Origin: Caenibius sp. WL
Lineage (GTDB): Bacteria > Pseudomonadota > Alphaproteobacteria > Sphingomonadales > Sphingomonadaceae
NCBI RefSeq assembly: GCF_019803445.1
Contig: NZ_CP081844.1
Span: forward strand, 186,001-250,000
Direction of reading: 5' to 3'
Length of the DNA stretch: 64,000 nt
The notes under the pieces are model-generated. The model worked only from the letters and a program-made list of their open reading frames with translations. It was not told the origin of the DNA and did no database searches. Both the position numbers and the translations under genes were made by a program. Positions 1-64,000 of this stretch are shown one piece after another (positions within the stretch are counted from its first letter, which is position 1; every line of letters begins with the position of its first letter).

Positions 1-1126
1 ACATGCCATCGGCATCATCCTGCCCCGGTTCGGGTGCGCAGGCGAGGGCACGCCCCGCTTCGTCCGTATCCCGTATGATCGCGGCCAGACGCCGCTTGTG
101 CCAGGCCAGCCCGTGCCCCTCATGCGCAAAAGCGAACACCGCCTTGAACGGGCGGGACAGACCGCACTCCTCGGTAAAGCCGATGGCGCCGTGCAATTGC
201 ACCGCTTCGCGCGCGACGTGATCGCCGATTTCGGCCACACGCACGAAAGCGCTCGACAGCGCGCGATCCCGGCGGCGCGGCGCGGCGGCGCATTCCGCCT
301 GCGCATAGGCGGCGGCGGCGCGCGCTTCCGTTGCTAGCACGCTCATCCGCGCCACCCGGTGCTGGATGAGCTGAAACCCGCTCAACGGCTGGCCGAACTG
401 TTCGCGCGTGCGGACATGATCGCAGGTCATTCGCACCAGTTCGCCAATGGCGGCAGCAGCCTCCCAGGTCCGCACCATCTGATGGAGCGCCGCAGCGCCA
501 TCCAGCGCCGCAACCGCTTCCGCTCCCTCTGCCAGACAGGAGGTAGGCGGCAGAACCACCCCCGCACACACGAAATCAGCGGCGAGCGAACCATCGACCA
601 CCGACACCGGTTGCACTGACAGGCCCGGCGTATCCGCAGGCATCCACAAAGCCACACGCGTGCCCGCAACATCGATGGCATCGATCAGGAAAGCATCGGC
701 CCAGCCACCGCCCGGAACAAGCGTGAGCTTGCCCGACAGGCGATAGCCCGCCTCCGTCCGCTTCATAGTGAAATCCGGCTGCCACTCCGCCACGACCGGC
801 GCAACGCGCAAGGCACCCGCGGCAATCCCGCGTAACAGTTCGGCACGATCGGACCGGGCCCCCTGTGCGAGCACGGAGGCAGCAAAGGCCACCGTCCCGG
901 CATAAGGCGTCCGCAAGCCCGCTTCGCCGAGGAGACGCGCGGCAAGCGCGATTTCATCGCGACCGCCGCCACTGCCCCCGAGATCTTCGGCAATACCCAA
1001 CCCTGTGACACCGAGATCGGCCAGACAGCGCCATTGCGCCGCTGCATCTCCTGCCGGCAGCGCAGCCAATGCCCGGCGCAGCCCCTCTTCGAACGCGGAT
1101 TGTTCAGGGGTCGGCGCCAGCTTCAT
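1..1126 (-). CDS. Acyl-CoA dehydrogenase, C-terminus cut by window edge
   Basis: FAD-dependent acyl-CoA dehydrogenase family protein that would introduce an alpha,beta double bond into an acyl-CoA thioester. About 375 residues are visible from the ATG at 1126 (start MKLAPTPEQ), and the reading frame runs off the left edge. Visible family marks are the N-terminal helical part (LGIAEDLGGSGGG, about residues 38-50), a middle beta domain, and the C-terminal segment AVQLHGAIGFTEE at about residues 305-320, normally close to FAD and substrate. It lies 85 bp downstream of the aldolase gene on the same strand, so it is probably the last visible gene of a short catabolic operon. The substrate cannot be inferred. 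An upstream in-frame extension exists but lacks a recognisable domain. Confidence 0.85.
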   Translation of the reverse strand, partial: MKLAPTPEQSAFEEGLRRALAALPAGDAAAQWRCLADLGVTGLGIAEDLGGSGGGRDEIALAARLLGEAGLRTPYAGTVAFAASVLAQGARSDRAELLRGIAAGALRVAPVVAEWQPDFTMKRTEAGYRLSGKLTLVPGGGWADAFLIDAIDVAGTRVALWMPADTPGLSVQPVSVVDGSLAADFVCAGVVLPPTSCLAEGAEAVAALDGAAALHQMVRTWEAAAAIGELVRMTCDHVRTREQFGQPLSGFQLIQHRVARMSVLATEARAAAAYAQAECAAAPRRRDRALSSAFVRVAEIGDHVAREAVQLHGAIGFTEECGLSRPFKAVFAFAHEGHGLAWHKRRLAAIIRDTDEAGRALACAPEPGQDDADGM

Positions 1127-1211
1127 ACCCGGGTTCCCACGGAATTCCAGTGCAGGGCACCCACCTGCCGAGTTCCATTCCGGATCATCGATGCCGTGCC
1201 CGCACGCATGT

Positions 1212-2054
1212 TCAATCGAACAGGTCCGGTTCTTCCGCCGTGATCCATTCCCAATAGGGCTGGAAACAGCAATAGGCGGTGCACTCGTCACCGATTTGCG
1301 AGCGGGTGTGCCGCGCCACTTCGGGCAACATCGGCCGGATGGTCCCCGCCGATTGCGCCAGCAATTGGGTCTGGCAGGCGTTTTCCATCGAAAGATAGCG
1401 CCAGATCGCCGCTTCGACCGATTCTCCCACCGTCAACAGCCCGTGGTTCATCAGGATCGCGGCGGGCTTGTCCCCCAACGCGGCAGCGATCCGATCCCCT
1501 TCGGAGGTGTCGTAGACCACCCCGGTAAAATCGTCGAACAGCACGTGGTTTTCGTAGAACGCCGCAGCATCCTGGCTGATCGGTTCGAGCAACGTGCCGA
1601 GGCTGGAAAAGGCCTTGCCGTACAGCGAATGCGAATGCGCCGCTGCGATCACATCGGGCCGGGCCAGATGCAGGCGACTGTGAATGGCGAAAGCCGCGCG
1701 GTTGAGCCATGGCCGCACTTGCCGGGGCGGCTGCACGATATCCCCGCGATGATTGACGAGCATCAGGTCCGACACCCGAATCTTGGTGAAATGCACACCG
1801 AAGGGATTGACCCAGAAATGATCCGGCCATTCGGGATCGCGGGCGGTGATATGCCCCGCCCCGCCCATGTCGAACCGGAAGCGGCCGAATATGCGATAAG
1901 CCGCGGCGAGCCGCTGCTTGCGCGAAAGGCGCTCTTCCTCGATCGTCGGCTGCTGGGGAGTGACGAAACCTTCCTGCTGTTCAGGCAGAATGCTGGCGAC
2001 CTTCGCCGGCACGGGGCCGGTGCGCGATACGGCAGAAACTGTTTCCATGGCCAT
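1212..2054 (-). CDS. Class II aldolase/adducin family protein
   Basis: A 280-residue class II aldolase/epimerase fold protein, a family of zinc-dependent enzymes (fuculose-phosphate aldolase, ribulose-phosphate epimerase and decarboxylase-like members) acting on small hydroxy-carbonyl compounds. Visible metal-binding residues are the His pair in AAHSHSLYG (about residues 137-142) and the later His in LMNHGLL (about 200). The start is placed at the ATG at 2054 (MAMETVSAV) behind a GAGGAG ribosome site. The in-frame ATG at 2048 is better spaced from it and equally possible. It sits 25 bp downstream of the D-2-hydroxyacid dehydrogenase and is probably co-transcribed with it. The family is certain; the exact reaction is not. 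Confidence 0.85.
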   Translation of the reverse strand: MAMETVSAVSRTGPVPAKVASILPEQQEGFVTPQQPTIEEERLSRKQRLAAAYRIFGRFRFDMGGAGHITARDPEWPDHFWVNPFGVHFTKIRVSDLMLVNHRGDIVQPPRQVRPWLNRAAFAIHSRLHLARPDVIAAAHSHSLYGKAFSSLGTLLEPISQDAAAFYENHVLFDDFTGVVYDTSEGDRIAAALGDKPAAILMNHGLLTVGESVEAAIWRYLSMENACQTQLLAQSAGTIRPMLPEVARHTRSQIGDECTAYCCFQPYWEWITAEEPDLFD

Positions 2055-2079
2055 TCTCCTCTTCCCGGCAAGCGGCTCG

Positions 2080-3006
2080 TTAGGGGGCGAGTTTGAAATG
2101 CTCCCGCAAGGCCGCGACAGCCTTCGCCAGAACGGCGGCGAAGGCTTCATGCGTGTTCGCCCCATTGTGCGGGCTGAGCACGACATTGGGCAGTGCCCGC
2201 AAGGCTTCCGGTACGCGCGGTTCATCCGCAAACACGTCCAGCCCCGCCGCACCCAGCCGCCCGTCTGACAGGCAGGCGATAAGGGCTGCTTCATCCACCA
2301 GACTGCCGCGGGCGATGTTCACCAGCACGCCCTGGGGCCCCAGAGCCTCCAGCACCTCGCGATTGATCGCGTGGTGGGTTTCGGCAACGGCCGGGGCCGC
2401 CACTACGAGGCAATCGGCCCGCGCCGCCAGTTCCCGTAAATCGGACACGAATGGATAAGGCAGATCGGCCTGCGATGACCGCGAAGTGTAAAGCACGGGC
2501 ATACCGAAAGCTTCCGCCCGCCGCGCCACCGCGCGCCCGATATTACCCATGCCGAACAGGCCTAGCGTGCGCCCGCTCACCCGCCGGCTGGTGACGTTCA
2601 CCCATTCACCCTGCCGGATATGGGCATCGGCGGACACGATCCCGCGCCCTGCGGCCAGCAACAGGCCGAAAGCGAGTTCGGCGACATCTTCGGTATTGGC
2701 GGCGGGGCAATTGCGCACGACGATGCCCCGCTCCGCCGCCGCAGCGGCGTCGACGACATCGGTCCCCGCCCCTTTGACGACAATGATCTCCAGCGCGGGC
2801 AAACGCGCGATCACTTCGCGGGTGATCGGCATTCCGCCGGTATAGGCCAGCATCCCCCGAATATCGGCAAGAGCAACCCCGGCTGCGTCCATGTCTTCGA
2901 CCGACCAAAGGGGAGCCAGCCGCGCGGCACCATCCAGCGCCGCCTGCGCATCCTCGTGCTGCCACCAACCGGCCGTTGCAATGTCAATCATCAACCCGGT
3001 AGTCAT
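2080..3006 (-). CDS. D-isomer-specific 2-hydroxyacid dehydrogenase
   Basis: A 308-residue NAD(P)-dependent dehydrogenase of the D-2-hydroxyacid (SerA/GhrB-like) family, cytoplasmic, interconverting a 2-oxoacid and its D-2-hydroxyacid. The Rossmann motif GMGNIGRAVARRA lies near residues 150-162. Active-site residues can be recognised in NIARGSLVDE (Arg), FADEP (Glu) and SPHNG (His). The length is normal for the family. It is the first gene of the minus-strand run with the aldolase and acyl-CoA dehydrogenase. The 134-161 bp upstream separate it from the divergent MFS permease and must hold both promoters. Substrate unknown; a small hydroxyacid produced by, or feeding, the neighbouring aldolase is an inference only. 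Confidence 0.88.
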   Translation of the reverse strand: MTTGLMIDIATAGWWQHEDAQAALDGAARLAPLWSVEDMDAAGVALADIRGMLAYTGGMPITREVIARLPALEIIVVKGAGTDVVDAAAAAERGIVVRNCPAANTEDVAELAFGLLLAAGRGIVSADAHIRQGEWVNVTSRRVSGRTLGLFGMGNIGRAVARRAEAFGMPVLYTSRSSQADLPYPFVSDLRELAARADCLVVAAPAVAETHHAINREVLEALGPQGVLVNIARGSLVDEAALIACLSDGRLGAAGLDVFADEPRVPEALRALPNVVLSPHNGANTHEAFAAVLAKAVAALREHFKLAP

Positions 3007-3167
3007 TTATACAAACCTCTCCACCCGATTGTAGATCACAGTTGGCAATGGGAAACAAGCGGAGTCATTCTTGATTTGCGTTATAGGCCTGCTATTCCCG
3101 GCAATGTGCTGCCAAAAGAACAGACGAAGCAGCCACTATCATGATCGGGCGAGAGGGGCACAGCGAC

Positions 3168-4502
3168 ATGAAGACAATGTCAACTGAGATGACCGATCAT
3201 CAACAAAGCAAAGGCGGGCTGCGCGCCTGGTTTGCCGTGGGCGTGCTCAGCGCGCTCTACGCCTGCTCGTTTATCGACCGGCAGATTCTTGCTCTGATGG
3301 TTGAACCCATCAAGCGCGATCTGCAATTGAGCGATACGCAGATGAGCATCCTGATCGGACCTGCCTTCGCATTCTTTTTCGCCATACTGGGCCTGCCCAT
3401 GGGCGCGATTGCAGATCGCTTTTCACGCAAGGCGCTGATTTCCATCGGTGTCGCCGCGTGGTCGCTGTTCACCGCCAGTTGCGGCCTTGCCGGCAATTTC
3501 GCCCAGTTGCTGCTCGCCCGGATGGGGGTCGGCGTGGGCGAGGCCACGCTGGGCCCCGGCGCCTATTCGATGATCACCGATTACTTCCGCCCCCACCAGC
3601 TCGCACGGGCCATGTCCGTCTTCGGCATCGGGGTGGTGGTCGGCTCCGGCCTGGCTTCGTTGATCGGCGGCTATGTGATCGAAGCCTCGATGACCACCCA
3701 GGCCACCCATCTGCCGCTGATCGGCGATGTCCGGCCATGGCAGATGGTCTTCATCGTCGTCGGCCTGCCCGGCCTGCTGCTGTCGTTGCTGATGCTGCTG
3801 GTGCGCGAACCGGCGCGGCGCAAGCCCCTAGCGGCAGCGCAAACGGGCAACGTAAACGGGCTCGGCCGCCAGCTTCGCCGCCAGTTTCGCGCCTATGCCG
3901 CGATCATGGGCGGATTCGGCCTGCTGTCGCTGTTCGGCTTCGGCGCGGGTTCGTGGCTACCGACCTATCTCATCCGCGTCCATCATATGCCGATCCACAT
4001 CATCGGCCTGATCATCGGGCTCTCCACTATCATCTTCGGCACGATCGGCACGCTGACCGCGGGCACACTCAACGATCGCCTGGTCAAACGCGGCCGGCCC
4101 GATGCCCCTTTCATCGTCGGCCCGGCCATCGCCGTGTGCTTCCTGATCGCCGGCCTCATCATGGGGCTGGCCCCCACACGCGGGATCGCGCTGGCCGGCG
4201 TGCTGCTGTTCAGCGTGTTCGGCGCGACGTGGAGCGGGGTCACCGCCGCTGCCCTGCAACTCATGACTCCGCCGGATCTGCGCGGGCGGGTGTCGGCGGT
4301 GTACATGATCGTCAACAACGCAGTGGGGCTCGGGCTCGGGCCATTGCTCGTGGCGCTCGCGACCGACCACATCTTTGCCGATACGCTCGCGGTCGGCCAC
4401 GCGATCGCCCTGACCGGGGCCATCGCCATTCCGCTGGGGATCGCCCTGATCCGTTCGGGCCGCACGCATTATCTGCGCGCGGTGGCGGAACAGGCGGAAT
4501 AG
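3168..4502 (+). CDS. MFS permease (spinster-like subgroup)
   Basis: Twelve-helix major facilitator superfamily permease of about 444 residues in the inner membrane. The helix 1-2 region (FIDRQILALMVEPIKRDL), the loop motif LPMGAIADRFSRK and GVGVGEATLGPGAYSMITDYF are typical of the spinster-like MFS proteins common in sphingomonad catabolic clusters. The ATG at 3168 (MKTMSTEM) follows GAGAGG at 3151-3156. An upstream in-frame ATG at 3141 lacks a ribosome site. The gene is divergent from the 2-hydroxyacid dehydrogenase and convergent with the next SDR (stops 1 bp apart). Import or export of an organic acid is the usual guess, but the substrate cannot be read from sequence. Confidence 0.88.
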   Translation: MKTMSTEMTDHQQSKGGLRAWFAVGVLSALYACSFIDRQILALMVEPIKRDLQLSDTQMSILIGPAFAFFFAILGLPMGAIADRFSRKALISIGVAAWSLFTASCGLAGNFAQLLLARMGVGVGEATLGPGAYSMITDYFRPHQLARAMSVFGIGVVVGSGLASLIGGYVIEASMTTQATHLPLIGDVRPWQMVFIVVGLPGLLLSLLMLLVREPARRKPLAAAQTGNVNGLGRQLRRQFRAYAAIMGGFGLLSLFGFGAGSWLPTYLIRVHHMPIHIIGLIIGLSTIIFGTIGTLTAGTLNDRLVKRGRPDAPFIVGPAIAVCFLIAGLIMGLAPTRGIALAGVLLFSVFGATWSGVTAAALQLMTPPDLRGRVSAVYMIVNNAVGLGLGPLLVALATDHIFADTLAVGHAIALTGAIAIPLGIALIRSGRTHYLRAVAEQAE

Positions 4503-4503
4503 A

Positions 4504-5367
4504 TCAGGCTGCGGCAATCTCCGCATCGCCTGCCAGCGTGCGGATGGGGACACCCAAGCGTTCCAGCAGGGGCAAGCTGCAGATGATTTCGCCCGACAGT
4601 GCATCGGCCGGGCGCCAGCACAATTGCAGCGCGGCTTCGGCCATCGCTTCGACCGGTTCGATATGGTCGCGTTCGTCCCAGTTGCCGACGGCGAGAGCGC
4701 CTTCGCTGGCCACCGCGCCCACCGGGGCCAGCGCATTGACCGCGATTCCGCTGCCCGCCAGTTCGATGGCCCAGCCCGCCGTCAACCGGTTCATCGCCGC
4801 CTTGGACGTGCCGTACACGGTGACACCCCCTTCGCGGTTGTATTGGGTGAAGCGGTCCGCCCGGTCATAAGGCGCAGGGCCCGGAAGGCCGGACGACATG
4901 CTGCCGATGTTGAGAATCCAGCCCTGCCCCCGTTCGCGCATATGCGGCAACGCCTGCTGCGACAGTTCGTGTGGGGCCATCACGTTCATCTGAAAGGCCA
5001 GATGCATATGGCGCGGGCTCGCCTCCCAGATGGGCATGAACCGCGCCCAGGCCGCGTTGTTGACCAGAATATCGAGACGGCCGAACTGCGCGATCGTTTC
5101 AGGGACGATCCGCGCACGGCTTTCGGGATCGGCCAGATCGGCCTGGATCATGTGGCATTGCCCGCCCGCTGCGCGGATCAGTTCCGCCGTTTCCCGCAGC
5201 GATCCCGCCAGCTTGCCGCCCGGTTCGGCGGTGCGGGCAACAATCGCCACCGCCGCGCCTTCCGCCGCAAACCGCCGCGCGATCGCCGCCCCGATACCTC
5301 GGCTGGCTCCGGTGATCATCGCCACTTTGCCCGCCAGCACTTTTGCCGGATTTGCCGCCATACCCAT
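4504..5367 (-). CDS. Short-chain dehydrogenase/reductase
   Basis: Classical SDR of 287 residues. The NAD(P)-binding TGASRGIG motif is near residues 19-26, NNA near 107, and the catalytic YGTSK Tyr/Lys pair near 187-191. A Ser in the GSMSSG stretch fits the catalytic triad. An insert between strand 5 and the catalytic Tyr (LPGPAPYDRADRFTQYN) makes it slightly longer than a typical 250-residue SDR. Its 5' flank carries a 12-bp inverted repeat AGACTtgAGTCT about 40 bp from the start (5407-5418). Transcribed alone, convergent with the MFS gene. Cofactor and substrate are unresolved. Confidence 0.85.
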   Translation of the reverse strand: MGMAANPAKVLAGKVAMITGASRGIGAAIARRFAAEGAAVAIVARTAEPGGKLAGSLRETAELIRAAGGQCHMIQADLADPESRARIVPETIAQFGRLDILVNNAAWARFMPIWEASPRHMHLAFQMNVMAPHELSQQALPHMRERGQGWILNIGSMSSGLPGPAPYDRADRFTQYNREGGVTVYGTSKAAMNRLTAGWAIELAGSGIAVNALAPVGAVASEGALAVGNWDERDHIEPVEAMAEAALQLCWRPADALSGEIICSLPLLERLGVPIRTLAGDAEIAAA

Positions 5368-5406
5368 CGCTCTCCGCCTCTCGTTATATGTGATTCGAAA
5401 ATTCTA

Positions 5407-5418
5407 AGACTTGAGTCT
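5407..5418. promoter_or_regulatory. Palindrome AGACT-N2-AGTCT, candidate operator
   Basis: Perfect inverted repeat of 5-bp arms with a 2-bp centre, about 40 bp upstream of the SDR start at 5367. The core GACT-N2-AGTC recurs at 52452-52465 upstream of another SDR. Short two-fold symmetric sites of this shape are typical of TetR-family operators. The assignment is inference. Confidence 0.35.
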
Positions 5419-5638
5419 AAAAATATGCGCTGGAAATGCAACAGGCCGCCAAGCTGGGCAGCGAACAGGTGCCCGGCTCTATCCTGCACCCCAAAATACC
5501 TACTATATGAATGGGATTAAAAAAGCGAAAATGCGTGAAATGTTCACCACGGCAGGGAACCATCCGTAAGACAGAGGCGATATACGGCGAAACGAGGGAA
5601 ATATGCTCTGGCTTGCAGGGGCCAAAGGTAAACTTTGC

Positions 5639-5665
5639 TTGACCACTATATTCCCACTTTATAGA
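5639..5665 (+). promoter_or_regulatory. Candidate sigma70 promoter for the TBDR-ats operon
   Basis: TTGACC at 5639-5644 and TATAGA at 5660-5665 with a 15-nt spacer, in one of the few AT-rich stretches here. Transcription from about 5672 would give a leader of about 490 nt before the receptor start. The spacer is short, so the assignment is tentative. Confidence 0.35.
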
Positions 5666-5675
5666 TAGGGTTTTG

Positions 5676-5702
5676 TCAGCAGGGCGTGATTCCACCCGCT
5701 GA
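5676..5702 (+). other. Leader hairpin 1
   Basis: Stem TCAGC-(a)-GGG pairing with CCC-GCTGA, eight pairs with one bulged A and a 10-nt loop, directly after the candidate transcription start. No T-run follows, so it is not an obvious terminator. It may be part of a folded leader RNA. Confidence 0.35.
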
Positions 5703-5774
5703 TGGCAAACACCGGGATCCGCGGCTTTTGATCGGGATGCAGCTTGCTCCGCGTTACCAACCGCTAAAGCGCGC

Positions 5775-5801
5775 GATGCTGAGGCGACACCGCCAAGCAT
5801 C
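5775..5801 (+). other. Leader hairpin 2
   Basis: Stem GATGCT/AGCATC continuing through a small asymmetric internal loop into GGCG/CGCC with an ACAC loop. It lies 29 nt upstream of the mini-ORF start. No U-tract follows. Confidence 0.35.
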
Positions 5802-5808
5802 GTGTTCC

Positions 5809-5823
5809 CCTCAACCGATGAGG
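5809..5823 (+). promoter_or_regulatory. Hairpin masking the mini-ORF ribosome site
   Basis: CCTCA (5809-5813) can pair with TGAGG (5819-5823), which overlaps the GAGGTGA ribosome-binding site (5820-5826) of the nine-codon ORF at 5831. A five-pair stem is weak, so occlusion of translation is only a possibility. Confidence 0.25.
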
Positions 5824-5830
5824 TGATACG

Positions 5831-5860
5831 ATGCGCATGACCATGACAGAACAGGGCTGA
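5831..5860 (+). CDS. Candidate Met-rich leader peptide (9 aa)
   Basis: ATG to TGA encodes MRMTMTEQG, three of nine residues being Met, with a near-ideal GAGGTGA ribosome site four nucleotides upstream. It lies in the leader of an operon for sulfur-ester uptake, where a methionine-sensing leader peptide would make regulatory sense. A hairpin (GCTGCC/GGCAGC, 5879-5895) begins 19 nt after its stop. An ORF this short can occur by chance, and only homologue comparison or ribosome profiling would settle it. Confidence 0.25.
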   Translation: MRMTMTEQG

Positions 5861-6163
5861 GCGAAGCCTGACGGGGCCGCTGCCAGACCGGCAGCCGCAT
5901 CCGCCATGCCTTCCCTGCGGAGCCGTACCGACGGACCGCGCCTGCCCGCTTTCAACACACACCACCGGCGGCCGGGGCGGTTCGCCTGCCGGAGCCTGCT
6001 TCACGGCGCATATCCGCGCGCCGCATCCCCCGTGTCGGCCTCGTGTTCGATGGCTGCCGGGCATGCGGCGCCGCGTCCTGAACAGGTTCCGGCAGGCCCC
6101 GAACGCCCGCCCCACGCCGCCACGCTTTCTCCTCCACAAGAGGTTCAGGGTTCCAACAATATC

Positions 6164-8602
6164 ATGAAAAATAACACTATTTATCCCATTTCGGCTCCCC
6201 GCGCGAAACTGCGACGCTGGCCCTTGCTGACCGGCGCGGCCATGCTGCTGGGCATCCCGGCTGCTGCCCATGCAGCCGCTACCAACAGCGCGGAGGCCAC
6301 GCAAATCGCCGACACCGCCGAGAACACCGCCTCCGATGCATGGAGCGCCGATGCCATCATCGTCACCGCTTCGCGCCGCCGCGAGGAAAACGTTCAGGAT
6401 GTGCCGATCGCGATCACCACGCTGAGCGCGGACGCGATTGAGCGACGCGGCGATTATACGCTGCAACAGGTTCAGCAGCAGGTTCCCTCGCTACAGGTGT
6501 TCAGCTTCAACCCGCGCAACACCAACATCAACATTCGCGGTCTCGGCTCCAATGTCGCGCTGACCAACGACGGACTGGAGAACGGCGTCGGTATCTATAT
6601 CGACAACGTCTATTTCGGGCGCGTCGGCCAATCGCAGTTCGATCTCGTCGATCTCAGCCAGATCGAAATCCTGCGCGGCCCGCAGGGCACGCTGTTCGGC
6701 AAGAACACCACCGCCGGGGCGGTCAACATCACGTCGCGCCTGCCCAGCTTCGAACCCGAATTTTCCGGCGAGGCAACGATCGGCGACTATGGCTATCATC
6801 AGGTGCGCGGCTCGATCTCGGCGCCGCTGATCGCTGACAAGCTGGCTTTCCGCCTCAGCGTGGCCGACACCCACCGCGACGGGTTCCTCTACAACAAGGC
6901 GCAGGACGCCAAGGCCCAGGACTATGACAACTTCACCGTTCGCGGGCAGTTGCTGGCCAAGCCGACCGACCGCCTGACTCTCCGCCTGATCGGCGATTTC
7001 TCCCGCCAGAAGCAGAACCATGTGCTGAACGTGCTGGCCGGGACATTCGACAGGTACGACGACGGCACGCCGATCCCGGAAAGCTTCGCCATCCGCACCG
7101 CGCGGGCTGGATATACGCCCGCGTCACGCGATCCCTTTGCCCGCATCGGCGATGCCGACAGCCATTACCAATCGAACATGAAAGGCTATGGCCTTTCGGG
7201 CGAAATCAACTGGGATCTGGGCAAAGTCGCGCTGACCTCCATCACCGCCTATCGCTGGTGGGACTGGGACCCGGCGAACGATGGCGACAGCACGGCGCTG
7301 CCGGTCATCACCAAAGCGCAGCAGGTCAACCGCCAGCGCCAGTTCAGCCAGGAAATCCGCCTCGCTTCCAACGGCAAGAACACCATCGACTGGGTCGTGG
7401 GCGGTTACTACTTCTGGCAGATCATCCGAGGCTACGGCGCCACCGCCTATGGCGCGGCGGCACCCAACTGGTTCCTGCCGACAACCCCGGCCGCCATCGC
7501 CAATGCCGCGCTGAACGGGTTCGAGGCGCAGTCCACGTCCACCCCCGAAACGAAAAGCTATGCCGCGTTCGGGCAGGCGAGCTGGAACATCTCCCCCCGG
7601 CTGAGCCTGACGGCGGGCCTGCGCTTCACGCATGAGAAGAAGCAAGGCGCCTACACCCAGTATCATGCCGGGGGTGTGGACCTGGCCACGCTGCCGCCCG
7701 ATCTTGCCGCGGCGGCGGCGGCGATCCGCGCGGGCTATGCCCCGGTAACCAGCTTCTCCACCCGGTTCAGCGACAACAGCCTCTCGGGTCTTGTCTCGCT
7801 CGGCTACAAGATCACGCCCGATGTGCTGCTCTACGCGACCTATTCGCGCGGCAACAAATCGGGCGGGCTGAATCTGGCGCAATTGCCCGCCGGGGTCAGC
7901 CCCACTGTCGCCCCGGAACGGGTGGACAGCTATGAAATCGGCCTCAAAAGCCAGTTGTTCGACCGGCAGGTGACGTTCAATCTGGCGGGCTACTGGACCG
8001 AAATTACGGACTACCAGACCGCGATCACCGAACAGCTGCCCAACACGGTCCGCTTCATCCAGTATATCGCCAATATCCCCAAAGTGCGTTCGCGTGGGGT
8101 GGATGCGGACCTGACCTGGGCGCCCACGCGACTGATCAACTTCACCGCTTCGGCATCCTACACCGATGCGAAATACCTTTCCTACACCAACGCCCCGCAA
8201 GCGCCGGAGCGGTTGAACCAAAGCGCGGTACAGGATCTTTCGGGTGAGCAACTGCCCGGTGTGCCGAAGTTCACTTATGCGCTGGGGGCCGACCTCGCCC
8301 AGCCGCTGGGCGAATGGCAGGGCCGCTCGATCGAGTTGTACGGCCATGCCGATTACTCGCACCGTTCGTCCTTCAACACCTCATCCAGCAATTCGCGCTA
8401 CGCCGATGTGCCCGGCTACGGGCTGGTCAACGCGCGGATCGGCATTCGTGACGCCGACGCCCGCTGGGATGTGTCCGTTTGGGTCAAGAACCTGACGAAC
8501 AAGGATTATTTCCAGACGCTCAGCCCCACCGCGCAAGGTTCGATCACCGCGCTGATCGGCGAACCGCGCACCATCGGCGCAACCCTGCGCACCCGGCTTT
8601 GA
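6164..8602 (+). CDS. TonB-dependent receptor of the sulfate-ester operon
   Basis: Outer-membrane TonB-dependent receptor of 812 residues that would import a large or scarce substrate, here probably an organosulfate. An N-terminal signal sequence (basic start, hydrophobic GAAMLLGIPAAAHA) supports the ATG at 6164, although the frame is open upstream to 5906. The plug domain begins after IIVTASRRREENVQDVPIAI and contains LRGPQGTLFGKNTTAGAVNI. The beta-barrel fills the rest and ends LRTRL. There is no N-terminal signalling domain, so no transducer-type sigma control. It precedes the AtsK-like dioxygenase by 26 bp. The cargo is inferred from the operon. Confidence 0.9.
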   Translation: MKNNTIYPISAPRAKLRRWPLLTGAAMLLGIPAAAHAAATNSAEATQIADTAENTASDAWSADAIIVTASRRREENVQDVPIAITTLSADAIERRGDYTLQQVQQQVPSLQVFSFNPRNTNINIRGLGSNVALTNDGLENGVGIYIDNVYFGRVGQSQFDLVDLSQIEILRGPQGTLFGKNTTAGAVNITSRLPSFEPEFSGEATIGDYGYHQVRGSISAPLIADKLAFRLSVADTHRDGFLYNKAQDAKAQDYDNFTVRGQLLAKPTDRLTLRLIGDFSRQKQNHVLNVLAGTFDRYDDGTPIPESFAIRTARAGYTPASRDPFARIGDADSHYQSNMKGYGLSGEINWDLGKVALTSITAYRWWDWDPANDGDSTALPVITKAQQVNRQRQFSQEIRLASNGKNTIDWVVGGYYFWQIIRGYGATAYGAAAPNWFLPTTPAAIANAALNGFEAQSTSTPETKSYAAFGQASWNISPRLSLTAGLRFTHEKKQGAYTQYHAGGVDLATLPPDLAAAAAAIRAGYAPVTSFSTRFSDNSLSGLVSLGYKITPDVLLYATYSRGNKSGGLNLAQLPAGVSPTVAPERVDSYEIGLKSQLFDRQVTFNLAGYWTEITDYQTAITEQLPNTVRFIQYIANIPKVRSRGVDADLTWAPTRLINFTASASYTDAKYLSYTNAPQAPERLNQSAVQDLSGEQLPGVPKFTYALGADLAQPLGEWQGRSIELYGHADYSHRSSFNTSSSNSRYADVPGYGLVNARIGIRDADARWDVSVWVKNLTNKDYFQTLSPTAQGSITALIGEPRTIGATLRTRL

Positions 8603-8628
8603 CCTATCCCACTGAAAGGAGAACTGCC

Positions 8629-9570
8629 ATGACTGCCCTTACCCATGATTTCGTCAATGCCAGCGAAGCCGACAGCCCGCTGGATATCGTGCCCGCAGCC
8701 GGGCGGATCGGCGCGGAAATCCGCGGCATCCAGCTGTCGGGGGATCTCGACGAGATAACGGTGGCCGCGATCCGCGCCGCGCTGGTCCGCCACAAGGTGA
8801 TCTTCTTCCGCGATCAGACCAGCCTCGACGATGCCGCGCAGGAGGCCTTCGCCGAACGGATCGGCCAGCCGGTCGCCCACCCGACTGTGCCGGTGGCGGA
8901 AGGCTCGCGCTTCCTGCTTGAACTGGATTCGCGCGAGGGATACGCTGCGTCGAGTTGGCACACCGATGTAACCTTCGTCCCTGCCTATCCCGAAGCTTCA
9001 ATCCTGCGCGCCATCACCGTGCCGCAGGCAGGCGGCGATACGCTGTGGGCCAACGGGGTGACCGCCTACGAAGAACTGCCCGATGGCCTGAAAACGCTGG
9101 TCGATGGGCTGTGGGCCGTCCACACCAACGATTACGATTATGCCGGTGCTTTCGCCAACGCCCCGGCGGAGCGGGTGCAGCAGCACAAATCGGTCTTTGC
9201 CTCCACCGTTTACGAAACCGAACATCCGGTGGTGCGGGTTCACCCGGAATCGGGCGAGCGGGCCCTGCTGGTCGGCCATTTCGTGAAGAAGTTCGTCGGG
9301 TTGAACGCGGCGGATTCGCAGCGCCTGCTCGCAATCCTTCAGGACCACATCACCAAACCGGAAAACACCGTACGCTGGCGCTGGCGCGCCCATGACGTGG
9401 CGATCTGGGACAATCGTTCGACCCAGCATCGTGCGATTGCCGATTTCGGCCTCCAGCGCCGGACCCTGCGCCGCGCGACCGTGGCGGGCGATGTGCCCAT
9501 CGCCATCGACGGACGCCGCAGCCGCGCCATCACCCCGGCCACGGAACCTGCCCTGCAGGCGGCTGAGTAA
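8629..9570 (+). CDS. atsK: TauD/TfdA-family Fe(II)/2-oxoglutarate dioxygenase, AtsK-like
   Basis: A 313-residue non-haem iron dioxygenase that would cleave alkyl sulfate esters (AtsK) or sulfonates (TauD) oxidatively, releasing sulfite or sulfate in the cytoplasm. The iron facial triad is visible as HTD in SSWHTDVTF (about residues 110-112) and a distal His in NRSTQHRAIADFG (about 267). A following Arg (RRTLRRATV) would bind 2-oxoglutarate. PQAGGDTLWANGVTAYEEL is also characteristic. Ribosome site AAAGGAG precedes the ATG. The arylsulfatase and Ats-type transporter context favours the alkylsulfatase role, but TauD/TfdA paralogues cannot be separated with certainty by eye. Confidence 0.85.
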   Translation: MTALTHDFVNASEADSPLDIVPAAGRIGAEIRGIQLSGDLDEITVAAIRAALVRHKVIFFRDQTSLDDAAQEAFAERIGQPVAHPTVPVAEGSRFLLELDSREGYAASSWHTDVTFVPAYPEASILRAITVPQAGGDTLWANGVTAYEELPDGLKTLVDGLWAVHTNDYDYAGAFANAPAERVQQHKSVFASTVYETEHPVVRVHPESGERALLVGHFVKKFVGLNAADSQRLLAILQDHITKPENTVRWRWRAHDVAIWDNRSTQHRAIADFGLQRRTLRRATVAGDVPIAIDGRRSRAITPATEPALQAAE

Positions 9571-9584
9571 CGTCCCCGCCTGCA

Positions 9585-9627
9585 AGCGGCCGCGAGCCAC
9601 CCGGCGGGGTTCGCGGCCGCTCTTTTT
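9585..9627 (+). terminator. Rho-independent terminator inside the sulfur operon
   Basis: Perfect 11-bp stem AGCGGCCGCGA/TCGCGGCCGCT (9585-9595 with 9611-9621) followed by C and five Ts. It lies 14 bp after the dioxygenase stop and about 30 bp before the arylsulfatase start, between co-directional genes, so it should lower or separate expression of the downstream genes. Confidence 0.8.
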
Positions 9628-9657
9628 CCGCCTTTTCCTTTCTGGAGTTTCCACGCG

Positions 9658-11328
9658 ATGCGCCATTTGCTTCTTTCCCTTGCCGCTGCCACCGCCCTTT
9701 CCGGCGCCCTCTCCGGCGCAGTGCAGGCCAAGGAAGCCGAAAGGCCCAATTTCCTCGTCATCGTGGCCGATGATCTCGGCTATTCCGATATCGGCGCGTT
9801 CGGCGGCGAAATCGCCACGCCAAATCTGGATGCGCTGGCCGCCAACGGGGTGCGCTTCACCAGCTTCCACACCGCACCGACCTGTTCGCCCACCCGCGCC
9901 ACGCTGATGGCGGGGACGGACAACCACCGCGCGGGGCTGGGCACGATGGCCGAAGCGCTTGCCCCCAACCAGCGCGGCAAGCCGGGGCATGAAGGTTATC
10001 TGTCCACGAAAGTCGCGGCGCTGCCCGAACTGTTGCAGGCTGGCGGTTATCGCACGCTGATGGCCGGCAAGTGGCACCTTGGCCTGACGCCGGAGCAGGA
10101 CCCGCATGCGCGCGGCTTCCAGCACACTTTCGCGCTGCTGCAAGGCGGGCACAACCATTTCGGCCTCGGTCTGACGCAAGACCCCGCGGCGGATGCCCGG
10201 GCTTTCGGCGCGACTTACACCGAAGACGGGCACACGCTGGCCAGGTTGCCTGACGATTTCTATTCTTCCGACACGTTCGCCACCAAGCTGATCGAACAGT
10301 TGAGAGGGACCAAGGCCGGCAAGGACGGGGCCAAGCCGTTCTTCGCCTATCTCGCTTTCACCGCACCGCACTGGCCGTTGCAGGCCCGGCCGGAAGATAT
10401 CGCCAAATATCGCGGCCGCTACGATGCGGGCTTCGACGTGCTGCGGCGCGAACGGCTCCAACGGCAGGTCGAACTCGGCCTGCTCGATCCGGCGGTGATC
10501 CCGCACGAACCCGATCTGCCCAAGGGCCATTGGGACCAGCTTTCCGCCGAGGACAAGCGCACCGCCGCGCGCGATATGGAAATCTATGCCGCGATGGTCG
10601 ACCGGCTGGACCAGAACGTTGGCCGGGTGATCCAGACTCTCAAGGAAACGGGCGAATACGACAACACCGTGATCCTGTTCCTGGCGGACAACGGCGCGGA
10701 AGGCGTCGATTTCACCAGCCCCAAAGTGGCGGGCTTCAAAAGCCTTGCCGATGCGGCGGACAACTCTTTCGCCAATCGCGGCAAGGCCACATCCTTCGTC
10801 GCCTATGGCCCCGGCTGGGCACAGGCGGCAACCGCGCCGTCGTGGCGCTACAAGGCCTATGCCAGCGAAGGCGGCACCCGCGCGGTCTCGTTCCTCACCG
10901 GCAAGGGGCTGGGCCAGCGCAAACCCGTGGCGGGCGCGTTCCTTTCCGTGGCCGACGTGCTGCCCACGTTCCTCGATCTCGCCCGCCTGCCGCAGCCCAA
11001 GGGCCGGTTTCAGGGCAGGGATGTGGAGCCGATCCGGGGCAAGAGCTGGGTGCCCTATCTCACCGGCAAGGCGGATCATGTCTATGGGCCGAACGATGCC
11101 TATGGCGTCGAACTGTTCGGTTCGCGCGCGCTGCGGCAGGGCGACTGGAAAATCACCGACATCGGCGATGGCCAGTGGAAGCTGTTCAACATCGCCCGCG
11201 ATCCGGGCGAAACCCGGGACTTGAGCACGGCGGACCCGGCCCTGTTCCAGCGGCTGCAACAGGCATGGGACCGCTACGCCGCGGAAGTCGGCGTGATCCT
11301 GCCCGATTTCAAGGCTTATCAACCATGA
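9658..11328 (+). CDS. atsA: Arylsulfatase (type I, formylglycine-dependent), exported
   Basis: A 556-residue sulfatase hydrolysing aryl sulfate esters to phenols and inorganic sulfate. The signature CSPTR at residues 76-80 marks Cys76 for conversion to formylglycine. Metal ligands are seen in VADDLG (38-39) and LADNGAEG, and MAGKWHLG carries further active-site Lys/His residues. The core closely resembles the Pseudomonas AtsA style, a cytoplasmic enzyme. Here, however, residues 1-24 (LLLSLAAATALSGALSGAVQA) form a clear signal peptide, so the enzyme should be periplasmic. The maturase needed for formylglycine is not in the window. Its stop overlaps the next ATG (ATGA). Confidence 0.93.
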   Translation: MRHLLLSLAAATALSGALSGAVQAKEAERPNFLVIVADDLGYSDIGAFGGEIATPNLDALAANGVRFTSFHTAPTCSPTRATLMAGTDNHRAGLGTMAEALAPNQRGKPGHEGYLSTKVAALPELLQAGGYRTLMAGKWHLGLTPEQDPHARGFQHTFALLQGGHNHFGLGLTQDPAADARAFGATYTEDGHTLARLPDDFYSSDTFATKLIEQLRGTKAGKDGAKPFFAYLAFTAPHWPLQARPEDIAKYRGRYDAGFDVLRRERLQRQVELGLLDPAVIPHEPDLPKGHWDQLSAEDKRTAARDMEIYAAMVDRLDQNVGRVIQTLKETGEYDNTVILFLADNGAEGVDFTSPKVAGFKSLADAADNSFANRGKATSFVAYGPGWAQAATAPSWRYKAYASEGGTRAVSFLTGKGLGQRKPVAGAFLSVADVLPTFLDLARLPQPKGRFQGRDVEPIRGKSWVPYLTGKADHVYGPNDAYGVELFGSRALRQGDWKITDIGDGQWKLFNIARDPGETRDLSTADPALFQRLQQAWDRYAAEVGVILPDFKAYQP

Positions 11329-12332
11329 GCGTTCGACGGACCGTCACCCGCGTCCTCGCGGCAGGCGCGCTGCTCGCGCTGGCCGCCTGCGGCGCCGGCG
11401 CTCCACAGGGGGCCGATGGCAAAGTGGTCCTGCGCGTGGGGGATCAACTGGGCGTGATCAAGGCCACGCTCGACAGCGCCGGAGAAGGCCAGCCCGGTGA
11501 TTACACCATCCAGTGGTCGAATTTCACCGCCGGGCCGCCGATCATCGCCGCGCAGACGGGCGGTTCGCTCGACGTAGGATGGATGGCGGAAACGCCGCTG
11601 GTCTTCGCGCAGGCGGCGGGCAGCCCGGTCAAGGTCGTGGGCGTGTCCCGCCCTTCCGATAAACCGGGCGAGCGGCAGGGGTTCGCCTACGCGCTGGTGG
11701 TGCTGCCGGATTCGCCGCTCCGCTCGGTTGCCGATCTCAAGGGCAAGGCCGTGGCGGTGCGCAGCGGCACGGTGCTGCAATACATGCTGGCGCGGCAACT
11801 GGCGCAGGCGGGCCTGGGGCTGAACGATGTGAAGACGCTGGAAGTCACCAGCCTCGGCACCAGCCTGCTCGACAAGGGCGCAGCCAATGCGCAGACGGTG
11901 AACGAACCGTTCCTCACCCAGATGCTCGAAACCAGGAAAGTCCGTGTGCTCGCCCCCGGCGGGCCGCCGGTGACGCCGGGCTTCGGCTATGTCGTCGCAT
12001 CGGACAAGGCGCTGGCCGATCCCAAACGGGCGAAAGCCATCGGCGATCTCGTCGTCCGGCTGGCGCGGGCCAACTTGTGGCAGAATGCGCATGCGGCGCA
12101 AGCCGCACCCGCGCTGGCCAAGATCTACCGCACCGACCCCAGGATCGCGCAGCGGATTATCGAGCGAACGCCATCCGTGTTCGCCCCCATCGACGGGACG
12201 GTGATCGCCGCGCACCAGCAGGAAGCGGACCTGTTCCACAAGGAGGGTCTGATCCGCAATCGGCTGGATGCAGGCGCGATTTTCGACACCCGGTTCAACC
12301 CGCTGATCCAGCGCGTGGAGGATAACCGATGA
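11325..12332 (+). CDS. ABC transporter substrate-binding lipoprotein (SsuA/AtsR-type)
   Basis: A 335-residue periplasmic binding protein for sulfonates or sulfate esters. The lipobox LAAC places the lipidated Cys at residue 22, so the mature protein should be membrane-anchored. Typical SsuA/TauA-family features are RVGDQLGVIKA, TAGPPIIAAQTGGSLDVGWMAETPLVFAQAAG and the SVADLKGKAVAVRSGTVLQYML segment. Its ATG overlaps the sulfatase stop and its stop overlaps the permease start, so the three are translationally coupled. With the permease and ATPase it repeats the AtsR-AtsB-AtsC order known for Pseudomonas sulfate-ester importers. Ligand inferred from family and neighbours. Confidence 0.88.
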   Translation: MSVRRTVTRVLAAGALLALAACGAGAPQGADGKVVLRVGDQLGVIKATLDSAGEGQPGDYTIQWSNFTAGPPIIAAQTGGSLDVGWMAETPLVFAQAAGSPVKVVGVSRPSDKPGERQGFAYALVVLPDSPLRSVADLKGKAVAVRSGTVLQYMLARQLAQAGLGLNDVKTLEVTSLGTSLLDKGAANAQTVNEPFLTQMLETRKVRVLAPGGPPVTPGFGYVVASDKALADPKRAKAIGDLVVRLARANLWQNAHAAQAAPALAKIYRTDPRIAQRIIERTPSVFAPIDGTVIAAHQQEADLFHKEGLIRNRLDAGAIFDTRFNPLIQRVEDNR

Positions 12333-13177
12333 ATGCCGCCACCCCGATTCCCGTCCCCACGCCCGAGGCTGTGCCGCTGGTGCAGCCGGTCGTGCGGCGG
12401 GGCAAAGGATACTCCGCCCGTTTCGCGCTCGGCAGGCGGGCGCTGGGGCCGCTGGCGATCGTCGCGATCTGGGCGATGGCGACCACGGCGGGCTGGGTCG
12501 ATCCCTCGATCCTGCCTTCGCCCCCGGCGCTCGCCGAAGGGTTCCGGCAACTATGGGCCGATCAGAACCTCCTCGGCCAACTCGGCGTTTCTCTCGGCCG
12601 GGCTCTGGCGGGCGGTGCGGCGGGCATCGTCGTGGGCCTTGCTCTCGGCATCGCGGCGGGGCTCTCGCGGCTGGGGGAAGAACTGTTCGACGCCGCGCTG
12701 CAAATGCTGCGCACCATTCCCTTCCTCGCGCTGGTGCCGCTGTTCATCGTGTGGTTCGGGATCGGGGAGACGCCCAAGCTGCTGCTGATCGCCTTGGCAA
12801 CGCTGTTTCCGATGTATCTCAACGCTTATGCGGGGGTGCGCAATGTCGACCGCAAAGTGATCGAGGCGATGCGCAGTTTCGGCCTTTCCGGCCCGCGTCT
12901 GGTGCGCGAAGTGGTGTTGCCGCTGGCGCTGCCGCAGATATTCACCGGCTTGCGCATAGCGCTCGGCGTGTCGGTGCTGGTGCTGATCGCGGCGGAACAG
13001 ATCAATGCCTCTGCCGGTCTCGGCTACCTGCTCAACGCCGCGCAGCTCTACCAGCAGGTCGACGTGATCCTGATCTGCATCGCGATCTATGCCGTGCTCG
13101 GCCTCAGCGCCGATCTCATCGTCCGCACGCTCGAACGGCTGTTCATGCCGTGGCGCGCCCATCTCGCCGTTCGTTGA
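12329..13177 (+). CDS. ABC transporter permease (SsuC/AtsB-type)
   Basis: A 282-residue inner-membrane permease of the BPD_transp_1 (SsuC/TauC) family. About six hydrophobic segments are visible. The cytoplasmic coupling loop is recognisable as NVDRKVIEAMRSFGLSGPRLVREVVLPLALPQIFTGL cut into the EAM...G...LP pattern that docks on the ATPase. It starts at an ATG overlapping the TGA of the binding protein (ATGA), showing tight coupling, and is followed by the ATPase after 19 bp. It would form the channel of the sulfur-compound importer. Assignment to sulfonates versus sulfate esters depends on context. Confidence 0.9.
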   Translation: MNAATPIPVPTPEAVPLVQPVVRRGKGYSARFALGRRALGPLAIVAIWAMATTAGWVDPSILPSPPALAEGFRQLWADQNLLGQLGVSLGRALAGGAAGIVVGLALGIAAGLSRLGEELFDAALQMLRTIPFLALVPLFIVWFGIGETPKLLLIALATLFPMYLNAYAGVRNVDRKVIEAMRSFGLSGPRLVREVVLPLALPQIFTGLRIALGVSVLVLIAAEQINASAGLGYLLNAAQLYQQVDVILICIAIYAVLGLSADLIVRTLERLFMPWRAHLAVR

Positions 13178-13196
13178 GTTTCTGGAAGGTTAAACC

Positions 13197-13979
13197 ATGT
13201 CCACCGTCCTGTCCTATAAACCGCTTGCCCGCCCGGCGCGCCCAGCCTTTGCCGACAGCTTCGCCGCGCATCCCGAAGCGGTGCGGATAGAGGAAGTCTC
13301 GCGGATCTTTGCGGACGCCGCGGTGCTCGACCGGCTCAACCTCTCGGTGCGCGGCGGCGAATTCGTCGCGCTGCTGGGCGCATCGGGCAGCGGGAAAACC
13401 ACGCTGCTGCGCATTCTCGCCGGGCTCGACGCGCCCGACACCGGGCAGGCCTGGGTGCCCGAAGCGCGCACCGTGGTGTTTCAGGAACCGCGCCTGGTGC
13501 AGGCGATGAAAGTCTGGAAGAACGTGGTCATCGGCCTTAGCGGCGCGGCGGCATCGCGCACGCGGGCGGAGCGGGCGCTGGCCGAAGTCGGCCTGGCCCA
13601 CCGCGCCGATGCCTGGCCCGCCACACTGTCGGGCGGGGAAGCGCAGCGGGCCGCGCTCGCCCGCGCGCTGGTGCGCGAACCGAAGCTGTTGCTGCTGGAC
13701 GAACCCTTCGCCGCGCTCGACGCTCTCACCCGGATGAAAATGCAACGGCTGATCCACGATCTCGCCCGCGCGCATGGCCCCGCAACGCTGCTTGTCACGC
13801 ATGACGTGGAAGAAGCGATCCTGCTGGCCGATCGCGTGCTGGTGCTGAAGGAAGGACGGATCGGGTTCGACGCGCGGGTGCCCCTGCCCCATCCGCGCAA
13901 GGCGGGCGGCCCAGCGTTCGAAGCGCTGCGCGAACGGCTGCTATCCGAACTGGGGGTTCCGCCCGGCACCGGGGGCTGA
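13197..13979 (+). CDS. ABC transporter ATPase (SsuB/AtsC-type)
   Basis: A 260-residue ABC ATPase energising the sulfur-compound importer. The Walker A GASGSGKTT is at residues 61-69, the signature LSGGEAQ at 144-150, Walker B LLLLDEP at 164-170, and the switch His in LLVTHDVEEA about 30 residues later. The Q-loop appears as VFQEPRLV. The size and motifs fit the SsuB/TauB subfamily, with a short N-terminal extension of about 25 residues before the ABC fold. It is the last gene of the operon and converges with the epoxide hydrolase, with only 14 bp between the stops and no clear intrinsic terminator. Confidence 0.92.
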   Translation: MSTVLSYKPLARPARPAFADSFAAHPEAVRIEEVSRIFADAAVLDRLNLSVRGGEFVALLGASGSGKTTLLRILAGLDAPDTGQAWVPEARTVVFQEPRLVQAMKVWKNVVIGLSGAAASRTRAERALAEVGLAHRADAWPATLSGGEAQRAALARALVREPKLLLLDEPFAALDALTRMKMQRLIHDLARAHGPATLLVTHDVEEAILLADRVLVLKEGRIGFDARVPLPHPRKAGGPAFEALRERLLSELGVPPGTGG

Positions 13980-13993
13980 CCAGCGCGGCTCCG

Positions 13994-15136
13994 TCAGCGC
14001 AGGCTGCGCACGAAAGCGCGCAGTTCGTCGGCGAACAGTGCGGGCTGTTCCATCGCCGCGAAGTGCCCGCCGCGCGGCATGTCCACCCAACGCACGACAT
14101 TGTAGCTTTTCTCCACCGTGGAGCGGGGGAAGCGCGCCATCTCGCCAGGGAAATTCGCCACCGCCACCGGCTTTTCCACCCGCGCGCCAGCGGGCACCGG
14201 TTCGTCGAACACGCCGCGATAAAGCCACGCCGCCGTGCCGAACGTGCCCGTCACCAGATAGACCATGATGTTGTCGAGCACATGATCGCGCGAATAGACG
14301 GCCCAGAGATCGCCATCCGGCAATTGCGACCAGCCCTGGAATTTTTCCAGAATCCAGGCCGCCACGCCCAGCGGATTGTCCGCCATCGCAAATGCGAGCG
14401 ATTGCGGCTTGGTCGACTGGATCGCCATGTAGCCGCCTTCTCTTTGCCAGATGCCACCAAGATTGGCGGCGGCGGCGATTTCCTCCTCGGTTTCGGGCTG
14501 CGCGTCGGGGCGGGTCCAGCCGAACGTGAAATTCAGGTGGATCGCCTCGCATCCTTCCGCTTCGTAGCCGAGCCAGCCGGAAACGGACGAGCCCCAGTCC
14601 CCGCCCTGCGCGATATAGCGGAGATAGCCGAGCTGCCGCATCGCCTGGTCGAACGCGCGGGCAATCGTGCGCGGGCCGATCGGCCTGGCTGGTTTGGAGG
14701 AAAAGCCGTAGCCGATCAGCGACGGGATCACGAGCGTCAGCGCATCGGCCGCATCGCCGCCGTGCGCGGCCGGATCGGTCAGAGGATCGACGATATCGAG
14801 GAATTCGACGAACGAGCCCGGCCAGCCGTGGGTGATCAGCACCGGTTTGGGATCGGGCCCCTTGCCCACGACATGGAGGCAATGGACGGTATAGGCCACC
14901 CCATCGACTTCCACATCGACGAGAAAATGCGGAAACCGGTTCATCGCCGCTTCCCGCGCACGCCAATCGTAGGACCCGCGCCAATGGGCAACGAGATCGC
15001 GCATCGCCGCCGTGCTCGCGCCATAGGCCCACGCTTCACCCTCCGCCGGATCGGGCCATTCCGCCTCGTCCAAGCGGCGGGCGATCCAGTCTAGCCGGGA
15101 TTGCGGAATATCGATCGTGAACGGACGGATTGCCAT
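13994..15136 (-). CDS. Epoxide hydrolase, EPHX1-like
   Basis: A 380-residue alpha/beta-hydrolase fold epoxide hydrolase with the N-terminal EHN domain (residues about 1-90, start MAIRPFTIDIPQSRLDWIARR). HGWPGSF at 103-109 supplies the oxyanion hole. The nucleophile is Asp180 in QGGDWGS, and the general base His358 is in GGHFAAMEQP. Tyr residues in the cap would polarise the epoxide. Without a membrane anchor it is a soluble bacterial relative of microsomal epoxide hydrolase, opening an epoxide to a diol. The ATG at 15136 follows GGGGAGAGG. It diverges from the Baeyer-Villiger monooxygenase across a 221-bp region that contains a perfect 14-bp palindrome. Confidence 0.88.
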   Translation of the reverse strand: MAIRPFTIDIPQSRLDWIARRLDEAEWPDPAEGEAWAYGASTAAMRDLVAHWRGSYDWRAREAAMNRFPHFLVDVEVDGVAYTVHCLHVVGKGPDPKPVLITHGWPGSFVEFLDIVDPLTDPAAHGGDAADALTLVIPSLIGYGFSSKPARPIGPRTIARAFDQAMRQLGYLRYIAQGGDWGSSVSGWLGYEAEGCEAIHLNFTFGWTRPDAQPETEEEIAAAANLGGIWQREGGYMAIQSTKPQSLAFAMADNPLGVAAWILEKFQGWSQLPDGDLWAVYSRDHVLDNIMVYLVTGTFGTAAWLYRGVFDEPVPAGARVEKPVAVANFPGEMARFPRSTVEKSYNVVRWVDMPRGGHFAAMEQPALFADELRAFVRSLR

Positions 15137-15199
15137 GCCTGTGCCTCTCCCCTTTGGGCCGGATTTCGCGCTTCTATGCGATCCCGTTTGACGCAGTTC

Positions 15200-15213
15200 T
15201 AGAGCGCGCTCTA
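15200..15213. promoter_or_regulatory. 14-bp perfect palindrome, candidate operator
   Basis: TAGAGCGCGCTCTA lies 64 bp from the epoxide hydrolase start and 145 bp from the monooxygenase start. TTGACG at 15188-15193 abuts it on the plus strand. The symmetry and position suggest a repressor site controlling both divergent units, but no cognate regulator is adjacent. Confidence 0.4.
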
Positions 15214-15357
15214 ACTTTTGCAACGCGGTTGAGGCGCCCCGGGGGTGGCGCACTAATCGCGTGACAGGGCCGCAATTCTGGTCCCCTATGCGCGGCAATG
15301 GGAACGACGCCGGGAATCGCAACCGGCGGACAGGATGAAGAAGGCGAAAGCGGAACG

Positions 15358-16902
15358 ATGAAACGGATCGTGATTATCGGCGCCGGGCCCGGCGGCATTT
15401 GTGCGGGGATCAAGCTCAAGGAAGCCGGGCATGACGCGTTCACCATTGTCGAACAGACCGATGGCGTGGGCGGCACCTGGCGGCGCAACACTTATCCCGG
15501 CTGCCGCTGCGATGTGCCCTCGGTGCTTTATTCCTTCTCGTTCGCGCAGAAACCAGATTGGGAATCGCGCTACGCCACCCAGCCCGAAATCCTCTCCTAT
15601 CTGGAGGAACTGGCCGACACGCACGGGCTCGCTCCGCATCTGCGGCTGAACACCCGCATCATCGGGGCCGATTGGGACGATGCGGGAAACCTGTGGCGCG
15701 TCACGCTGGACAATGGCCAAACGCTGGAAGCCGAAGTGCTGATCAGCGCGGTCGGTCTGTTCAACGAACCGAACATTCCCGCGCTTCCGGGGCTGGAACG
15801 CTTTTCCGGCCCGGTGATGCATTCGGCCCAGTGGCGGCATGACCTGCCGCTGGAAGGGCGCCGGATCGCGGTGATCGGCAGCGCGGCGAGCGCGGTGCAA
15901 CTGGTGCCCGAAATCGCCCCCATTGCGGGCGAACTGACCGTGTTCCAGCGCACGCCCAATCACGTGCGCGGGCGCGAGGCCGATTACACGCCGGAAGAAC
16001 AGGCCGCGATGGCCGATCCCGCCCGCCTCCAGGCCGAACGGGCGCAAGTCTATGGCTGGGTCGATGCGATGTGCAAGATGAAGGACACCGCGCTGCTCGA
16101 ACAGGCGGAGCGGGACTGCGCCGAAAACGCCGCGCTGGTCGCCGATGCCGAAACGCGCCGCCGCCTCGCCCCCGATTTCGCATTCGGCGGCAAGCGCCCG
16201 TTGGTCTCCAGCGATTGGTATCCCGCGTTCAACCGCGCCAATGTCCGCCTGGTTGCCGAAGCCATCGCCGCCGTCGAACCCGATGCCGTCGTCACCGCCG
16301 ATGGCGTCAGGCATATGGCCGATTTGTTGATTCTGGCCACTGGTTTTCAGACCACGCGGTTCCTTTCGGCCATTCCGGTTACCGGACGCGGCGGCCGCGC
16401 ATTGCGCGAAGTGTGGGCGGAAGGGGCGCGGGCCTACCTCGGGATCACCGTTTCGGGCTTTCCCAATCTCTTCATGCTCTATGGCCCCAACACCAACAAC
16501 GGCTCGATCCTGCACAATATCGAATGCCAGGTCGGGTATGCCCTGCGTCATATCCGCCGGATGGAGGAAGAGCGGCTGGCGTGGATCGATGTCCGGCCTG
16601 AAAAGCTTGATTCCTATAATGAAAAATTGCAGCGCGATATCGCCGCGATTCCGGCGTGGAACGCCGGTGTGCAGGGGTATTACCGCGCGCAGAGCGGCCT
16701 CAACGTCACCCAGTGGCCGCATGGGATGGACGAATATCGCACGCTCACCACCACGCCAGACGATGCCGCTTTCGAAAGCCGTGCGATGACTCTCACCCCA
16801 CCTGAAAGGGTCCCGAAAGGGGGGCGTAGTTCCGCTGCAACACCTGCGCGGCGACCGCACGCGTCCTGCCAAAAGACCGGGACACGCCGCCCGGCGTTAT
16901 GA
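15358..16902 (+). CDS. Flavin-containing Baeyer-Villiger monooxygenase
   Basis: A 514-residue type I Baeyer-Villiger monooxygenase that would insert oxygen next to a ketone, giving an ester or lactone, using FAD and NADPH. The FAD site GAGPGG is at residues 8-13, GVGGTW at 36-41, and the diagnostic fingerprint FSGPVMHSAQW at 149-159 (FxGxxxHxxxW). The NADPH Rossmann motif VIGSAAS is at 173-179, and ATGF is present late. The start at 15358 gives a perfect N-terminal dinucleotide fold; the frame is open upstream to 15298. The last 35 or so residues are Arg/Pro-rich and unlike the family. It is 83 bp upstream of a TBDR and probably co-transcribed. Confidence 0.9.
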   Translation: MKRIVIIGAGPGGICAGIKLKEAGHDAFTIVEQTDGVGGTWRRNTYPGCRCDVPSVLYSFSFAQKPDWESRYATQPEILSYLEELADTHGLAPHLRLNTRIIGADWDDAGNLWRVTLDNGQTLEAEVLISAVGLFNEPNIPALPGLERFSGPVMHSAQWRHDLPLEGRRIAVIGSAASAVQLVPEIAPIAGELTVFQRTPNHVRGREADYTPEEQAAMADPARLQAERAQVYGWVDAMCKMKDTALLEQAERDCAENAALVADAETRRRLAPDFAFGGKRPLVSSDWYPAFNRANVRLVAEAIAAVEPDAVVTADGVRHMADLLILATGFQTTRFLSAIPVTGRGGRALREVWAEGARAYLGITVSGFPNLFMLYGPNTNNGSILHNIECQVGYALRHIRRMEEERLAWIDVRPEKLDSYNEKLQRDIAAIPAWNAGVQGYYRAQSGLNVTQWPHGMDEYRTLTTTPDDAAFESRAMTLTPPERVPKGGRSSAATPARRPHASCQKTGTRRPAL

Positions 16903-16985
16903 TAGGGAGCCGCCCACCCGAACCCGCCGATTCCAAGCACGAAAACGTGCCGGCGGTTTCGATGGTTCACGGAGGATTCTTTACC

Positions 16986-19334
16986 ATGATACGTGCACAC
17001 ACTCTGCTTTCCGGCACGATACTCGCATCGATGATGATCGCAGCCCCGGCGCTGGCGCAGGAAGCCCCCGCCCCGGCGCCCGTTGCCCCCAGCGGCGGGA
17101 TCGAGGAAATCGTCGTCACCGCGCAGAAGCGCGAGGAAAACCTCCAGCGCACGCCGATCGCGATCACCGCGCTGACCGCGCAGGCGCTGCAAACCGCCGG
17201 CATCAAGGACATCACCGGCGTGGTCCAGGCCACCCCCAGCCTGTATTTCGCGCCCTATCCCAGTTCGTCCACCACGCTGGTGCTCTATATGCGCGGGCAG
17301 GGCGTGGGCGATCCGAACATCATCACTTCCGATGGCGGCGTCGGCCTCTATGTCGACGGGATCTACCAGTCGCGCCCGCAGGCATCGACGTTCGACCTTG
17401 CCGACGTGGAACGCGTCGAAGTGCTGCGCGGCCCGCAGGGCACGCTTTATGGCCGCAACACCACCGGCGGCGCGGTCAACATCATCACCAAGAAGCCGAC
17501 CGGCGAACTGGGCGTCACCGGCCAGCTTTCGCTGGGCAACTACGGCTATCGCCGCGCGCTGGCCAATCTCAACCTGCCCGCTTTCGGCCCGTTCTCCGTC
17601 AAGCTGACCGGGCTTTACAGCAACCGCGACGGCTGGGCGAAGAACGCCAAGGATACGGCCGGCGTGCCCGATGCGCACGATTTCCACTCTGACCGCAAGT
17701 ACGCCTTCCGCGGCGCCGTGCGGTTCGAGCCGACCGACGATATCACGATCGACTATTCGGGCGACTACGCCAACCAGCGGACCACGCCGGTCCGCTATGT
17801 CACCGAAAGCGATTTCGCGCCCATGCTGTTCCCCGGCTACACAGCCGATGCCAAGCGCTCCTATCGCCCGGTCTACCTGCCTTACAGCCACGTGAAGTCG
17901 GACGGGCACACGCTGATCGGCGAATTCCGGGTTTCGGACAGCCTGACGCTGCGTTCGCTCAGCGCCTATCGCCATATCAACTACAGCACATATCAGGACT
18001 ATACCGAGGCGTTCCTCGCCCCATTCTATGCCGTGGATAAGATCAAGTCGAAGACCTACACGCAGGAATTCCAGGCGGTCGGCAATGTTGGCGACCAGAT
18101 CAAATATGTACTGGGCCTCTATTACTTCCACGAAAAGTCGAACCATTTCGAAACCGTGGATATTGGGCTGGGCATCGATCCGGAGACAGAACTTCCCCAA
18201 GCGATGCTGGTCGACCGCTACACCACGGCCAAGTCCACGTCCAAGGCCGCTTTCGGTCAGGTCACCTGGACCCCGGATTTCGCCGACGGCAAGCTCGACC
18301 TGACGGTCGGCGCGCGCTACACCTCCGACAAGCGTACGGCACAGCGCGTTCGCAGCGTGACCATGTTCGCCGGCGAGGTTTCGCCACTGGTTTACCGCGG
18401 TCTCTACGGGCCTGGTTCTTATTCCGGTCCGTACTCGGTGTACGGCGCGACCGACGTCAAGAGCAAGAAGTTCAACCCGTCCTTCACGCTGGGCTATCGC
18501 CCGACGGACAACACCTCGCTCTATGCCAAGGTCGTCACCGGCTACAAGGCGGGCGGTTCGAACGAAGCGTCGCCGACCTTCACCCGCACCTACAATCCGG
18601 AATCGGTGACCAGCTACGAAATCGGCTTCAAATCCGATCTGCTGGACCGCCGCCTGCGCGTGAACTTGGCTGGCTATATCGCCAAGTACAAGGATCTTCA
18701 GCTCAACATTTCGGCCGACAGGTTTGACGCTTCGCTCGCCGATACTTTCAACGCGGGCAAGGCCACGGTGAAAGGCATTGAAGCCGATATCACCGCCGTC
18801 CCGTTCGCAGGGCTGACGCTGCAGGCCAACTATTCCTACACCACTTCGAAAATCCGTGGGGTGAAGGCGCCGGAAGGTTCGATCTTCGACCCGCTCATCA
18901 GCGGTAATCACAATATCCAGGTGGGTGACGATATCTCGGGCTACTTCGTCCTCCCGTTCACGCCCAAGCACAGCGTGCGCCTGTCGGCGGATATGAACTT
19001 CGGCGAAGTCGGCCCCGGCGAACTGTCGGCCAACGTGGCCTACACCTGGAAAGACAAGGTCTATACCACGGCGGGCGATGGCCCCTCCGTGCCGATGGGC
19101 CGCGATGCGCCGATCAACAAGAGCTACGGTATCGTCGATGCGCGGCTTTCCTATTCGATCGATCGCGGCAACGGCCAGAACGTGACCATCGGCCTGTGGG
19201 GCAAGAACGTCTTCGACAAGCGCTATCCCGGTTTCGTGATCGGTTCGGGCTCGATCCTCGCGGGATATCCGACTCAGGCGATTTCCTACGGCGATCCGGC
19301 CACTTATGGCATCGACGTGGGCTTCTCGTTCTGA
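16986..19334 (+). CDS. TonB-dependent receptor
   Basis: Outer-membrane receptor of 782 residues. The signal peptide is MIRAHTLLSG followed by a hydrophobic run ending APALAQ. The ATG at 16986 is chosen because GGAGG precedes it by 11 nt; the frame is open from 16899, where it overlaps the monooxygenase stop. The plug carries EIVVTAQKREENLQRTPIAI and VLRGPQGTLYGRNTTGGAVN. The barrel ends in VGFSF with the terminal Phe expected for outer-membrane assembly. The Baeyer-Villiger enzyme upstream suggests its cargo is a ketone or a precursor of one, which is inference. A strong terminator follows. Confidence 0.92.
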   Translation: MIRAHTLLSGTILASMMIAAPALAQEAPAPAPVAPSGGIEEIVVTAQKREENLQRTPIAITALTAQALQTAGIKDITGVVQATPSLYFAPYPSSSTTLVLYMRGQGVGDPNIITSDGGVGLYVDGIYQSRPQASTFDLADVERVEVLRGPQGTLYGRNTTGGAVNIITKKPTGELGVTGQLSLGNYGYRRALANLNLPAFGPFSVKLTGLYSNRDGWAKNAKDTAGVPDAHDFHSDRKYAFRGAVRFEPTDDITIDYSGDYANQRTTPVRYVTESDFAPMLFPGYTADAKRSYRPVYLPYSHVKSDGHTLIGEFRVSDSLTLRSLSAYRHINYSTYQDYTEAFLAPFYAVDKIKSKTYTQEFQAVGNVGDQIKYVLGLYYFHEKSNHFETVDIGLGIDPETELPQAMLVDRYTTAKSTSKAAFGQVTWTPDFADGKLDLTVGARYTSDKRTAQRVRSVTMFAGEVSPLVYRGLYGPGSYSGPYSVYGATDVKSKKFNPSFTLGYRPTDNTSLYAKVVTGYKAGGSNEASPTFTRTYNPESVTSYEIGFKSDLLDRRLRVNLAGYIAKYKDLQLNISADRFDASLADTFNAGKATVKGIEADITAVPFAGLTLQANYSYTTSKIRGVKAPEGSIFDPLISGNHNIQVGDDISGYFVLPFTPKHSVRLSADMNFGEVGPGELSANVAYTWKDKVYTTAGDGPSVPMGRDAPINKSYGIVDARLSYSIDRGNGQNVTIGLWGKNVFDKRYPGFVIGSGSILAGYPTQAISYGDPATYGIDVGFSF

Positions 19335-19336
19335 TC

Positions 19337-19376
19337 GGCTTTGGGGGCGGGCCGCAGCCTGCCCCCAGCCTTTTTT
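19337..19376 (+). terminator. Rho-independent terminator after TBDR
   Basis: Ten-pair stem GGGGGCGGGC/GCCTGCCCCC (19343-19352 with 19357-19366, one G-U) with a CGCA loop. An outer GGCT/AGCC extends it, then six Ts. It begins 3 bp after the receptor stop. Confidence 0.85.
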
Positions 19377-19380
19377 CCAC

Positions 19381-20199
19381 TTACCCTTCCCGCAGCGCAA
19401 TCCGCTTCACGCAGCGGTCTTCGCTCAGTTCCACCACCATATCCGCGCGGCCCGACATGTCCGCCAGCATATGGCGCGTCAGCCGTTCGTAATGCTGGAC
19501 GAACCGCGCCAGCGCCGCATCCGCCATCACGCCCGGCGCATCATCCCCCACACGCATGCGCAGTGCGTCCTCCTGCTGCTTGCGCCAGTCATAGACCGTG
19601 GCGAAATCGGGCGCGGCCAGAAACACCAGGACATCGATCCGCGCGAACAGGCGCTGATAATCGCCGGCCAGCGCCCGGTTGACGTAGCCGCGCCACAGGC
19701 CCTGCGCGTCTTCCCGCCGTTCGAGTGCGTTGACCGGTTCGGCCAGCGCGGCCGGCGCCTGTGGCAATGCGCCCACGCACCATCCTTCGAGCACCAGCAC
19801 CTGCGTGCCTGCGGGCGCGTGGGGCCAGCCGGCGCGGGGCATGCGGTCGTCCCGCGCCTTGTCGAACCGGGGCAGCGCCGCCGTCTCCCCCCGTTCCAGC
19901 GCGGCGATCACCGCCAGCCCCAGCGCGATATCGTGTGTGCCCGGCACCCCGCGCGTGCGCAGCAGGGGATGCACCGTGCGCGCCAGCGCCTCCCGCTCCG
20001 CAAGAGTGCGATAGAGATCGTCGAGCGACAGCACCGCGACCGTCACCCCGGCCTCAGCCAGGCGGCGGGAAAGCGCGGCGGCCAGCGTCGATTTGCCGCT
20101 GCCCTGCGCCCCGCACAGGCCCAGCACCAGCGGGCGGCGCGCCTGCCCGGCGAGCGCGTGGCGGACCACGGAGTCGAGCCGGTCCACCAGCATGGTCAT
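19381..20199 (-). CDS. P-loop kinase, D-glycerate 3-kinase-like
   Basis: A 272-residue P-loop kinase of the phosphoribulokinase/GLYK group, which includes plant-type D-glycerate 3-kinase making 3-phosphoglycerate. The Walker A GAQGSGKST is at residues 30-38, followed by LSLDDLYRT, where the Asp pair fits substrate or metal binding. LEGWCVGALP and the YDWRKQQE segment are typical of this group. It is a single gene on the minus strand, facing the upstream TBDR's terminator. Its 5' flank begins the first copy of a repeated intergenic element, 24 bp from the start. Glycerate as substrate is inferred from similarity only. Confidence 0.72.
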   Translation of the reverse strand: MTMLVDRLDSVVRHALAGQARRPLVLGLCGAQGSGKSTLAAALSRRLAEAGVTVAVLSLDDLYRTLAEREALARTVHPLLRTRGVPGTHDIALGLAVIAALERGETAALPRFDKARDDRMPRAGWPHAPAGTQVLVLEGWCVGALPQAPAALAEPVNALERREDAQGLWRGYVNRALAGDYQRLFARIDVLVFLAAPDFATVYDWRKQQEDALRMRVGDDAPGVMADAALARFVQHYERLTRHMLADMSGRADMVVELSEDRCVKRIALREG

Positions 20200-20741
20200 C
20201 GCCGCTTCCGCCCGGCGTGACGGGTTGACGCAGAACGGCCTGAAAGTGCGCGCGCCATGGCCGCGCCGCGCCGATCATCGGATATAGCCACAGCCCCATA
20301 ACGCCATGGGATTACAATGTGTTGCGGCGCAGGCGATACCCCCGTACGGATTGCAGCCGCCATGCATGGGTGTGACTTTCCACGCCGGTACAATGATACC
20401 GGGACATCAGCCGAATGCCGACCACGCCAAGGATCGAACCATGGCCGGGCAACAGGCAGGGGCCGGATCGCATACCGCATCATCGCGCAGGACAAGCCAT
20501 ATTTCGCGCCTGTAGGAAAGCGTCTTTCCCGCTGGCAGGCGGATCAGATATCCCTCGGCCCCGGCAATTCGCATCGTGGCCCCGGTTCAACGAACCGATC
20601 GAAAGGCCGCGTTCCAGGACTGCCCATCTTTTCCATTTTCTCGAATGTTTCAGTGCAAATTATCTCACTGAGCAGAAGGTGCGGCAAGCCCTATATAGAG
20701 GGCAACCATGGGCCCACCGGGGCCCTCCAAGGAGACCGACA
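20200..20741. other. 542-bp intergenic region containing repeat copy 1
   Basis: No gene is supported between the kinase and the pirin. Positions 20224-20520 form one copy of a two-copy element described separately. The right third has an inverted repeat TCAGTG/CACTGA with a 10-nt spacer at about 20650-20671 and an AT-rich TATATAG stretch near 20690 that could be the pirin gene's -10 region. Short open frames here have no recognisable domains. Confidence 0.5.
20224..20520 (+). repeat. Repeated intergenic element, copy 1
   Basis: Three blocks match the copy at 50271-50590 in the same order and orientation. Block A, 20224-20251, matches 26 of 28 bases. Block B, about 20360-20402, contains TGTGACTTTYCRCGCCGGTA and an inverted repeat CGGTA-N6-TACCG. 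Block C, 20480-20520, matches 36 of 41 bases and ends TGTAGGAAAG. Between A and B a short CCCATAAC match also keeps its relative place. The sequences between the blocks have diverged. No terminal inverted repeats, target duplications or shared reading frame are apparent, so a non-coding RNA or a protein-binding array is more likely than a transposon remnant. Confidence 0.75.
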
Positions 20742-21440
20742 ATGATCGAACTTCGTCCTTTCGCCAGCCTTGGCGCGGCCAATCATGGCTGGCTCGATGC
20801 CCATCATCATTTCTCGTTCGCCGGCTATCACGATCCGGACCGCATCCACTGGGGCAACCTGCGGGTGTGGAACGACGATGCCATCGCACCGCAGACCGGC
20901 TTTCCCCCGCATCCCCACCGGGACATGGAAATCATCACTTATGTCCGCGAAGGCGCGATCACGCACCAGGACAGTCTGGGCAACAAAGGCCGCACCGAAG
21001 CGGGCGATGTGCAGGTGATGAGCGCGGGCACCGGCATCCGCCATTCGGAATACAATCTGGAGGATGTGACCACGAAGATCTTCCAGATCTGGATCATTCC
21101 CACCCGCGACGGCGAAGCGCCGAGCTGGGGCGCGAAACCCTTCCCCAAGGGGGACCGGTCCGGCCAGTTCGTGACGCTCGCATCGGGCTACGGCAATGAC
21201 GGCGACGCGCTGCCGATCAGGACCGATGCACGGGTCGTGGGCGCGACGCTCAAGGCCGGAGAGACCGCCGAATACCCGCTGGGCAAGGATCGCAAGGGCT
21301 ATCTCGTGCCCGCCACCGGCGCGGTGGAGATAGAGGGCGTGCGCGTCAACGCGCGCGACGGCGCGGCGATCAGCGATCTCGATGTTTTGCGGGTCACTGC
21401 AACCGAGGATAGCGAAATCGTCCTCGTCGACGTGGTCTGA
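20742..21440 (+). CDS. Pirin family protein (YhhW/quercetinase-like)
   Basis: A 232-residue bicupin of the pirin family, members of which include E. coli YhhW with quercetin 2,3-dioxygenase activity. The N-terminal cupin carries metal-binding residues in GFPPHPHRDMEIITYV (His pair) and GTGIRHSEYN (His), with Glu in between. The ATG at 20742 has AAGGAG eight nucleotides upstream; earlier in-frame starts fall within the repeat element and are not credible. It is a single gene followed by a strong hairpin. Physiological role uncertain; flavonoid breakdown or a redox-regulatory function are the known options. Confidence 0.87.
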   Translation: MIELRPFASLGAANHGWLDAHHHFSFAGYHDPDRIHWGNLRVWNDDAIAPQTGFPPHPHRDMEIITYVREGAITHQDSLGNKGRTEAGDVQVMSAGTGIRHSEYNLEDVTTKIFQIWIIPTRDGEAPSWGAKPFPKGDRSGQFVTLASGYGNDGDALPIRTDARVVGATLKAGETAEYPLGKDRKGYLVPATGAVEIEGVRVNARDGAAISDLDVLRVTATEDSEIVLVDVV

Positions 21441-21445
21441 CGGGA

Positions 21446-21477
21446 AAGGGCCGGTGCAACGAATGGCACCGGCCCTT
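21446..21477. terminator. Bidirectional hairpin terminator candidate
   Basis: Perfect 12-bp stem AAGGGCCGGTGC/GCACCGGCCCTT with an 8-nt loop, 6 bp after the pirin stop and 47 bp before the stop of the convergent membrane-protein gene. The following sequence is pyrimidine-rich rather than a clean T-run. Confidence 0.6.
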
Positions 21478-21523
21478 CTCCTGCTTTACGGCGTTCCTGC
21501 CTTGCGGCCGGAAATCCCGCCGG

Positions 21524-21961
21524 TCAGCCCAAGCTCTGTCCGCTCTGCGCCGCCGTACGCGGATAGACGAGATCGAACAGCACCGCGGCAATGATCAGCA
21601 GCACGATGGCTTCCACCACCTGCGCCCACAGCAGCGTCCAGGTCGTCCCGGCGATGCCGACGAAGAACTGCATGTTGGGCAGCACCACGAACAGCCCGCC
21701 CCACAGGCCCCACCAGACCGCACGGCCGATGCCCCGCTGCGGATAGAGCCGCAGATACAGCCACAGGAACATGGTGATCTGCACCAGATAGGTCAGGAAC
21801 AGGAAGGGGAAGAGCGCGCTCATCTCCTCGGCCGGGCGCTGGGGGTAGCCTTCGTACAGGTTAGGCACGGCCATCGCGTGGAACGCCACGTCGCCGGCAA
21901 AGATCAGCACCGCGAGAATGATGCTGGTGACGAGAAACCGAAGGTTTAATCGTGTATGCAT
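21524..21961 (-). CDS. Small integral membrane protein, unknown function
   Basis: A 145-residue protein with four predicted membrane helices (starting around residues 9, 49, 81 and 110). Charged loops are short, and the sequence YEGYPQRPAEEMSALFPF lies between helices 1 and 2. I do not recognise the family securely. It has no signal peptidase site, so it should stay in the inner membrane. It is a single minus-strand gene that converges on the pirin and diverges from the LuxR regulator. The 5' flank contains GTGTACAC near 22012, which may be part of a control site. Confidence 0.65.
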   Translation of the reverse strand: MHTRLNLRFLVTSIILAVLIFAGDVAFHAMAVPNLYEGYPQRPAEEMSALFPFLFLTYLVQITMFLWLYLRLYPQRGIGRAVWWGLWGGLFVVLPNMQFFVGIAGTTWTLLWAQVVEAIVLLIIAAVLFDLVYPRTAAQSGQSLG

Positions 21962-22211
21962 AATGAAATCCCCTCTCCTTCGCGCGCCCTGCGGGCGGCG
22001 ATGAATTAGTGTACACCGTGATATTTATTTCGATCAATCGGCAAGTGCGAACGCAAGGCGGCGGGCCACAGGCCCGGTTGGGTGAAATGGCCACCAATCG
22101 CGCCCGGTGGCGGATCGGGGCCGCCCTGCGCCGCGCACCGGCTGGCCTTGACCGGGCAAATGCCATAGGCTGCGCCCACTGCCCGGCGAACGGGCCAACG
22201 AGAGACAGCGC

Positions 22212-23414
22212 ATGGGAGAGCAAGGCCGCCGCCATTCCGCACCGGCCGTCACGCTGCAACAGCATGATGAGCTGATCGGGCGGATCTACGATGCGGTCGG
22301 CGCCGAACACGGCGCCGGCTGGCGTGACGTGCTGGACCGGCTGGGCCGGTACACCCGTTCGCGCACGGCGGTGCTTGAATTCGGCGTCGCCCGGAAACCG
22401 GCGGAATCCCGTTTCATGGCAGCGGGCGCGCAGACCGACGGGGGCGCCATCCACGAATGGGAAAACCGCGATACCGATGAAGTGATCAGCTACGCCCTGG
22501 CCCCCGGCCAGATCATGATCCGCAACAATTACAAGAGCCTGGGCCTGCCGAACCGGTTTCAGAACCTGTTGGAGCGCTATTCCGTCTCGCGCAGCATCAC
22601 CTGCGCGCTGGAGGCGGAACAGGGGCAGCAGGTCCTGTTCCATGCCGCCCGCTCCAGCACCCAGCCGCCCTACACGCGCGACGATCAGGCCCGCATCCGC
22701 ACCGTTGCCCGCCACCTGTCCCGCGCGCTGCGCCTGCATATCGGCATGGTCGGGGCAAACCAGTTTTCCGGGCTGGCGACCGATCTGATCGCCGATTTCG
22801 GAGTCGGGCTGGTGCTGGTCGGCGGGGCCACCGGGTTCCGCCCGCTCAACGCCCATGCGGAACGCATTCTAGGCAGCGGCGTGATCCGCTTTACCGGGCA
22901 GACGGTCGCGGCCGACGACTGGAACGGCGCGCAGAAGCTGCAAGCCTTGCTGCATCAGGCCCTGCAGATGCCGGTGGCCGATCCCGCCTGCCATGTGGGC
23001 GCGGCGCGGCTGGTGTCCGCATCGGGCGCGCCTGTCTGCCATGTGGGGGTCAAATCGCTGACGATCGAAACCGCGCCGTTCCGCCTGCAACGGCGCTATG
23101 CCATGCTCTATTGCGACGATGGCCGGAGCGCCGACCGCGATCTCCGGCCCGCCTTGCGCGCGCTGTACGATTTCACCCCGGCCGAAGCGCGAATCGCGCA
23201 GCAGGTGCTGCGCGGGGTGGAACTGTCAGCTCTGCCCGACAGGCTCGGCATCCGCCATACCACGCTGCGGTTCCATCTGGAATCGATCTACGACAAGCTG
23301 AACGTGCGCACCAAGGGCGGCATGATCGCCGCACTGGCGCGCGGCCTGCCGTTTCTGGGCGATCTGCCCGCCGATCTCCCCGCGCAGGGGCCGGTCACAG
23401 ATACCATTCGTTGA
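22212..23414 (+). CDS. LuxR-type transcriptional regulator
   Basis: A 400-residue protein whose C-terminus (about residues 325-385) is a LuxR/GerE helix-turn-helix: FTPAEARIAQQVLRG, LGIRHTTLRFHLESIYDKLNV and RTKGGMIAAL fit the canonical pattern. The first 320 residues show no acyl-homoserine-lactone or receiver domain that I can recognise and may form a PAS/GAF-like sensor. Its 3' end overlaps the convergent monooxygenase gene by 20 bp. It is the nearest regulator to the Rieske/monooxygenase pair and to the palindrome at 25782-25803, and is a reasonable candidate to control them. That link is inference. Confidence 0.85.
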   Translation: MGEQGRRHSAPAVTLQQHDELIGRIYDAVGAEHGAGWRDVLDRLGRYTRSRTAVLEFGVARKPAESRFMAAGAQTDGGAIHEWENRDTDEVISYALAPGQIMIRNNYKSLGLPNRFQNLLERYSVSRSITCALEAEQGQQVLFHAARSSTQPPYTRDDQARIRTVARHLSRALRLHIGMVGANQFSGLATDLIADFGVGLVLVGGATGFRPLNAHAERILGSGVIRFTGQTVAADDWNGAQKLQALLHQALQMPVADPACHVGAARLVSASGAPVCHVGVKSLTIETAPFRLQRRYAMLYCDDGRSADRDLRPALRALYDFTPAEARIAQQVLRGVELSALPDRLGIRHTTLRFHLESIYDKLNVRTKGGMIAALARGLPFLGDLPADLPAQGPVTDTIR

Positions 23415-24582
23415 CATCCTGCCCCAGGCTGACCGCGCCGAGGCTGCGCCCAGCCAGCCGGTATTGCGCCGCCGCGTGCTGGCGCGCGGCGATCAGATCG
23501 TTCAGAATCCGGGCGAAGGGATACTGGTCGAACAGCCCGGTGCCCCCGGCGTTTTCGAACAGCGCCCGCGCCGCCACCAGGCAGCGGTCGGTCACCGCCG
23601 CCGCCTGATACTTGTACAGCAGCCGTTCTTCGAACGGAGGCGGCACCCCCTGCCGGGCCCAGACTTCGAGCGCGGCGAAATTGCGCCGGGCGACGCAGCG
23701 CAGTTCGTCCACCGTGACCACGGCCTGCCCCAGCGCCAGCAAGGCATCGGGGTCCTTGACCGTCGCCCCCGCAACCACGCTGGTCCGCGTCCGCGCATAG
23801 GCTGAAAAAGCATCGATCATGCCCTGCAACGCACCGATGGCCGAACCGGTGATCGCGCGGATGAACACCTGATGGAACGGCAGGCGATAAAGCCAGCCGG
23901 TGTTCACCCGGTTGCCGGGGCTGTCGCAGCGGAAACCGTCCGAACTGCGGTGAACGCGGTGTTCGGGAATGACCACGTCATCGACCAGGATATCCTGGCT
24001 GCCCGTGCCCCGGAGGCCCGACACGTGCCAGCTATCGACGATTTGATACTGATCGCGCGGCAGCAGGCAGGTGAGGAATTCGCCGTCCAGCATCCCGCCC
24101 AGAAACACCCAGTCGGCATGATCGCAGCCTGAGGCGAATTTCCATTGCCCGCTGAAGCGATAGCCGCCCGGCACCGGTGTGGCGATACCGCCGGGCTGGA
24201 AAGTGGAGGCGATCATCGCCGCGTCGTTATCCCCCCAGACATCGATCTGCGCCTGTTCGTCGAACAGCCCCATCTGGAAATTGTGGCAGCCGAGCACGCC
24301 ATAGACCCAGCCGGTCGACATATCCGCCCGGCCCAGTTCGAACTGCACATCGGCAAACACCTGCGGCGGCAGCTCATCGCCGCCCCACCGCCGCGGCTGG
24401 AGCACGCGGAACAGCCCCGCTTCGCGGATCGCGGCGATCACTTCGGGCGCGACCCGGCGCGTTTCGGCATGGCGGGCGGCGTGCTCCGCGATCATCGGGC
24501 CAAGCGCGCGGGCCCGTTCGACCAGCGCCGCGGCGTCCGCTTCCGTCGCGGCATCGCTCGCACGATGGTGCATCTGCTGCAT
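23395..24582 (-). CDS. Flavin-dependent monooxygenase, acyl-CoA-dehydrogenase fold (HsaA-like)
   Basis: A 395-residue class D flavin monooxygenase (HsaA/HpaB-like), which uses reduced flavin supplied by a separate reductase to hydroxylate aromatic or similar substrates. Supporting segments are LPPQVFADVQFELGRADMSTGW in the N-terminal helical domain, YRFSGQWKFASGCDHADW in the middle domain, and a C-terminal helical part with LFENAGGTGLFDQYPFARILND; family members usually have a catalytic His there. It lacks the catalytic Glu pattern of true acyl-CoA dehydrogenases. It lies 4 bp downstream of the Rieske oxygenase and should be co-translated with it. No flavin reductase gene is nearby. Confidence 0.82.
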   Translation of the reverse strand: MQQMHHRASDAATEADAAALVERARALGPMIAEHAARHAETRRVAPEVIAAIREAGLFRVLQPRRWGGDELPPQVFADVQFELGRADMSTGWVYGVLGCHNFQMGLFDEQAQIDVWGDNDAAMIASTFQPGGIATPVPGGYRFSGQWKFASGCDHADWVFLGGMLDGEFLTCLLPRDQYQIVDSWHVSGLRGTGSQDILVDDVVIPEHRVHRSSDGFRCDSPGNRVNTGWLYRLPFHQVFIRAITGSAIGALQGMIDAFSAYARTRTSVVAGATVKDPDALLALGQAVVTVDELRCVARRNFAALEVWARQGVPPPFEERLLYKYQAAAVTDRCLVAARALFENAGGTGLFDQYPFARILNDLIAARQHAAAQYRLAGRSLGAVSLGQDVNEWYL

Positions 24583-24586
24583 CGGG

Positions 24587-25660
24587 TTATCCTTTCATGG
24601 CGGCAGCGCCGCGTTCGTTGCGAAGCATCGCGGCCAGCATCCGCCGCGCCTGATAAGCCCCCTTGTCGGCCAGCAGGCCGTATTCCACCCGTTCCTGCGG
24701 AGGCAGCGCATCGTGCAGCGCCTGGATCTTCTCCATCGCGACGATATCCTCCATCAGCAGATTGCGCAAATCGTCATGGCGGCCGGGATTGAAGAACGGG
24801 AATGTCTGGGTCACGGCGGTGAATTGCAGCGTACGGGTATCGTCTTGCGGCGTGATCCCCACCACCAGCTGATTCACCTGCCGCGCGGTGGCCGACTGCA
24901 CGACCGGTTCCACTTCCACCCGGATACCGCACAGGCTGGGCGGCAAAGCTTCCGCCGTGATCGTGCGATGCGCGCGGTCCCCTTCGAAGCCGAACGTGCG
25001 CATGGTCAGCGGGCTTTGCAGTTCGTCGGCGATCCGCCGCGCAACCACGATCCGCCCGCCATCGACCTGCATTTCCAGCGGCTCGCCCGCCACATCGCCG
25101 GAATCGATCTGCCCGGTGTGGAGGAAGGTGATATGGCTGGCGTCGAGGAAATTTTCGAACGACAGTAGATAATTGGCATTGATCGCCAAGGTAACGCTGG
25201 TTTCGCTGTGCCAGTCCGGCTGCCCCAGCCCGAACCCGGCGAGATCGGGGATCAGCGCGGGATCGGCCAGCGCCGGATCGCCCATCCAGATCCACACCCA
25301 CTGCCAGCGTTCGACCACCGGATAGCTGGCCACCCCCAGCCCTTGCGGCATCGCCCCTCCCGAGGGGATCAGCATGCACCGGCCATCGGCGGCGAAGCGC
25401 AGGCCGTGATAGCCGCATTCCACCGCATCGCCGACGATCTTTCCGGCCGACAGCGGATAGCCCCGGTGCGGGCAGCGGTCGAACAGGGCGGCGGGGCGGC
25501 CGTCTTCCCGCCGATAGAGCAGCACCGGCTTGCCCAGCAGCCAGCGGTGCAGCGGTTCGTGCCCCAGTTCGGCGGCGGTGGCCGCGACGTACCAGGCGTT
25601 GCGCGGATAAGGCGCCGTGCCCGGCACCAGTTCGGCGAGCGGTGAAACCGGCGCGTTCAT
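24587..25660 (-). CDS. Rieske non-haem iron oxygenase (VanA/PobA-like)
   Basis: A 357-residue terminal oxygenase that hydroxylates or demethylates an aromatic or similar substrate. The Rieske cluster ligands are Cys63/His65 (CPHRG) and Cys82/His85 (CGYHG), with the GDAVECGYHGLRF context typical of vanillate demethylase oxygenases. The mononuclear iron ligands appear as His175 and His180 in FLDASHITFLH, with a later Asp expected. The ATG at 25660 starts MNAPVSPLAELV; the frame is open further upstream but without family similarity. It is first in a two-gene unit with the HsaA-like monooxygenase. No ferredoxin or reductase partner is encoded in this window. Confidence 0.88.
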   Translation of the reverse strand: MNAPVSPLAELVPGTAPYPRNAWYVAATAAELGHEPLHRWLLGKPVLLYRREDGRPAALFDRCPHRGYPLSAGKIVGDAVECGYHGLRFAADGRCMLIPSGGAMPQGLGVASYPVVERWQWVWIWMGDPALADPALIPDLAGFGLGQPDWHSETSVTLAINANYLLSFENFLDASHITFLHTGQIDSGDVAGEPLEMQVDGGRIVVARRIADELQSPLTMRTFGFEGDRAHRTITAEALPPSLCGIRVEVEPVVQSATARQVNQLVVGITPQDDTRTLQFTAVTQTFPFFNPGRHDDLRNLLMEDIVAMEKIQALHDALPPQERVEYGLLADKGAYQARRMLAAMLRNERGAAAMKG

Positions 25661-25781
25661 CGCGCGATCCCCCACGCGCCGCCACCGCCCGCGCCGCCAG
25701 ATGTCCGCTCCATTGCCTTGCTCCTCTCCGCCCCGTATCATCGGGGGCCTGCGGTGCAGCATAGGCAGCAGGCGCGCGGCG

Positions 25782-25803
25782 GCCCCCTCAAGTTTGAGGG
25801 GGC
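25782..25803. promoter_or_regulatory. 22-bp perfect palindrome, candidate operator
   Basis: Ten-base arms GCCCCCTCAA and TTGAGGGGGC with a 2-base centre (GT). It lies between the divergent Rieske oxygenase (start 25660) and TBDR (start 25948), 121 and 144 bp from the starts. A symmetric site of this length in a divergent promoter region is a strong candidate for a dimeric regulator; the LuxR-type protein at 22212 is the closest one. Confidence 0.55.
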
Positions 25804-25947
25804 GTGCGCCACGATCGCTTTCTATCATCCCGCCCGCAACCGGGCCGGAAACGGTGGAAACGCGAGAGGGACCGCCCGCCTCGCCTTTCCGCTCCGCCCG
25901 ACAGACGGCAACGATACAGAACAGACACGACACAGGGGGACATCATC

Positions 25948-28194
25948 ATGGCCGGACCATCGATTCACAGATTTGCAGGCAGCGCATTCGGGCTGGCCAC
26001 GCTCGGCGCCGCAGCCGCGCCCGCATTCGCGCAGGAAACGCCCATTCCGCCGGAAAACACCGCGCCGGACACGGGCATTGCCGACATCATCGTCACCGCC
26101 AGCCGCATGGGCGAAACCCGCTTGCAGGATACGCCGCTGGCCGTGTCCGCCATCGGCGGCGACACGCTGGCGACGCGCGGCATCACCGATGTGCAGGATC
26201 TCAAGGCCTACGTCCCCAGCCTGCAGGTGTCGGACCTCAGCGGGTTCACACAGCTCTATATCCGGGGCGTCGGCTCGAACATCGTCTTCGTCGGGTCCGA
26301 CCCCAGCACCACGATCCATGTCGACGGCGTCTATATGGCCCGCCCGCTGAGCTATTTTAACGACTTCCTCGATGTCGAACGGATCGAAGTGCTGCGCGGG
26401 CCGCAGGGCACGCTGTATGGTCGCAATTCCGTGGGCGGCACGATCAATGTCATTTCGCGCAAGCCCACCGCCGAATTCACCGGCGAAGTGCAGGCGCAGT
26501 ATGGCACTTACGATACCTATGGGCTCAAGGCCTGGATGTCGGGCCCGCTGGGCCAATCGGGCATCCGCGCCAGCCTGGCCGCCGATATTTCAGGCCACGA
26601 TGCCTATCGCAAGAACGTGTCCACCGGCAACGACGTGGAAGACGGGCGTTCGCGCGGGGTGCGCGGGCAAGTGCTGGTGCCGGTGGGCGCCGGCGAACTG
26701 ATCGTGCGCGGCGACTGGTCGCGGCAGAGCGGCGCGCTGGGCCAGTATCCCAAGCTGCTCCGCCCCACGGGGGTGCCGCTCGATGACTCGGTGCTGGGCG
26801 ATTACAAGAAAGTGTCGATGGATCTCGACAACCGCACCGTGACCAAGAATTATGGCGGATCGGCCGATCTGTCGCTGCCGCTGGCCGACAATGTCACGCT
26901 GCATTCGCTCACCGCCTATCGCGAATTTCGCGGGCGGATCGTGTCCGATGCGGATTCCAGCTCCCTCCCGCTGCTGCGCACCACCATCGGCGGCATCCGC
27001 CAACACCAGTTCAGCCAGGAACTGACTATCGACGCGCGCTTCGGCCCGGTGCATTTCGTCGGCGGCGGCTATTACTTCCGCGAACGCAACAACGAACCGC
27101 TGACGCTGAACATCATCCTGTTCGGCATCTCGCGCATCCAGCGCCCGGTCGTGACGGCGGAATCCTATGCTTTCTTCGGCCAGGCCGATATCGAACTGAC
27201 CGATACGCTCTCCATCGTCGCCGGGCTGCGCTGGACCAAGGAAAGCAAGCGCTTCCAGTTGGACGATTACTACACGTTCTCGGACGCTGCCGATCCCGAT
27301 GTGGCGGCGCGGGCGCCCCAACTGGTGGGCGTGCCGGGCTTTTCGGACCGGTATCAGGTCGATGTCCGGCGCAAGGCCGATGCGCTCACGCCCAAGATCG
27401 GCATCAATTTCCGCCCGCGCGAAGGCGTGCTGCTCTATGCCTCGGCCACGCGCGGCTTCAAGAGCGGCGGGTTCGACATCGGCACGACCAACGCCGTGGA
27501 TGCCGCCGCCGGATATGGCCCGGAATATCTCTGGTCCTACGAAGTGGGCGCCAAGACCGATCTCCTTGGCGGCAAGCTGCGCGCCAATCTCAACGCCTTC
27601 CTGTACGATTACACCGATTTGCAGGTGCAGAACTATGTCCAGACCGGGCTGACGTTCGGCGCGGTCACGCAGAATGCCGCCACCGCGCGGGTCAAAGGCG
27701 TGGAACTGGAACTGATGGCCAAGCCGGTGCGCGGGCTCGATCTGTTCGCCAACATCTCCTATCTCGATGCGCGCTATCGCAAGTATCCCAGCGCGTTCGT
27801 CACCCAGTTCGGCAATTTCGATGCCGGGGGCAAACGCATGAACAACGCCCCCAAATGGTCGGCGACATTCGGCGGCGCCTATACGTTCGATCTTGGCCAG
27901 AGCGGTTCGATCACCGCCGGGGTCGATGCCCACGTGCAATCGCGCGTCTATTTCACCACGGCGAACGACGGGGTGCAGGGGGTGACGGGCTATCCCGAAC
28001 AGCAGCGCAGCTATGGCCTCGTCAACGCGCATCTGGCGTGGGTCAGCGAATCCGAATTGTGGAAAGTGGTGGTGTCCGGCTCCAACATCCTCGACAAGGA
28101 ATACATCCTCGGCACGGCCAATTACACGGCGGCGATCGCCGGGCGGCCGGGGCGGCCACGGGTGGTCACGGCCACGCTTTCGCGCCGGTTCTGA
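25948..28194 (+). CDS. TonB-dependent receptor
   Basis: Outer-membrane receptor of 748 residues. The signal peptide ends at APAFAQ, about residue 29. The ATG at 25948 follows GGGGGA; the frame is open from 25804 but that stretch spans the palindrome and is not protein-like. The plug shows DIIVTASRMGETRLQDTPLAV and VLRGPQGTLYGRNSVGGTINV. The barrel ends LSRRF with a terminal Phe. It is divergent from the Rieske/monooxygenase pair and followed by a strong bidirectional hairpin. It probably imports the substrate of those oxygenases. Confidence 0.92.
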   Translation: MAGPSIHRFAGSAFGLATLGAAAAPAFAQETPIPPENTAPDTGIADIIVTASRMGETRLQDTPLAVSAIGGDTLATRGITDVQDLKAYVPSLQVSDLSGFTQLYIRGVGSNIVFVGSDPSTTIHVDGVYMARPLSYFNDFLDVERIEVLRGPQGTLYGRNSVGGTINVISRKPTAEFTGEVQAQYGTYDTYGLKAWMSGPLGQSGIRASLAADISGHDAYRKNVSTGNDVEDGRSRGVRGQVLVPVGAGELIVRGDWSRQSGALGQYPKLLRPTGVPLDDSVLGDYKKVSMDLDNRTVTKNYGGSADLSLPLADNVTLHSLTAYREFRGRIVSDADSSSLPLLRTTIGGIRQHQFSQELTIDARFGPVHFVGGGYYFRERNNEPLTLNIILFGISRIQRPVVTAESYAFFGQADIELTDTLSIVAGLRWTKESKRFQLDDYYTFSDAADPDVAARAPQLVGVPGFSDRYQVDVRRKADALTPKIGINFRPREGVLLYASATRGFKSGGFDIGTTNAVDAAAGYGPEYLWSYEVGAKTDLLGGKLRANLNAFLYDYTDLQVQNYVQTGLTFGAVTQNAATARVKGVELELMAKPVRGLDLFANISYLDARYRKYPSAFVTQFGNFDAGGKRMNNAPKWSATFGGAYTFDLGQSGSITAGVDAHVQSRVYFTTANDGVQGVTGYPEQQRSYGLVNAHLAWVSESELWKVVVSGSNILDKEYILGTANYTAAIAGRPGRPRVVTATLSRRF

Positions 28195-28204
28195 ACTACT
28201 CGGT

Positions 28205-28244
28205 ATCGGGATGGCGGTACGGGGCGCGCCGCCATCCCGATTTC
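28205..28244. terminator. Bidirectional terminator hairpin
   Basis: Perfect 13-bp stem ATCGGGATGGCGG/CCGCCATCCCGAT with an 11-nt loop, between the convergent TBDR (stop 28194) and MFS gene (stop 28247). Only a short T-tract follows on either strand. Confidence 0.65.
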
Positions 28245-28246
28245 GG

Positions 28247-29629
28247 TTACTGCTGGCCCATGCGGCCCAGCGCCGCGCGGTACGACGGCAGGCCCGCCAC
28301 AATGATCGTCACGATGATCGGCAGCAGCAGCGCGCCCGACAGCGCGATGGAATAGCGGATCGCGTTTTCATCCCCGAAACCGAAATCGGTGATCGCCGCG
28401 ATAAAGCTCGCACCCACGCCGAGACCGATCAGATTGACGCACAGCAGCGTCAACGCCATCACCTGTCCGCGCAGGCGGCTGGGCGTCACATCCTGGATCG
28501 CGGCGATCATCACCCCTTGCGCGCCCTGCCCGATCAGCGTGCCGATGCCCATGCAAAGCAGCGCCAGTTCGGCGGTAGGCATCAGCGGGCCGACAATCAG
28601 CGGCACGGCCTTGAGAATCGTGGTCGCCAGCACGATGCGCATATTGGCATCGGCCCGGCCCTTGCGCATCAGCACGCCCGACAGCCAGCCGCCGCCGATG
28701 GTGCCGACAGTGCCGCACACCAGCATCACCAGCCCATAGTAGAGCCCGGCCTGCGCAATCGGCATCTGGTATGTCCGCACCAGGAAGGTCGGATACCACA
28801 GCGTCACCCCGATGGAGAGCATGCCGATCAGCGAAACCGCCCCGATCAGCATGCCGTAAATGCGCCAGTGGGCGAGGAGATAGGCAATCGTCTGGCGGAT
28901 GGAAAGGGTATCGCTCTGCGCGGCGCTGGTGGTTTCGCGGCGCATCGGTTCGCGGATGGTCAGCAGCAGCAGCGCCACGATCACGCCCGGCACGCCCACG
29001 CTGATGAACACCAGTTGCCACGGTTCGAGCGCGCCGAGCCACGGCAGCACCGCCCCGCCCATCTTGGTGAAATGGGTCAGCAACGCCCCGCCCAGCACCA
29101 GCGCCAAGCCCCCGCCGATAGGATAGCCGATGGCATAGAAACTGATCGCCAGCGCGCGGCGACGGGCTTCGAAATAATCGGCGATCAGCGAATAGGCGGT
29201 GGGGCTGAGCGTCGCCTCGCCGATCCCCACCCCGATGCGCGCGGCGAACAACTGGCCGAAACTGCGCGCCATGCCGCACAGCATGGTCATCGCCGACCAG
29301 AACAGCACGCCGACCACGATGATCCGGCTGCGGCGGTTGCTGCGGTCGACCAGCCGCCCCAGCGGGATCGCGGCGACGCTGTAGAGCAGCGCGAAAGCAA
29401 AACCCTGCAGCAGGCTGATTTCGAAATCGCTGAGACCGAGGTCCTGCTTGATCGGGATCACCAACAGCGTCAGCACCCGCGCGTCGATAGCGCTGAAGCA
29501 ATAGGCGATGAACAACACGCCGACGACATACCAGCGATAGGCGGAACTGCTGTCCCGCCCCGCCGTGTGCTCGCTCGCCGCGCTCTCGTCTGGTGCGTCC
29601 GGGCGCTCCCCGATTGCCGTGCTGGCCAT
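28247..29629 (-). CDS. MFS permease (spinster-like subgroup)
   Basis: A 460-residue twelve-helix MFS permease. YCFSAIDARVLTLLVIPIKQDLGLSDFEISLLQG, IPLGRLVDRSNRRS and RIGVGIGEATLSPTAYSLIADYF match the same subgroup as the permease at 3168-4502. A hydrophilic N-terminus of about 30 residues precedes the first helix. It is 11 bp downstream of the SDR at 29641 and is the last gene of the minus-strand catabolic block. It likely moves a substrate or intermediate of that block across the inner membrane, direction unknown. Confidence 0.88.
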   Translation of the reverse strand: MASTAIGERPDAPDESAASEHTAGRDSSSAYRWYVVGVLFIAYCFSAIDARVLTLLVIPIKQDLGLSDFEISLLQGFAFALLYSVAAIPLGRLVDRSNRRSRIIVVGVLFWSAMTMLCGMARSFGQLFAARIGVGIGEATLSPTAYSLIADYFEARRRALAISFYAIGYPIGGGLALVLGGALLTHFTKMGGAVLPWLGALEPWQLVFISVGVPGVIVALLLLTIREPMRRETTSAAQSDTLSIRQTIAYLLAHWRIYGMLIGAVSLIGMLSIGVTLWYPTFLVRTYQMPIAQAGLYYGLVMLVCGTVGTIGGGWLSGVLMRKGRADANMRIVLATTILKAVPLIVGPLMPTAELALLCMGIGTLIGQGAQGVMIAAIQDVTPSRLRGQVMALTLLCVNLIGLGVGASFIAAITDFGFGDENAIRYSIALSGALLLPIIVTIIVAGLPSYRAALGRMGQQ

Positions 29630-29640
29630 GCGCCCGCGCC

Positions 29641-30507
29641 CTACCAGGCCGAGACCGGATTGCTCCGGTCGAGGATACTGGCCATGCGCTCGCGCAGCTT
29701 GTCGTCGTTTTCCGGGCTTTCCGGCAGGAGCCAGAACCGCCCGGCGCGAATGCCGTCGAGCGCGAACGCGGCCACCTCGTCCGGTTCGGTCAGCGCCATC
29801 TTGAGCCCGGTGGTCCGCACCAGATCTTCCATCGTCTCGTACGCGGGCTTGTTGTCGTCATTCGCGCCATAATCCTCGGGCCGGTTGCGCTTGGAAGCGA
29901 GGATCGAGGTGTTGACCACATGCGGCCCCGGGAACAGCACCGCCGCGCGCAGCGTGCCCCCTTCGCGCAGCAATTGCTGGTGGAGCACTTCGCTCATGCT
30001 CGTCACCGCCGCTTTGGATGCGGCGTAGATCGGCGTGTTGGGCAGCGAACGCAGCCCGCCGTTGCCGGACGAGGTGTTGACGATCACCCCTTCTTCCCCG
30101 GCGGCCAGCATGCGCGGCACGAACGCCTGGATGCCATAGACGACGCCGAACACGTTGACATCGAACCCCCAGTGCCAATCGTTGGCGGGCAGGGCCCAGA
30201 ACGGCCGCTGCGCTTCGCCCAGCCCGACCCCGGCGTTGTTGAACAGCAGATGGGCGGCGCCGAACCGATCATACACCGCGTCGGCCAAGGCATTGACGGA
30301 TTCGGCCTTGGTCACATCCACGCGGATGCCGATGACCTGCGCCCCCGTTTCGCCCGCGATTTCCGCCGCGGTCGTATCGAGGCGGCCCTGGTCGATATCG
30401 GCCAGCACCACCCGTGCCCCCGCGGCAGCGAGCCGGGCGCCCAGCGCCCGGCCCACCCCGCTTGCGCCGCCGGTGATGACAGCCACGCGATCGCGAAAGT
30501 CGCGCAT
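29641..30507 (-). CDS. Short-chain dehydrogenase/reductase
   Basis: Classical SDR of 288 residues: TGGASGVG near residues 13-20, NNAG near 92-95, catalytic Ser in NTSSGNGG and YAASK near 160. The Asp in VLADIDQGR after strand 2 favours NAD over NADP. Its ATG shares one base with the stop of the upstream decarboxylase-like gene (TGATG), so the two are translationally coupled. It would oxidise an alcohol or reduce a ketone in the pathway of the surrounding Rieske and decarboxylase-like enzymes. Substrate unknown. Confidence 0.86.
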   Translation of the reverse strand: MRDFRDRVAVITGGASGVGRALGARLAAAGARVVLADIDQGRLDTTAAEIAGETGAQVIGIRVDVTKAESVNALADAVYDRFGAAHLLFNNAGVGLGEAQRPFWALPANDWHWGFDVNVFGVVYGIQAFVPRMLAAGEEGVIVNTSSGNGGLRSLPNTPIYAASKAAVTSMSEVLHQQLLREGGTLRAAVLFPGPHVVNTSILASKRNRPEDYGANDDNKPAYETMEDLVRTTGLKMALTEPDEVAAFALDGIRAGRFWLLPESPENDDKLRERMASILDRSNPVSAW

Positions 30508-31313
30508 CAGGCGGCCTTCGCCCCGGCCAGGGCGACATCGATCCCCGGATTGAGCGGCGCATCGTTGCGCCCGACCCAGAACGGCGCGATGTAATCGCCC
30601 GGCACCGTGCGCAGGATCTGCCCGCTGGTGTTGGTCGCCCCTTCGACATAATCCATGCTGACGATCCGGCGGATCGGCACATCGACTAGCGGATCGTAGG
30701 CCGATTCATGGAACCGGATCTGGCCGTCGAACGCGCGCGAAAGGTCGTAATTGCGCTTCCAGTTGAGCCGGGTCAGATAGACATCGCCATCGAATTCACC
30801 CGGCGTGGTGATCGAAGGCAGCCCCTTGTAGCAGTAGAAATATTCCTCGAACGGTTCGGGCGTGCCGTTATCCGCGCCCAGCGTGCCTTCGACTTCGAAA
30901 TAGGTGATGCCGTGGCGGGTGCAGGTGGCGCGCACATGATCGCCGTTCTTCTCGAACGTGGTTTCGGCCACTTTCTTGGGTTCGCCGAACCGTTCGCGCC
31001 CGCTGGTGACGACGCTTTCGCCCTCCATCGCCATGTGGAAGACATAGCCGCCCGGCGTGCCTTCGTAATCGCACATCACGCCCAGCGTCAGCGCGCCGAT
31101 TTCCATCGTGGTTTCCGGCGTGACATGCATGGCGACATGCGCGAACTGGAGGAAGATTTCCGGCCGCGCCGCCGCGACGAGCGGCCGGGGCAGCATGGCC
31201 TTGATGATTTCCGGATCGGTTTCATAAACCGCGCGCACCGTGCGCACCGTGTTGTTCAACCCCGATGTCTGCGGGGCCGCCACCGGCCCCTGAACAAAAC
31301 GCAGCCTTGCCAT
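30507..31313 (-). CDS. Acetoacetate decarboxylase (ADC) family protein
   Basis: A 268-residue ADC-fold protein. The segment GRERFGEPKKVAETTFE at about residues 105-121 keeps the adjacent Lys pair (113-114) that in acetoacetate decarboxylase forms the Schiff base with the 2- or 3-oxoacid. This suggests a real decarboxylase or another Schiff-base enzyme rather than a dead homologue. Start chosen at the ATG at 31313 (MARLRFVQG), eight nucleotides from AAGGAG; the ATG at 31319 is too close to it. It is coupled to the SDR downstream. A decarboxylation after ring cleavage or side-chain oxidation would fit the cluster, as inference. Confidence 0.8.
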   Translation of the reverse strand: MARLRFVQGPVAAPQTSGLNNTVRTVRAVYETDPEIIKAMLPRPLVAAARPEIFLQFAHVAMHVTPETTMEIGALTLGVMCDYEGTPGGYVFHMAMEGESVVTSGRERFGEPKKVAETTFEKNGDHVRATCTRHGITYFEVEGTLGADNGTPEPFEEYFYCYKGLPSITTPGEFDGDVYLTRLNWKRNYDLSRAFDGQIRFHESAYDPLVDVPIRRIVSMDYVEGATNTSGQILRTVPGDYIAPFWVGRNDAPLNPGIDVALAGAKAA

Positions 31314-31394
31314 TTGCATCTCTCCTTCAGGCAAAATCTTCCCGCCGCGCGAAGCACGATGCCCCGCGCGCATGTCGTCAAACCGGCCCTGTTT

Positions 31395-32393
31395 TCAGAC
31401 CGCGACCATCTGCCGCGGCGTGTCCCCATCGACGTAGAACTGTTCGAAATAGCGGCGGAAGCGCAGGATGGGCCCGTCCCCGTCGCACAGCAACGGCCGC
31501 CGCCGGTGAATCTTGTGATTCCAGATCGGAATATCGCCTTCGACCCCGCTCTGCCCGCAGGTGTTGGCGATCGCCGCCATCACCGCCTGATGTTCGGGCG
31601 AACCTTCGGGCATGTCGGGATAGGTAAAGCAGAAGCGCAGTTCCACCTGATCGGCTTCCACCGGCGTCGCCAGCACCATCAGCGACAGAGTGACCACGCC
31701 TTTGAGCTGGGTGAATTTCTGCCCCGCCCCGTTCTGGATCGTCTGCACGCTGGACGGGATGATCTTCTCCGTCCCGTCCGGCAGTTTCACCGTGCGCTGG
31801 CCCTGCGCTTCGCTGCGGCGGATATGGCCGTCATAGCTGCTGCTGCCTTCGGGCACGGCTTCCATCTTGTGAACATATTCGAAATGAGCGAAATCGACGC
31901 CGTTTTCCGCGATTTCCTGCGGATTGCTGGCGAAGGCCCATTCGCGCCGCACCGGCTTGGCCCAGCCCGGTTCGGTAAAGGGGGCATGCTCGATCACGTC
32001 GAACATCGGCTCCACCCCTTCGGGATGATACCAGGCCCAGACCACGCCGTTCTTTTCCGAAACCGGATAGGGCCGCGCCACGGGTTCGCGCTTGGTGATC
32101 GGCGGAATCGCCCGGGCATAGGGGATATCCACGCAGAAACCATCGGGCCGGAACGCCCAGCTATGGAACGGGCAGCGCAGCCTGTCGCCTTCCACCGTGC
32201 CGCCATGGCCCATGTGCGCCCCCAGATGCGGGCAATAGGCATCGAGCATGCCTGCTTCGCCCGTTTCGGTGCGGAACAGCACCTGATCGCGTCCGAAATA
32301 ATGCACCGGCCTGACATCGCCCACGGCCAGTTCGTCGCTGTAGGCGACAAAGAACCAGCCGAACGGAATGGACATCGGGAAGCGTTCCAGCAT
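31395..32393 (-). CDS. Rieske oxygenase, KshA/DAF-36-like
   Basis: A 332-residue Rieske non-haem iron oxygenase. Cluster ligands are Cys54/His56 (CPHLGAHMGHGG) and Cys74/His77 (CPFHSWAFRPDG). The GAHxGxGG context is characteristic of the branch with 3-ketosteroid 9-alpha-hydroxylase oxygenase (KshA) and cholesterol 7-desaturase. Mononuclear iron ligands are His170 and His175 in ENGVDFAHFEYVH, with Asp167 bridging. It acts in the cytoplasm with an electron-transfer partner not encoded here. The resemblance raises a steroid or terpenoid-like substrate as a hypothesis, but branch membership does not fix the substrate. It lies 81 bp upstream of the ADC-family gene. Confidence 0.85.
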   Translation of the reverse strand: MLERFPMSIPFGWFFVAYSDELAVGDVRPVHYFGRDQVLFRTETGEAGMLDAYCPHLGAHMGHGGTVEGDRLRCPFHSWAFRPDGFCVDIPYARAIPPITKREPVARPYPVSEKNGVVWAWYHPEGVEPMFDVIEHAPFTEPGWAKPVRREWAFASNPQEIAENGVDFAHFEYVHKMEAVPEGSSSYDGHIRRSEAQGQRTVKLPDGTEKIIPSSVQTIQNGAGQKFTQLKGVVTLSLMVLATPVEADQVELRFCFTYPDMPEGSPEHQAVMAAIANTCGQSGVEGDIPIWNHKIHRRRPLLCDGDGPILRFRRYFEQFYVDGDTPRQMVAV

Positions 32394-32536
32394 CGCCTTT
32401 CTCTCTTCTCTCCTCTGCGGGCCAGTTTATCGCCTGGTCCCGAAAATCTGCGGCGTGGGGGAAGCATATACGCTAACCACCGCTACGGAAGCGCACCCGC
32501 AAGGACGCTGCGTGCGTCCTCGTGCACAATCGATTG

Positions 32537-33481
32537 CTACTGCCGGCCGCGCAGATGCGCCTCCAGCGCGGTCATCGCCGGCTCCATCCACGGGCGCAGC
32601 TTGCGGTGTTCGAAGCTCATCGCCAGATGATCGATGAAGGCGCGCGTGGCCGCGGGCATCATGCCGGGCGAAAACACCGCCCACACTTCCTTGTCGTAGA
32701 ACGCCCATTCGCGGTCGAGCGCGAGCAGCCGCCCTTCGACCAGATCCTCGCGGATCACGCTGATCGGAATCTGCGCGATCCCCAGCCCGTGGCGGGCGGC
32801 CGTGGCCAGCGCGATGCCGCTGTTGCTTTTCCATGCCCCGGTCAGCTTGGCGCGGCTGGTGGCGGTCTCATCATCATGAAACAGGAAATGGCCGCCCAGA
32901 TCGGTCAGGCATAGGTGCGACGCAAGATCGGCCGGGCTGTCCGGCCAGCCGTGCCGCGCGACATAATCGGGCGAGGCGCACAGGCAATAGGACAGATAGC
33001 CGAACAGGCGCGCCTTGAGATTGGAATCGTTCAACCGGCCATAGCGGATGATGACATCGAACTGTTCCTGCGCCAGTTCCGCCTCGCGCAGGTAGGCGAC
33101 GACTTCCATCGAGATTTCCGGGTGCTTCGCGCCGAAATCGGCGGCGATGGCGGACATGAACACCACCCCGAAAACATCGCTGAGCCCCACGCGCAGGCGG
33201 CCGACGGGCCGTTCCTGAAACTGGGCGAGCTGCCGTTCGACATCGAGCAGCGAGGACCGCATTTCCTGGCAGCGCTGGTGGAACAGATCGCCCGCCGCCG
33301 TCAGCGAAAGCCGCCGAGTGGTGCGTTGCAGCAGCTGCGCACCCACCCGCGCTTCCAGTTCGCTGACCATCTTGCTGACGTAGGATTTGGAAACGCCCAG
33401 GGATTCGGCGCCGCCGGTGAAACTACCGGTTTCGACCACCGCGAGAAATTCCTCGATCCCACGCCACGTGACCAATCGCAC
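32537..33481 (-). CDS. LysR-family transcriptional regulator
   Basis: A LysR regulator of about 314 residues. The winged helix-turn-helix lies at the N-terminus (GIEEFLAVVETGSFTGGAESLGVSKSYVSKMVSELEARVGAQLLQRTTRRLSLT read in parts), and a substrate-binding domain follows from about residue 95. No ATG fits. The GTG at 33481 is chosen, with TTG at 33475 as alternative, since longer versions run into non-family sequence. Unusually for a LysR gene it points the same way as the Rieske gene downstream and sits inside the block rather than divergent from it. The effector is probably a cluster substrate or intermediate. Confidence 0.84.
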   Translation of the reverse strand: MRLVTWRGIEEFLAVVETGSFTGGAESLGVSKSYVSKMVSELEARVGAQLLQRTTRRLSLTAAGDLFHQRCQEMRSSLLDVERQLAQFQERPVGRLRVGLSDVFGVVFMSAIAADFGAKHPEISMEVVAYLREAELAQEQFDVIIRYGRLNDSNLKARLFGYLSYCLCASPDYVARHGWPDSPADLASHLCLTDLGGHFLFHDDETATSRAKLTGAWKSNSGIALATAARHGLGIAQIPISVIREDLVEGRLLALDREWAFYDKEVWAVFSPGMMPAATRAFIDHLAMSFEHRKLRPWMEPAMTALEAHLRGRQ

Positions 33482-33605
33482 CTTCCCTTGCAAAGCCGTC
33501 GCATGCGCGGCGTTGCGGGGGAGGCTATACGTCTGCTGCCCGAATTGAAACCCCGTTGGCCGCAAATCCTTCCCCGGGGGGCGGGCCAACGGTTTCTTCC
33601 CGCCT

Positions 33606-34799
33606 TCAGGCCGCACGTTTGGCGAACTCTCCCTTGCGCGGGCCGATCCGGGCGGCCAGCGCCCACAGCGCATCTTCATCCAGATCGTCGAACACCTGCA
33701 ACGCATTGCCCGCGAACATCTTCTGGATATCGGTTTCGGGCAGCCCGGCAAGGCTCGCCCGCATCTTGTCCATCGTGGCGGGCCAGGTGCCTTCCGGGTG
33801 CGGATAGTCCGTGCCCCACAAAATGCGGTCGATCCCGATCTTGTAATAGGATTCGGTCGTTTCCTCATCCGGCAGGGCGGAACAGCCGATCCAGATGTTG
33901 CGGGCGAAATATTCGCTCGGCTTCATCGTCAGATTCGAATTGTAATCGCCCAGCTTGCCCGAGGTGTGCTTGACCGAAGCCCGGATATCCATGAGTTCGA
34001 GCACCCACGGGAACCAGAATTCGCCGCCCGCCTCGGTGAAGCAGACCTTGAGCCGGGGATAGAGTTCGAACACCCCGCCGAAAATCATCGACCACATCGG
34101 CCGGGTGAGCCAGAACGCGTATTCCGAAAGGTAAGTGCCGATCCAGCCGGGCTGGGTCGTGTCATAGGCCGGGGCCCCGCCCGAGTGGAAATGGACCGAG
34201 AGGTTCAGTTCCTGCAGCAGTTCCCACATCGGATAGTATTTGGTGTGGTTGTACATGGCATACCCGTCGGTGATGATCGGCATGAACACGCCTTTCAGCC
34301 CGGCCGCATGCGCCCAGCGGATTTCCTTGAGGTTCTGCTCCACATCGTAAAGCGCGGGGATCACCGCCAGGCCGATGCGGCGCAGCGGATCGTCCTTGCA
34401 GAATTCGGCCAGCCAGCGGTTGTGCGCGCGGGCGCCCGCCCATTGCAGTTCGGGTTCGATGCCGAACGGGCGCAGGCCCACGTCCGCGCTGAACGGGGGG
34501 GCGTTGCGTTCGGTGATGCCATCGGGGAACAGCACTTCGGCCGCCACACCGTCGCCGTCCAGCACTTGGTTGCGGATCGCCGGGTCCCATGCCCCCGCCA
34601 GCCCTTCGCCCACGCGGGCGCGCCACTTGGTGTTGAAATCGTCGAGCAGGAAGCGCTTTTCATGCTCTTCCCGGGCGACGATCTCGCGCTGCACGCGTTC
34701 GTCGAACTCCGCGTGGTACTTGCTTTCCAGATAGTCGCGGTAGCGTTCAGGCGGCAGACCTGCATGACCGTCGGACGAGATGACGAGATAGCGGTCCAT
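33606..34799 (-). CDS. Amidohydrolase family protein (amidohydrolase_2/ACMSD-like)
   Basis: A 397-residue TIM-barrel metal-dependent hydrolase or decarboxylase of the amidohydrolase_2 group, which includes ACMSD and gamma-resorcylate decarboxylase. The N-terminal SSDGHAG (about 8-14) replaces the HxH metal motif with a DxH-like one. A mid-protein His (VHFHSGG) and the late Asp in WGTDYPHPEG (about 330) complete a plausible single-metal site. The start at 34799 follows AGGAG by eight nucleotides; the in-frame extension upstream is not family-like. It is flanked by LysR and an MFS gene on the same strand. Hydrolysis of a ring-cleavage product or a decarboxylation is possible. Confidence 0.83.
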   Translation of the reverse strand: MDRYLVISSDGHAGLPPERYRDYLESKYHAEFDERVQREIVAREEHEKRFLLDDFNTKWRARVGEGLAGAWDPAIRNQVLDGDGVAAEVLFPDGITERNAPPFSADVGLRPFGIEPELQWAGARAHNRWLAEFCKDDPLRRIGLAVIPALYDVEQNLKEIRWAHAAGLKGVFMPIITDGYAMYNHTKYYPMWELLQELNLSVHFHSGGAPAYDTTQPGWIGTYLSEYAFWLTRPMWSMIFGGVFELYPRLKVCFTEAGGEFWFPWVLELMDIRASVKHTSGKLGDYNSNLTMKPSEYFARNIWIGCSALPDEETTESYYKIGIDRILWGTDYPHPEGTWPATMDKMRASLAGLPETDIQKMFAGNALQVFDDLDEDALWALAARIGPRKGEFAKRAA

Positions 34800-34930
34800 G
34801 GAATTCACTCCTGCTTTTGTCGTTCGGGGCGGCAGCCGGGCTTCGTGCGAGGCGGCCCATGCCCCTTGATTGCGTGGGTCCAGAATACCGCGCCGCCACC
34901 GTTTCCCACAAGGCAACCAGCGCGCACATA

Positions 34931-36193
34931 CTATCGCTCACAGGAAACGATCGCCGCTTCGGTCCGCTTCCCCGACAGCCCGGGATGGAACGCGCTCATT
35001 GCCAGCAAGCCGCACATTACTGCGCCGAATGCGAGAAAGGGGAGCGCGGGCTGCCATTCGTAGAGCCCGACCGCCAGAGTCGGCACCGCCACGATGGATG
35101 CCCCGGCAATCGCCGAAACCGCGCCCGCCACGCCGCCCTGCCCGCTTTCGCCCACAGCCAGCGATGCGCCCGCCGTGTACCCGGGCCGGGCAAGGCCATA
35201 ACCGAAGCTGAGCAGCGCGAAGGAACCGGCCAGCATGGTGAAGCCTGGCAGCACAATAATCAGCACATTGCCGAGAAAGGCGAGCAAACTGCCCCACAGC
35301 AGCAGCGCGCGCGGCATCATCCCGCACAGCCCGACCAGGCCCCATTGCGCGATCAGCCCCGCCACCGCCCCGGCGACCATGACAATGCCGATGGCGCTCT
35401 GCGCTTCGGCGGGCGGCAGGCCCATCCGGTCGATCACGAGAAAGCCGAGCGTATAAGTGTTGCCCGCCTGCGCGCAGCTCATCGCCAAGCCGTAGATCAG
35501 ATAGGGGCGCACCGCCCGGTTGGACCAGATCGCCCAGCCCCCGCTGCTGCCGACCGTCGCCACCGCCTCGCCCCGGCTGCGGTCGGACGGCAGGCCGATG
35601 GCGACGGCGATGAAAATCGCCACCCCTGCCAGCGCGAACACGAACATCGGCCCCGACAGTCCGAGATAAGGCAGGATCAGGAACGGGGCGACGGCCGGGC
35701 CGAGAATGGTGCCGAGGCTGAGCGCCCCGCCCAGCCCGGCAATCGCGCGCACGCGCTGCTGGCCTTCGGTCCGTTCGGCGACATAGGCCTGCGCCGCGGC
35801 GGCCGAAGCCGAACCGAACATGCCATAAGTGGAGCGGACGAGGAGGAAGCCGACGAACGTGGCGAAAGCGGCTGTCAGCCCCTGCAAGCCCGCCAGCACC
35901 ACCGCCCCACAGCCGAGCATGGAAACGATGAACCCGCCGACGCCGATCAGGATATGCTGCTTGCGTCCCTTGCGGTCCGAACGCGCCGCCCACAGGGGCG
36001 AAGTGATCGCCCACATCAGCGCGGAGAGCGAGAAGATGCTGGCGATCAGATAGTCCGAAATGCCCAACACGCGCCCGGCGGCGGGCATCACGGAAATCAG
36101 CCCCATGTTGCCGGTCCCCGTCGCCAGAGTGGTGGCGAACAGGGCGGCGAAAGCAAAGCCCGGCAAAGCGCGCGGGGCGGAAACAGCATTCAT
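34931..36193 (-). CDS. MFS permease
   Basis: A 420-residue twelve-helix MFS transporter of a different subgroup from the two spinster-like permeases: the helix 2-3 loop reads SPLWAARSDRKGRKQHILIG (TetA-like D-R-x-G-R-K motif), and the fourth helix region reads RSTYGMFGSASAAAAQAYVAERT. It lies 45 bp downstream of the TBDR gene on the same strand, giving an outer plus inner membrane uptake pair. The direction of transport is not certain, since drug-efflux relatives share the motif. It precedes the amidohydrolase gene by 131 bp. Confidence 0.86.
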   Translation of the reverse strand: MNAVSAPRALPGFAFAALFATTLATGTGNMGLISVMPAAGRVLGISDYLIASIFSLSALMWAITSPLWAARSDRKGRKQHILIGVGGFIVSMLGCGAVVLAGLQGLTAAFATFVGFLLVRSTYGMFGSASAAAAQAYVAERTEGQQRVRAIAGLGGALSLGTILGPAVAPFLILPYLGLSGPMFVFALAGVAIFIAVAIGLPSDRSRGEAVATVGSSGGWAIWSNRAVRPYLIYGLAMSCAQAGNTYTLGFLVIDRMGLPPAEAQSAIGIVMVAGAVAGLIAQWGLVGLCGMMPRALLLWGSLLAFLGNVLIIVLPGFTMLAGSFALLSFGYGLARPGYTAGASLAVGESGQGGVAGAVSAIAGASIVAVPTLAVGLYEWQPALPFLAFGAVMCGLLAMSAFHPGLSGKRTEAAIVSCER

Positions 36194-36238
36194 GACATCA
36201 CATCCGCCGCCGGCGCGGCCATCCCGGTCGCACCGATA

Positions 36239-38575
36239 TCAGAACTTGAGCTTCACATCGGCCCCGAAGCTGCGCGGATCGCCCCATTGCCGCACGGTGA
36301 AAGCGGTCAGGTTGATGCCGCTGGTCCAGTATTTCTCGTCGGTGATGTTCTTGCCCCAGACGGAGAATTCCAGTTCCGCATCGCCGGTCAGCCTGACCCC
36401 GGCCAGCGTGATCCGCGCATCGACCAGGCCATAGGCCTTGCGGCGGCTGAGCACGTCGGGCGTGATCGTGCCCCATTGCGAACTGCGCCAGGAATAGTTG
36501 ACGCTGGAGATCAACTGGAGATCGCCGCCGAGCGCGAGGCGATGCTCCGCCCCCAACAGCACGTTGTGCTTGGGCGCCAGCGGGATCTGGTAGGTGTGCG
36601 TCACATCGTCCCCGTTGGGGAGGACGAAGTCCTTGTACCGGGCGTGGAGATAGCCGTAGCCGAAATTCAGCGTCAGCCCATCGACCGGGCGCAGCTGTCC
36701 TTCCAGCTCGAACCCGGTGAATTCGGCCTTGCCCGCGTTGATGATGTTGGTCGTCACGAATTCGGGCACGAACACGCCCGCCTGAAAGTCCTTGTAAATG
36801 CTGTGATAAACAGCCATGTTCAGGCTCAGGCGGCGGTCGAAGAAAGTGCCTTTGGTGCCCAGTTCGAACGACAGCAGCTTTTCCGGATCATACGGTGTGT
36901 TGAACGCGGCGTTGTTTGCCGCCGTGTCGTTGAAACCGCCGCTCTTGTAGCCGGTGGCGACGCGGCCGTAGATGTTCCAGCTCGGATTGACTTTGAAGGT
37001 GATGTTCAGTTCGGGGTTGAACTGCGACCACGATTTCTTGTTCCGCAGCGGGATGAGATCGGTCGGCCCGATGCCCCCGTTGCCCGGAATCACGCCCGAA
37101 ACCGGCCCGCCGCTGGCGGTGATCGGCACCCCGCCCGGCCCGCGTTCGAACACCCCGCTGTTCAGATTCGAAGGATTGGCGGCGAACGTGGAATAGGCGA
37201 AGAAGCGTTCCCACACATCGCGCGTGTCCTTGGTCCAGCGCAGGCCCACCGCGATATCCAGCTTGTCGTCCGCGACCGGCGGGGTCCAGGTGAACTGGCC
37301 ATAGCCGGCGATCGAATGGTTGTTCGCCCCGCGCTGGCTGAGATCGTACTTGTTGCCGCCCAACTGGAAATTCCAGCGCGGGTTGTGCACGTTGTAGCGG
37401 TCGCGCATGTAGAACGCGCCGATGGTGTATTTCACCCGCCCGGCATCGCCGATAACCTGGAATTCCTGGCTGAACTGGTTGTAATTGTTATCCAGCCGGA
37501 AACGCAGCAGATCGAGCGGCGTGCCATCGAAATCGCTGTGGCTGCGGGTCTGCATCTTGCGCCAGGCGGTGATCGATTTCAGCGTCACATCGCCCAGAGC
37601 GCCCGATCCCGCATCGTATTCCAGCGTCACCGCATGGCCCGACACCCGGAAATTGTTTTCGTGGACATTGTCCGCGCTGATCGATTTGGGCCGCTTGGTA
37701 TGCAGATTGGGAAGGATCGCGTTGTACAGCGCGCTGCCCGGCGGGAACAGCGAACCCATCGCGCTGATCGCCAGCATTGAGCCGGTGCCCTTGCTGTTGG
37801 TGATGTCATAGACATAGCGGGCGCTGAAGCGGTCGTTCAGTTCCCACAGTACATCCGCCCGCGCCGAATGGAGCCGCTGGCGGCCGAAATCGCGCGAAGG
37901 GCCGGTGTTCTTGTAGAACCCGTCAAACTGGCGGCCGGAATAGGAAAACTTGGTCTTGATCGCGCCGAAACCTTCGTTTTCCGTGCCCATGGTCGGCAGG
38001 TCGAGCGTGATCCGTTCGTTGTAGAGATCGTGTTCGCCGATGCCGAACATGATCGAACCGCCGAATTCGCCCGAAGGCTTGCGGGTGACGAGGTTGACCG
38101 CCCCGCCGATGGTGTTCTTGCCATAGAGCGTGCCCTGCGGCCCGCGCAGCACTTCCACCCGTTCCAGATCGGCGATTTCGAACGCCGCCCCGGTCGATTT
38201 GGCGATCGGCACCCCATCGACATAGAGGCCGACAGGCTGATCGCGGCCGAGGCTGGTGTCGGCCGACGGGGCGAGACCGCGAATGGAGATCAGCGGGCCG
38301 AAGGTGTTGCCCACCGTCTGGTTGATCTGCACGTTGGGCATGTAAGTGCCGATATTGGAAACGTTGGTCGCCCCGGCGCGCTCCAGCGCCTCGCTCCCCA
38401 TGGCGGAAACCGAAATCGGCACGTCGATCAGGCGTTCTGCGCGCCGCTGCGCGGTGACCACGATATCCTCGTTGCCCACGGCACTGGTGCCCGCAGGCTC
38501 CTGGGCATGGGCGCCTACGCCCCACGTGGCCGTGGCCGCAACAGTCGTCAGCAAGATAAAGCGCGCGCGATTCAT
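36239..38575 (-). CDS. TonB-dependent receptor
   Basis: Outer-membrane receptor of 778 residues. The signal peptide MNRARFILLTTVAATATWGVGAHAQ is clear. The ATG at 38575 sits six nucleotides from GGAGGAGG; a GTG codon directly before it is in frame. The plug contains DIVVTAQRRAERLIDVPISV and VLRGPQGTLYGKNTIGGAVNL, and the barrel ends VKLKF with a terminal Phe. As the first gene of the minus-strand block it is probably the entry point for the substrate processed by the amidohydrolase, Rieske, ADC-family and SDR proteins downstream. Confidence 0.92.
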   Translation of the reverse strand: MNRARFILLTTVAATATWGVGAHAQEPAGTSAVGNEDIVVTAQRRAERLIDVPISVSAMGSEALERAGATNVSNIGTYMPNVQINQTVGNTFGPLISIRGLAPSADTSLGRDQPVGLYVDGVPIAKSTGAAFEIADLERVEVLRGPQGTLYGKNTIGGAVNLVTRKPSGEFGGSIMFGIGEHDLYNERITLDLPTMGTENEGFGAIKTKFSYSGRQFDGFYKNTGPSRDFGRQRLHSARADVLWELNDRFSARYVYDITNSKGTGSMLAISAMGSLFPPGSALYNAILPNLHTKRPKSISADNVHENNFRVSGHAVTLEYDAGSGALGDVTLKSITAWRKMQTRSHSDFDGTPLDLLRFRLDNNYNQFSQEFQVIGDAGRVKYTIGAFYMRDRYNVHNPRWNFQLGGNKYDLSQRGANNHSIAGYGQFTWTPPVADDKLDIAVGLRWTKDTRDVWERFFAYSTFAANPSNLNSGVFERGPGGVPITASGGPVSGVIPGNGGIGPTDLIPLRNKKSWSQFNPELNITFKVNPSWNIYGRVATGYKSGGFNDTAANNAAFNTPYDPEKLLSFELGTKGTFFDRRLSLNMAVYHSIYKDFQAGVFVPEFVTTNIINAGKAEFTGFELEGQLRPVDGLTLNFGYGYLHARYKDFVLPNGDDVTHTYQIPLAPKHNVLLGAEHRLALGGDLQLISSVNYSWRSSQWGTITPDVLSRRKAYGLVDARITLAGVRLTGDAELEFSVWGKNITDEKYWTSGINLTAFTVRQWGDPRSFGADVKLKF

Positions 38576-38920
38576 CACAATCCTCCTCCCGATCGGCGGG
38601 GATCACGACAAGCCAAGCCTGCGCGAGTGTTGCTCCCCTGCCCGGTGCTGCGGTTTCCGCAGTCGTTTGAATATCTCTTGTCCCCGGGCCGAACGGCGTG
38701 CCTGCCGCCTCCAGAGGTGATGCGCCAATCCTTGCCGAACGGACTGGCTTCATCAAGGGCACAACAAAGATCAGACTGTTTCCGTGGAGCAACAAAAGGC
38801 CGCCACTCCCGGCGCCGATCCGCCTCTTCGCGGGATGGCCTGTTCATTCAACAAGACGAAAGCTTGAACCGTGTAGCGGGGCGGATAAAATAACCGGCAC
38901 CATATCCGGCGGGCTTTGCC
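38576..38920. other. 345-bp divergent intergenic region
   Basis: Lies between the TBDR (minus) and the penicillin-binding protein (plus). Apart from the receptor's GGAGGAGG ribosome site and a good sigma70-type promoter for the plus-strand gene (listed separately), I see no clear palindrome, repeat or structured RNA in it. Confidence 0.5.
38864..38891 (+). promoter_or_regulatory. Candidate sigma70 promoter for the PBP gene
   Basis: TTGAAC (38864-38869) and TAAAAT (38886-38891) with a 16-nt spacer, 29 bp upstream of the ATG at 38921, in otherwise GC-rich sequence. Confidence 0.45.
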
Positions 38921-41080
38921 ATGCCGCCGTCCAGGAAGGCCAGATTGCGGAAACTTTTCGGTCGGAACCACGAAACCGACATCCCCACCCCCGCGCCGGA
39001 CGCCGCCCTGCCCGACAGCGCGGCGCCGCTGGAAGCGCCTGCCCGCACCGGGCGCAACTGGCGCAAGCGGGCGGTGCGCATCACCACCGTTGTCCTGTTC
39101 CTGTTCATTCTGCTGGTCGGGTGGCTGGCGGTTACCGCGCCGCTGTCCAAATCGTTGAAGCCGGTATCTCCGCCGCAAATCACGCTGCTCGCCGCCGACG
39201 GCACGCCGATCGCGCGCAACGGGGCGATTGTCGAACAGCCGGTGCATGTCGCCACGCTGCCGCCGCATGTCGTCCGCGCGTTCCTGGCGATCGAGGACCG
39301 GCGGTTCTATTCCCACTGGGGGATCGATCCGCGCGGCATGGCCCGCGCAACATGGAACAACATGACCCGCGGCAGCACCCAAGGCGGCAGCACGATCACC
39401 CAGCAGCTCGCCAAATTCACGTTCCTGACTCCGGAGCGCAGCCTGACCCGCAAAGCGCGCGAAGTGCTGATCGCCTTCTGGCTCGAAGCCTGGCTGTCCA
39501 AGGACGAGATTCTCGAACGCTATCTCTCGAACGCCTATTTCGGCGACAACACCTATGGCCTGCGCGCCGCTTCGCTGCATTACTTCCATCGCCAGCCCGA
39601 AAAGCTGACCGAAGGGCAGGCCGCGATGCTGGCCGGGCTGATGCAGGCGCCTTCGCGCTATGCCCCGTCCCGGCATTTCGAACGCGCCAGCAAGCGGATG
39701 CGGGTGGTGCTGCAGGCGATGGTCGATGCCGGTTACATGACTTCGGCCCAGGCCAAGGCGGTGGCGACCCCGCGCCTTGACGTGCGCAGCAGGAACGATC
39801 TCCCCACCGGCACCTATTTCGCCGACTGGGCGCTGCCCGAAGCGCGCAAGCTGGGCGATGGCGGCTATGCCCGCGAAACTCTGACCACCACGCTGGATTC
39901 CCGCCTGCAGGCGATTGCCCGGCGTGTCACCAGCCGGGCGCAGGTGCACGGCGCGCAAGTGGCGCTGGTGGCCATGCGGCCCAACGGTGAAGTGGTCGCC
40001 ATGATCGGCGGCAAGGATTATGCCGCGTCCCCGTTCAACCGCGCCACCCAATCGCGGCGCCAGCCGGGATCGACCTTCAAGCTGTTCACCTATGTCGCTG
40101 CGCTGAAGCAGGGCTGGACGCCGGATGACATCATCGCCAACACCGCGATCGAGAGCGGCACTTACCGGCCGCAGAATGCCGGCGGCCGCTATTCGCCGTC
40201 GATCACGCTGGAAGACGCGTTCGCCACGTCGAGCAACGTCGCCGCATTGCGCCTGTTCAACGAAGTGGGTGACAAGGCGGTGATCGATACCGCGCGCGAT
40301 TTCGGCGTTACGGCCGCGCTGCCGCGCGGGGATTCCAGCCTCGCGCTGGGCACGGCGAGCATGAGCCTGCTGGAGCTGACCGCCGCCTATGCCGGTATCG
40401 CCAGCAATCGCTATCCGGTGGTGCCACGTGCGTTCAAGGCCGAAGAAGCGGGCTGGTTCGATTGGCTGTTCAACGGGCCGCGCAGTCTGTCCGCCAACAA
40501 TCACGACGCGATCCAGCGGATGTTGCGCCGGGTGGTGACCGACGGCACCGGGCGCGCAGCGCGCCTCGGCGTGCCCAGCTATGGCAAGACCGGCACCAGC
40601 CAAGACAATCGCGACGCGCTGTTTGTCGGCTATACGAAGGATCTGGTCGTCGGCGTGTGGGTGGGCAATGACGACAACACGCCCCTGCGCGGTATTTCCG
40701 GCGGCGGCGCACCGGCGCGCATCTGGCGCGATTTCATGCAGCAGGCCACGGGCAAAAGCGCGCCGCCAGCCAGGAAGCGGGTCGATCCGGAAGGGCCGGT
40801 CCAGCCGCTCGACCTGCCCGGCGCAGCGGAAATCCCCCTGGGCCAGAGCAGCAGCATCCGCCTGGAGGATGGGCAGGCGGTCATTTCCACCGACATCAGC
40901 GGCATTCCCATCGATGTGCATGTCGACCGCGATACCATCCGCGTCAACACCGACGCCCTGCCCGGTGGGGGCGGTTCCATCCGCACGCCGCGTGTCGAGG
41001 ATATACCGCGCCCCGGCGGTGCTCCGCCGCCGCCCGCCGAGACGCCCGCCACCCGTGGCAGCGGCGCCGGCGGCCCGTGA
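38921..41080 (+). CDS. Bifunctional penicillin-binding protein (class A)
   Basis: A 719-residue peptidoglycan glycosyltransferase/transpeptidase, anchored by one membrane helix (about residues 53-74). The GT51 domain has the catalytic Glu125 in EDRRFYSHWG and GSTQGGSTITQQLAKF at 151-166. The transpeptidase domain has the active-site Ser in PGSTFK (about 385), the SxN motif in SSNVA and KTG in YGKTGTS (about 555). The C-terminal tail after 680 is Pro/Gly-rich and probably disordered. It builds and crosslinks cell wall in the periplasm. It is a housekeeping-type gene standing alone between catabolic blocks, which may mark an insertion boundary. Confidence 0.93.
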   Translation: MPPSRKARLRKLFGRNHETDIPTPAPDAALPDSAAPLEAPARTGRNWRKRAVRITTVVLFLFILLVGWLAVTAPLSKSLKPVSPPQITLLAADGTPIARNGAIVEQPVHVATLPPHVVRAFLAIEDRRFYSHWGIDPRGMARATWNNMTRGSTQGGSTITQQLAKFTFLTPERSLTRKAREVLIAFWLEAWLSKDEILERYLSNAYFGDNTYGLRAASLHYFHRQPEKLTEGQAAMLAGLMQAPSRYAPSRHFERASKRMRVVLQAMVDAGYMTSAQAKAVATPRLDVRSRNDLPTGTYFADWALPEARKLGDGGYARETLTTTLDSRLQAIARRVTSRAQVHGAQVALVAMRPNGEVVAMIGGKDYAASPFNRATQSRRQPGSTFKLFTYVAALKQGWTPDDIIANTAIESGTYRPQNAGGRYSPSITLEDAFATSSNVAALRLFNEVGDKAVIDTARDFGVTAALPRGDSSLALGTASMSLLELTAAYAGIASNRYPVVPRAFKAEEAGWFDWLFNGPRSLSANNHDAIQRMLRRVVTDGTGRAARLGVPSYGKTGTSQDNRDALFVGYTKDLVVGVWVGNDDNTPLRGISGGGAPARIWRDFMQQATGKSAPPARKRVDPEGPVQPLDLPGAAEIPLGQSSSIRLEDGQAVISTDISGIPIDVHVDRDTIRVNTDALPGGGGSIRTPRVEDIPRPGGAPPPPAETPATRGSGAGGP

Positions 41081-41087
41081 TCGCACC

Positions 41088-41888
41088 CTATCCGGGGTGG
41101 CGCAGCAGCCCCCCTTCGGCGCGCAGGGCCGCGCCATTCGTGGCGGAGGCCTGCGGCGAACAGGCATAGACGATCATGCTGGCCACCTCATCCACCGTGG
41201 CGAAACGGCGCAGCAGCGATGTCGGCCGGATCGCCTGCAACAGGTGGCTTTCCGCCTCTTCCACCGGCAGTCCGTTCTGCGCGGCATAATCGGCGAAGAA
41301 GGCATCGGCATTGCTGGATGCGGTGGGCCCGGGCAACACGCTGTTGACGGTCACCCCGGTGCCCGCCGTCAGTTCGGCAAGGCCCCGGGCCAGCGCGATC
41401 TGCGCCGCTTTGCTGACGCCGTAATGAATCATGTCGGCCGGAATGTTCAGCCCCGATTCCGACGCCACCAGCACGATCCGGCCCCAGTTACGCTCCAGCA
41501 TGCCCTGCATGAACTGGCGCGCCAGGCGCACGCCCGACATCACGTTGATTTCGAAATGGCGCTGCCAGTCGGCATCCTGCGTATCGAAGAACGCCGTCCA
41601 GTCGAACGTCGCCGCGTTGCAGACGAGGATATCGAGCGCACGTTCCCGCCGCGCCGCCTGCGCCGCCCCGTCCGCGCTGGCGATATCGGCGACGAGGCCG
41701 CGAAACGCGCCCGCCGGAACATCGCGCCGCAGCGTAGCCAGCGCATCGTCCACCGCTTCCTGCGTGCGGCCGTTGACGATCACTTCCGCCCCCGCATCGC
41801 CCAACATCCTCGCGGTGGCATAACCGATCCCCCGGGTCGATCCCGTGATCAATGCGGTGCGGCCGTCCAGCCTGATATGCATCCTCAT
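41088..41888 (-). CDS. Short-chain dehydrogenase/reductase
   Basis: Classical SDR of 266 residues: TGSTRGIG near residues 16-23, NGRT after strand 2 (compatible with NADP), CNAA in place of NNAG, catalytic Ser in VASESG and YGVSK near 158. It keeps the SDR fold to the end but lacks the common C-terminal TGxxxxVDGG form, ending ATNGAALRAEGGLLRHPG. A fatty-acyl or sugar substrate cannot be read from sequence. It converges with the penicillin-binding protein gene, with 7 bp between the stops. A TG-rich tract (tatgtgtgtgtgact) lies just upstream of the start. Confidence 0.84.
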   Translation of the reverse strand: MRMHIRLDGRTALITGSTRGIGYATARMLGDAGAEVIVNGRTQEAVDDALATLRRDVPAGAFRGLVADIASADGAAQAARRERALDILVCNAATFDWTAFFDTQDADWQRHFEINVMSGVRLARQFMQGMLERNWGRIVLVASESGLNIPADMIHYGVSKAAQIALARGLAELTAGTGVTVNSVLPGPTASSNADAFFADYAAQNGLPVEEAESHLLQAIRPTSLLRRFATVDEVASMIVYACSPQASATNGAALRAEGGLLRHPG

Positions 41889-41971
41889 ATCCCGTCAGTG
41901 TATGTGTGTGTGACTGTTCTCCCGCCACGCTCGCACATGTCGCGGCGGGCCGCAATTCCCGGCCGGTCCAC

Positions 41972-42670
41972 CTAACGGACGTTGAGCCCCAGTTCGCGCA
42001 GCAATTGCCCGGCCTGCCCGGCGGAGATGGTGGCCCCGCGAAACAGTGTGGCATCGGCCAGCTGGAAGCCGCCGAGATCGGCGCCTCTAAGATCGGCCGC
42101 TTCGAACCGCGCGCCCGCGACCAGCGCATCGCGCAAGCTGCAATCGTCGAACACCGTTTCGCGGAAATCGCATTTGCGCACATCGGCCAGCGCGAAATCC
42201 ACTTTCACCAGCCGCTGCCTGCGGAACGACAGGCCCGCCAGGCGGGCATTCACCAGCAGCGTTTCCTCGAACCGCAGGTCGAACGTCTTGGCGTCGGAAA
42301 AATCGGCCCCGGTCAGCTTGGATTGCGCGAAGACCGCCGATGACAGCACGGCATAGCGGAAGTTGCCGTTGTTGAAATCGCAGGCCGTGACGGTCGCTTC
42401 CGCCAGATCGCAACGGCTGAAATTGGCGAACGGGCCGCGGCAGGATTGCCAGCGGCTGCCTTCCAGTTTGGCGGCGGTGAAATCGGCGCGGCGGAACTGG
42501 CACCGTTCGAACACCCAGCCGCTCAGCACCAGATGGCTGCAATCCACCCCGTCCAGATCGCAATCGGCAAGGCGCGCCGGGCCTGGGCCTGCCGCAAGCC
42601 GTTCGATATCGGCGCGCGTCAAAGTCTGCCCGCTGAGCGTGCGGTCGGGGGAAGGATCGGTTTGTACCAT
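41972..42670 (-). CDS. Pentapeptide-repeat protein
   Basis: A 232-residue protein built of pentapeptide repeats of the A(D/N)LXX/xxFxx type, such as ADFTAAKLEG, CDLAEATVTACDF, ADFSDAKTFDLRF, ADVRKCDFRE and ADLRGADLGG. These should form a right-handed beta-helix. No signal peptide, so cytoplasmic. Qnr and McbG proteins that protect DNA gyrase have this fold and similar length, but most bacterial members have no known role. I do not claim quinolone resistance. It lies 48 bp downstream of the alcohol dehydrogenase gene on the same strand. Confidence 0.85.
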   Translation of the reverse strand: MVQTDPSPDRTLSGQTLTRADIERLAAGPGPARLADCDLDGVDCSHLVLSGWVFERCQFRRADFTAAKLEGSRWQSCRGPFANFSRCDLAEATVTACDFNNGNFRYAVLSSAVFAQSKLTGADFSDAKTFDLRFEETLLVNARLAGLSFRRQRLVKVDFALADVRKCDFRETVFDDCSLRDALVAGARFEAADLRGADLGGFQLADATLFRGATISAGQAGQLLRELGLNVR

Positions 42671-42718
42671 CCCCGCGCTCTACCCCGCCCTGCCGGACAG
42701 GCCAAGCCACGGTATCGT

Positions 42719-43681
42719 TCAGGCGGCCATCAGCACGCGGCCGAACGGGTGCGCCTGTTCGGCATAACGGTGCGCGGCGGCGGCTTCGGACAGGGGAAAC
42801 ACCCGGTCGATCGGCATGCGGATTGCGCCCGCCGCCATCTGCCGCAGCAGATCTTCGACAATCGCCTGCCCACGCGGCGTGCCCATTTCACGGCCGAACA
42901 GCGTGCCATGGCAGGTGAGGCTCTTGGTCACCATGTCGGTGAAATCGAGACAGGTGCTTTCGCCGCTGGCGATCCCGACCATGAGATAGCGCCCCCGGTA
43001 ACGGATCGCGCGCATCAGTTCGGCCATGGCCCGCCCGCCGGCGATATCCATCACCATGTCGACGCCCTTGCCATCGGTCAGCGCCAGACAGCGTTCGGCG
43101 ATGCTTTCCGCCGCATGATCGATCGTTTCCGCCGCGCCATATTCGGCCAGCCGCGCGCTGCGCCCGGCCCCCGAAGCGGTGGCGATCACCCGCGCCCCAG
43201 CCTGCGCGGCCAGCTGCACGGCGGCAATCCCCACGCCGCCCGCCGCGCCCTGCACCAGCACGGTTTCCCCCGGTTGCAGCCCGGCGAATTCGAACAGCGC
43301 ATCATGCGCGGTGCCGAATGTCGTCGGCACGGTGGAGGCCATGGCCATATCGATCCCGTCGGGCAGCGGGAAAGCATGGCGCTGGTCCACCGCGAACAGT
43401 TCCGCATGGCTGCCGAACCAATGGAAAGCGCAGACTTTCTGGCCAACGGCCACGCGCGTGACCTGTTCGCCAATCGCAACCACCGTGCCCGCGGCCTGAT
43501 AGCCCACCACATGCGGGCCGTTCGCGGGCGGGGTCATCCGGCGGCTGATCAGATCGCCGCCTTCGATCGAAACATACGCAACTTTGACCAGCACCCCGGT
43601 GGGGCCGATGGCCGGATCGGACACTGTGCCCCAGGTCAGAACGTCGGGATCGCCGTTCCGGGTGTAGATGGCGGCTTGCAC
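42719..43681 (-). CDS. Quinone oxidoreductase-like MDR dehydrogenase
   Basis: A 320-residue medium-chain dehydrogenase/reductase of the zeta-crystallin/quinone oxidoreductase branch, lacking catalytic and structural zinc Cys residues. GYQAAGTVVAIGEQV, the NADPH Rossmann motif VLVQGAAGGVGIAAVQLA (about residues 142-159) and the GRYLMVGIASG segment support it. It would reduce quinones, enones or enoyl-thioesters with NADPH. It follows the TetR gene on the same strand (118 bp) and may be under its control. Substrate undefined. Confidence 0.86.
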   Translation of the reverse strand: MQAAIYTRNGDPDVLTWGTVSDPAIGPTGVLVKVAYVSIEGGDLISRRMTPPANGPHVVGYQAAGTVVAIGEQVTRVAVGQKVCAFHWFGSHAELFAVDQRHAFPLPDGIDMAMASTVPTTFGTAHDALFEFAGLQPGETVLVQGAAGGVGIAAVQLAAQAGARVIATASGAGRSARLAEYGAAETIDHAAESIAERCLALTDGKGVDMVMDIAGGRAMAELMRAIRYRGRYLMVGIASGESTCLDFTDMVTKSLTCHGTLFGREMGTPRGQAIVEDLLRQMAAGAIRMPIDRVFPLSEAAAAHRYAEQAHPFGRVLMAA

Positions 43682-43799
43682 GGATCATTTCCCCCAAAGA
43701 CAGCCGCACAGGCGGCATTCGGCCCCATTCAATCGAACAGCCCCGGATTTGGCAAGCTGCCCATTCGCGCAGGTGGTGGCGACTATCCGCCACGCATGC

Positions 43800-44393
43800 C
43801 TATTCCCGCAGCAGGCCGATGGCGTGATCGACCAGTTGCGCGATCTGCGCATCGCCCGGCGCCGCGCGACGGACGGCGACATGAAAGACGATGCTGCCGA
43901 CCAGCGTGTGGAACGCGAAATCGCGCTTTTCAGAGGCGATCCCTTCGGGAAACAGGCGGTCGAATTCGCGGAAGTAATAAGCCTGTTCCCGCTGCTGATG
44001 GCGCTGCAACGCGGCGGCCAGTTCCGGATGGTGCGGCATGCTCACCATGATGCTCAGCATCGCGGGCCCGCGCGGCGCGGCCATATAGGCGCGCAGCGCC
44101 GTGGCATGGGCGATCAGCGCATCGCGCGGGGCCATGCCTTCGCCCGTCACCGGTTCGAACAGGCGGGCCGTCGCGCCCAGCGCCGCTTCGACCAGCTCCG
44201 CCTTGTTGGCAAAGCGGCGATACAGCGTCGACCGGCTGCACCCGGCACAATCGGCGACCGCTTCGAATGTGAAAGCTTCGTAGCCCTTTTCCGCCAGAAT
44301 CCGCCACGCCGCCTCGCGGATGGCTGCGTCCTTTTCCGCATCGCGCGGGCGCCCGCGCCCCCGCGCCTGTTGCTCTGCGTTCACCCCGGTCAT
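43800..44393 (-). CDS. TetR-family transcriptional regulator
   Basis: A 197-residue TetR regulator. The N-terminal helix-turn-helix reads RDAAIREAAWRILAE-like with AFTFEAVADCAGCSRSTLYRRFANKAELVEAAL (parts, residues about 20-65), followed by a ligand-binding domain with a TetR_C-type helix bundle. Its start is 96 bp from the divergent TBDR start, so it may repress itself, the receptor and the downstream dehydrogenase. The intergenic region contains 9-bp direct repeats and a PHO-box-like site, but no obvious TetR-type palindrome. Confidence 0.88.
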   Translation of the reverse strand: MTGVNAEQQARGRGRPRDAEKDAAIREAAWRILAEKGYEAFTFEAVADCAGCSRSTLYRRFANKAELVEAALGATARLFEPVTGEGMAPRDALIAHATALRAYMAAPRGPAMLSIMVSMPHHPELAAALQRHQQREQAYYFREFDRLFPEGIASEKRDFAFHTLVGSIVFHVAVRRAAPGDAQIAQLVDHAIGLLRE

Positions 44394-44416
44394 CGCCTCT
44401 CGCCGCTTGCCGCACG

Positions 44417-44434
44417 GTCACATAAATCTGTCAC
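44417..44434 (+). promoter_or_regulatory. PHO-box-like site before TBDR/phosphoesterase operon
   Basis: GTCACATAAATCTGTCAC. The second half CTGTCAC and the AAAT spacer match the classical PhoB box (CTGTCAT-N4-CTGTCAC) and the first half matches 4 of 7. It can also be read as GTCACATAA direct repeats 13 bp apart (44417 and 44430). It ends 55 bp before the GTG start of the receptor, with AT-rich TATCGATAC following where a -10 would be. Confidence 0.45.
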
Positions 44435-44489
44435 ATAATATCGATACACGCCCGTCCCGTAAATCACCATCGTATTGAGGGACTCACTC

Positions 44490-46811
44490 GTGAACAAGAA
44501 TCTCCTGCTGCTTTCCAGCGCGCTGTCGTTCGTCTCCGTTCCCGCTTTCGCGGCGCAGGACACGGCAAGCGACACCGCAGCCGATGCCAGCGGTAACGCG
44601 GCCGATATCGTCGTGACCGCGCAAAAACGCGAACAGCGCATCACCGATGTGCCGATTTCGATCAGCGCCTACAACGGCGCGTTCCTGGAACAGATCGGCG
44701 GCACCGAGCTGAACAAGGTTTCGGCGATCACGCCGGGCTTCGTGATCCAGTTGCAGGACAAGTTCGCCCCCGGCTTTTCGGTGCGCGGCATCACGTCGAA
44801 CGACTTTTCGCCCCAGTCCGAACAGCGCGTCGCCGTGTTTCAGGATGGCGTGGCGGTGACGCAGACCGCATCGGCCTATGGCGAACTGTTCGATATCGAC
44901 CGGATCGAAGTGGAAAAGGGCCCGCAATCGACCTTGCACGGCCGCTCCGCGCTGAACGGCGGGGTGTCGATCTTCCAGAAGCGGCCGACCGACGATTTCT
45001 CGGTCGAGGTAAAAGGCGGGATCGGCAATTACGATTACTTCAGCGCGCAGGGCGTGGTGAACCTGCCGATCGGCGACACGCTGGGCATCCGTTTCGGCGC
45101 GCTGAAGCGCAAGCGCGACGGATTCGTGAAAGACAGCGACGGCAGCGGCACGTACAACGCGGTCAATGCCGAGGCCTATCGTTTCGCGGGCAAGTGGGAA
45201 CCGTCGGAGGCGTTCAGCTTCAATCTGATCGCCACTTACGATGTCGATCACACGAAGGGCGGCGTGCCGTTCAAGTCGCGTACGTTCCTGCCGCTCGACC
45301 AGAAAACCGGGACGGTGGCCGGCGACATGAAATTCTGGACGCCGACCCATCTCGACACGTTCGGCACGCTGCCCGATCCCTACTTCAAGCGGAAAATCCT
45401 CGGGATCAGCGGCACGGCCGACTGGCGCCTGAACGACACGCTGAGCCTGACCTCGATCACCGGCTATCGCTGGTACGACGCCTGCCAGTCGGGCGACAAC
45501 GACGGCACGCCGACCAATCTCATCGCCTATCACCAGTGCAACGACGGCAAGCAGATTTCCGAGGAACTGCGGCTCAATTTCTCCGATCTGGGCATTTTCG
45601 AAGGCTTCGTCGGCGGCAGCGTGTTCCACGCCAGCAACGGCATGAGCATGGAAATGGGCTATGACGAACGCGCCATGGCCCTGTTGCTGAGCGGGACGCT
45701 GCAACAATTCGCGCCCAAGGGCCTGACCAACGCCCAGATCAACGCTCTGCTCGGCCCGGCCGCCGGCACGTTCAAGGCCTTCCATCTCGATCAGCAACTG
45801 ACCGGCGCGAAAATCACCACGTTCGATCTCTTCGCCGATGTCACCGCGCATCTGACCGACCGGCTCGAACTGTTCGCGGGCGGGCGGGTGACCTGGGACA
45901 GAAAGAAGCTCACCCTGCAAGGGCTCACCCCGCTCGGCCCGTCCTCGCTGACCGGCGGCGGGCTGTTGCTCAAGCCCACACCCGATGGCGCGGTGCTGCG
46001 CGGCAGCAATTCCTCCAGCATCGTCACCGGCCGCGCGGGCCTGCGGTTCACACTTTCGCCCAACGTCAATCTCTACGCCGTCTATGGCATCGGCAAGCGG
46101 CCGGAAGTGCTGCAGCTCAACCCCACCACCCCGTCGCAACTGATCCCGGCCGAAACGCTGAAATCGGGCGAAGCGGGGATCAAGTTCCGCCTGCTGGGCG
46201 GCAGGCTCGTGGGCGATGCCTCGGTGTTCTACTACAAGTACAGCAATTTCCAGACGCTGGGCCTGAGGAACGGCATCGTCGCCACTGTCAACGCGGGCAA
46301 GGCCGATGCCTATGGTTTCGAAACACAGCTCAGTTATGAAATCACGCCGGGCATTTCGATCTTCGGCAGCTACGGCTTCAATCACGGCCGCTTCCGTGCC
46401 GGGCTGTATGACGGCAACCGGTTCCGCAACAGCCCGGATCACAAGTTCGCCATCGGCGGCAATTTCGAAGCTCCGCTGGCGGGCGGCACGATCGGTTTCG
46501 CCCCGACGTATAGCTGGCAATCGAAGATGTTCTTCTTCGAAGACAACGACCGGCTCGATCTCCAGCAGCGCGTGCCCGCCGCCTATTCCGACCGCGTGGT
46601 GGACGAATATCAGAACGGATTCGGCCAGCTGAGCGCCCGGATCACGTTCGCGCCCGAAAACAAACGCTGGTCAGTTGCGCTGATTGGCGACAATCTGACC
46701 GACAAGAAGCATCTGGTCGATGCGGGCAACACGGGGGACTATTTCGGCATTCCGACTTTCATTGCCGGCTCGCGGCGCACCGTGCGCGCCGAATTCGGGC
46801 TCGCATTCTGA
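44490..46811 (+). CDS. TonB-dependent receptor, divergent plug motif
   Basis: Outer-membrane receptor of 773 residues. The GTG at 44490 is chosen because VNKNLLLLSSALSFVSVPAFAAQ is a clean signal peptide and GAGGG lies at suitable distance; a TTG at 44475 is also in frame. The plug has DIVVTAQKREQRITDVPISI, but the usual RGPQGTLYGRNT motif is altered to KGPQSTLHGRSALNG, setting this receptor apart from the other four. The barrel ends EFGLAF. It forms a two-gene unit with the phosphoesterase (29-bp gap), behind a PHO-box-like site, so phosphate-ester uptake is the working hypothesis. Confidence 0.9.
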   Translation: MNKNLLLLSSALSFVSVPAFAAQDTASDTAADASGNAADIVVTAQKREQRITDVPISISAYNGAFLEQIGGTELNKVSAITPGFVIQLQDKFAPGFSVRGITSNDFSPQSEQRVAVFQDGVAVTQTASAYGELFDIDRIEVEKGPQSTLHGRSALNGGVSIFQKRPTDDFSVEVKGGIGNYDYFSAQGVVNLPIGDTLGIRFGALKRKRDGFVKDSDGSGTYNAVNAEAYRFAGKWEPSEAFSFNLIATYDVDHTKGGVPFKSRTFLPLDQKTGTVAGDMKFWTPTHLDTFGTLPDPYFKRKILGISGTADWRLNDTLSLTSITGYRWYDACQSGDNDGTPTNLIAYHQCNDGKQISEELRLNFSDLGIFEGFVGGSVFHASNGMSMEMGYDERAMALLLSGTLQQFAPKGLTNAQINALLGPAAGTFKAFHLDQQLTGAKITTFDLFADVTAHLTDRLELFAGGRVTWDRKKLTLQGLTPLGPSSLTGGGLLLKPTPDGAVLRGSNSSSIVTGRAGLRFTLSPNVNLYAVYGIGKRPEVLQLNPTTPSQLIPAETLKSGEAGIKFRLLGGRLVGDASVFYYKYSNFQTLGLRNGIVATVNAGKADAYGFETQLSYEITPGISIFGSYGFNHGRFRAGLYDGNRFRNSPDHKFAIGGNFEAPLAGGTIGFAPTYSWQSKMFFFEDNDRLDLQQRVPAAYSDRVVDEYQNGFGQLSARITFAPENKRWSVALIGDNLTDKKHLVDAGNTGDYFGIPTFIAGSRRTVRAEFGLAF

Positions 46812-46840
46812 CACAACACAACACGACAAGGAGAGATTTG

Positions 46841-48154
46841 ATGAGTTCGTTTATGCAGTTCACGCGCCGCGCGATGATGGCCTGCGCGCTGTCCGCCGTC
46901 GCGATCGCCGCGATCCCGCTGCCGGCCTTCGCCGCGGATGACAGCTTTACCATTGCCGTGATTCCCGACACGCAGAATTACATGGATTACATGCATCAGA
47001 AGGCGGAAGGCTTCCCCTTCGATGCCAACGAACAGTTCTTCGCCCAGATGGCCTATATCGCCGCCAACGTGGAAAGCGCGGGCGGCGATATCGCCTTCGT
47101 CACTTCGCTGGGCGACGTGTGGCAGCACCAGACGCTGCTGATCGATCCGGCCCATGAAAAACGCGGGTTCAAGCGGGCGGTCAATCCCTTCCTGGACAAT
47201 CATTTCGCCCCCACCGAAAAGGTCAAGACGGTGGAAATGCCCGCCGCGCGCAAGGGCTTCGAAATGATCGCGGGCAAAGTGCCGTTCTCGGTCGTGCCGG
47301 GCAATCACGATTATGACGCGATGTGGACCGATTCCAACCATCCGCCCGCCAAGGAACTGAAAAGCATGAACGATATCGGCATGCTGCACGCGGGCGGGCT
47401 CAACAATTTCAAATCGGTCTTTTCCAACAAGTCGGACTTCTTCAAAGGCAAGAGCTGGTACGTCGCCAGCCATGACGACGGCGCCGACAGCGCGCAGATC
47501 TTCACCGCGGGCGGCTATCGCTTCCTCCACATCGGGCTCCAGTTCGATGCGCCCAACGCCTCGCTCGCCTGGGCGGCGGAAGTGATCAAGAAGTATCCCG
47601 GCCTGCCGACGATCGTATCGACGCACGATTATCTCGACACCAGCGGGCAGCGCCTCGCCAATCCGATTATCGACAACGCCGCGATCGATCCGGAAGACAA
47701 CAACCCGCAGATGGTGTGGGACAAGTTCATCAGCCAGCACGACCAGATTTTCATGGTGCTGTGCGGCCACGAACATGCGCAGGCTTTCCGCGTGGACGAC
47801 AACCGCTTCGGCAACAAGGTCTATCAGATCCTTTCGGACTATCAGGCGCGCGGGCAGACCGCCAAGGACGCCGGGGTCAAGCTGCAATATGGCGAAGGGA
47901 TCGGCGATGGCTGGCTGCGGCTGATGACGTTCGACATGGCGCCCGCCACGCCTTCGGTGCAGATTCGCACCTATTCCAGCCATTACAAGCAGCTCAGCAG
48001 CGAAACGCCGCAATACGTTTCGTGGTACAAGGCGGAAGAAAAGCCGCACCTGAGCGACGAGGACTATCTCAAGGGCGACGAGTTCAAGATCGATCTCACC
48101 GATTTCCGCGCCCGTTTCGACAAGACGGCACGCGTGGCGAAAGCGGCGCAATAA
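46841..48154 (+). CDS. Secreted calcineurin-like metallophosphoesterase
   Basis: A 437-residue metallophosphoesterase with the metal-binding blocks IPDTQ (about 43), SLGDVWQH (about 88), VPGNHDYD (about 153) and CGHEH (about 308), the classical D-GD-GNHD-GHxH set. The N-terminus FTRRAMMACALSAVAIAAIPLPAFA is a signal peptide with a twin-arginine pair, so periplasmic delivery, perhaps via Tat, is likely. The ATG at 46841 is seven nucleotides from AAGGAG. It would release phosphate from phosphoesters brought in by the upstream receptor. A strong terminator follows. The substrate (nucleotide, phosphodiester or sugar phosphate) is undefined. Confidence 0.87.
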   Translation: MSSFMQFTRRAMMACALSAVAIAAIPLPAFAADDSFTIAVIPDTQNYMDYMHQKAEGFPFDANEQFFAQMAYIAANVESAGGDIAFVTSLGDVWQHQTLLIDPAHEKRGFKRAVNPFLDNHFAPTEKVKTVEMPAARKGFEMIAGKVPFSVVPGNHDYDAMWTDSNHPPAKELKSMNDIGMLHAGGLNNFKSVFSNKSDFFKGKSWYVASHDDGADSAQIFTAGGYRFLHIGLQFDAPNASLAWAAEVIKKYPGLPTIVSTHDYLDTSGQRLANPIIDNAAIDPEDNNPQMVWDKFISQHDQIFMVLCGHEHAQAFRVDDNRFGNKVYQILSDYQARGQTAKDAGVKLQYGEGIGDGWLRLMTFDMAPATPSVQIRTYSSHYKQLSSETPQYVSWYKAEEKPHLSDEDYLKGDEFKIDLTDFRARFDKTARVAKAAQ

Positions 48155-48171
48155 ACCCCACCGCTTAGAAC

Positions 48172-48206
48172 AGGGTGCGATCATCGGCCATGATCGCACC
48201 CTTTTT
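48172..48206 (+). terminator. Rho-independent terminator
   Basis: Perfect 12-bp stem AGGGTGCGATCA/TGATCGCACCCT (48172-48183 with 48191-48202), 7-nt loop, and five Ts (48202-48206). It lies 17 bp after the phosphoesterase stop. Confidence 0.88.
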
Positions 48207-48366
48207 GTTGGGGTACGGAATTATTTATCGGGCGGCAGACGGCAAAGCCTGCACGCAGCCACACACGCCCCTCTTGTACTTGGCCGCCAGTCGCGTAGTC
48301 CTTGCCGCCAAACCATAAACAACGCCGACGCACCGATGGCGGCGAACGACAGGAGAGTGCAAGCAC

Positions 48367-49146
48367 ATGGAAGGCATCAAGGACAAGGCGGTTATCGTCA
48401 CCGGCGGCGGCTCGGGGATCGGCGCGGCGATCGCCGAACATTTCCACGCGGCGGGCGCGCAGGTGGTGATCGCCGGGCGCGACGTGGCCAGGCTGGAAGC
48501 GCAAGCCGCGAAAATGGCCGATCCCGCGCGGGTGCGCCACACCCAGGCCGATGTCGGCCGGATCGAGGATATGGAAGCGCTGATCGCCTTCTGCCTGGAA
48601 CAGTTCGGGCGGCTGGATGTGCTGGTCAACAATGCCGGTTCGGGGATGCTCGGGCCGATTGCCGATATCGATCCCGCGGTGTGGCGCCATGTCATCGCCA
48701 CCGATCTCGATTCCGTGTTCTACGGCGCAAAATTCGCGATTCCCCATCTGCTGAAAACGGGCGGATCGATCGTCAACATCTCCTCCATCTGCGGCGTGGC
48801 GGGCGATCCGGGGTTTGCCGCCTACAACGCGGCCAAGGCGGGCGTGATCAATTTCACCCGCTCGCTGGCGCTGGAAATGGCCGACAAGGGCGTGCGCGCC
48901 AACACCATCAGCCCCGGCCTGATCCGCACCCCGTCGACCGAACAGGTGCCGCCGCCCTCTTTCGCCGGGTGGGAATCGCTGATCCCGATGGGCCGCGCGG
49001 GCACGGTGGACGAAATCGCGAGCATGGCGGTGTTCCTCGCCAGCGATGGGGCGAGCTATATCACCGGGCAGAATTTCGTGGTCGACGGCGGCATCACCGC
49101 CCACACCGGCCAGCCGCATTTCCTGCGCTATCACGCGATGGGATAA
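48367..49146 (+). CDS. Short-chain dehydrogenase/reductase
   Basis: Classical SDR of 259 residues: TGGGSGIG near residues 13-20, NNAGSG near 88-93, catalytic Ser in ISSICG and YNAAK near 154. The FabG-like C-terminus reads YITGQNFVVDGGI. Asp-less AGRDVARLE after strand 2 leaves the cofactor open. GACAGGAGAG precedes the start. First of two plus-strand SDRs; the gap of 123 bp to the next allows a shared or separate transcript. Substrate unknown. Confidence 0.86.
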   Translation: MEGIKDKAVIVTGGGSGIGAAIAEHFHAAGAQVVIAGRDVARLEAQAAKMADPARVRHTQADVGRIEDMEALIAFCLEQFGRLDVLVNNAGSGMLGPIADIDPAVWRHVIATDLDSVFYGAKFAIPHLLKTGGSIVNISSICGVAGDPGFAAYNAAKAGVINFTRSLALEMADKGVRANTISPGLIRTPSTEQVPPPSFAGWESLIPMGRAGTVDEIASMAVFLASDGASYITGQNFVVDGGITAHTGQPHFLRYHAMG

Positions 49147-49269
49147 GCCCGCCGCGCGCCATCGGCCCCCTGCCCGCTCTTGACACCGCCCCCATGCGGA
49201 ATCACGGTTCGCAGGGCAGGCCGCATGGCGCCAGCCGGGCAAGAGGCCAACCGTGAAAGGGGATAATCC

Positions 49270-50223
49270 ATGACAGGCCAGTTTGGCGCGAAATCGACAA
49301 CCGACGAGGTGCTGGATGGCATCGCCCTGGGCGGCAAGCGCGCTCTGATCACCGGCGTTTCGGCCGGGCTGGGCGTGGAAACCGCGCGGGCCCTGGCGGC
49401 GCGCGGCGCCGCCGTGGTGGGCGCGGCGCGCGATCTCGCCAAAGCGGAAGAGGCGACCGGCGGAGTCCGCGCGGCGGCGGCGGCCGGTGGCGGCACCTTC
49501 ACGCTCGTCGAACTCGATCTCGCTTCGCTCGCCAGTGTGCGGGCCTGCTCCGACCGGCTGCAGGCCGATGGCCGCCCGTTCGATATCGTGATCGCCAACG
49601 CCGGGGTCATGGCGACGCCGTTCGGCCACACGCAAGACGGGTTCGAAACCCAGTTCGGCACCAACCATCTCGGCCATTTCCTGCTGATCAACCGGATCGC
49701 CCCGCTGATCGCCGATGGCGGGCGGGTGGTGATCCTGTCGTCGGGCGGCCACCAGATCAGCGATGTCGATCTGGCCGATCCCCATTTCGCCAGCACGCCT
49801 TACGATCCGTGGGTCGCCTATGGCCGGGCGAAAACGGCCAACGCGCTGTTCGCGGTGGGGCTGGACAAGCGGCTGCGCCAGCGCGGCATTCGCGCCTGCT
49901 CTGTGATGCCAGGCGCGATCCACACCGATCTGGGCCGCTACATGACGCCGGAAACGGTCGCCGCGCTGCTGGAAAGCGTCAAGACATCGGGTTCGGGCAA
50001 GCTGGAATACAAGACCGTGCCGCAAGGCGCGGCGACATCCGTCTGGGCCGCCGCAGTGGCCGATGGCGATGCGGTCGGCGGGCGCTATTGCGAGGATTGC
50101 CAGATCGCGGAAACGGCCTCGGCCAGCATCACCGGCGGCGGTGTGCAGCCCTATGCGCTCGATCCCGAAAACGCCGAACAACTCTGGGCAAAGAGCGAGG
50201 AACTGGTCGGCGAACGGTTCTGA
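49270..50223 (+). CDS. SDR, retinol dehydrogenase/WWOX-like
   Basis: A longer SDR of 317 residues in the style of retinol dehydrogenase/protochlorophyllide-reductase-like members: TGVSAGLG near residues 28-35, IANAGVMATP near 113, GTNHLGHFLL, catalytic Ser in LSSGG and YGRAK near 182. After residue 230 it has the extended C-terminus (VGGRYCEDCQIAE) seen in this branch. GAAAGGGG precedes the ATG. The second copy of the repeat element begins 47 bp after its stop. Confidence 0.85.
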   Translation: MTGQFGAKSTTDEVLDGIALGGKRALITGVSAGLGVETARALAARGAAVVGAARDLAKAEEATGGVRAAAAAGGGTFTLVELDLASLASVRACSDRLQADGRPFDIVIANAGVMATPFGHTQDGFETQFGTNHLGHFLLINRIAPLIADGGRVVILSSGGHQISDVDLADPHFASTPYDPWVAYGRAKTANALFAVGLDKRLRQRGIRACSVMPGAIHTDLGRYMTPETVAALLESVKTSGSGKLEYKTVPQGAATSVWAAAVADGDAVGGRYCEDCQIAETASASITGGGVQPYALDPENAEQLWAKSEELVGERF

Positions 50224-50270
50224 CCACGCCTGCCGTTTCATCCAATCTTACCGTGCGGCGGCGCATGCGA

Positions 50271-50590
50271 GTTGACGCAGAACAGCCCGAAAGTGCGCCG
50301 CCCCTACCCCTTGGCGGGGAGGCCGCAAACGGCGCGGCCCATAACATAGCATCCTGAAAAACAAGGGTATCTTACCGAGACCAAGGCAGTGACGGAATAT
50401 CCCGCACACACACGCGCCATACATGGTGTGTGACTTTTCGCGCCGGTATCCTGATACCGTCCGGGTGGCACATGGCGGCTTGGAGCATAGTCTGCTCCGC
50501 CTCGTAATCACGCCGGGGGAATCGGAATGAGCGGGATGTCTGCGCTGGGTCATCGCACAGGATAAGCCACGTTTCGCGCGTGTAGGAAAG
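50271..50590 (+). repeat. Repeated intergenic element, copy 2
   Basis: Blocks A (50271-50298), B (about 50418-50459) and C (50550-50590) match copy 1 at 20224-20520 in order and orientation. Block spacing from the start of A is similar (B at 147 against 136, C at 279 against 256). In this copy the block B core is a perfect 16-bp palindrome, CGGTATC-CT-GATACCG (50444-50459). CCCATAAC at 50338-50345 is also shared. The stretches between blocks are unrelated or strongly diverged. Confidence 0.75.
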
Positions 50591-50701
50591 GTCAGTCTAT
50601 CGCGGCCCCCGCGAAGGGCCGATAGACCTGCCCCGCTTCCGAAGTTGCGCAGGCATTCCGCCCGTTGAGCGCATATTTGCACACGACACGATCGCCCAAA
50701 G

Positions 50702-50728
50702 AAAAAGGGGCGCAGCCCGCGCCCCTTT
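50702..50728 (-). terminator. Rho-independent terminator of minus-strand SDR
   Basis: On the minus strand: AAAGGGGCGC, 5-nt loop, GCGCCCC, then five Ts. It lies 22 bp beyond the SDR stop at 50750. Confidence 0.8.
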
Positions 50729-50749
50729 CCCCAGTCCTGACAGGCCGGA

Positions 50750-51508
50750 TCAGATCGCGGTCTGGCCGCCGTCGATCGTCAGGATCGTGCCGGTGGCATT
50801 GACCGCCGCATCCGATGCGAGGAACGCGATCGCCGCCGCCATTTCGGAGGGATCGGAACCCTTCTGCGTCAACGGCGAGAGGCGGCTCATCAGTTCGAGA
50901 TCGACATCCGGCCCGAAATTGCCACCATCCTTGGTCATCGGGGTCAGCACATGGCCGGGGCAGATCGCGTTCACGCGCACGCCGCGCCGCGAATATTCCG
51001 CCGCCATCGATTTGGTCAGCCCGACAACGCCGGATTTGGACGCGCTGTAGGCCGCGCCATAAGGGATACCCACGAGGCCCGCCGTCGAAGCGACATTGAC
51101 GATGCAGCCGCCGGTTTCCAGCAGGTGCGGAATGGCGCGCTTGCTGATGAAGAACGGCCCGTTGAGATTGACTGACAGGACTTTCAGCCACAGTTCGTCA
51201 GGAAACTGTTCGGTCGGCCCGTTGCCGAGCACGCCCGCGATGTTGCACACCACATCCAGCTTGCCCAACGCTTTCACGCTCTCATCGATAAGGCGGGTGC
51301 AGCTATCCGGGTCCGAGGTATCGCAGGCCACGGGCACGACTTTGCCCTTGGCCCCGCCGGCCAGCTTCTGTGCCGCGGCGTTCAGACCCTGTTCGTTGAG
51401 ATCGGCGATCACGATATCCGCGCCCGAACGGGAAAACAGCTCTGCCGTGGCATAGCCGATGCCCGATGCGCCGCCCGTGATCAAAACGGCCTTACCAGTA
51501 AAATCCAT
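50750..51508 (-). CDS. Short-chain dehydrogenase/reductase
   Basis: Classical SDR of 252 residues: TGGASGIG near residues 12-19, VIADLNEQG after strand 2 (Asp favours NAD), CNIAGV near 83, catalytic Ser in VASTAG and YSASK near 150. The C-terminus ATGTILTIDGGQTAI is FabG-like. The ATG at 51508 (MDFTGKAVLITGG) is chosen; an in-frame TTG six bases upstream would add two residues. Followed by a clear terminator. It may be transcribed with the SDR upstream at 51582 (73-bp gap). Substrate unknown. Confidence 0.86.
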   Translation of the reverse strand: MDFTGKAVLITGGASGIGYATAELFSRSGADIVIADLNEQGLNAAAQKLAGGAKGKVVPVACDTSDPDSCTRLIDESVKALGKLDVVCNIAGVLGNGPTEQFPDELWLKVLSVNLNGPFFISKRAIPHLLETGGCIVNVASTAGLVGIPYGAAYSASKSGVVGLTKSMAAEYSRRGVRVNAICPGHVLTPMTKDGGNFGPDVDLELMSRLSPLTQKGSDPSEMAAAIAFLASDAAVNATGTILTIDGGQTAI

Positions 51509-51581
51509 CCACAATTCCCATCTTCTTGGTTGTTATCCGCGCGGGTGACCGGCACCCCGCAACCCGTTCCGGCATATCCTA

Positions 51582-52367
51582 TCAGCCCGGCATGTAAAGC
51601 TGCACGGCCTTTCCGCCGTCCACCGGCAAAGCGGCGCCGGTGATATAGCTGGCCGCGTTCGACAACATGAAAACGATCGCTTCGGCCAGTTCCTCCGGCT
51701 CCCCGCCACGCCCCATCGGGATGGCATCGGCCGTGCGTTCCGCCATGTCCGGGGCGCGGCTGGCGAATTCCTCCGTCGCCGCCGTCTGCACCTGCCCGGG
51801 AATGATGGCGTTGACGCGAATGGCATCGCGCGCACCCTCCATCGCGGCGGCGGCGGTGAAATGGATCAGCGCCGCCTTGGACGCGGAATAGCTGGCCATG
51901 TTGGCCGCGGCGCGAATGCCGCAGGTGGAGGAGATGTTGACGATGGCCCCGCGCTGGCGATCATGCAGCGGCTGCCCGGCCATCACTTTCATCGCGGCCT
52001 TGGTGCCGACGAACACCGCATCGGCGTTGACGGCGAAATCCTTGCGCCAGTGATCCAGCTTGAGCTGGGCGATCGGCGCATAGTGCACCGACATCGCATT
52101 GTTCACCATCATGTCCAACCGGCCGTATTTCGCCGCCACATCCTCCACCAGCGCGATGAAGGCATCGGTGTCCGACACGTCGAGCTGGCGCGCTTCCACT
52201 TCGCCGACAGCGGCGATTTCCGCGCGGGCGCTTTCCAGCTTTTCGGGGCGGCGGGCGCAGATCACCACCCGCGCGCCGCGCCGGGCGAGCAATTTGGCGG
52301 TGGCGAGACCGATCCCGTCGCTCCCCCCGGTGACAATGGCAACCTGCCCGACAAGATCCTGAGACAC
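51582..52367 (-). CDS. Short-chain dehydrogenase/reductase
   Basis: Classical SDR of 261 residues: TGGSDGIG near residues 13-20, CARRPEK after strand 2 (NADP-like), NNAMSV near 87, catalytic Ser in ISSTCG and YSASK near 157, C-terminus YITGAALPVDGG. The start is a GTG at 52367 (VSQDLVGQVAIVTGG) behind GAGGGG; the frame is open far upstream without family similarity. A TGGACT-N2-AGTCCA palindrome lies 85 bp upstream, between this gene and the divergent pirin. Substrate unknown. Confidence 0.85.
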   Translation of the reverse strand: MSQDLVGQVAIVTGGSDGIGLATAKLLARRGARVVICARRPEKLESARAEIAAVGEVEARQLDVSDTDAFIALVEDVAAKYGRLDMMVNNAMSVHYAPIAQLKLDHWRKDFAVNADAVFVGTKAAMKVMAGQPLHDRQRGAIVNISSTCGIRAAANMASYSASKAALIHFTAAAAMEGARDAIRVNAIIPGQVQTAATEEFASRAPDMAERTADAIPMGRGGEPEELAEAIVFMLSNAASYITGAALPVDGGKAVQLYMPG

Positions 52368-52451
52368 GCTTTCCCCTCTTCCTGACCAAAAGCCCGCCTC
52401 TTGCAAGGCGTGGCCTGACAATCCGGCACCCGTTTTCAGCACCAGAAGTAT

Positions 52452-52465
52452 TGGACTACAGTCCA
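52452..52465. promoter_or_regulatory. 14-bp palindrome TGGACT-N2-AGTCCA, candidate operator
   Basis: Perfect inverted repeat in the divergent region between the SDR (start 52367) and the pirin (start 52567). The GACT-N2-AGTC core also occurs at 5408-5417 before another SDR, suggesting one regulator for both. Confidence 0.4.
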
Positions 52466-52566
52466 CGAATAGCGGCAAGATTGTCGTTCCGCCATGGAAA
52501 ATGTCAGCCCCATGGCGCGCGGCTGTGCTAGACACGCCGCCCCGGCACACGAAGGAGAGCGCTGCC

Positions 52567-53445
52567 ATGCCTATCACCCGCATCATCGACAAACGCGCCC
52601 GCGATCTGGGCGGCGGCTTCATCGTCGGGCGCGTATTGCCTTTCCATGCCCGGCGCATGGTCGGCCCGTTCATCTTCTTCGATCATCTGGGGCCGCTCGA
52701 TCTGGCGCCCGGAATCCCGCGCGAACTCGATGTCCGCCCCCACCCGCATATCGGGCTGTCCACCGTGACCTACCTCTATTCCGGCGCAATCACCCACCGG
52801 GACAGCCTCGGCTTCCATCAGGATATCCGCCCCGGCGAAGTCAACTGGATGACGGCGGGCAGCGGCATCACGCACAGCGAACGGCTGGAATACGCGCGCG
52901 CAAACGGGGCTCATATGCACGGTATCCAGGCATGGGTCGCGCTGCCCGAAGCCGACGAGGAAAGCACCCCCACTTTCCATCATCACGAAGGCGCGGATCT
53001 GCCCGAATGGGATGAAGACGGGGTCAGGGGCCGCCTGATCGCCGGCGCGGCGGATGGGATGAAAGCCGCCGTGCGCACGCATTCCCCGCTGTTCTATCAA
53101 CATTGGGAAATGGCGGCGGGCGCGCGCCGCAGCATCACCAACGCTTTTCCCGAACGCGCGGTCTATTGCGCCGTGGGCGAGATCGAACTGGCCGGAACCG
53201 TGCTGCGCGAAGGGCAGATGGCGGTGCTCGACGGGGGCGGTGCGGTGGATATCGTGGCCCGCCGGCCTTCCACGATCATGGTTCTGGGCGGCGAACCGAT
53301 CGGGGAGCGGTTCCTGCTGTGGAACTTCGTCTCCTCCTCCCAGGAACGGCTGGAGCAGGCGGCGGAAGACTGGCGTCAGGGGCGGATGACGCTGCCGGTG
53401 GGCGACGATCAGGAATATATCCCCTTCCCCGAAAAACAGGCCTGA
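52567..53445 (+). CDS. Pirin family protein
   Basis: A 292-residue bicupin, longer than the pirin at 20742 and closer to the main bacterial pirin type. Metal ligands are visible in VRPHPHIGLSTVTYLY (His pair), TGSGITHSERLE-like AGSGITHSE (His) and an intervening Glu or His. The ATG at 52567 follows GAAGGAGAG. The C-terminal cupin ends with the VLGGEPIGERFLLWNFVSSS stretch typical of pirins. The gene is 43 bp upstream of a small acetyltransferase on the same strand. Quercetinase-like dioxygenase or regulatory roles are known for the family; neither is proven here. Confidence 0.88.
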   Translation: MPITRIIDKRARDLGGGFIVGRVLPFHARRMVGPFIFFDHLGPLDLAPGIPRELDVRPHPHIGLSTVTYLYSGAITHRDSLGFHQDIRPGEVNWMTAGSGITHSERLEYARANGAHMHGIQAWVALPEADEESTPTFHHHEGADLPEWDEDGVRGRLIAGAADGMKAAVRTHSPLFYQHWEMAAGARRSITNAFPERAVYCAVGEIELAGTVLREGQMAVLDGGGAVDIVARRPSTIMVLGGEPIGERFLLWNFVSSSQERLEQAAEDWRQGRMTLPVGDDQEYIPFPEKQA

Positions 53446-53488
53446 CGCTGCCCGCAAGAGTGCCGCAACGGCAGAAGGAGAACACGGC

Positions 53489-53836
53489 ATGGCCGAAATC
53501 ACGATCACCAAGGAAGACGGGGCCGAAAGCGGCGGCAGCGCACGCCGCGGTCGCTATGTCGCCCGTGTCGCGGGCCACGATGGCGAGGCGGAACTGACTT
53601 ACACCCATCGCGGGCCCGGCCTGATCAGCGCCGACCACACCGGCGCGCCCGACAGTCTCAAAGGCACCGGAGCCGCCGCCGCATTGGTGGATTACCTGAT
53701 CGCCGATGCGCGCGGCAACGGCTTCCGGATCATCCCGCTGTGCCCCTATGTCCGCGCCCGGTATGAAAAACACCCCGACTGGCGCGATGTCATGACTGTC
53801 GGCCCCGGCGAGAAACCGCGCATCGCCGGCCACTGA
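53489..53836 (+). CDS. Small GNAT-like N-acetyltransferase (YjdJ type)
   Basis: A 115-residue protein of the short GCN5-related acetyltransferase group (COG2388/YjdJ). ADHTGAPDSLKGTGAAAALVDYLIADA corresponds in parts to the acetyl-CoA-binding loop and helix, and LCPYVRARYEKHPDW is the hallmark C-terminal motif with its conserved Cys. Its size is normal for this group. AGAAGGAGAA precedes the start. It is likely co-transcribed with the pirin and converges with the luciferase-like gene. The acceptor substrate is unknown. Confidence 0.83.
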   Translation: MAEITITKEDGAESGGSARRGRYVARVAGHDGEAELTYTHRGPGLISADHTGAPDSLKGTGAAAALVDYLIADARGNGFRIIPLCPYVRARYEKHPDWRDVMTVGPGEKPRIAGH

Positions 53837-53863
53837 CCGGAAGCCCTCGGCGGCGGCGCTTGG

Positions 53864-54901
53864 TTATCCCTCCGCCTCACCCGCTGCCTGTTCCAGCCCG
53901 AAAGCGGCGGCAAGCCGGGTGTAGGAACGGTTGCGGTCCTCGGGGTTGGCGATCATGCTCTGGACGATCAGTTCGTCGGCCCCGCTTTGGGCGATCATTT
54001 CCGCGCACGTCGCCCGCACCGCTTCGGGGCTGCCCGCCACGAAGCGCGGCCAGCGGGTGCCGACGATGGCGGTGGGCTCGGCGCGTTCGGTTTCGCCCAG
54101 TTCCTGCTCCGCCTCCGCAATCGTGGGAACGAAGGACTTGAATTTCCCCTGCCGCAGGCGGTTGTAATAGCCTTTCACCGACAGCACCAGCCGCGCGGCT
54201 TCCTCCGCCGTCTCGCCGACGCTGGCATTGATGCCCAGCATCGCGCGCGGGTGGCCGGGGCCGAACGGCGTGGGCACGAATTGGGCGCGATATGTGCGCA
54301 GCGCCGCCGCCGCGCCCTGCGGATTGATGAACCCCGCGAAAGTGTAGCCGATCCCCAGGCGCGCGGCGATATAGGCGCTGCTTTCGCCCGACCCCAGCAG
54401 CCATATGTCCGGGGTGGAGGCGACTGTGGGAATCAGCGGATTGCCGGCGAACGGATGGCCATCGGGAAAGGCGTGATGCAGCCAGGCCACGGTTTCGGGC
54501 ACTTGCGCGGCGTGATCGTCCACCGGGCGCGCCTGCCGGTCGCGGCGCAGCGCCATGTCGATCACCGGCCCCGCCGTCGCCCGGCCCAGCCCCAGATCGA
54601 TACGGCCGGGAAACATCGCTTCCAGCTGCTTGAACATCTCGGCCACTTTGAACGGGCTGTAGTGGTTCAGCAGCACCGCCCCCGATCCCAGCCGGATGCG
54701 CCGCGTGGCCATGCCCGCCGCCGCGATCAGCAGCTCGGGATGATGGGATGCCTGTGCCGGGGCCATGTGATGTTCGGCAAACCATATCCGGTGATAGCCC
54801 AGCCGGTCGGCCAGCCGGGCCGTGTCCAGCGATTGGGCCAGCGCATCGGTCGCCGTTTCGCCGGGCTGGATGGTCGCAAGATCGACGATCGAAAGCTTCA
54901 T
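53864..54901 (-). CDS. Luciferase-like (LLM class) flavin-dependent oxidoreductase
   Basis: A 345-residue TIM-barrel flavin-dependent oxidoreductase of the bacterial luciferase-like superfamily, in the subgroup often annotated MsnO8-type. LSIVDLATIQPG near the N-terminus, RIWFAEHHMAPAQASHHPE, TRRIRLGSGAVLLNHYSPFKVAEMFKQLEAMFPGRIDLGLGRA (in parts) and the GSPEAV segment near 295 are characteristic. The ATG at 54901 gives the family N-terminus; the frame is open 13 codons further. It lies 25 bp downstream of the ManC-like gene on the same strand. The role is unknown for most members. Confidence 0.86.
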   Translation of the reverse strand: MKLSIVDLATIQPGETATDALAQSLDTARLADRLGYHRIWFAEHHMAPAQASHHPELLIAAAGMATRRIRLGSGAVLLNHYSPFKVAEMFKQLEAMFPGRIDLGLGRATAGPVIDMALRRDRQARPVDDHAAQVPETVAWLHHAFPDGHPFAGNPLIPTVASTPDIWLLGSGESSAYIAARLGIGYTFAGFINPQGAAAALRTYRAQFVPTPFGPGHPRAMLGINASVGETAEEAARLVLSVKGYYNRLRQGKFKSFVPTIAEAEQELGETERAEPTAIVGTRWPRFVAGSPEAVRATCAEMIAQSGADELIVQSMIANPEDRNRSYTRLAAAFGLEQAAGEAEG

Positions 54902-54926
54902 CGAGGTCTGCCTGTTTCCCGCGCGC

Positions 54927-56369
54927 TTATTGGGGCCCATTCCCGTCGCTGCGGGCGTAGATATCCTGGTAACGGATGATATCGTCTTCCCCGAGATAGG
55001 TGCCCGTCTGCACTTCGATCAGCACGACGGGCAGCTTGCCGGGGTTTTCCAGCCGGTGAACCGCGCCGACGGGGATATAGACCGACTGGTTTTCCGTCAC
55101 CAGCCGAACGGTTTCGTCGATCGTCACCCGCGCGGTGCCTTCCACCACGATCCAGTGTTCGGCGCGGTGATGGTGGCTTTGCAGGCTGAGCGAGGCGCCG
55201 GGGCGGACCACGATCCGCTTCACCTGGAAACGTTCCCCCGCGACCAGCCGTTCGAACCAGCCCCACGGCCGGTGATCCAGCGGGAAGGTCTCCGCCTGCG
55301 GGATATCCTGCGCCTTGAGCCGCTCCACCGCCAGTTTCACATCCTGCGCGCGGCTCTTGTCGGCGATCAGCACCGCATCGGGCATCGCCACCGCCACCAG
55401 ATTGTCGAGCCCGATGCCCACCAGTTGCAGGCCCGGCGCTTCCGAACGCATCAGCGTGTCCCGGCAATCGATCGCCGTCACCGCCCCTTGGGCCACCACC
55501 CCCGCGCCATCGGGCTGCCCGTCGCGCCAGACGGCTTCCCAGCCGCCGAGATCGGACCACACCCCGCCATACGGCACCACGGCGAGATTGGCGGCCTTTT
55601 CCATGACCGCATAATCGATGGAAATATCGCGCAGGCCGGCCCACGGTTCCGCCGCGAGCCGGGTGAAGCTGAGATCGGTTTCCGCCCCGGCCAAGGCCGC
55701 CTGCACCCCTGTGAGAATATCGGGCGCATGGGCGGCGAAAGCCTGCACCAGCGTCTCGGCCGAAAAGAGGAAAATGCCCGCGTTCCACAGATGCCGCCCA
55801 TCCGCCAGCATCGCGGCGGCGGCGGCGCTGTCGGGCTTTTCGACGAAGCGTTGCAGCTTTTGCGGCACCGGGGAAAAGTCCGCATCGGCCGCTTCGCTCA
55901 GTTGGAGCCAGCCATACCCCGTTTCCGCCCGGTCCGGCCGGATACCGAATGTGACCAATTGCCCATCGCGCGCCGCGCGTTCGCCCGCCAGCACCGCATC
56001 GCGGAACCGCGCATCATCGGGAATGACGTGATCCGAGGGCATCACCAGCATCAGCGCGTTCGGATCGCGCGCGTGGAGGACCAGCGCCGCCGCCAGCACG
56101 GCCGGGGCGGTGTTGCGGGCGGACGGTTCGATCAGGATCGCCGAAGGCGCGATTTCGATCGCGGCCAGTTGCTCGGTCACCACGAAGCGGAAATCCGCCC
56201 CGGTGACGATCATCGGCGCGGCAAAGCCGCTGCCGGACACACGGCCCGCCGTGGCCTGGAACAGGCTGCTGTCTCCGGTCAGTTCGGTGAACTGCTTGGG
56301 ATAGCTCTTGCGTGACAGGGGCCACAAGCGGGTGCCCGATCCGCCGCAGAGTAGAACAGGCGTAATCAT
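54927..56369 (-). CDS. manC: Mannose-1-phosphate guanylyltransferase / mannose-6-phosphate isomerase
   Basis: A 480-residue bifunctional type II enzyme making GDP-mannose and interconverting fructose-6-P and mannose-6-P. The nucleotidyltransferase signature GGSGTRLWPLSR is at residues 9-20, FVEKPDS at mid-domain, and WNAGIF and DYAVMEK complete it. The C-terminal cupin isomerase domain (from about 365) has HRPWGWFE and the metal-binding QSHHHRAEHW. Start set at the ATG at 56369 (MITPVLLCGG), nine nucleotides from GGAG; an ATG at 56384 is in frame. Paired with the phosphohexomutase upstream, so it can take fructose-6-P to GDP-mannose. Glycan glycosyltransferases are not in the window. Confidence 0.92.
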   Translation of the reverse strand: MITPVLLCGGSGTRLWPLSRKSYPKQFTELTGDSSLFQATAGRVSGSGFAAPMIVTGADFRFVVTEQLAAIEIAPSAILIEPSARNTAPAVLAAALVLHARDPNALMLVMPSDHVIPDDARFRDAVLAGERAARDGQLVTFGIRPDRAETGYGWLQLSEAADADFSPVPQKLQRFVEKPDSAAAAAMLADGRHLWNAGIFLFSAETLVQAFAAHAPDILTGVQAALAGAETDLSFTRLAAEPWAGLRDISIDYAVMEKAANLAVVPYGGVWSDLGGWEAVWRDGQPDGAGVVAQGAVTAIDCRDTLMRSEAPGLQLVGIGLDNLVAVAMPDAVLIADKSRAQDVKLAVERLKAQDIPQAETFPLDHRPWGWFERLVAGERFQVKRIVVRPGASLSLQSHHHRAEHWIVVEGTARVTIDETVRLVTENQSVYIPVGAVHRLENPGKLPVVLIEVQTGTYLGEDDIIRYQDIYARSDGNGPQ

Positions 56370-56424
56370 CCAATCATTCTCCATAGGGCGGACAGGCGCG
56401 GCCCGGCGGAACGGCCCGATGCCA

Positions 56425-57825
56425 TCAGGCCAGTTCCCCACGCAGCAGATCCAGCCCGGTGGCCAGCAGCGACCCCGCCATATCGGCGGATGGCGCCTCC
56501 GCATAGATGCGCAGTTCAGGCGCATTGCCCGAAGGGCGCAAATGCACGATGCGCCCGCGATCGAGATGCAGCCGCACGCCATCCGTCGTGTCGGCCCGGT
56601 CCAGCCGCGCATCGAACGCCGCCAGGAAGGCATCGCGCGCGGCGGCCTCCCCTTGCAAGCGGGCGATCAGGGCCAGCGCACGGGCGGGCGCGATATCCTG
56701 CAACCGGTCGGATGCGGTGAACCGGGGCGGCTGGGCCGCCACCAGCGCCGCCAGCCCCGCACCGCCCGCCTGCACCAGCGGCGCGATCAGGGGCAGCAGG
56801 CTGTCCCGCGTCATCAGGGCATCCAGCGTGCCGCCGGGCGTCATCGCATCGAAACCGAGCAGGAACCCGCCGTTCGCCTCGTATCCCGCGATCCGGGGCG
56901 GCGCGGCGCCGCCCGCGTCCCGTGCGTCCTCCATCGCGGCGATCACGAAGGGCGAACCGATCCGGGTGCGGATCACTTGCGCGAAACGGCCCGATGCCTC
57001 GACCCCGGTGTTCGACGAAACCGGCGTGACGACGATCTGCGCCCCCAATGCCGCGGCGGTGATCTGGCCCAGGATATCGCCGGGGATTATCCGCCCCGTC
57101 TCGTCCGTCATCAATGGCCGGTCGCCGTCGCCATCGGTCGAAACGATGGCGTCGAGCCCGCCATCGGCCGCCCATCCGCGCAACAGCGCGCGCGTTTGTT
57201 CCGAAACGGCTTCGGTATCGACCGGGACAAACTGGGCGGACCTGCCGAATTCGACCGTTTCGGCGCCCAATCCGGCCAAAATCCCGGCCAGCAGATCGCG
57301 CGCGACCGAACTGTGGGCATAGATTCCGATCCGGCGGCCGGAAAGCGCGGCAGGGCCCCAGGCCCTGTGATACCGCTCGCGATAGGGCGTGCCGGCATCA
57401 TGGGTTGCGATCGTTCCCGATGGCCCCCGGCTGGCTGCCACCCCGCCCGAAAGCGCGCCGAGAATCGCGGCTTCGCCCGCTTTGGTCAGTTCCCCTTGCG
57501 GAGTGTAGAATTTGAGCCCGTTGCGATCCGCGGGAATATGGCTGCCTGTCACCATGATTGCCGCCGCCCCGGCGCGCATCGCGGCAAGCGCGAGGGCCGG
57601 TGTCGGCACCGCACCGCAATCGGTCACCGAAACGCCGCGCTCCGCGGCGGCGGACGCCACGATCCGGGCCAACGCGGGCGACGATTCCCTGAGATCGCGG
57701 CCGATGAAGATGCCGTTCCCGATCGGGCAGACGGCGATGAACGCGTGGACATGGGCGGATACCAGATCCGGTGTCATCTCCGCGACCAGACCGCGCAACC
57801 CGCTTGTGCCGAAACTTGGTGCCAT
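56425..57825 (-). CDS. Phosphohexomutase (phosphomannomutase/phosphoglucomutase family)
   Basis: A 466-residue alpha-D-phosphohexomutase. FGTSGLRG opens the protein. The phosphoserine loop reads TGSHIPADRNGLKF with Ser95, where TASHNP-like sequences are more common. The metal loop DGDGDR is near 230, the sugar loop EANGG near 318, and the phosphate-binding loop RPSGNAPELR near 433. With the ManC gene 55 bp downstream it most likely supplies mannose-1-phosphate, though phosphoglucomutase activity is possible. The variant serine loop is seen in some ManB-type enzymes and is not by itself a loss-of-function sign. Confidence 0.88.
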   Translation of the reverse strand: MAPSFGTSGLRGLVAEMTPDLVSAHVHAFIAVCPIGNGIFIGRDLRESSPALARIVASAAAERGVSVTDCGAVPTPALALAAMRAGAAAIMVTGSHIPADRNGLKFYTPQGELTKAGEAAILGALSGGVAASRGPSGTIATHDAGTPYRERYHRAWGPAALSGRRIGIYAHSSVARDLLAGILAGLGAETVEFGRSAQFVPVDTEAVSEQTRALLRGWAADGGLDAIVSTDGDGDRPLMTDETGRIIPGDILGQITAAALGAQIVVTPVSSNTGVEASGRFAQVIRTRIGSPFVIAAMEDARDAGGAAPPRIAGYEANGGFLLGFDAMTPGGTLDALMTRDSLLPLIAPLVQAGGAGLAALVAAQPPRFTASDRLQDIAPARALALIARLQGEAAARDAFLAAFDARLDRADTTDGVRLHLDRGRIVHLRPSGNAPELRIYAEAPSADMAGSLLATGLDLLRGELA

Positions 57826-57903
57826 GCCGCACTCTAGCTAGCCCGGCCTCTCTTTAGAATAGGTTATGACAGCGTCCGCTTAACCATCGCTGGGCATCGG
57901 GCG

Positions 57904-58563
57904 TCACAGCCCGCCCAGCGCGTTGATGGTGAATGCCAGAATGCCCATGTTGAACAGAAACGCGGCCAGCGACTGGCCCAGCACCACGCGGCGGATATGC
58001 CCGGCGGTGATCGCCACGTCGGAAGTCTGGAATGTCATCCCCAGCGTGAAGCTGAAATAGAGGAAATCCCAGTAATCTGGGACGTTGGCATGGGGAATGT
58101 CGAGCCCGCCGCGATCCCCGCCGCCGTGGGGCAGATAGTAGAGATGGGCATAGTGCAACGCATAGACGGTGTTGCCGAACAGCCATGTCAGCCCCAGCGT
58201 CGCCACGATCAGGCCGATGCTTGTGGGCGGCAAGGTCTGCCTGTCCGCGATCAGCGTGCCGATGGCGAACAGGATGACGGTGGACAGCAGGACCGTGATC
58301 GCCAGCAGCGCGGCCCGGTTGGCGTCGTTGGCCCGGGCCGTGGCGCGCATCGTGGCCGTGTCGTGCCGCAGGATCGGGATCACCCCGGCGAAGAACACCA
58401 GCGCCGCCACATCGAAAGCGACCAGCAGCACGATCCGCCGGTCATCCAGGCTCAACCCCGCGACCATTGCCGCCAGCACGAACGCCGCCGCGAACAGGAG
58501 GAAGATCGGCGGGGCGATACGGCGGCCGAGCAGGGCCCGCATGCGGCCCGTCACGCGGGCCAT
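57904..58563 (-). CDS. DUF1345 integral membrane protein
   Basis: A 219-residue inner-membrane protein with about five hydrophobic segments. PDYWDFLYFSFTLGMTFQTSDVAI is, in parts, the DUF1345 signature. The ATG at 58563 (MARVTGRM) follows AGGGA; upstream in-frame sequence overlaps the E2 gene and is not family-like. The function of DUF1345 proteins is not established. It lies 50 bp downstream of the E2 gene and may be expressed by read-through from that operon. Confidence 0.83.
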   Translation of the reverse strand: MARVTGRMRALLGRRIAPPIFLLFAAAFVLAAMVAGLSLDDRRIVLLVAFDVAALVFFAGVIPILRHDTATMRATARANDANRAALLAITVLLSTVILFAIGTLIADRQTLPPTSIGLIVATLGLTWLFGNTVYALHYAHLYYLPHGGGDRGGLDIPHANVPDYWDFLYFSFTLGMTFQTSDVAITAGHIRRVVLGQSLAAFLFNMGILAFTINALGGL

Positions 58564-58613
58564 TCCCTGTTGGCGCTTTTGCTTCGTTCCATCAGCGGTT
58601 GCCCCCTTCCGCT

Positions 58614-59846
58614 TTACGTCAGCCCCAGCATGGCCGGTGTTTCCAGCAGTTGCCTGATCGCGGCGACGAACTGCGCCGCCACCTGGCCATCGATGATCCG
58701 GTGATCGCAACTGATCGAAAGGTTCATCATCTTGCGCGGTTCGGCCGCGCCGTCGATCCACCGGCAGCGCTCGATGATCCGGTGCGGGGCGAGAATGGCG
58801 ACTTCGGGCCGGTTGATGATCGGGGTCGCCGCGATCCCGCCCAGCTTGCCCAGCGAAGTGACGGTGATCGTCGATCCCGCCAGTTCGTCGCGGGTGATCG
58901 TGCCCGATCGCGCCCGCGCCGCCAGATCGGCGATGGCCCGGCCGATCTGCCAGATATCCAGCCGGTCTGCGTCGCGCAGCACCGGCACCATCAGCCCCTT
59001 GTCCGTCTGCGTCGCGATGCCCGCATGCACAGCTCCGAACTGCGTGATCATATCCCGCCGGTCATCGAAATGCGCGTTGAGTTGCGGGACATCCTCCAGC
59101 GCGCGGCACATCGCGAAAACCAGCAGGGGCAGCGGATGGAGCTGTTCATCCCGCCCGCGCCCCGCATTGAGCGTTTCGCGCAGCAGTTCCAGCTCGGTCA
59201 CATCCAGTTCCTCCACATAGGTGAAGTGCGGGATATGCCGGGCGGCTTCTTCCATGCGGCGGGCGATCTGGCGGCGCAGGCCGGTCAGCGGAATCGCGGT
59301 GCCGCCCGCCGCGCCGCTGGCCCCGCCCGTGCGCGGGCCCCGCTGGGCCAGGAGATAGCGGTCGAGATCTTCGTGGCGCACCCTGTCCGCGCTGGTGGGC
59401 ACGGCGGCAAGATCGATGCCCAGATCGGCGGCCCGGCGTCTGACGGCGGGCGCGGCCAAGACCGGATGGCCCGCTGCGCGCGGCGTTGCCGGGGCCGCCG
59501 GTTCCGGCGCAGCGGCAGAGGACATTTCCGGCGCAGCAACGGCCAGCCCACTGCCGGCGGCGGAATCGGCCGGGGCCGCCACGCTTTCGCCCGGTGCAAC
59601 CTCGCCTGCGGTTTCCATCACGAACAGGACAGCGCCGATAGGCAGCATCGCCCCGGCCTGCGCCCCGCGTTCGACGATCCGGCCATCGGCCGGCGCCTCG
59701 ATCTCGACTGTGGCCTTGTCGGTCATCACCGAGGCGACGACTTGCCCTTCGGCCACCGCCTCACCGACAGCGGCGTGCCATTCGACCACTTCCGCTTCGG
59801 CGATCCCTTCGCCGATATCGGGCAGTTTGAATTCGAGCCGCGCCAT
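58614..59846 (-). CDS. bkdB: Branched-chain 2-oxoacid dehydrogenase E2 (lipoamide acyltransferase)
   Basis: A 410-residue dihydrolipoamide acyltransferase. The single lipoyl domain has the modified Lys44 in MTDKATVEI. An Ala/Pro-rich linker covers about 90-130, and the E3-binding domain about 133-168 (VLAAPAVRRRAADLGIDLAAV). The catalytic domain ends with the active-site SCDHRIIDG near 380. It transfers the acyl group to CoA in the cytoplasmic complex. It lies 4 bp downstream of E1beta. No E3 gene is present, so the complex must use a dihydrolipoamide dehydrogenase encoded elsewhere. Confidence 0.92.
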   Translation of the reverse strand: MARLEFKLPDIGEGIAEAEVVEWHAAVGEAVAEGQVVASVMTDKATVEIEAPADGRIVERGAQAGAMLPIGAVLFVMETAGEVAPGESVAAPADSAAGSGLAVAAPEMSSAAAPEPAAPATPRAAGHPVLAAPAVRRRAADLGIDLAAVPTSADRVRHEDLDRYLLAQRGPRTGGASGAAGGTAIPLTGLRRQIARRMEEAARHIPHFTYVEELDVTELELLRETLNAGRGRDEQLHPLPLLVFAMCRALEDVPQLNAHFDDRRDMITQFGAVHAGIATQTDKGLMVPVLRDADRLDIWQIGRAIADLAARARSGTITRDELAGSTITVTSLGKLGGIAATPIINRPEVAILAPHRIIERCRWIDGAAEPRKMMNLSISCDHRIIDGQVAAQFVAAIRQLLETPAMLGLT

Positions 59847-59850
59847 CGCC

Positions 59851-60864
59851 TCAATCCCGCATCAACCGGTCCAGCGCCTCTCCGATACGGATCGGGCCGG
59901 GGAAATAGGACCATTCGAGCGAATGGGGATAAGGCGTATCGAAGCCGGTGACCCGCTCGATCGGCGCTTCCAGATGATAGAAGCACCGTTCCTGCACCAA
60001 CGCGGACAGTTCGGCGCCGAACCCGCTGGTCCGGGTGGCTTCATGCACGATCAGGCAGCGCCCGGTCTTGCGCACGGAGGCCTCGATGGTTTCGATGTCG
60101 AGCGGGACCAGCGTGCGCAGGTCGATCAGTTCGCCATCCACGCCGTGTTCCGCCATCACCTGCCGCGCCACGTGGACCATGGTGCCATAGGCCAGCACGG
60201 TAAGATCGCCCCCTTCCTCCACCACCCGCGCCTGCCCCAGGGGGATGCGATAGTATCCTTCATCCACTTCCGCGTCGGGATGGTTGGCCCAGCTCTTGGC
60301 GGGCCGGTCGTAATACCCGTCGAACGGGCCGTTATAACAGCGCTTGGGCTCCATGAAGATCACCGGGTCGTTGTCTTCCATCGCGGCGATCAGCAGCCCC
60401 TTGGCATCGCGGGGGTTCGAAGGAACCACCGTCTTGATCCCGCTGATATGGGTGAACAGGCTTTCGGGCGACTGGCTGTGCGTCTGCCCGCCGAATATCC
60501 CGCCGCCGAACGGCACTCGGATCGTGATCGGGCAGGTGAAATCCGCCGCCGAGCGATAGCGGATACGCGCCGCCTCGCTGATGATCTGATCCAGCCCCGG
60601 ATAGATGTAATCGGCAAACTGGATTTCCGGCACCGGCCGCAGGCCATAGGCCGCCATGCCGATGGACGCACCGATGATCCCGCATTCCGAAATCGGCGTG
60701 TCGAAGCAGCGCTCTTTGCCGAACTTTTCCTGCAAGCCCGCCGTCACCCGGAAAACCCCGCCGAAATAGCCGACATCCTCGCCCAGCACGACCACGCTCC
60801 CGTCGCGCGCCATCATCACGTCCAGCGCGCTGTTGATCGCCTGTATCATGCTCATTCGGGCCAT
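59851..60864 (-). CDS. bkdA2: Branched-chain 2-oxoacid dehydrogenase E1 beta subunit
   Basis: A 337-residue E1beta of the alpha-beta type thiamine-diphosphate dehydrogenases. GEDVGYFGGVFRVTAGL near residues 28-44, FDTPISECGIIGASIGMAAYGLRPVPEIQFADY (in parts), GQTHSQSPE and GRCLIVHEATRTSGFGAE support it. The branched-chain assignment follows from the VGYFGGVFRVT context and the pairing with a long E1alpha. Its ATG at 60864 lies inside the end of the E1alpha gene (13-bp overlap), and the stop is 4 bp from the E2 start, giving tight stoichiometric coupling. Confidence 0.92.
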   Translation of the reverse strand: MARMSMIQAINSALDVMMARDGSVVVLGEDVGYFGGVFRVTAGLQEKFGKERCFDTPISECGIIGASIGMAAYGLRPVPEIQFADYIYPGLDQIISEAARIRYRSAADFTCPITIRVPFGGGIFGGQTHSQSPESLFTHISGIKTVVPSNPRDAKGLLIAAMEDNDPVIFMEPKRCYNGPFDGYYDRPAKSWANHPDAEVDEGYYRIPLGQARVVEEGGDLTVLAYGTMVHVARQVMAEHGVDGELIDLRTLVPLDIETIEASVRKTGRCLIVHEATRTSGFGAELSALVQERCFYHLEAPIERVTGFDTPYPHSLEWSYFPGPIRIGEALDRLMRD

Positions 60865-62141
60865 TTGATTTTCCTTTCCCGAATGGCCTGGGCGCACTGT
60901 TCCCTGAGATGCCACGGCATGTCCTCGTACACGTCCTGGAACATCGTCTGATCGGGCTGATGCAGACCATGGCCGAGAATGCCGTTCTTCTCCGCTTCCT
61001 TCTGCGCCGCCTGCACTTCCTGCGCCACTTCCAGATCCATCGCGGCGTGCCGTTCCATATCCCAGATACCGCGCGCGATGCAGTGGCGTTTCAGCCGGGT
61101 GATCGGATCGCCCAGCGGCCATTCCTGCCGTTCCTGCGCGCTGCGATAGACGGAGGGATCGTCCGACGTGCTGTGCGCTTCGGCGCGATAGGTGAACAGT
61201 TCGATCAGGGTCGGGCCGAGATTGAGCCGCGCCCGGTTCGCCGCCCACTGCGTCGCCGCATAGACCGCCAGGATATCGTTCCCGTCCACCCGCAATCCGG
61301 GAATGCCGTATCCGATGGCGCGGGCGGCAAAGGTGGTCCGCTCGCTCCCGGCGAAGCCGGAATAGCTGGAAATCGCGTACTGGTTGTTCACCACGTTGAA
61401 AATGCACGGCGCGTTGTACACCGCGCCGAACGTCAGCCCGTTGTGGAAATCGCCTTCCGAAGTCGACCCTTCGCCGCACCACACCGCGGCGATCCGGCTG
61501 TCGCCTTTCGATGCGCTGGCCATCGCCCAGCCCACCGCTTGCGGATACTGGGTCGTCAGATTGCCCGACAGCGTGAAGAAGCCATAATCGCGCGCCGAAT
61601 ACATCACCGGCAACTGGCGGCCGAACAGCGGATCGAGCCGGTTCGAATAGATCTGGTTGATCATCTGCAGCAGCGGATACTGCCGCGCGAACAGGATGCC
61701 CTGCTGGCGATAGCTGGGAAAGCACATGTCTTCCCGATCGAGCGCGAAAGCCGCGCCGATGGCCACCGCTTCCTCACCCGTGGCTTTCATGTAGAAGCTG
61801 GTCTTGCCCTGCCGCTGCGCGCGGAACATCCGGTCGTCGAACGCGCGCTGCAACGCCATTGTGCGCAGCATGCGCAGCAGATGCGCATCGTCCAGACGCG
61901 GCGCCCAGCTTCCCACCGCCTGATTCCCGTCATCGAGCACCCGCACCAGCCCGTAGGCAAGCCCATGCAGATCCGCCGCTGGGGCCGTCTCGTCCGGGCG
62001 GGGGATCATGTCGGGTGGGGGCACATCGAGATAGCTGTAATCGACCGCATCGCCCGGACGGAAAGGCGGTTCGGGCACATGCAGCGTCAAACCCGGCCGA
62101 TTGCGGCCGCCGCCCGTCTCGATCTCGCGCTCGTCGCTCAT
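60852..62141 (-). CDS. bkdA1: Branched-chain 2-oxoacid dehydrogenase E1 alpha subunit
   Basis: A 429-residue E1alpha. The thiamine-diphosphate/Mg motif is GEGSTSEGDFHNG with NVVNNQYAIS following it (G-D-G/E-N-N type). YMKATGEEAVAIGAA and the phosphorylation-loop-like RAEAHSTSDDPSVYRS, a branched-chain-type sequence, are also present. The N-terminal extension of about 90 residues (LHVPEPPFRPGDAVDYS) is characteristic of BCKDH alpha rather than pyruvate dehydrogenase. It decarboxylates branched-chain 2-oxoacids from Val, Leu and Ile. The ATG at 62141 starts MSDEREIE; the in-frame upstream extension is not family-like. First gene of the three-gene operon. Confidence 0.92.
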   Translation of the reverse strand: MSDEREIETGGGRNRPGLTLHVPEPPFRPGDAVDYSYLDVPPPDMIPRPDETAPAADLHGLAYGLVRVLDDGNQAVGSWAPRLDDAHLLRMLRTMALQRAFDDRMFRAQRQGKTSFYMKATGEEAVAIGAAFALDREDMCFPSYRQQGILFARQYPLLQMINQIYSNRLDPLFGRQLPVMYSARDYGFFTLSGNLTTQYPQAVGWAMASASKGDSRIAAVWCGEGSTSEGDFHNGLTFGAVYNAPCIFNVVNNQYAISSYSGFAGSERTTFAARAIGYGIPGLRVDGNDILAVYAATQWAANRARLNLGPTLIELFTYRAEAHSTSDDPSVYRSAQERQEWPLGDPITRLKRHCIARGIWDMERHAAMDLEVAQEVQAAQKEAEKNGILGHGLHQPDQTMFQDVYEDMPWHLREQCAQAIRERKIKWPE

Positions 62142-62414
62142 GGCACACCGCCCTTCCGCCACTGCTTCATAACGCAAACGGCTGAAAGAGGGAAAATTTC
62201 CTGCCGCGCGGCTTCGGACCGGGGTGGCGAACACAGGATACCCGCACGCGCCACCGTTGCCGCCGCGCAACAGATTCCCGCCCTCCGGCGATAGCGCGCA
62301 CGGCCATCGTTCGTTAAGGCGCTATCGTTGCTACAACAGCGGCATGATATTCTGCCCGAACCGCACGGCCGCGCCCCGGCCCGCCACCCGCCGCGCCTGA
62401 CTAAGGAACCTGCT

Positions 62415-63083
62415 GTGTCCCGTCTCCTGCTCGCGGAAGATGATCCGGTGCTCGGCCAGGCGATCAAGCGCGCGCTGGGGCTGGAAGGCCACACCATCGA
62501 TCTGGTGACGCGGGGCGACGACGTGCTGGCGGCGGTGAGCGTGCAGGATTATTCGGTCATCCTGCTCGATCTCGGCCTGCCGCAGATGGCCGGGCTCGAC
62601 GCCTTGCGCCAGCTCCGCGCCGAAGGGCATTCCACGCCGGTCATCATCATCACCGCGCTCGACCGGACGAAGCATCGCGTGGCCGGGCTCGATGCCGGGG
62701 CGGACGACTATGTGGTGAAACCTCTCGATATCGAGGAACTGGCCGCGCGCATCCGGGCGCAGGTGCGGCGCAAGGACAAGCTCGCCAGCAATCTCATCAC
62801 GGTGGGCGAAGTGACGCTCGACCTGTCGGGCAATGTGGTCAGCAAGCAGGACATGCCGGTGAGCCTGACACCGAAGGAACTCAAAGTCGTCACGCTGCTG
62901 ATGCGCCGGTCCGGGCGGTTCGTCAGCAAATCCGATCTGGAAACCGCGCTCTACGATCAGGAACAATGGGTGGAAAGCAACACGGTCGAAGTGGCGATTT
63001 CGGCGCTGCGGCGCAAGCTGGGCCGCGATTTCATCGTCACCGCCCGCGGGCTCGGCTACATGGTCGGGGCGCGCACCGCGTGA
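62415..63083 (+). CDS. OmpR/PhoB-family response regulator
   Basis: A 222-residue two-component response regulator. The receiver domain has acidic residues Asp9/Asp10 (LAEDDP), phospho-acceptor Asp52 in ILLDLGLP, Thr in IIITALD and Lys in YVVKPLD. The winged-helix DNA-binding domain occupies about 128-220, with LTPKELKVVTLLMR and VEVAISALRRKLG. A GTG start at 62415 with AAGGA seven nucleotides upstream fits the family N-terminus; the open frame further upstream is in the intergenic region. Its stop overlaps the GTG of the kinase (GTGA). The QseB/PmrA/TctD-like subgroup is likely. Its signal is unknown. Confidence 0.9.
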   Translation: MSRLLLAEDDPVLGQAIKRALGLEGHTIDLVTRGDDVLAAVSVQDYSVILLDLGLPQMAGLDALRQLRAEGHSTPVIIITALDRTKHRVAGLDAGADDYVVKPLDIEELAARIRAQVRRKDKLASNLITVGEVTLDLSGNVVSKQDMPVSLTPKELKVVTLLMRRSGRFVSKSDLETALYDQEQWVESNTVEVAISALRRKLGRDFIVTARGLGYMVGARTA

Positions 63084-64000
63084 AACGGCGCTCTCTCGCC
63101 GCCGCGCTCTATCGCCGGATTCTCCTCCTGCTGGCGATTGCCGGGCTCGCCATGGCCGGAATCCTCTATGTCGTGGCGGTGCGCGAAGTGCGCCTGGCGG
63201 CCGATCACCAGCTTATCAACGCATCCCGCATGCTGTTCGTCCTGATGCGCGAGGAACTGGACGAGGAACGCCGCGAACCGGACAGCAGCACACCGCCCGA
63301 CACCACGCCCCCGCTGCTCAGCGCGGAAGACCGGGAAGCGTTCCGCACCAATCCCGATTGGGGCATGTTCGTGGTGTTCCGCCGGGGCGTTCCGATCGCG
63401 CAATCGCAGGACCATGGCGAAACGCGGCTCATCCCGATGCGCGCGGGTTTCCAGAATTTCGAGGCGGGCGGCACATCCTGGCGCAGCTATGGGCTGCCGG
63501 TGCCCGAATACGATGTGCTGGTCGTCGTGGCCGAACGCAGCGCCGCGCACGATCTCGCGTTCATGCCCATCGCGCGCAGGCTGGCGCTGCCGCTGGTGGT
63601 GCTGGTGATCGGCAGCGCCGGGCTGCTGTGGCTGGCGCTGCGCCGCAGCCTGTCGGAAATCCGCCGCCTGGGGGCCGATCTGCGGGCGCGGGGCTTTGCC
63701 GATCTCGCGCCGCTCAAGCGCGAGGAATGGCCGGACGACCTCGCCCCGGTGGTGCTGTCGCTGAACCGGCTGTTCGCGCGCCTCGACCATGCGTTCGAAC
63801 TCGAACAGGCGTTTACCGACGATGTCGCGCACCAGCTCCGCACGCCGCTGGCCGCCATTCGCGTGCAGGCGCAGCTTCTGCGCAAGATGGCGGCGCCGGA
63901 CCTGCGCCCCGAAGCCGAACAGCTCATGGCGGCGGTGGATCGGGCGAACGATCTGGTCAGCGGCATGCTGACGCTGGCCCGGCTGGATGCCACCGCGATC
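63080..64000 (+). CDS. Sensor histidine kinase, truncated by window edge
   Basis: About 307 residues of a membrane sensor kinase, C-terminus missing. The GTG start overlaps the regulator stop. Two membrane segments (about residues 11-30 and 172-192) enclose a periplasmic loop of about 140 residues rich in charged residues. A HAMP-like region follows, and the dimerisation/phosphoacceptor helix reads FTDDVAHQLRTPLAAIRVQAQLL in parts, with His near 251. The ATP-binding domain lies beyond the window. The layout matches QseC/TctE-like kinases, which pair with this type of regulator. The sensed signal cannot be inferred. Confidence 0.88.
   Translation, partial: MKRRSLAAALYRRILLLLAIAGLAMAGILYVVAVREVRLAADHQLINASRMLFVLMREELDEERREPDSSTPPDTTPPLLSAEDREAFRTNPDWGMFVVFRRGVPIAQSQDHGETRLIPMRAGFQNFEAGGTSWRSYGLPVPEYDVLVVVAERSAAHDLAFMPIARRLALPLVVLVIGSAGLLWLALRRSLSEIRRLGADLRARGFADLAPLKREEWPDDLAPVVLSLNRLFARLDHAFELEQAFTDDVAHQLRTPLAAIRVQAQLLRKMAAPDLRPEAEQLMAAVDRANDLVSGMLTLARLDATAI

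Follow-up and report, generated by a model that had tools for sequence, protein, structure and literature searches.

Copy 2 of a repeated element lies at 50271-50590 of the window, the window being the whole 64,000-nt stretch of Caenibius sp. WL DNA analysed here. Sequence matching puts the start of block A at 50271 and the end of block C at 50590, which are exactly the limits given by the initial annotation. Its placement of the copy between convergent genes is also correct, the neighbours being two SDR genes. On the minus strand, from 50590 to 50271, copy 2 comprises in order a promoter box (TTTCCTAC), an ATG, a stop-free frame, motif B' (GAAAAGTCACAC) and motif A' (CTGCGTCAAC). Its features are listed below.

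49270-50223, plus strand: SDR gene left of copy 2 (open reading frame)
50248-50553, minus strand: stop-free frame from the ATG, 101 codons plus stop, without a Pfam match
50271-50298, minus strand: motif A', which is block A (minus strand GCGCACTTTCGGGCTGTTCTGCGTCAAC)
50428-50439, minus strand: motif B' (GAAAAGTCACAC; plus strand GTGTGACTTTTC)
50444-50459, no strand: inverted repeat CGGTATC-CT-GATACCG, the G-x-x-x-P codons of the HTH protein in intact copies
50546-50590, minus strand: block C, promoter box to start codon, match of sequence model R1 (G000:C1:236546-236590)
50551-50553, minus strand: ATG, 36 nt from the promoter box
50582-50589, minus strand: promoter box TTTCCTAC, part of block C; the same box precedes HTH genes in relatives
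50750-51514, minus strand: SDR gene right of copy 2 (open reading frame)

Copy 1, at about 20221-20520, has the same A-B-C block order.

19381-20199, minus strand: kinase-like gene (family scores below cut-off), its start overlapping the end of the copy 1 frame
20196-20483, minus strand: stop-free frame, 95 codons plus stop, the stop overlapping the next start (ATGA)
20224-20251, minus strand: motif A'
20370-20381, minus strand: motif B'
20481-20519, minus strand: promoter box to ATG

The window has further features of note. Segments of 94-129 bases at 6640, 17393, 26361 and 38059 of the window are repeated in direct and inverted orientation, perhaps as parts of paralogous genes. Several SDR-type reading frames, two of them family-tested, form a row at 48367-52373. 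A terminator-like GC-rich inverted repeat (AAAGGGGCGCAGCCCGCGCCCCTTT), detected as a self-match, separates copy 2 from the right SDR gene at 50704-50728.

The initial annotation had reasoned that no promoter is needed between convergent genes. This argument fails, as minus-strand block C is the promoter box and start codon that precede intact HTH genes. In copy 2 the interval from box to ATG is 50589-50551 on the minus strand. The 101-aa frame stops 23 nt past A', with the convergent SDR gene behind it. No Pfam family matches the frame at E 0.01, so the HTH domain is absent from copy 2. No co-directional gene follows, the next gene being the convergent SDR gene, and copy 2 thus has no stop/start overlap of the coupled-leader type. 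Copy 1 does have one, the TGA of its frame overlapping the ATG of the kinase-like gene (ATGA). An open frame like that of copy 1 arises in 9.6% of shuffles and one like that of copy 2 in 5.5%. Therefore, the case for copy 2 is carried by its family, not by copy 2 alone. In the congeneric genome G003, the left SDR gene has a 76% match, behind which no module was found, and the match of the right gene lies elsewhere.

How large is this family? Comparing the copy 2 stretch with the whole 3.49-Mb genome (G000) gave 32 matching pieces. Grouping these, together with a block A search, resulted in 16 full copies, in which copy 1 is E1 and copy 2 is E2. The block order is A-B-C in all 16; A and B are 79-205 apart, B and C 102-387. 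An exact search of G000 for GTGTGACTTTYC found 23 matches (control 0), which correspond to the 16 full copies, six shorter copies (E17-E22) and a lone match. By eye, each of E17-E22 has an A-like motif upstream, and E21 is without C. The short copy E23 has A and C with a degenerate B. This puts about 7 shorter copies beside the 16 full ones, some 23 dispersed over the chromosome. The lone match (L090, G000:C1 2880549) is a solitary GTGTGACTTTCC with neither an A nor a C motif. Blocks A, B and C are nearly invariant, and the intervening sequence cannot be aligned over all copies. At up to 2 mismatches, block A occurs 17 times in G000 and not at all in 58 other genomes. E2 and E3 have 73 bases in common at 97% around block C. 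A search of plasmid records for the element gave no match. The proposal that the element is dispersed in the genome, and that the three blocks belong together, is supported by full and shorter copies beyond what chance would give.

The distance from promoter box to ATG is 36 nt in 16/16 full copies. A promoter-only pattern, TTTCCTACN{26,28}ATG (that is, TTTCCTAC-N26-28-ATG), was used to search the congeneric genomes G000 and G003. G000 has 24 sites (control 1) and G003 has 15 (control 4). All 39 have a downstream motif, either A+B (27 sites, five with HTH) or a tandem TGTCAMC-NN-TGTCAMC (12 sites). These unit motif patterns were written after the units had been seen and the loose A pattern has no chance control; the strict B and tandem patterns gave 0 control matches in both genomes.

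What is preserved between the ATG and the last motif is the absence of stop codons. Over this interval in the 34 HTH-less units, the ATG frame is open in 29 and the other frames in 12 and 12. Stops number 8 in the ATG frame and 35 and 39 in the others (2346 codons, leaving out the frame-1 TGA forced by an ATGA start). In 2000 mononucleotide shuffles the mean was 7.7 open frames and the maximum 15. The A+B units (17/22 open; stops 8, 25 and 31) and the tandem units (12/12 open; stops 0, 10 and 8) both contribute. With HTH copies included, 12 of the 16 full copies are open (stops 5, 31 and 30, of which 13 of the 31 are the forced TGA). An observation that counts against the reading preferred below is that five of the 34 HTH-less units do have stops in the ATG frame (E3, E9, E13, E20 and G003:494750). 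Those in E3 and E9 are located 14-16 codons before the end of A'.

The codon signature of these frames is slight. For 17 of the 22 A+B units (16 with an open frame, plus E3 as far as its stop; E6 and four stop-bearing units are excluded), GC at codon positions 1, 2 and 3 is 0.61/0.61/0.60, and the 12 tandem units give 0.68/0.60/0.66. The values are 0.70/0.64/0.76 for five HTH genes and 0.71/0.53/0.82 for a flanking SDR gene. GC3 bias is thus small or absent in these 29 HTH-less units. Conservation of the blocks at the protein level was considered and rejected, in that the reading frames of B' and A' differ among copies and, by eye, variation in C ignores codon third positions. These patterns are most simply read as the product of selection that removes stops and places little constraint on the peptide.

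The tandem motif extends the family beyond the A+B modules. It occurs 18 times in G000, 9 times in G001, once in G002 and 13 times in G003, and is present in 12 of 59 genomes. Among 30 tandem loci of G000 and G003, a T.TCCTAC box followed 34-37 nt later by a start is present at 17, and at 15 of these the leader frame runs beyond the repeats. The dihydroorotase leaders (L301 and L305) end before the repeats, which again counts against the preferred reading. A further point against it is that the other 13 loci have no such box and start within 700 nt, two of them (L292 and L307) being apparently inside genes. By eye, a recognisable gene follows 11 of the 12 promoter-bearing tandem units, L236 being the exception, and nine genes possess the motif in both G000 and G003. 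NCBIfam identifies genes after tandem leaders as uvrC, lepB (signal peptidase I), thiL and pdxH, with a partial match below cut-off for a ligase-associated DEXH helicase. Short fragments after the motif match pyruvate phosphate dikinase, dihydroorotase and lexA. Overlap of the leader stop with the start of the next gene measures 4 nt at 7 of the 30 loci and 8 nt at 2 more; for lepB the start concerned is a TTG, and the real one may be further on. Five orthologous leader peptides were tested. Those of lepB (19/42 identical), uvrC (14/46) and an SDR gene (22/50) score above all 300 shuffles, and those of the helicase and thiL do not. Some leader peptides may matter. An HTH remnant was never seen in this class, and its promoter and frame rule is the same. 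The repeat near lexA (L297, G000:C1 2057382) is a tandem TGTCACC about 180 nt upstream of the gene. With lexA, uvrC and a DNA-damage-associated helicase in one set, a link to DNA repair is possible.

Intact relatives provide a clue to the origin of copy 2. A block C model, applied to 118 genomes, gave matches at E 0.01 in 21, a part of these matches being weak. The good ones fall, on the minus strand, where small HTH genes have their promoter region and start. In G000, three copies (E7, E8 and E10) retain the HTH region between C' and B'. The E8 protein has 156 aa, similar in length to its relatives. The HTH gene extends through B', and A' comes directly after the stop in E8. The HTH proteins have weak Pfam HTH_28 matches. 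A larger subfamily of them resembles PHROG 4044 ('terminase small subunit') with E=4.2e-16, and small ones do so with 2.5e-6 and 7.6e-4. However, neither Pfam nor NCBIfam gave a terminase match for the HTH proteins, a scan of viral contigs with the large subfamily (600 pattern matches) gave no relative, and the loci that were read gave no sign of phage surroundings. A scan of genome contigs found at least 270 HTH relatives. The best 80 of these are from sphingomonads, except two labelled only Alphaproteobacteria or Proteobacteria, and 66 of the 80 loci have T.TCCTAC 36 or 37 nt before an in-frame ATG. Two large-subfamily genes of equal score in G000 (C1 1323052 and 3241677; L224, L225, L293 and L302) are followed by near-identical DNA, including a CGTCATCCCCGCGCAGG-type repeat and a TGTCAACCGTGTCAAC tandem.

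Several loci are occupied with and without the HTH part in different genomes. By its flanking genes, the locus of HTH-less E11 carries intact HTH genes in G002 (L057) and G003 (L059), and the G002 gene is identical to one of Croceicoccus estronivorus MH-B5 (L114). Conversely, the locus of E10, which retains HTH, is HTH-less in G003 (L093). HTH-less E13 shares its locus with Croceibacterium (L130 and L135), and the locus of HTH-less E17 is common to several genera. Copies like copy 2 are accordingly HTH-less derivatives, and the HTH part was lost more than once. The same follows for copy 2 from B' and the inverted repeat, since both are codons of the HTH protein. B' encodes R-K-V-T in the HTH gene, and the palindrome stretch encodes G-[IN]-x-[IV]-P on the minus strand of intact relatives.

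What if copy 2 is only the ghost of an HTH gene? In this scenario of decaying pseudogenes, the blocks would be remains that have not yet decayed or have been copied by recombination. The independent losses at shared loci are in keeping with it, as is the lack of a gene after copy 2, and the stretch common to E2 and E3 is what copy exchange would give. However, decay would not be expected to leave blocks nearly invariant in an otherwise unalignable sequence, or to deplete stops in the ATG frame only, even though B' is out of frame in several copies. Nor would it extend to the tandem class, which obeys the same promoter and frame rule without HTH remnants. Decay is, on balance, a rather unlikely explanation.

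The initial annotation had made a perfect 16-bp palindrome the core of the element. The 7-bp arms of CGGTATCCTGATACCG at 50444-50459 do match, but the central CT is not symmetric; the fully symmetric form is that of E3 (CGGTATCATGATACCG). Copy 1 does keep CGGTA-N6-TACCG, as had been noted, in the form CGGTACAATGATACCG at 20386-20401. The pattern is its own reverse complement and occurs on the window plus strand only at these two sites. The palindrome is not the core, being absent from E13, E15 and E16 (and, by eye, from the shorter copies), whereas the adjoining GTGTGACTTTYC is present in 16/16 full copies.

This bears on the idea of a non-coding RNA gene, on one strand or the other, in which A and B would make contacts and the palindrome would form a hairpin. 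An intergenic, multi-copy element with its own promoter box would suit such a gene, and the inverted repeat is kept in 13 of the 16 full copies. However, neither strand folds more strongly than expected (fold z-scores -0.46 and -0.18), and Rfam has no match in the window or 10 related loci. Palindrome pairs do not covary beyond shuffles (17 rows, leaving out palindrome-lacking copies as well as E8 and E10, which are near-duplicates of E7). The conserved ATG and frame are likewise not those of a non-coding gene. An ordinary structured small RNA is thus not supported, and we consider any non-coding RNA gene improbable. Mutual base pairing of A, B and C was also dropped as a candidate, as by eye the complementarity is not kept in G003.

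The motifs exist in species versions. In G000 all 23 matches are GTGTGACTTTYC and none is GTGTGACCTTYC. The CCTT form makes up 4/4 matches in G002, 2/3 in G001 and 6/9 in G003, where a match is not always a module, and two G003 modules (L201 and L256) have the CTTT form. The shift in B between species is a tendency, without a clean switch. Block A is likewise species-dependent. Such versions could result from an altered trans-acting partner or from exchange between copies, as seen for E2 and E3. The HTH helices read VGRSRES in G000 and VGCSRET in G001-G003, a difference that, beside that of the motifs, is suggestive only.

Species-specific versions and about 23 dispersed copies are also properties of a structural chromosomal site, i.e., a protein-bound operator array for chromosome organisation with transcription incidental. 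However, a promoter box, a fixed distance to the ATG and frame conservation would be unexpected in such an array, as would a tandem class at gene starts. A structural site is very unlikely, and one centred on the palindrome is not supported, the palindrome being dispensable and without covariation beyond shuffles.

E7, E8 and E10 are near-identical modules (L035, L036 and L038) with similar flanking repeats (CCTGAGC.TGTCGAAGG and TCATTCCCGCG), and look like a recent duplication. In E9 (L037) the HTH part is seemingly replaced by sequence of the flanking-repeat type, and the ATG frame closes only about 15 nt ahead of A'. A non-autonomous, MITE-like mobile element would account for this apparent duplication and for the dispersed copies with internal deletions that accompany three retaining the protein gene, but several copies are at loci common to several genera and neither terminal inverted repeats nor target duplications were seen by eye in the 16 copies with flanks, and we regard it as very unlikely.

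The explanation that we tentatively prefer, with a little less than even confidence, is that copy 2 is a minus-strand leaderless unit that descends from a small HTH gene, carries a frame through operator-like motifs and belongs to the family described above. The promoter box TTTCCTAC would drive it, and its transcript probably begins at the ATG 36 nt downstream or close to it. The leaderless frame would then be translated through the operator-like motifs B' (GRAARGTCACAC) and A' (CTGYGTCAAC). The ancestral gene would have encoded a small HTH protein with a weak likeness to phage small terminases, and would have lost its HTH part. B', A' and TGTCAMC (GTCAC/GTCAAC-type) are predicted sites for a DNA-binding protein, and the HTH family is the first candidate. 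Passage of the ribosome through the sites may be part of the control, with coupling to the next gene where one exists. The tandem TGTCAMC class would represent leaders of ordinary genes, often with stop/start overlap. Because no same-direction gene follows, copy 2 itself is most likely a free-standing member or a remnant. Perhaps it is a titration site or an antisense unit, if not a remnant. A short transcript would be expected from it, as a translated leaderless unit. The independent function claimed by the initial annotation stands in part. The conservation pattern argues for a function beyond a neighbour's promoter, but not for a small RNA or a palindrome-centred site.

A more general idea, though a doubtful one, is that ribosomes on a leaderless start must translate a near-arbitrary 'spacer' through internal operator sites as a form of lineage-specific control. 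Selection would then maintain the promoter, the ATG, the sites and a frame free of stops, and would barely constrain the peptide. One architecture would thus serve HTH regulator genes, their HTH-less derivatives and the leaders of DNA-repair and housekeeping genes. With a frame kept open and little peptide selection, translation would be a mechanical step. If true, this would account for a group of poorly conserved 'hypothetical proteins' in Sphingomonadales and point to a role for the multi-copy HTH family that resembles small terminases. There are dozens of copies in one genome, some before uvrC, thiL, lepB and pdxH, and together they suggest an undescribed gene-control system in this bacterial group. 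In the portions of the literature covered by a search, no description of this motif or architecture was found.

The arrangement resembles several known systems in part. Small terminases have pac or cos binding sites inside or beside their own gene, and the placement of the module motifs is similar. The HTH relatives match PHROG 4044, but differ from phage small terminases in the missing Pfam or NCBIfam terminase match, viral relative and phage context. Translational coupling via overlapping stop and start codons, as outlined in PMC6728339 and PMC12548453, is approached by copy 1 and several tandem-class leaders, where the leader stop overlaps the start of the next gene. However, here one promoter box and one leader-end motif are common to many unlinked genes, the leader peptides are weakly or not conserved and copy 2 has no following gene. 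In the leaderless expression of Deinococcus-Thermus, as outlined in PMC12340547, the -10 region adjoins the open reading frame. The module is alike in having its ATG where the transcript should begin, but here the TTTCCTAC box about 36 nt before the ATG is the most conserved part and a downstream motif is added. Lastly, the module is short, dispersed, intergenic and present in many copies, like REP or MITE-type repeats. Unlike them, it has a fixed promoter-ATG-motif order and occupies loci common to several genera.
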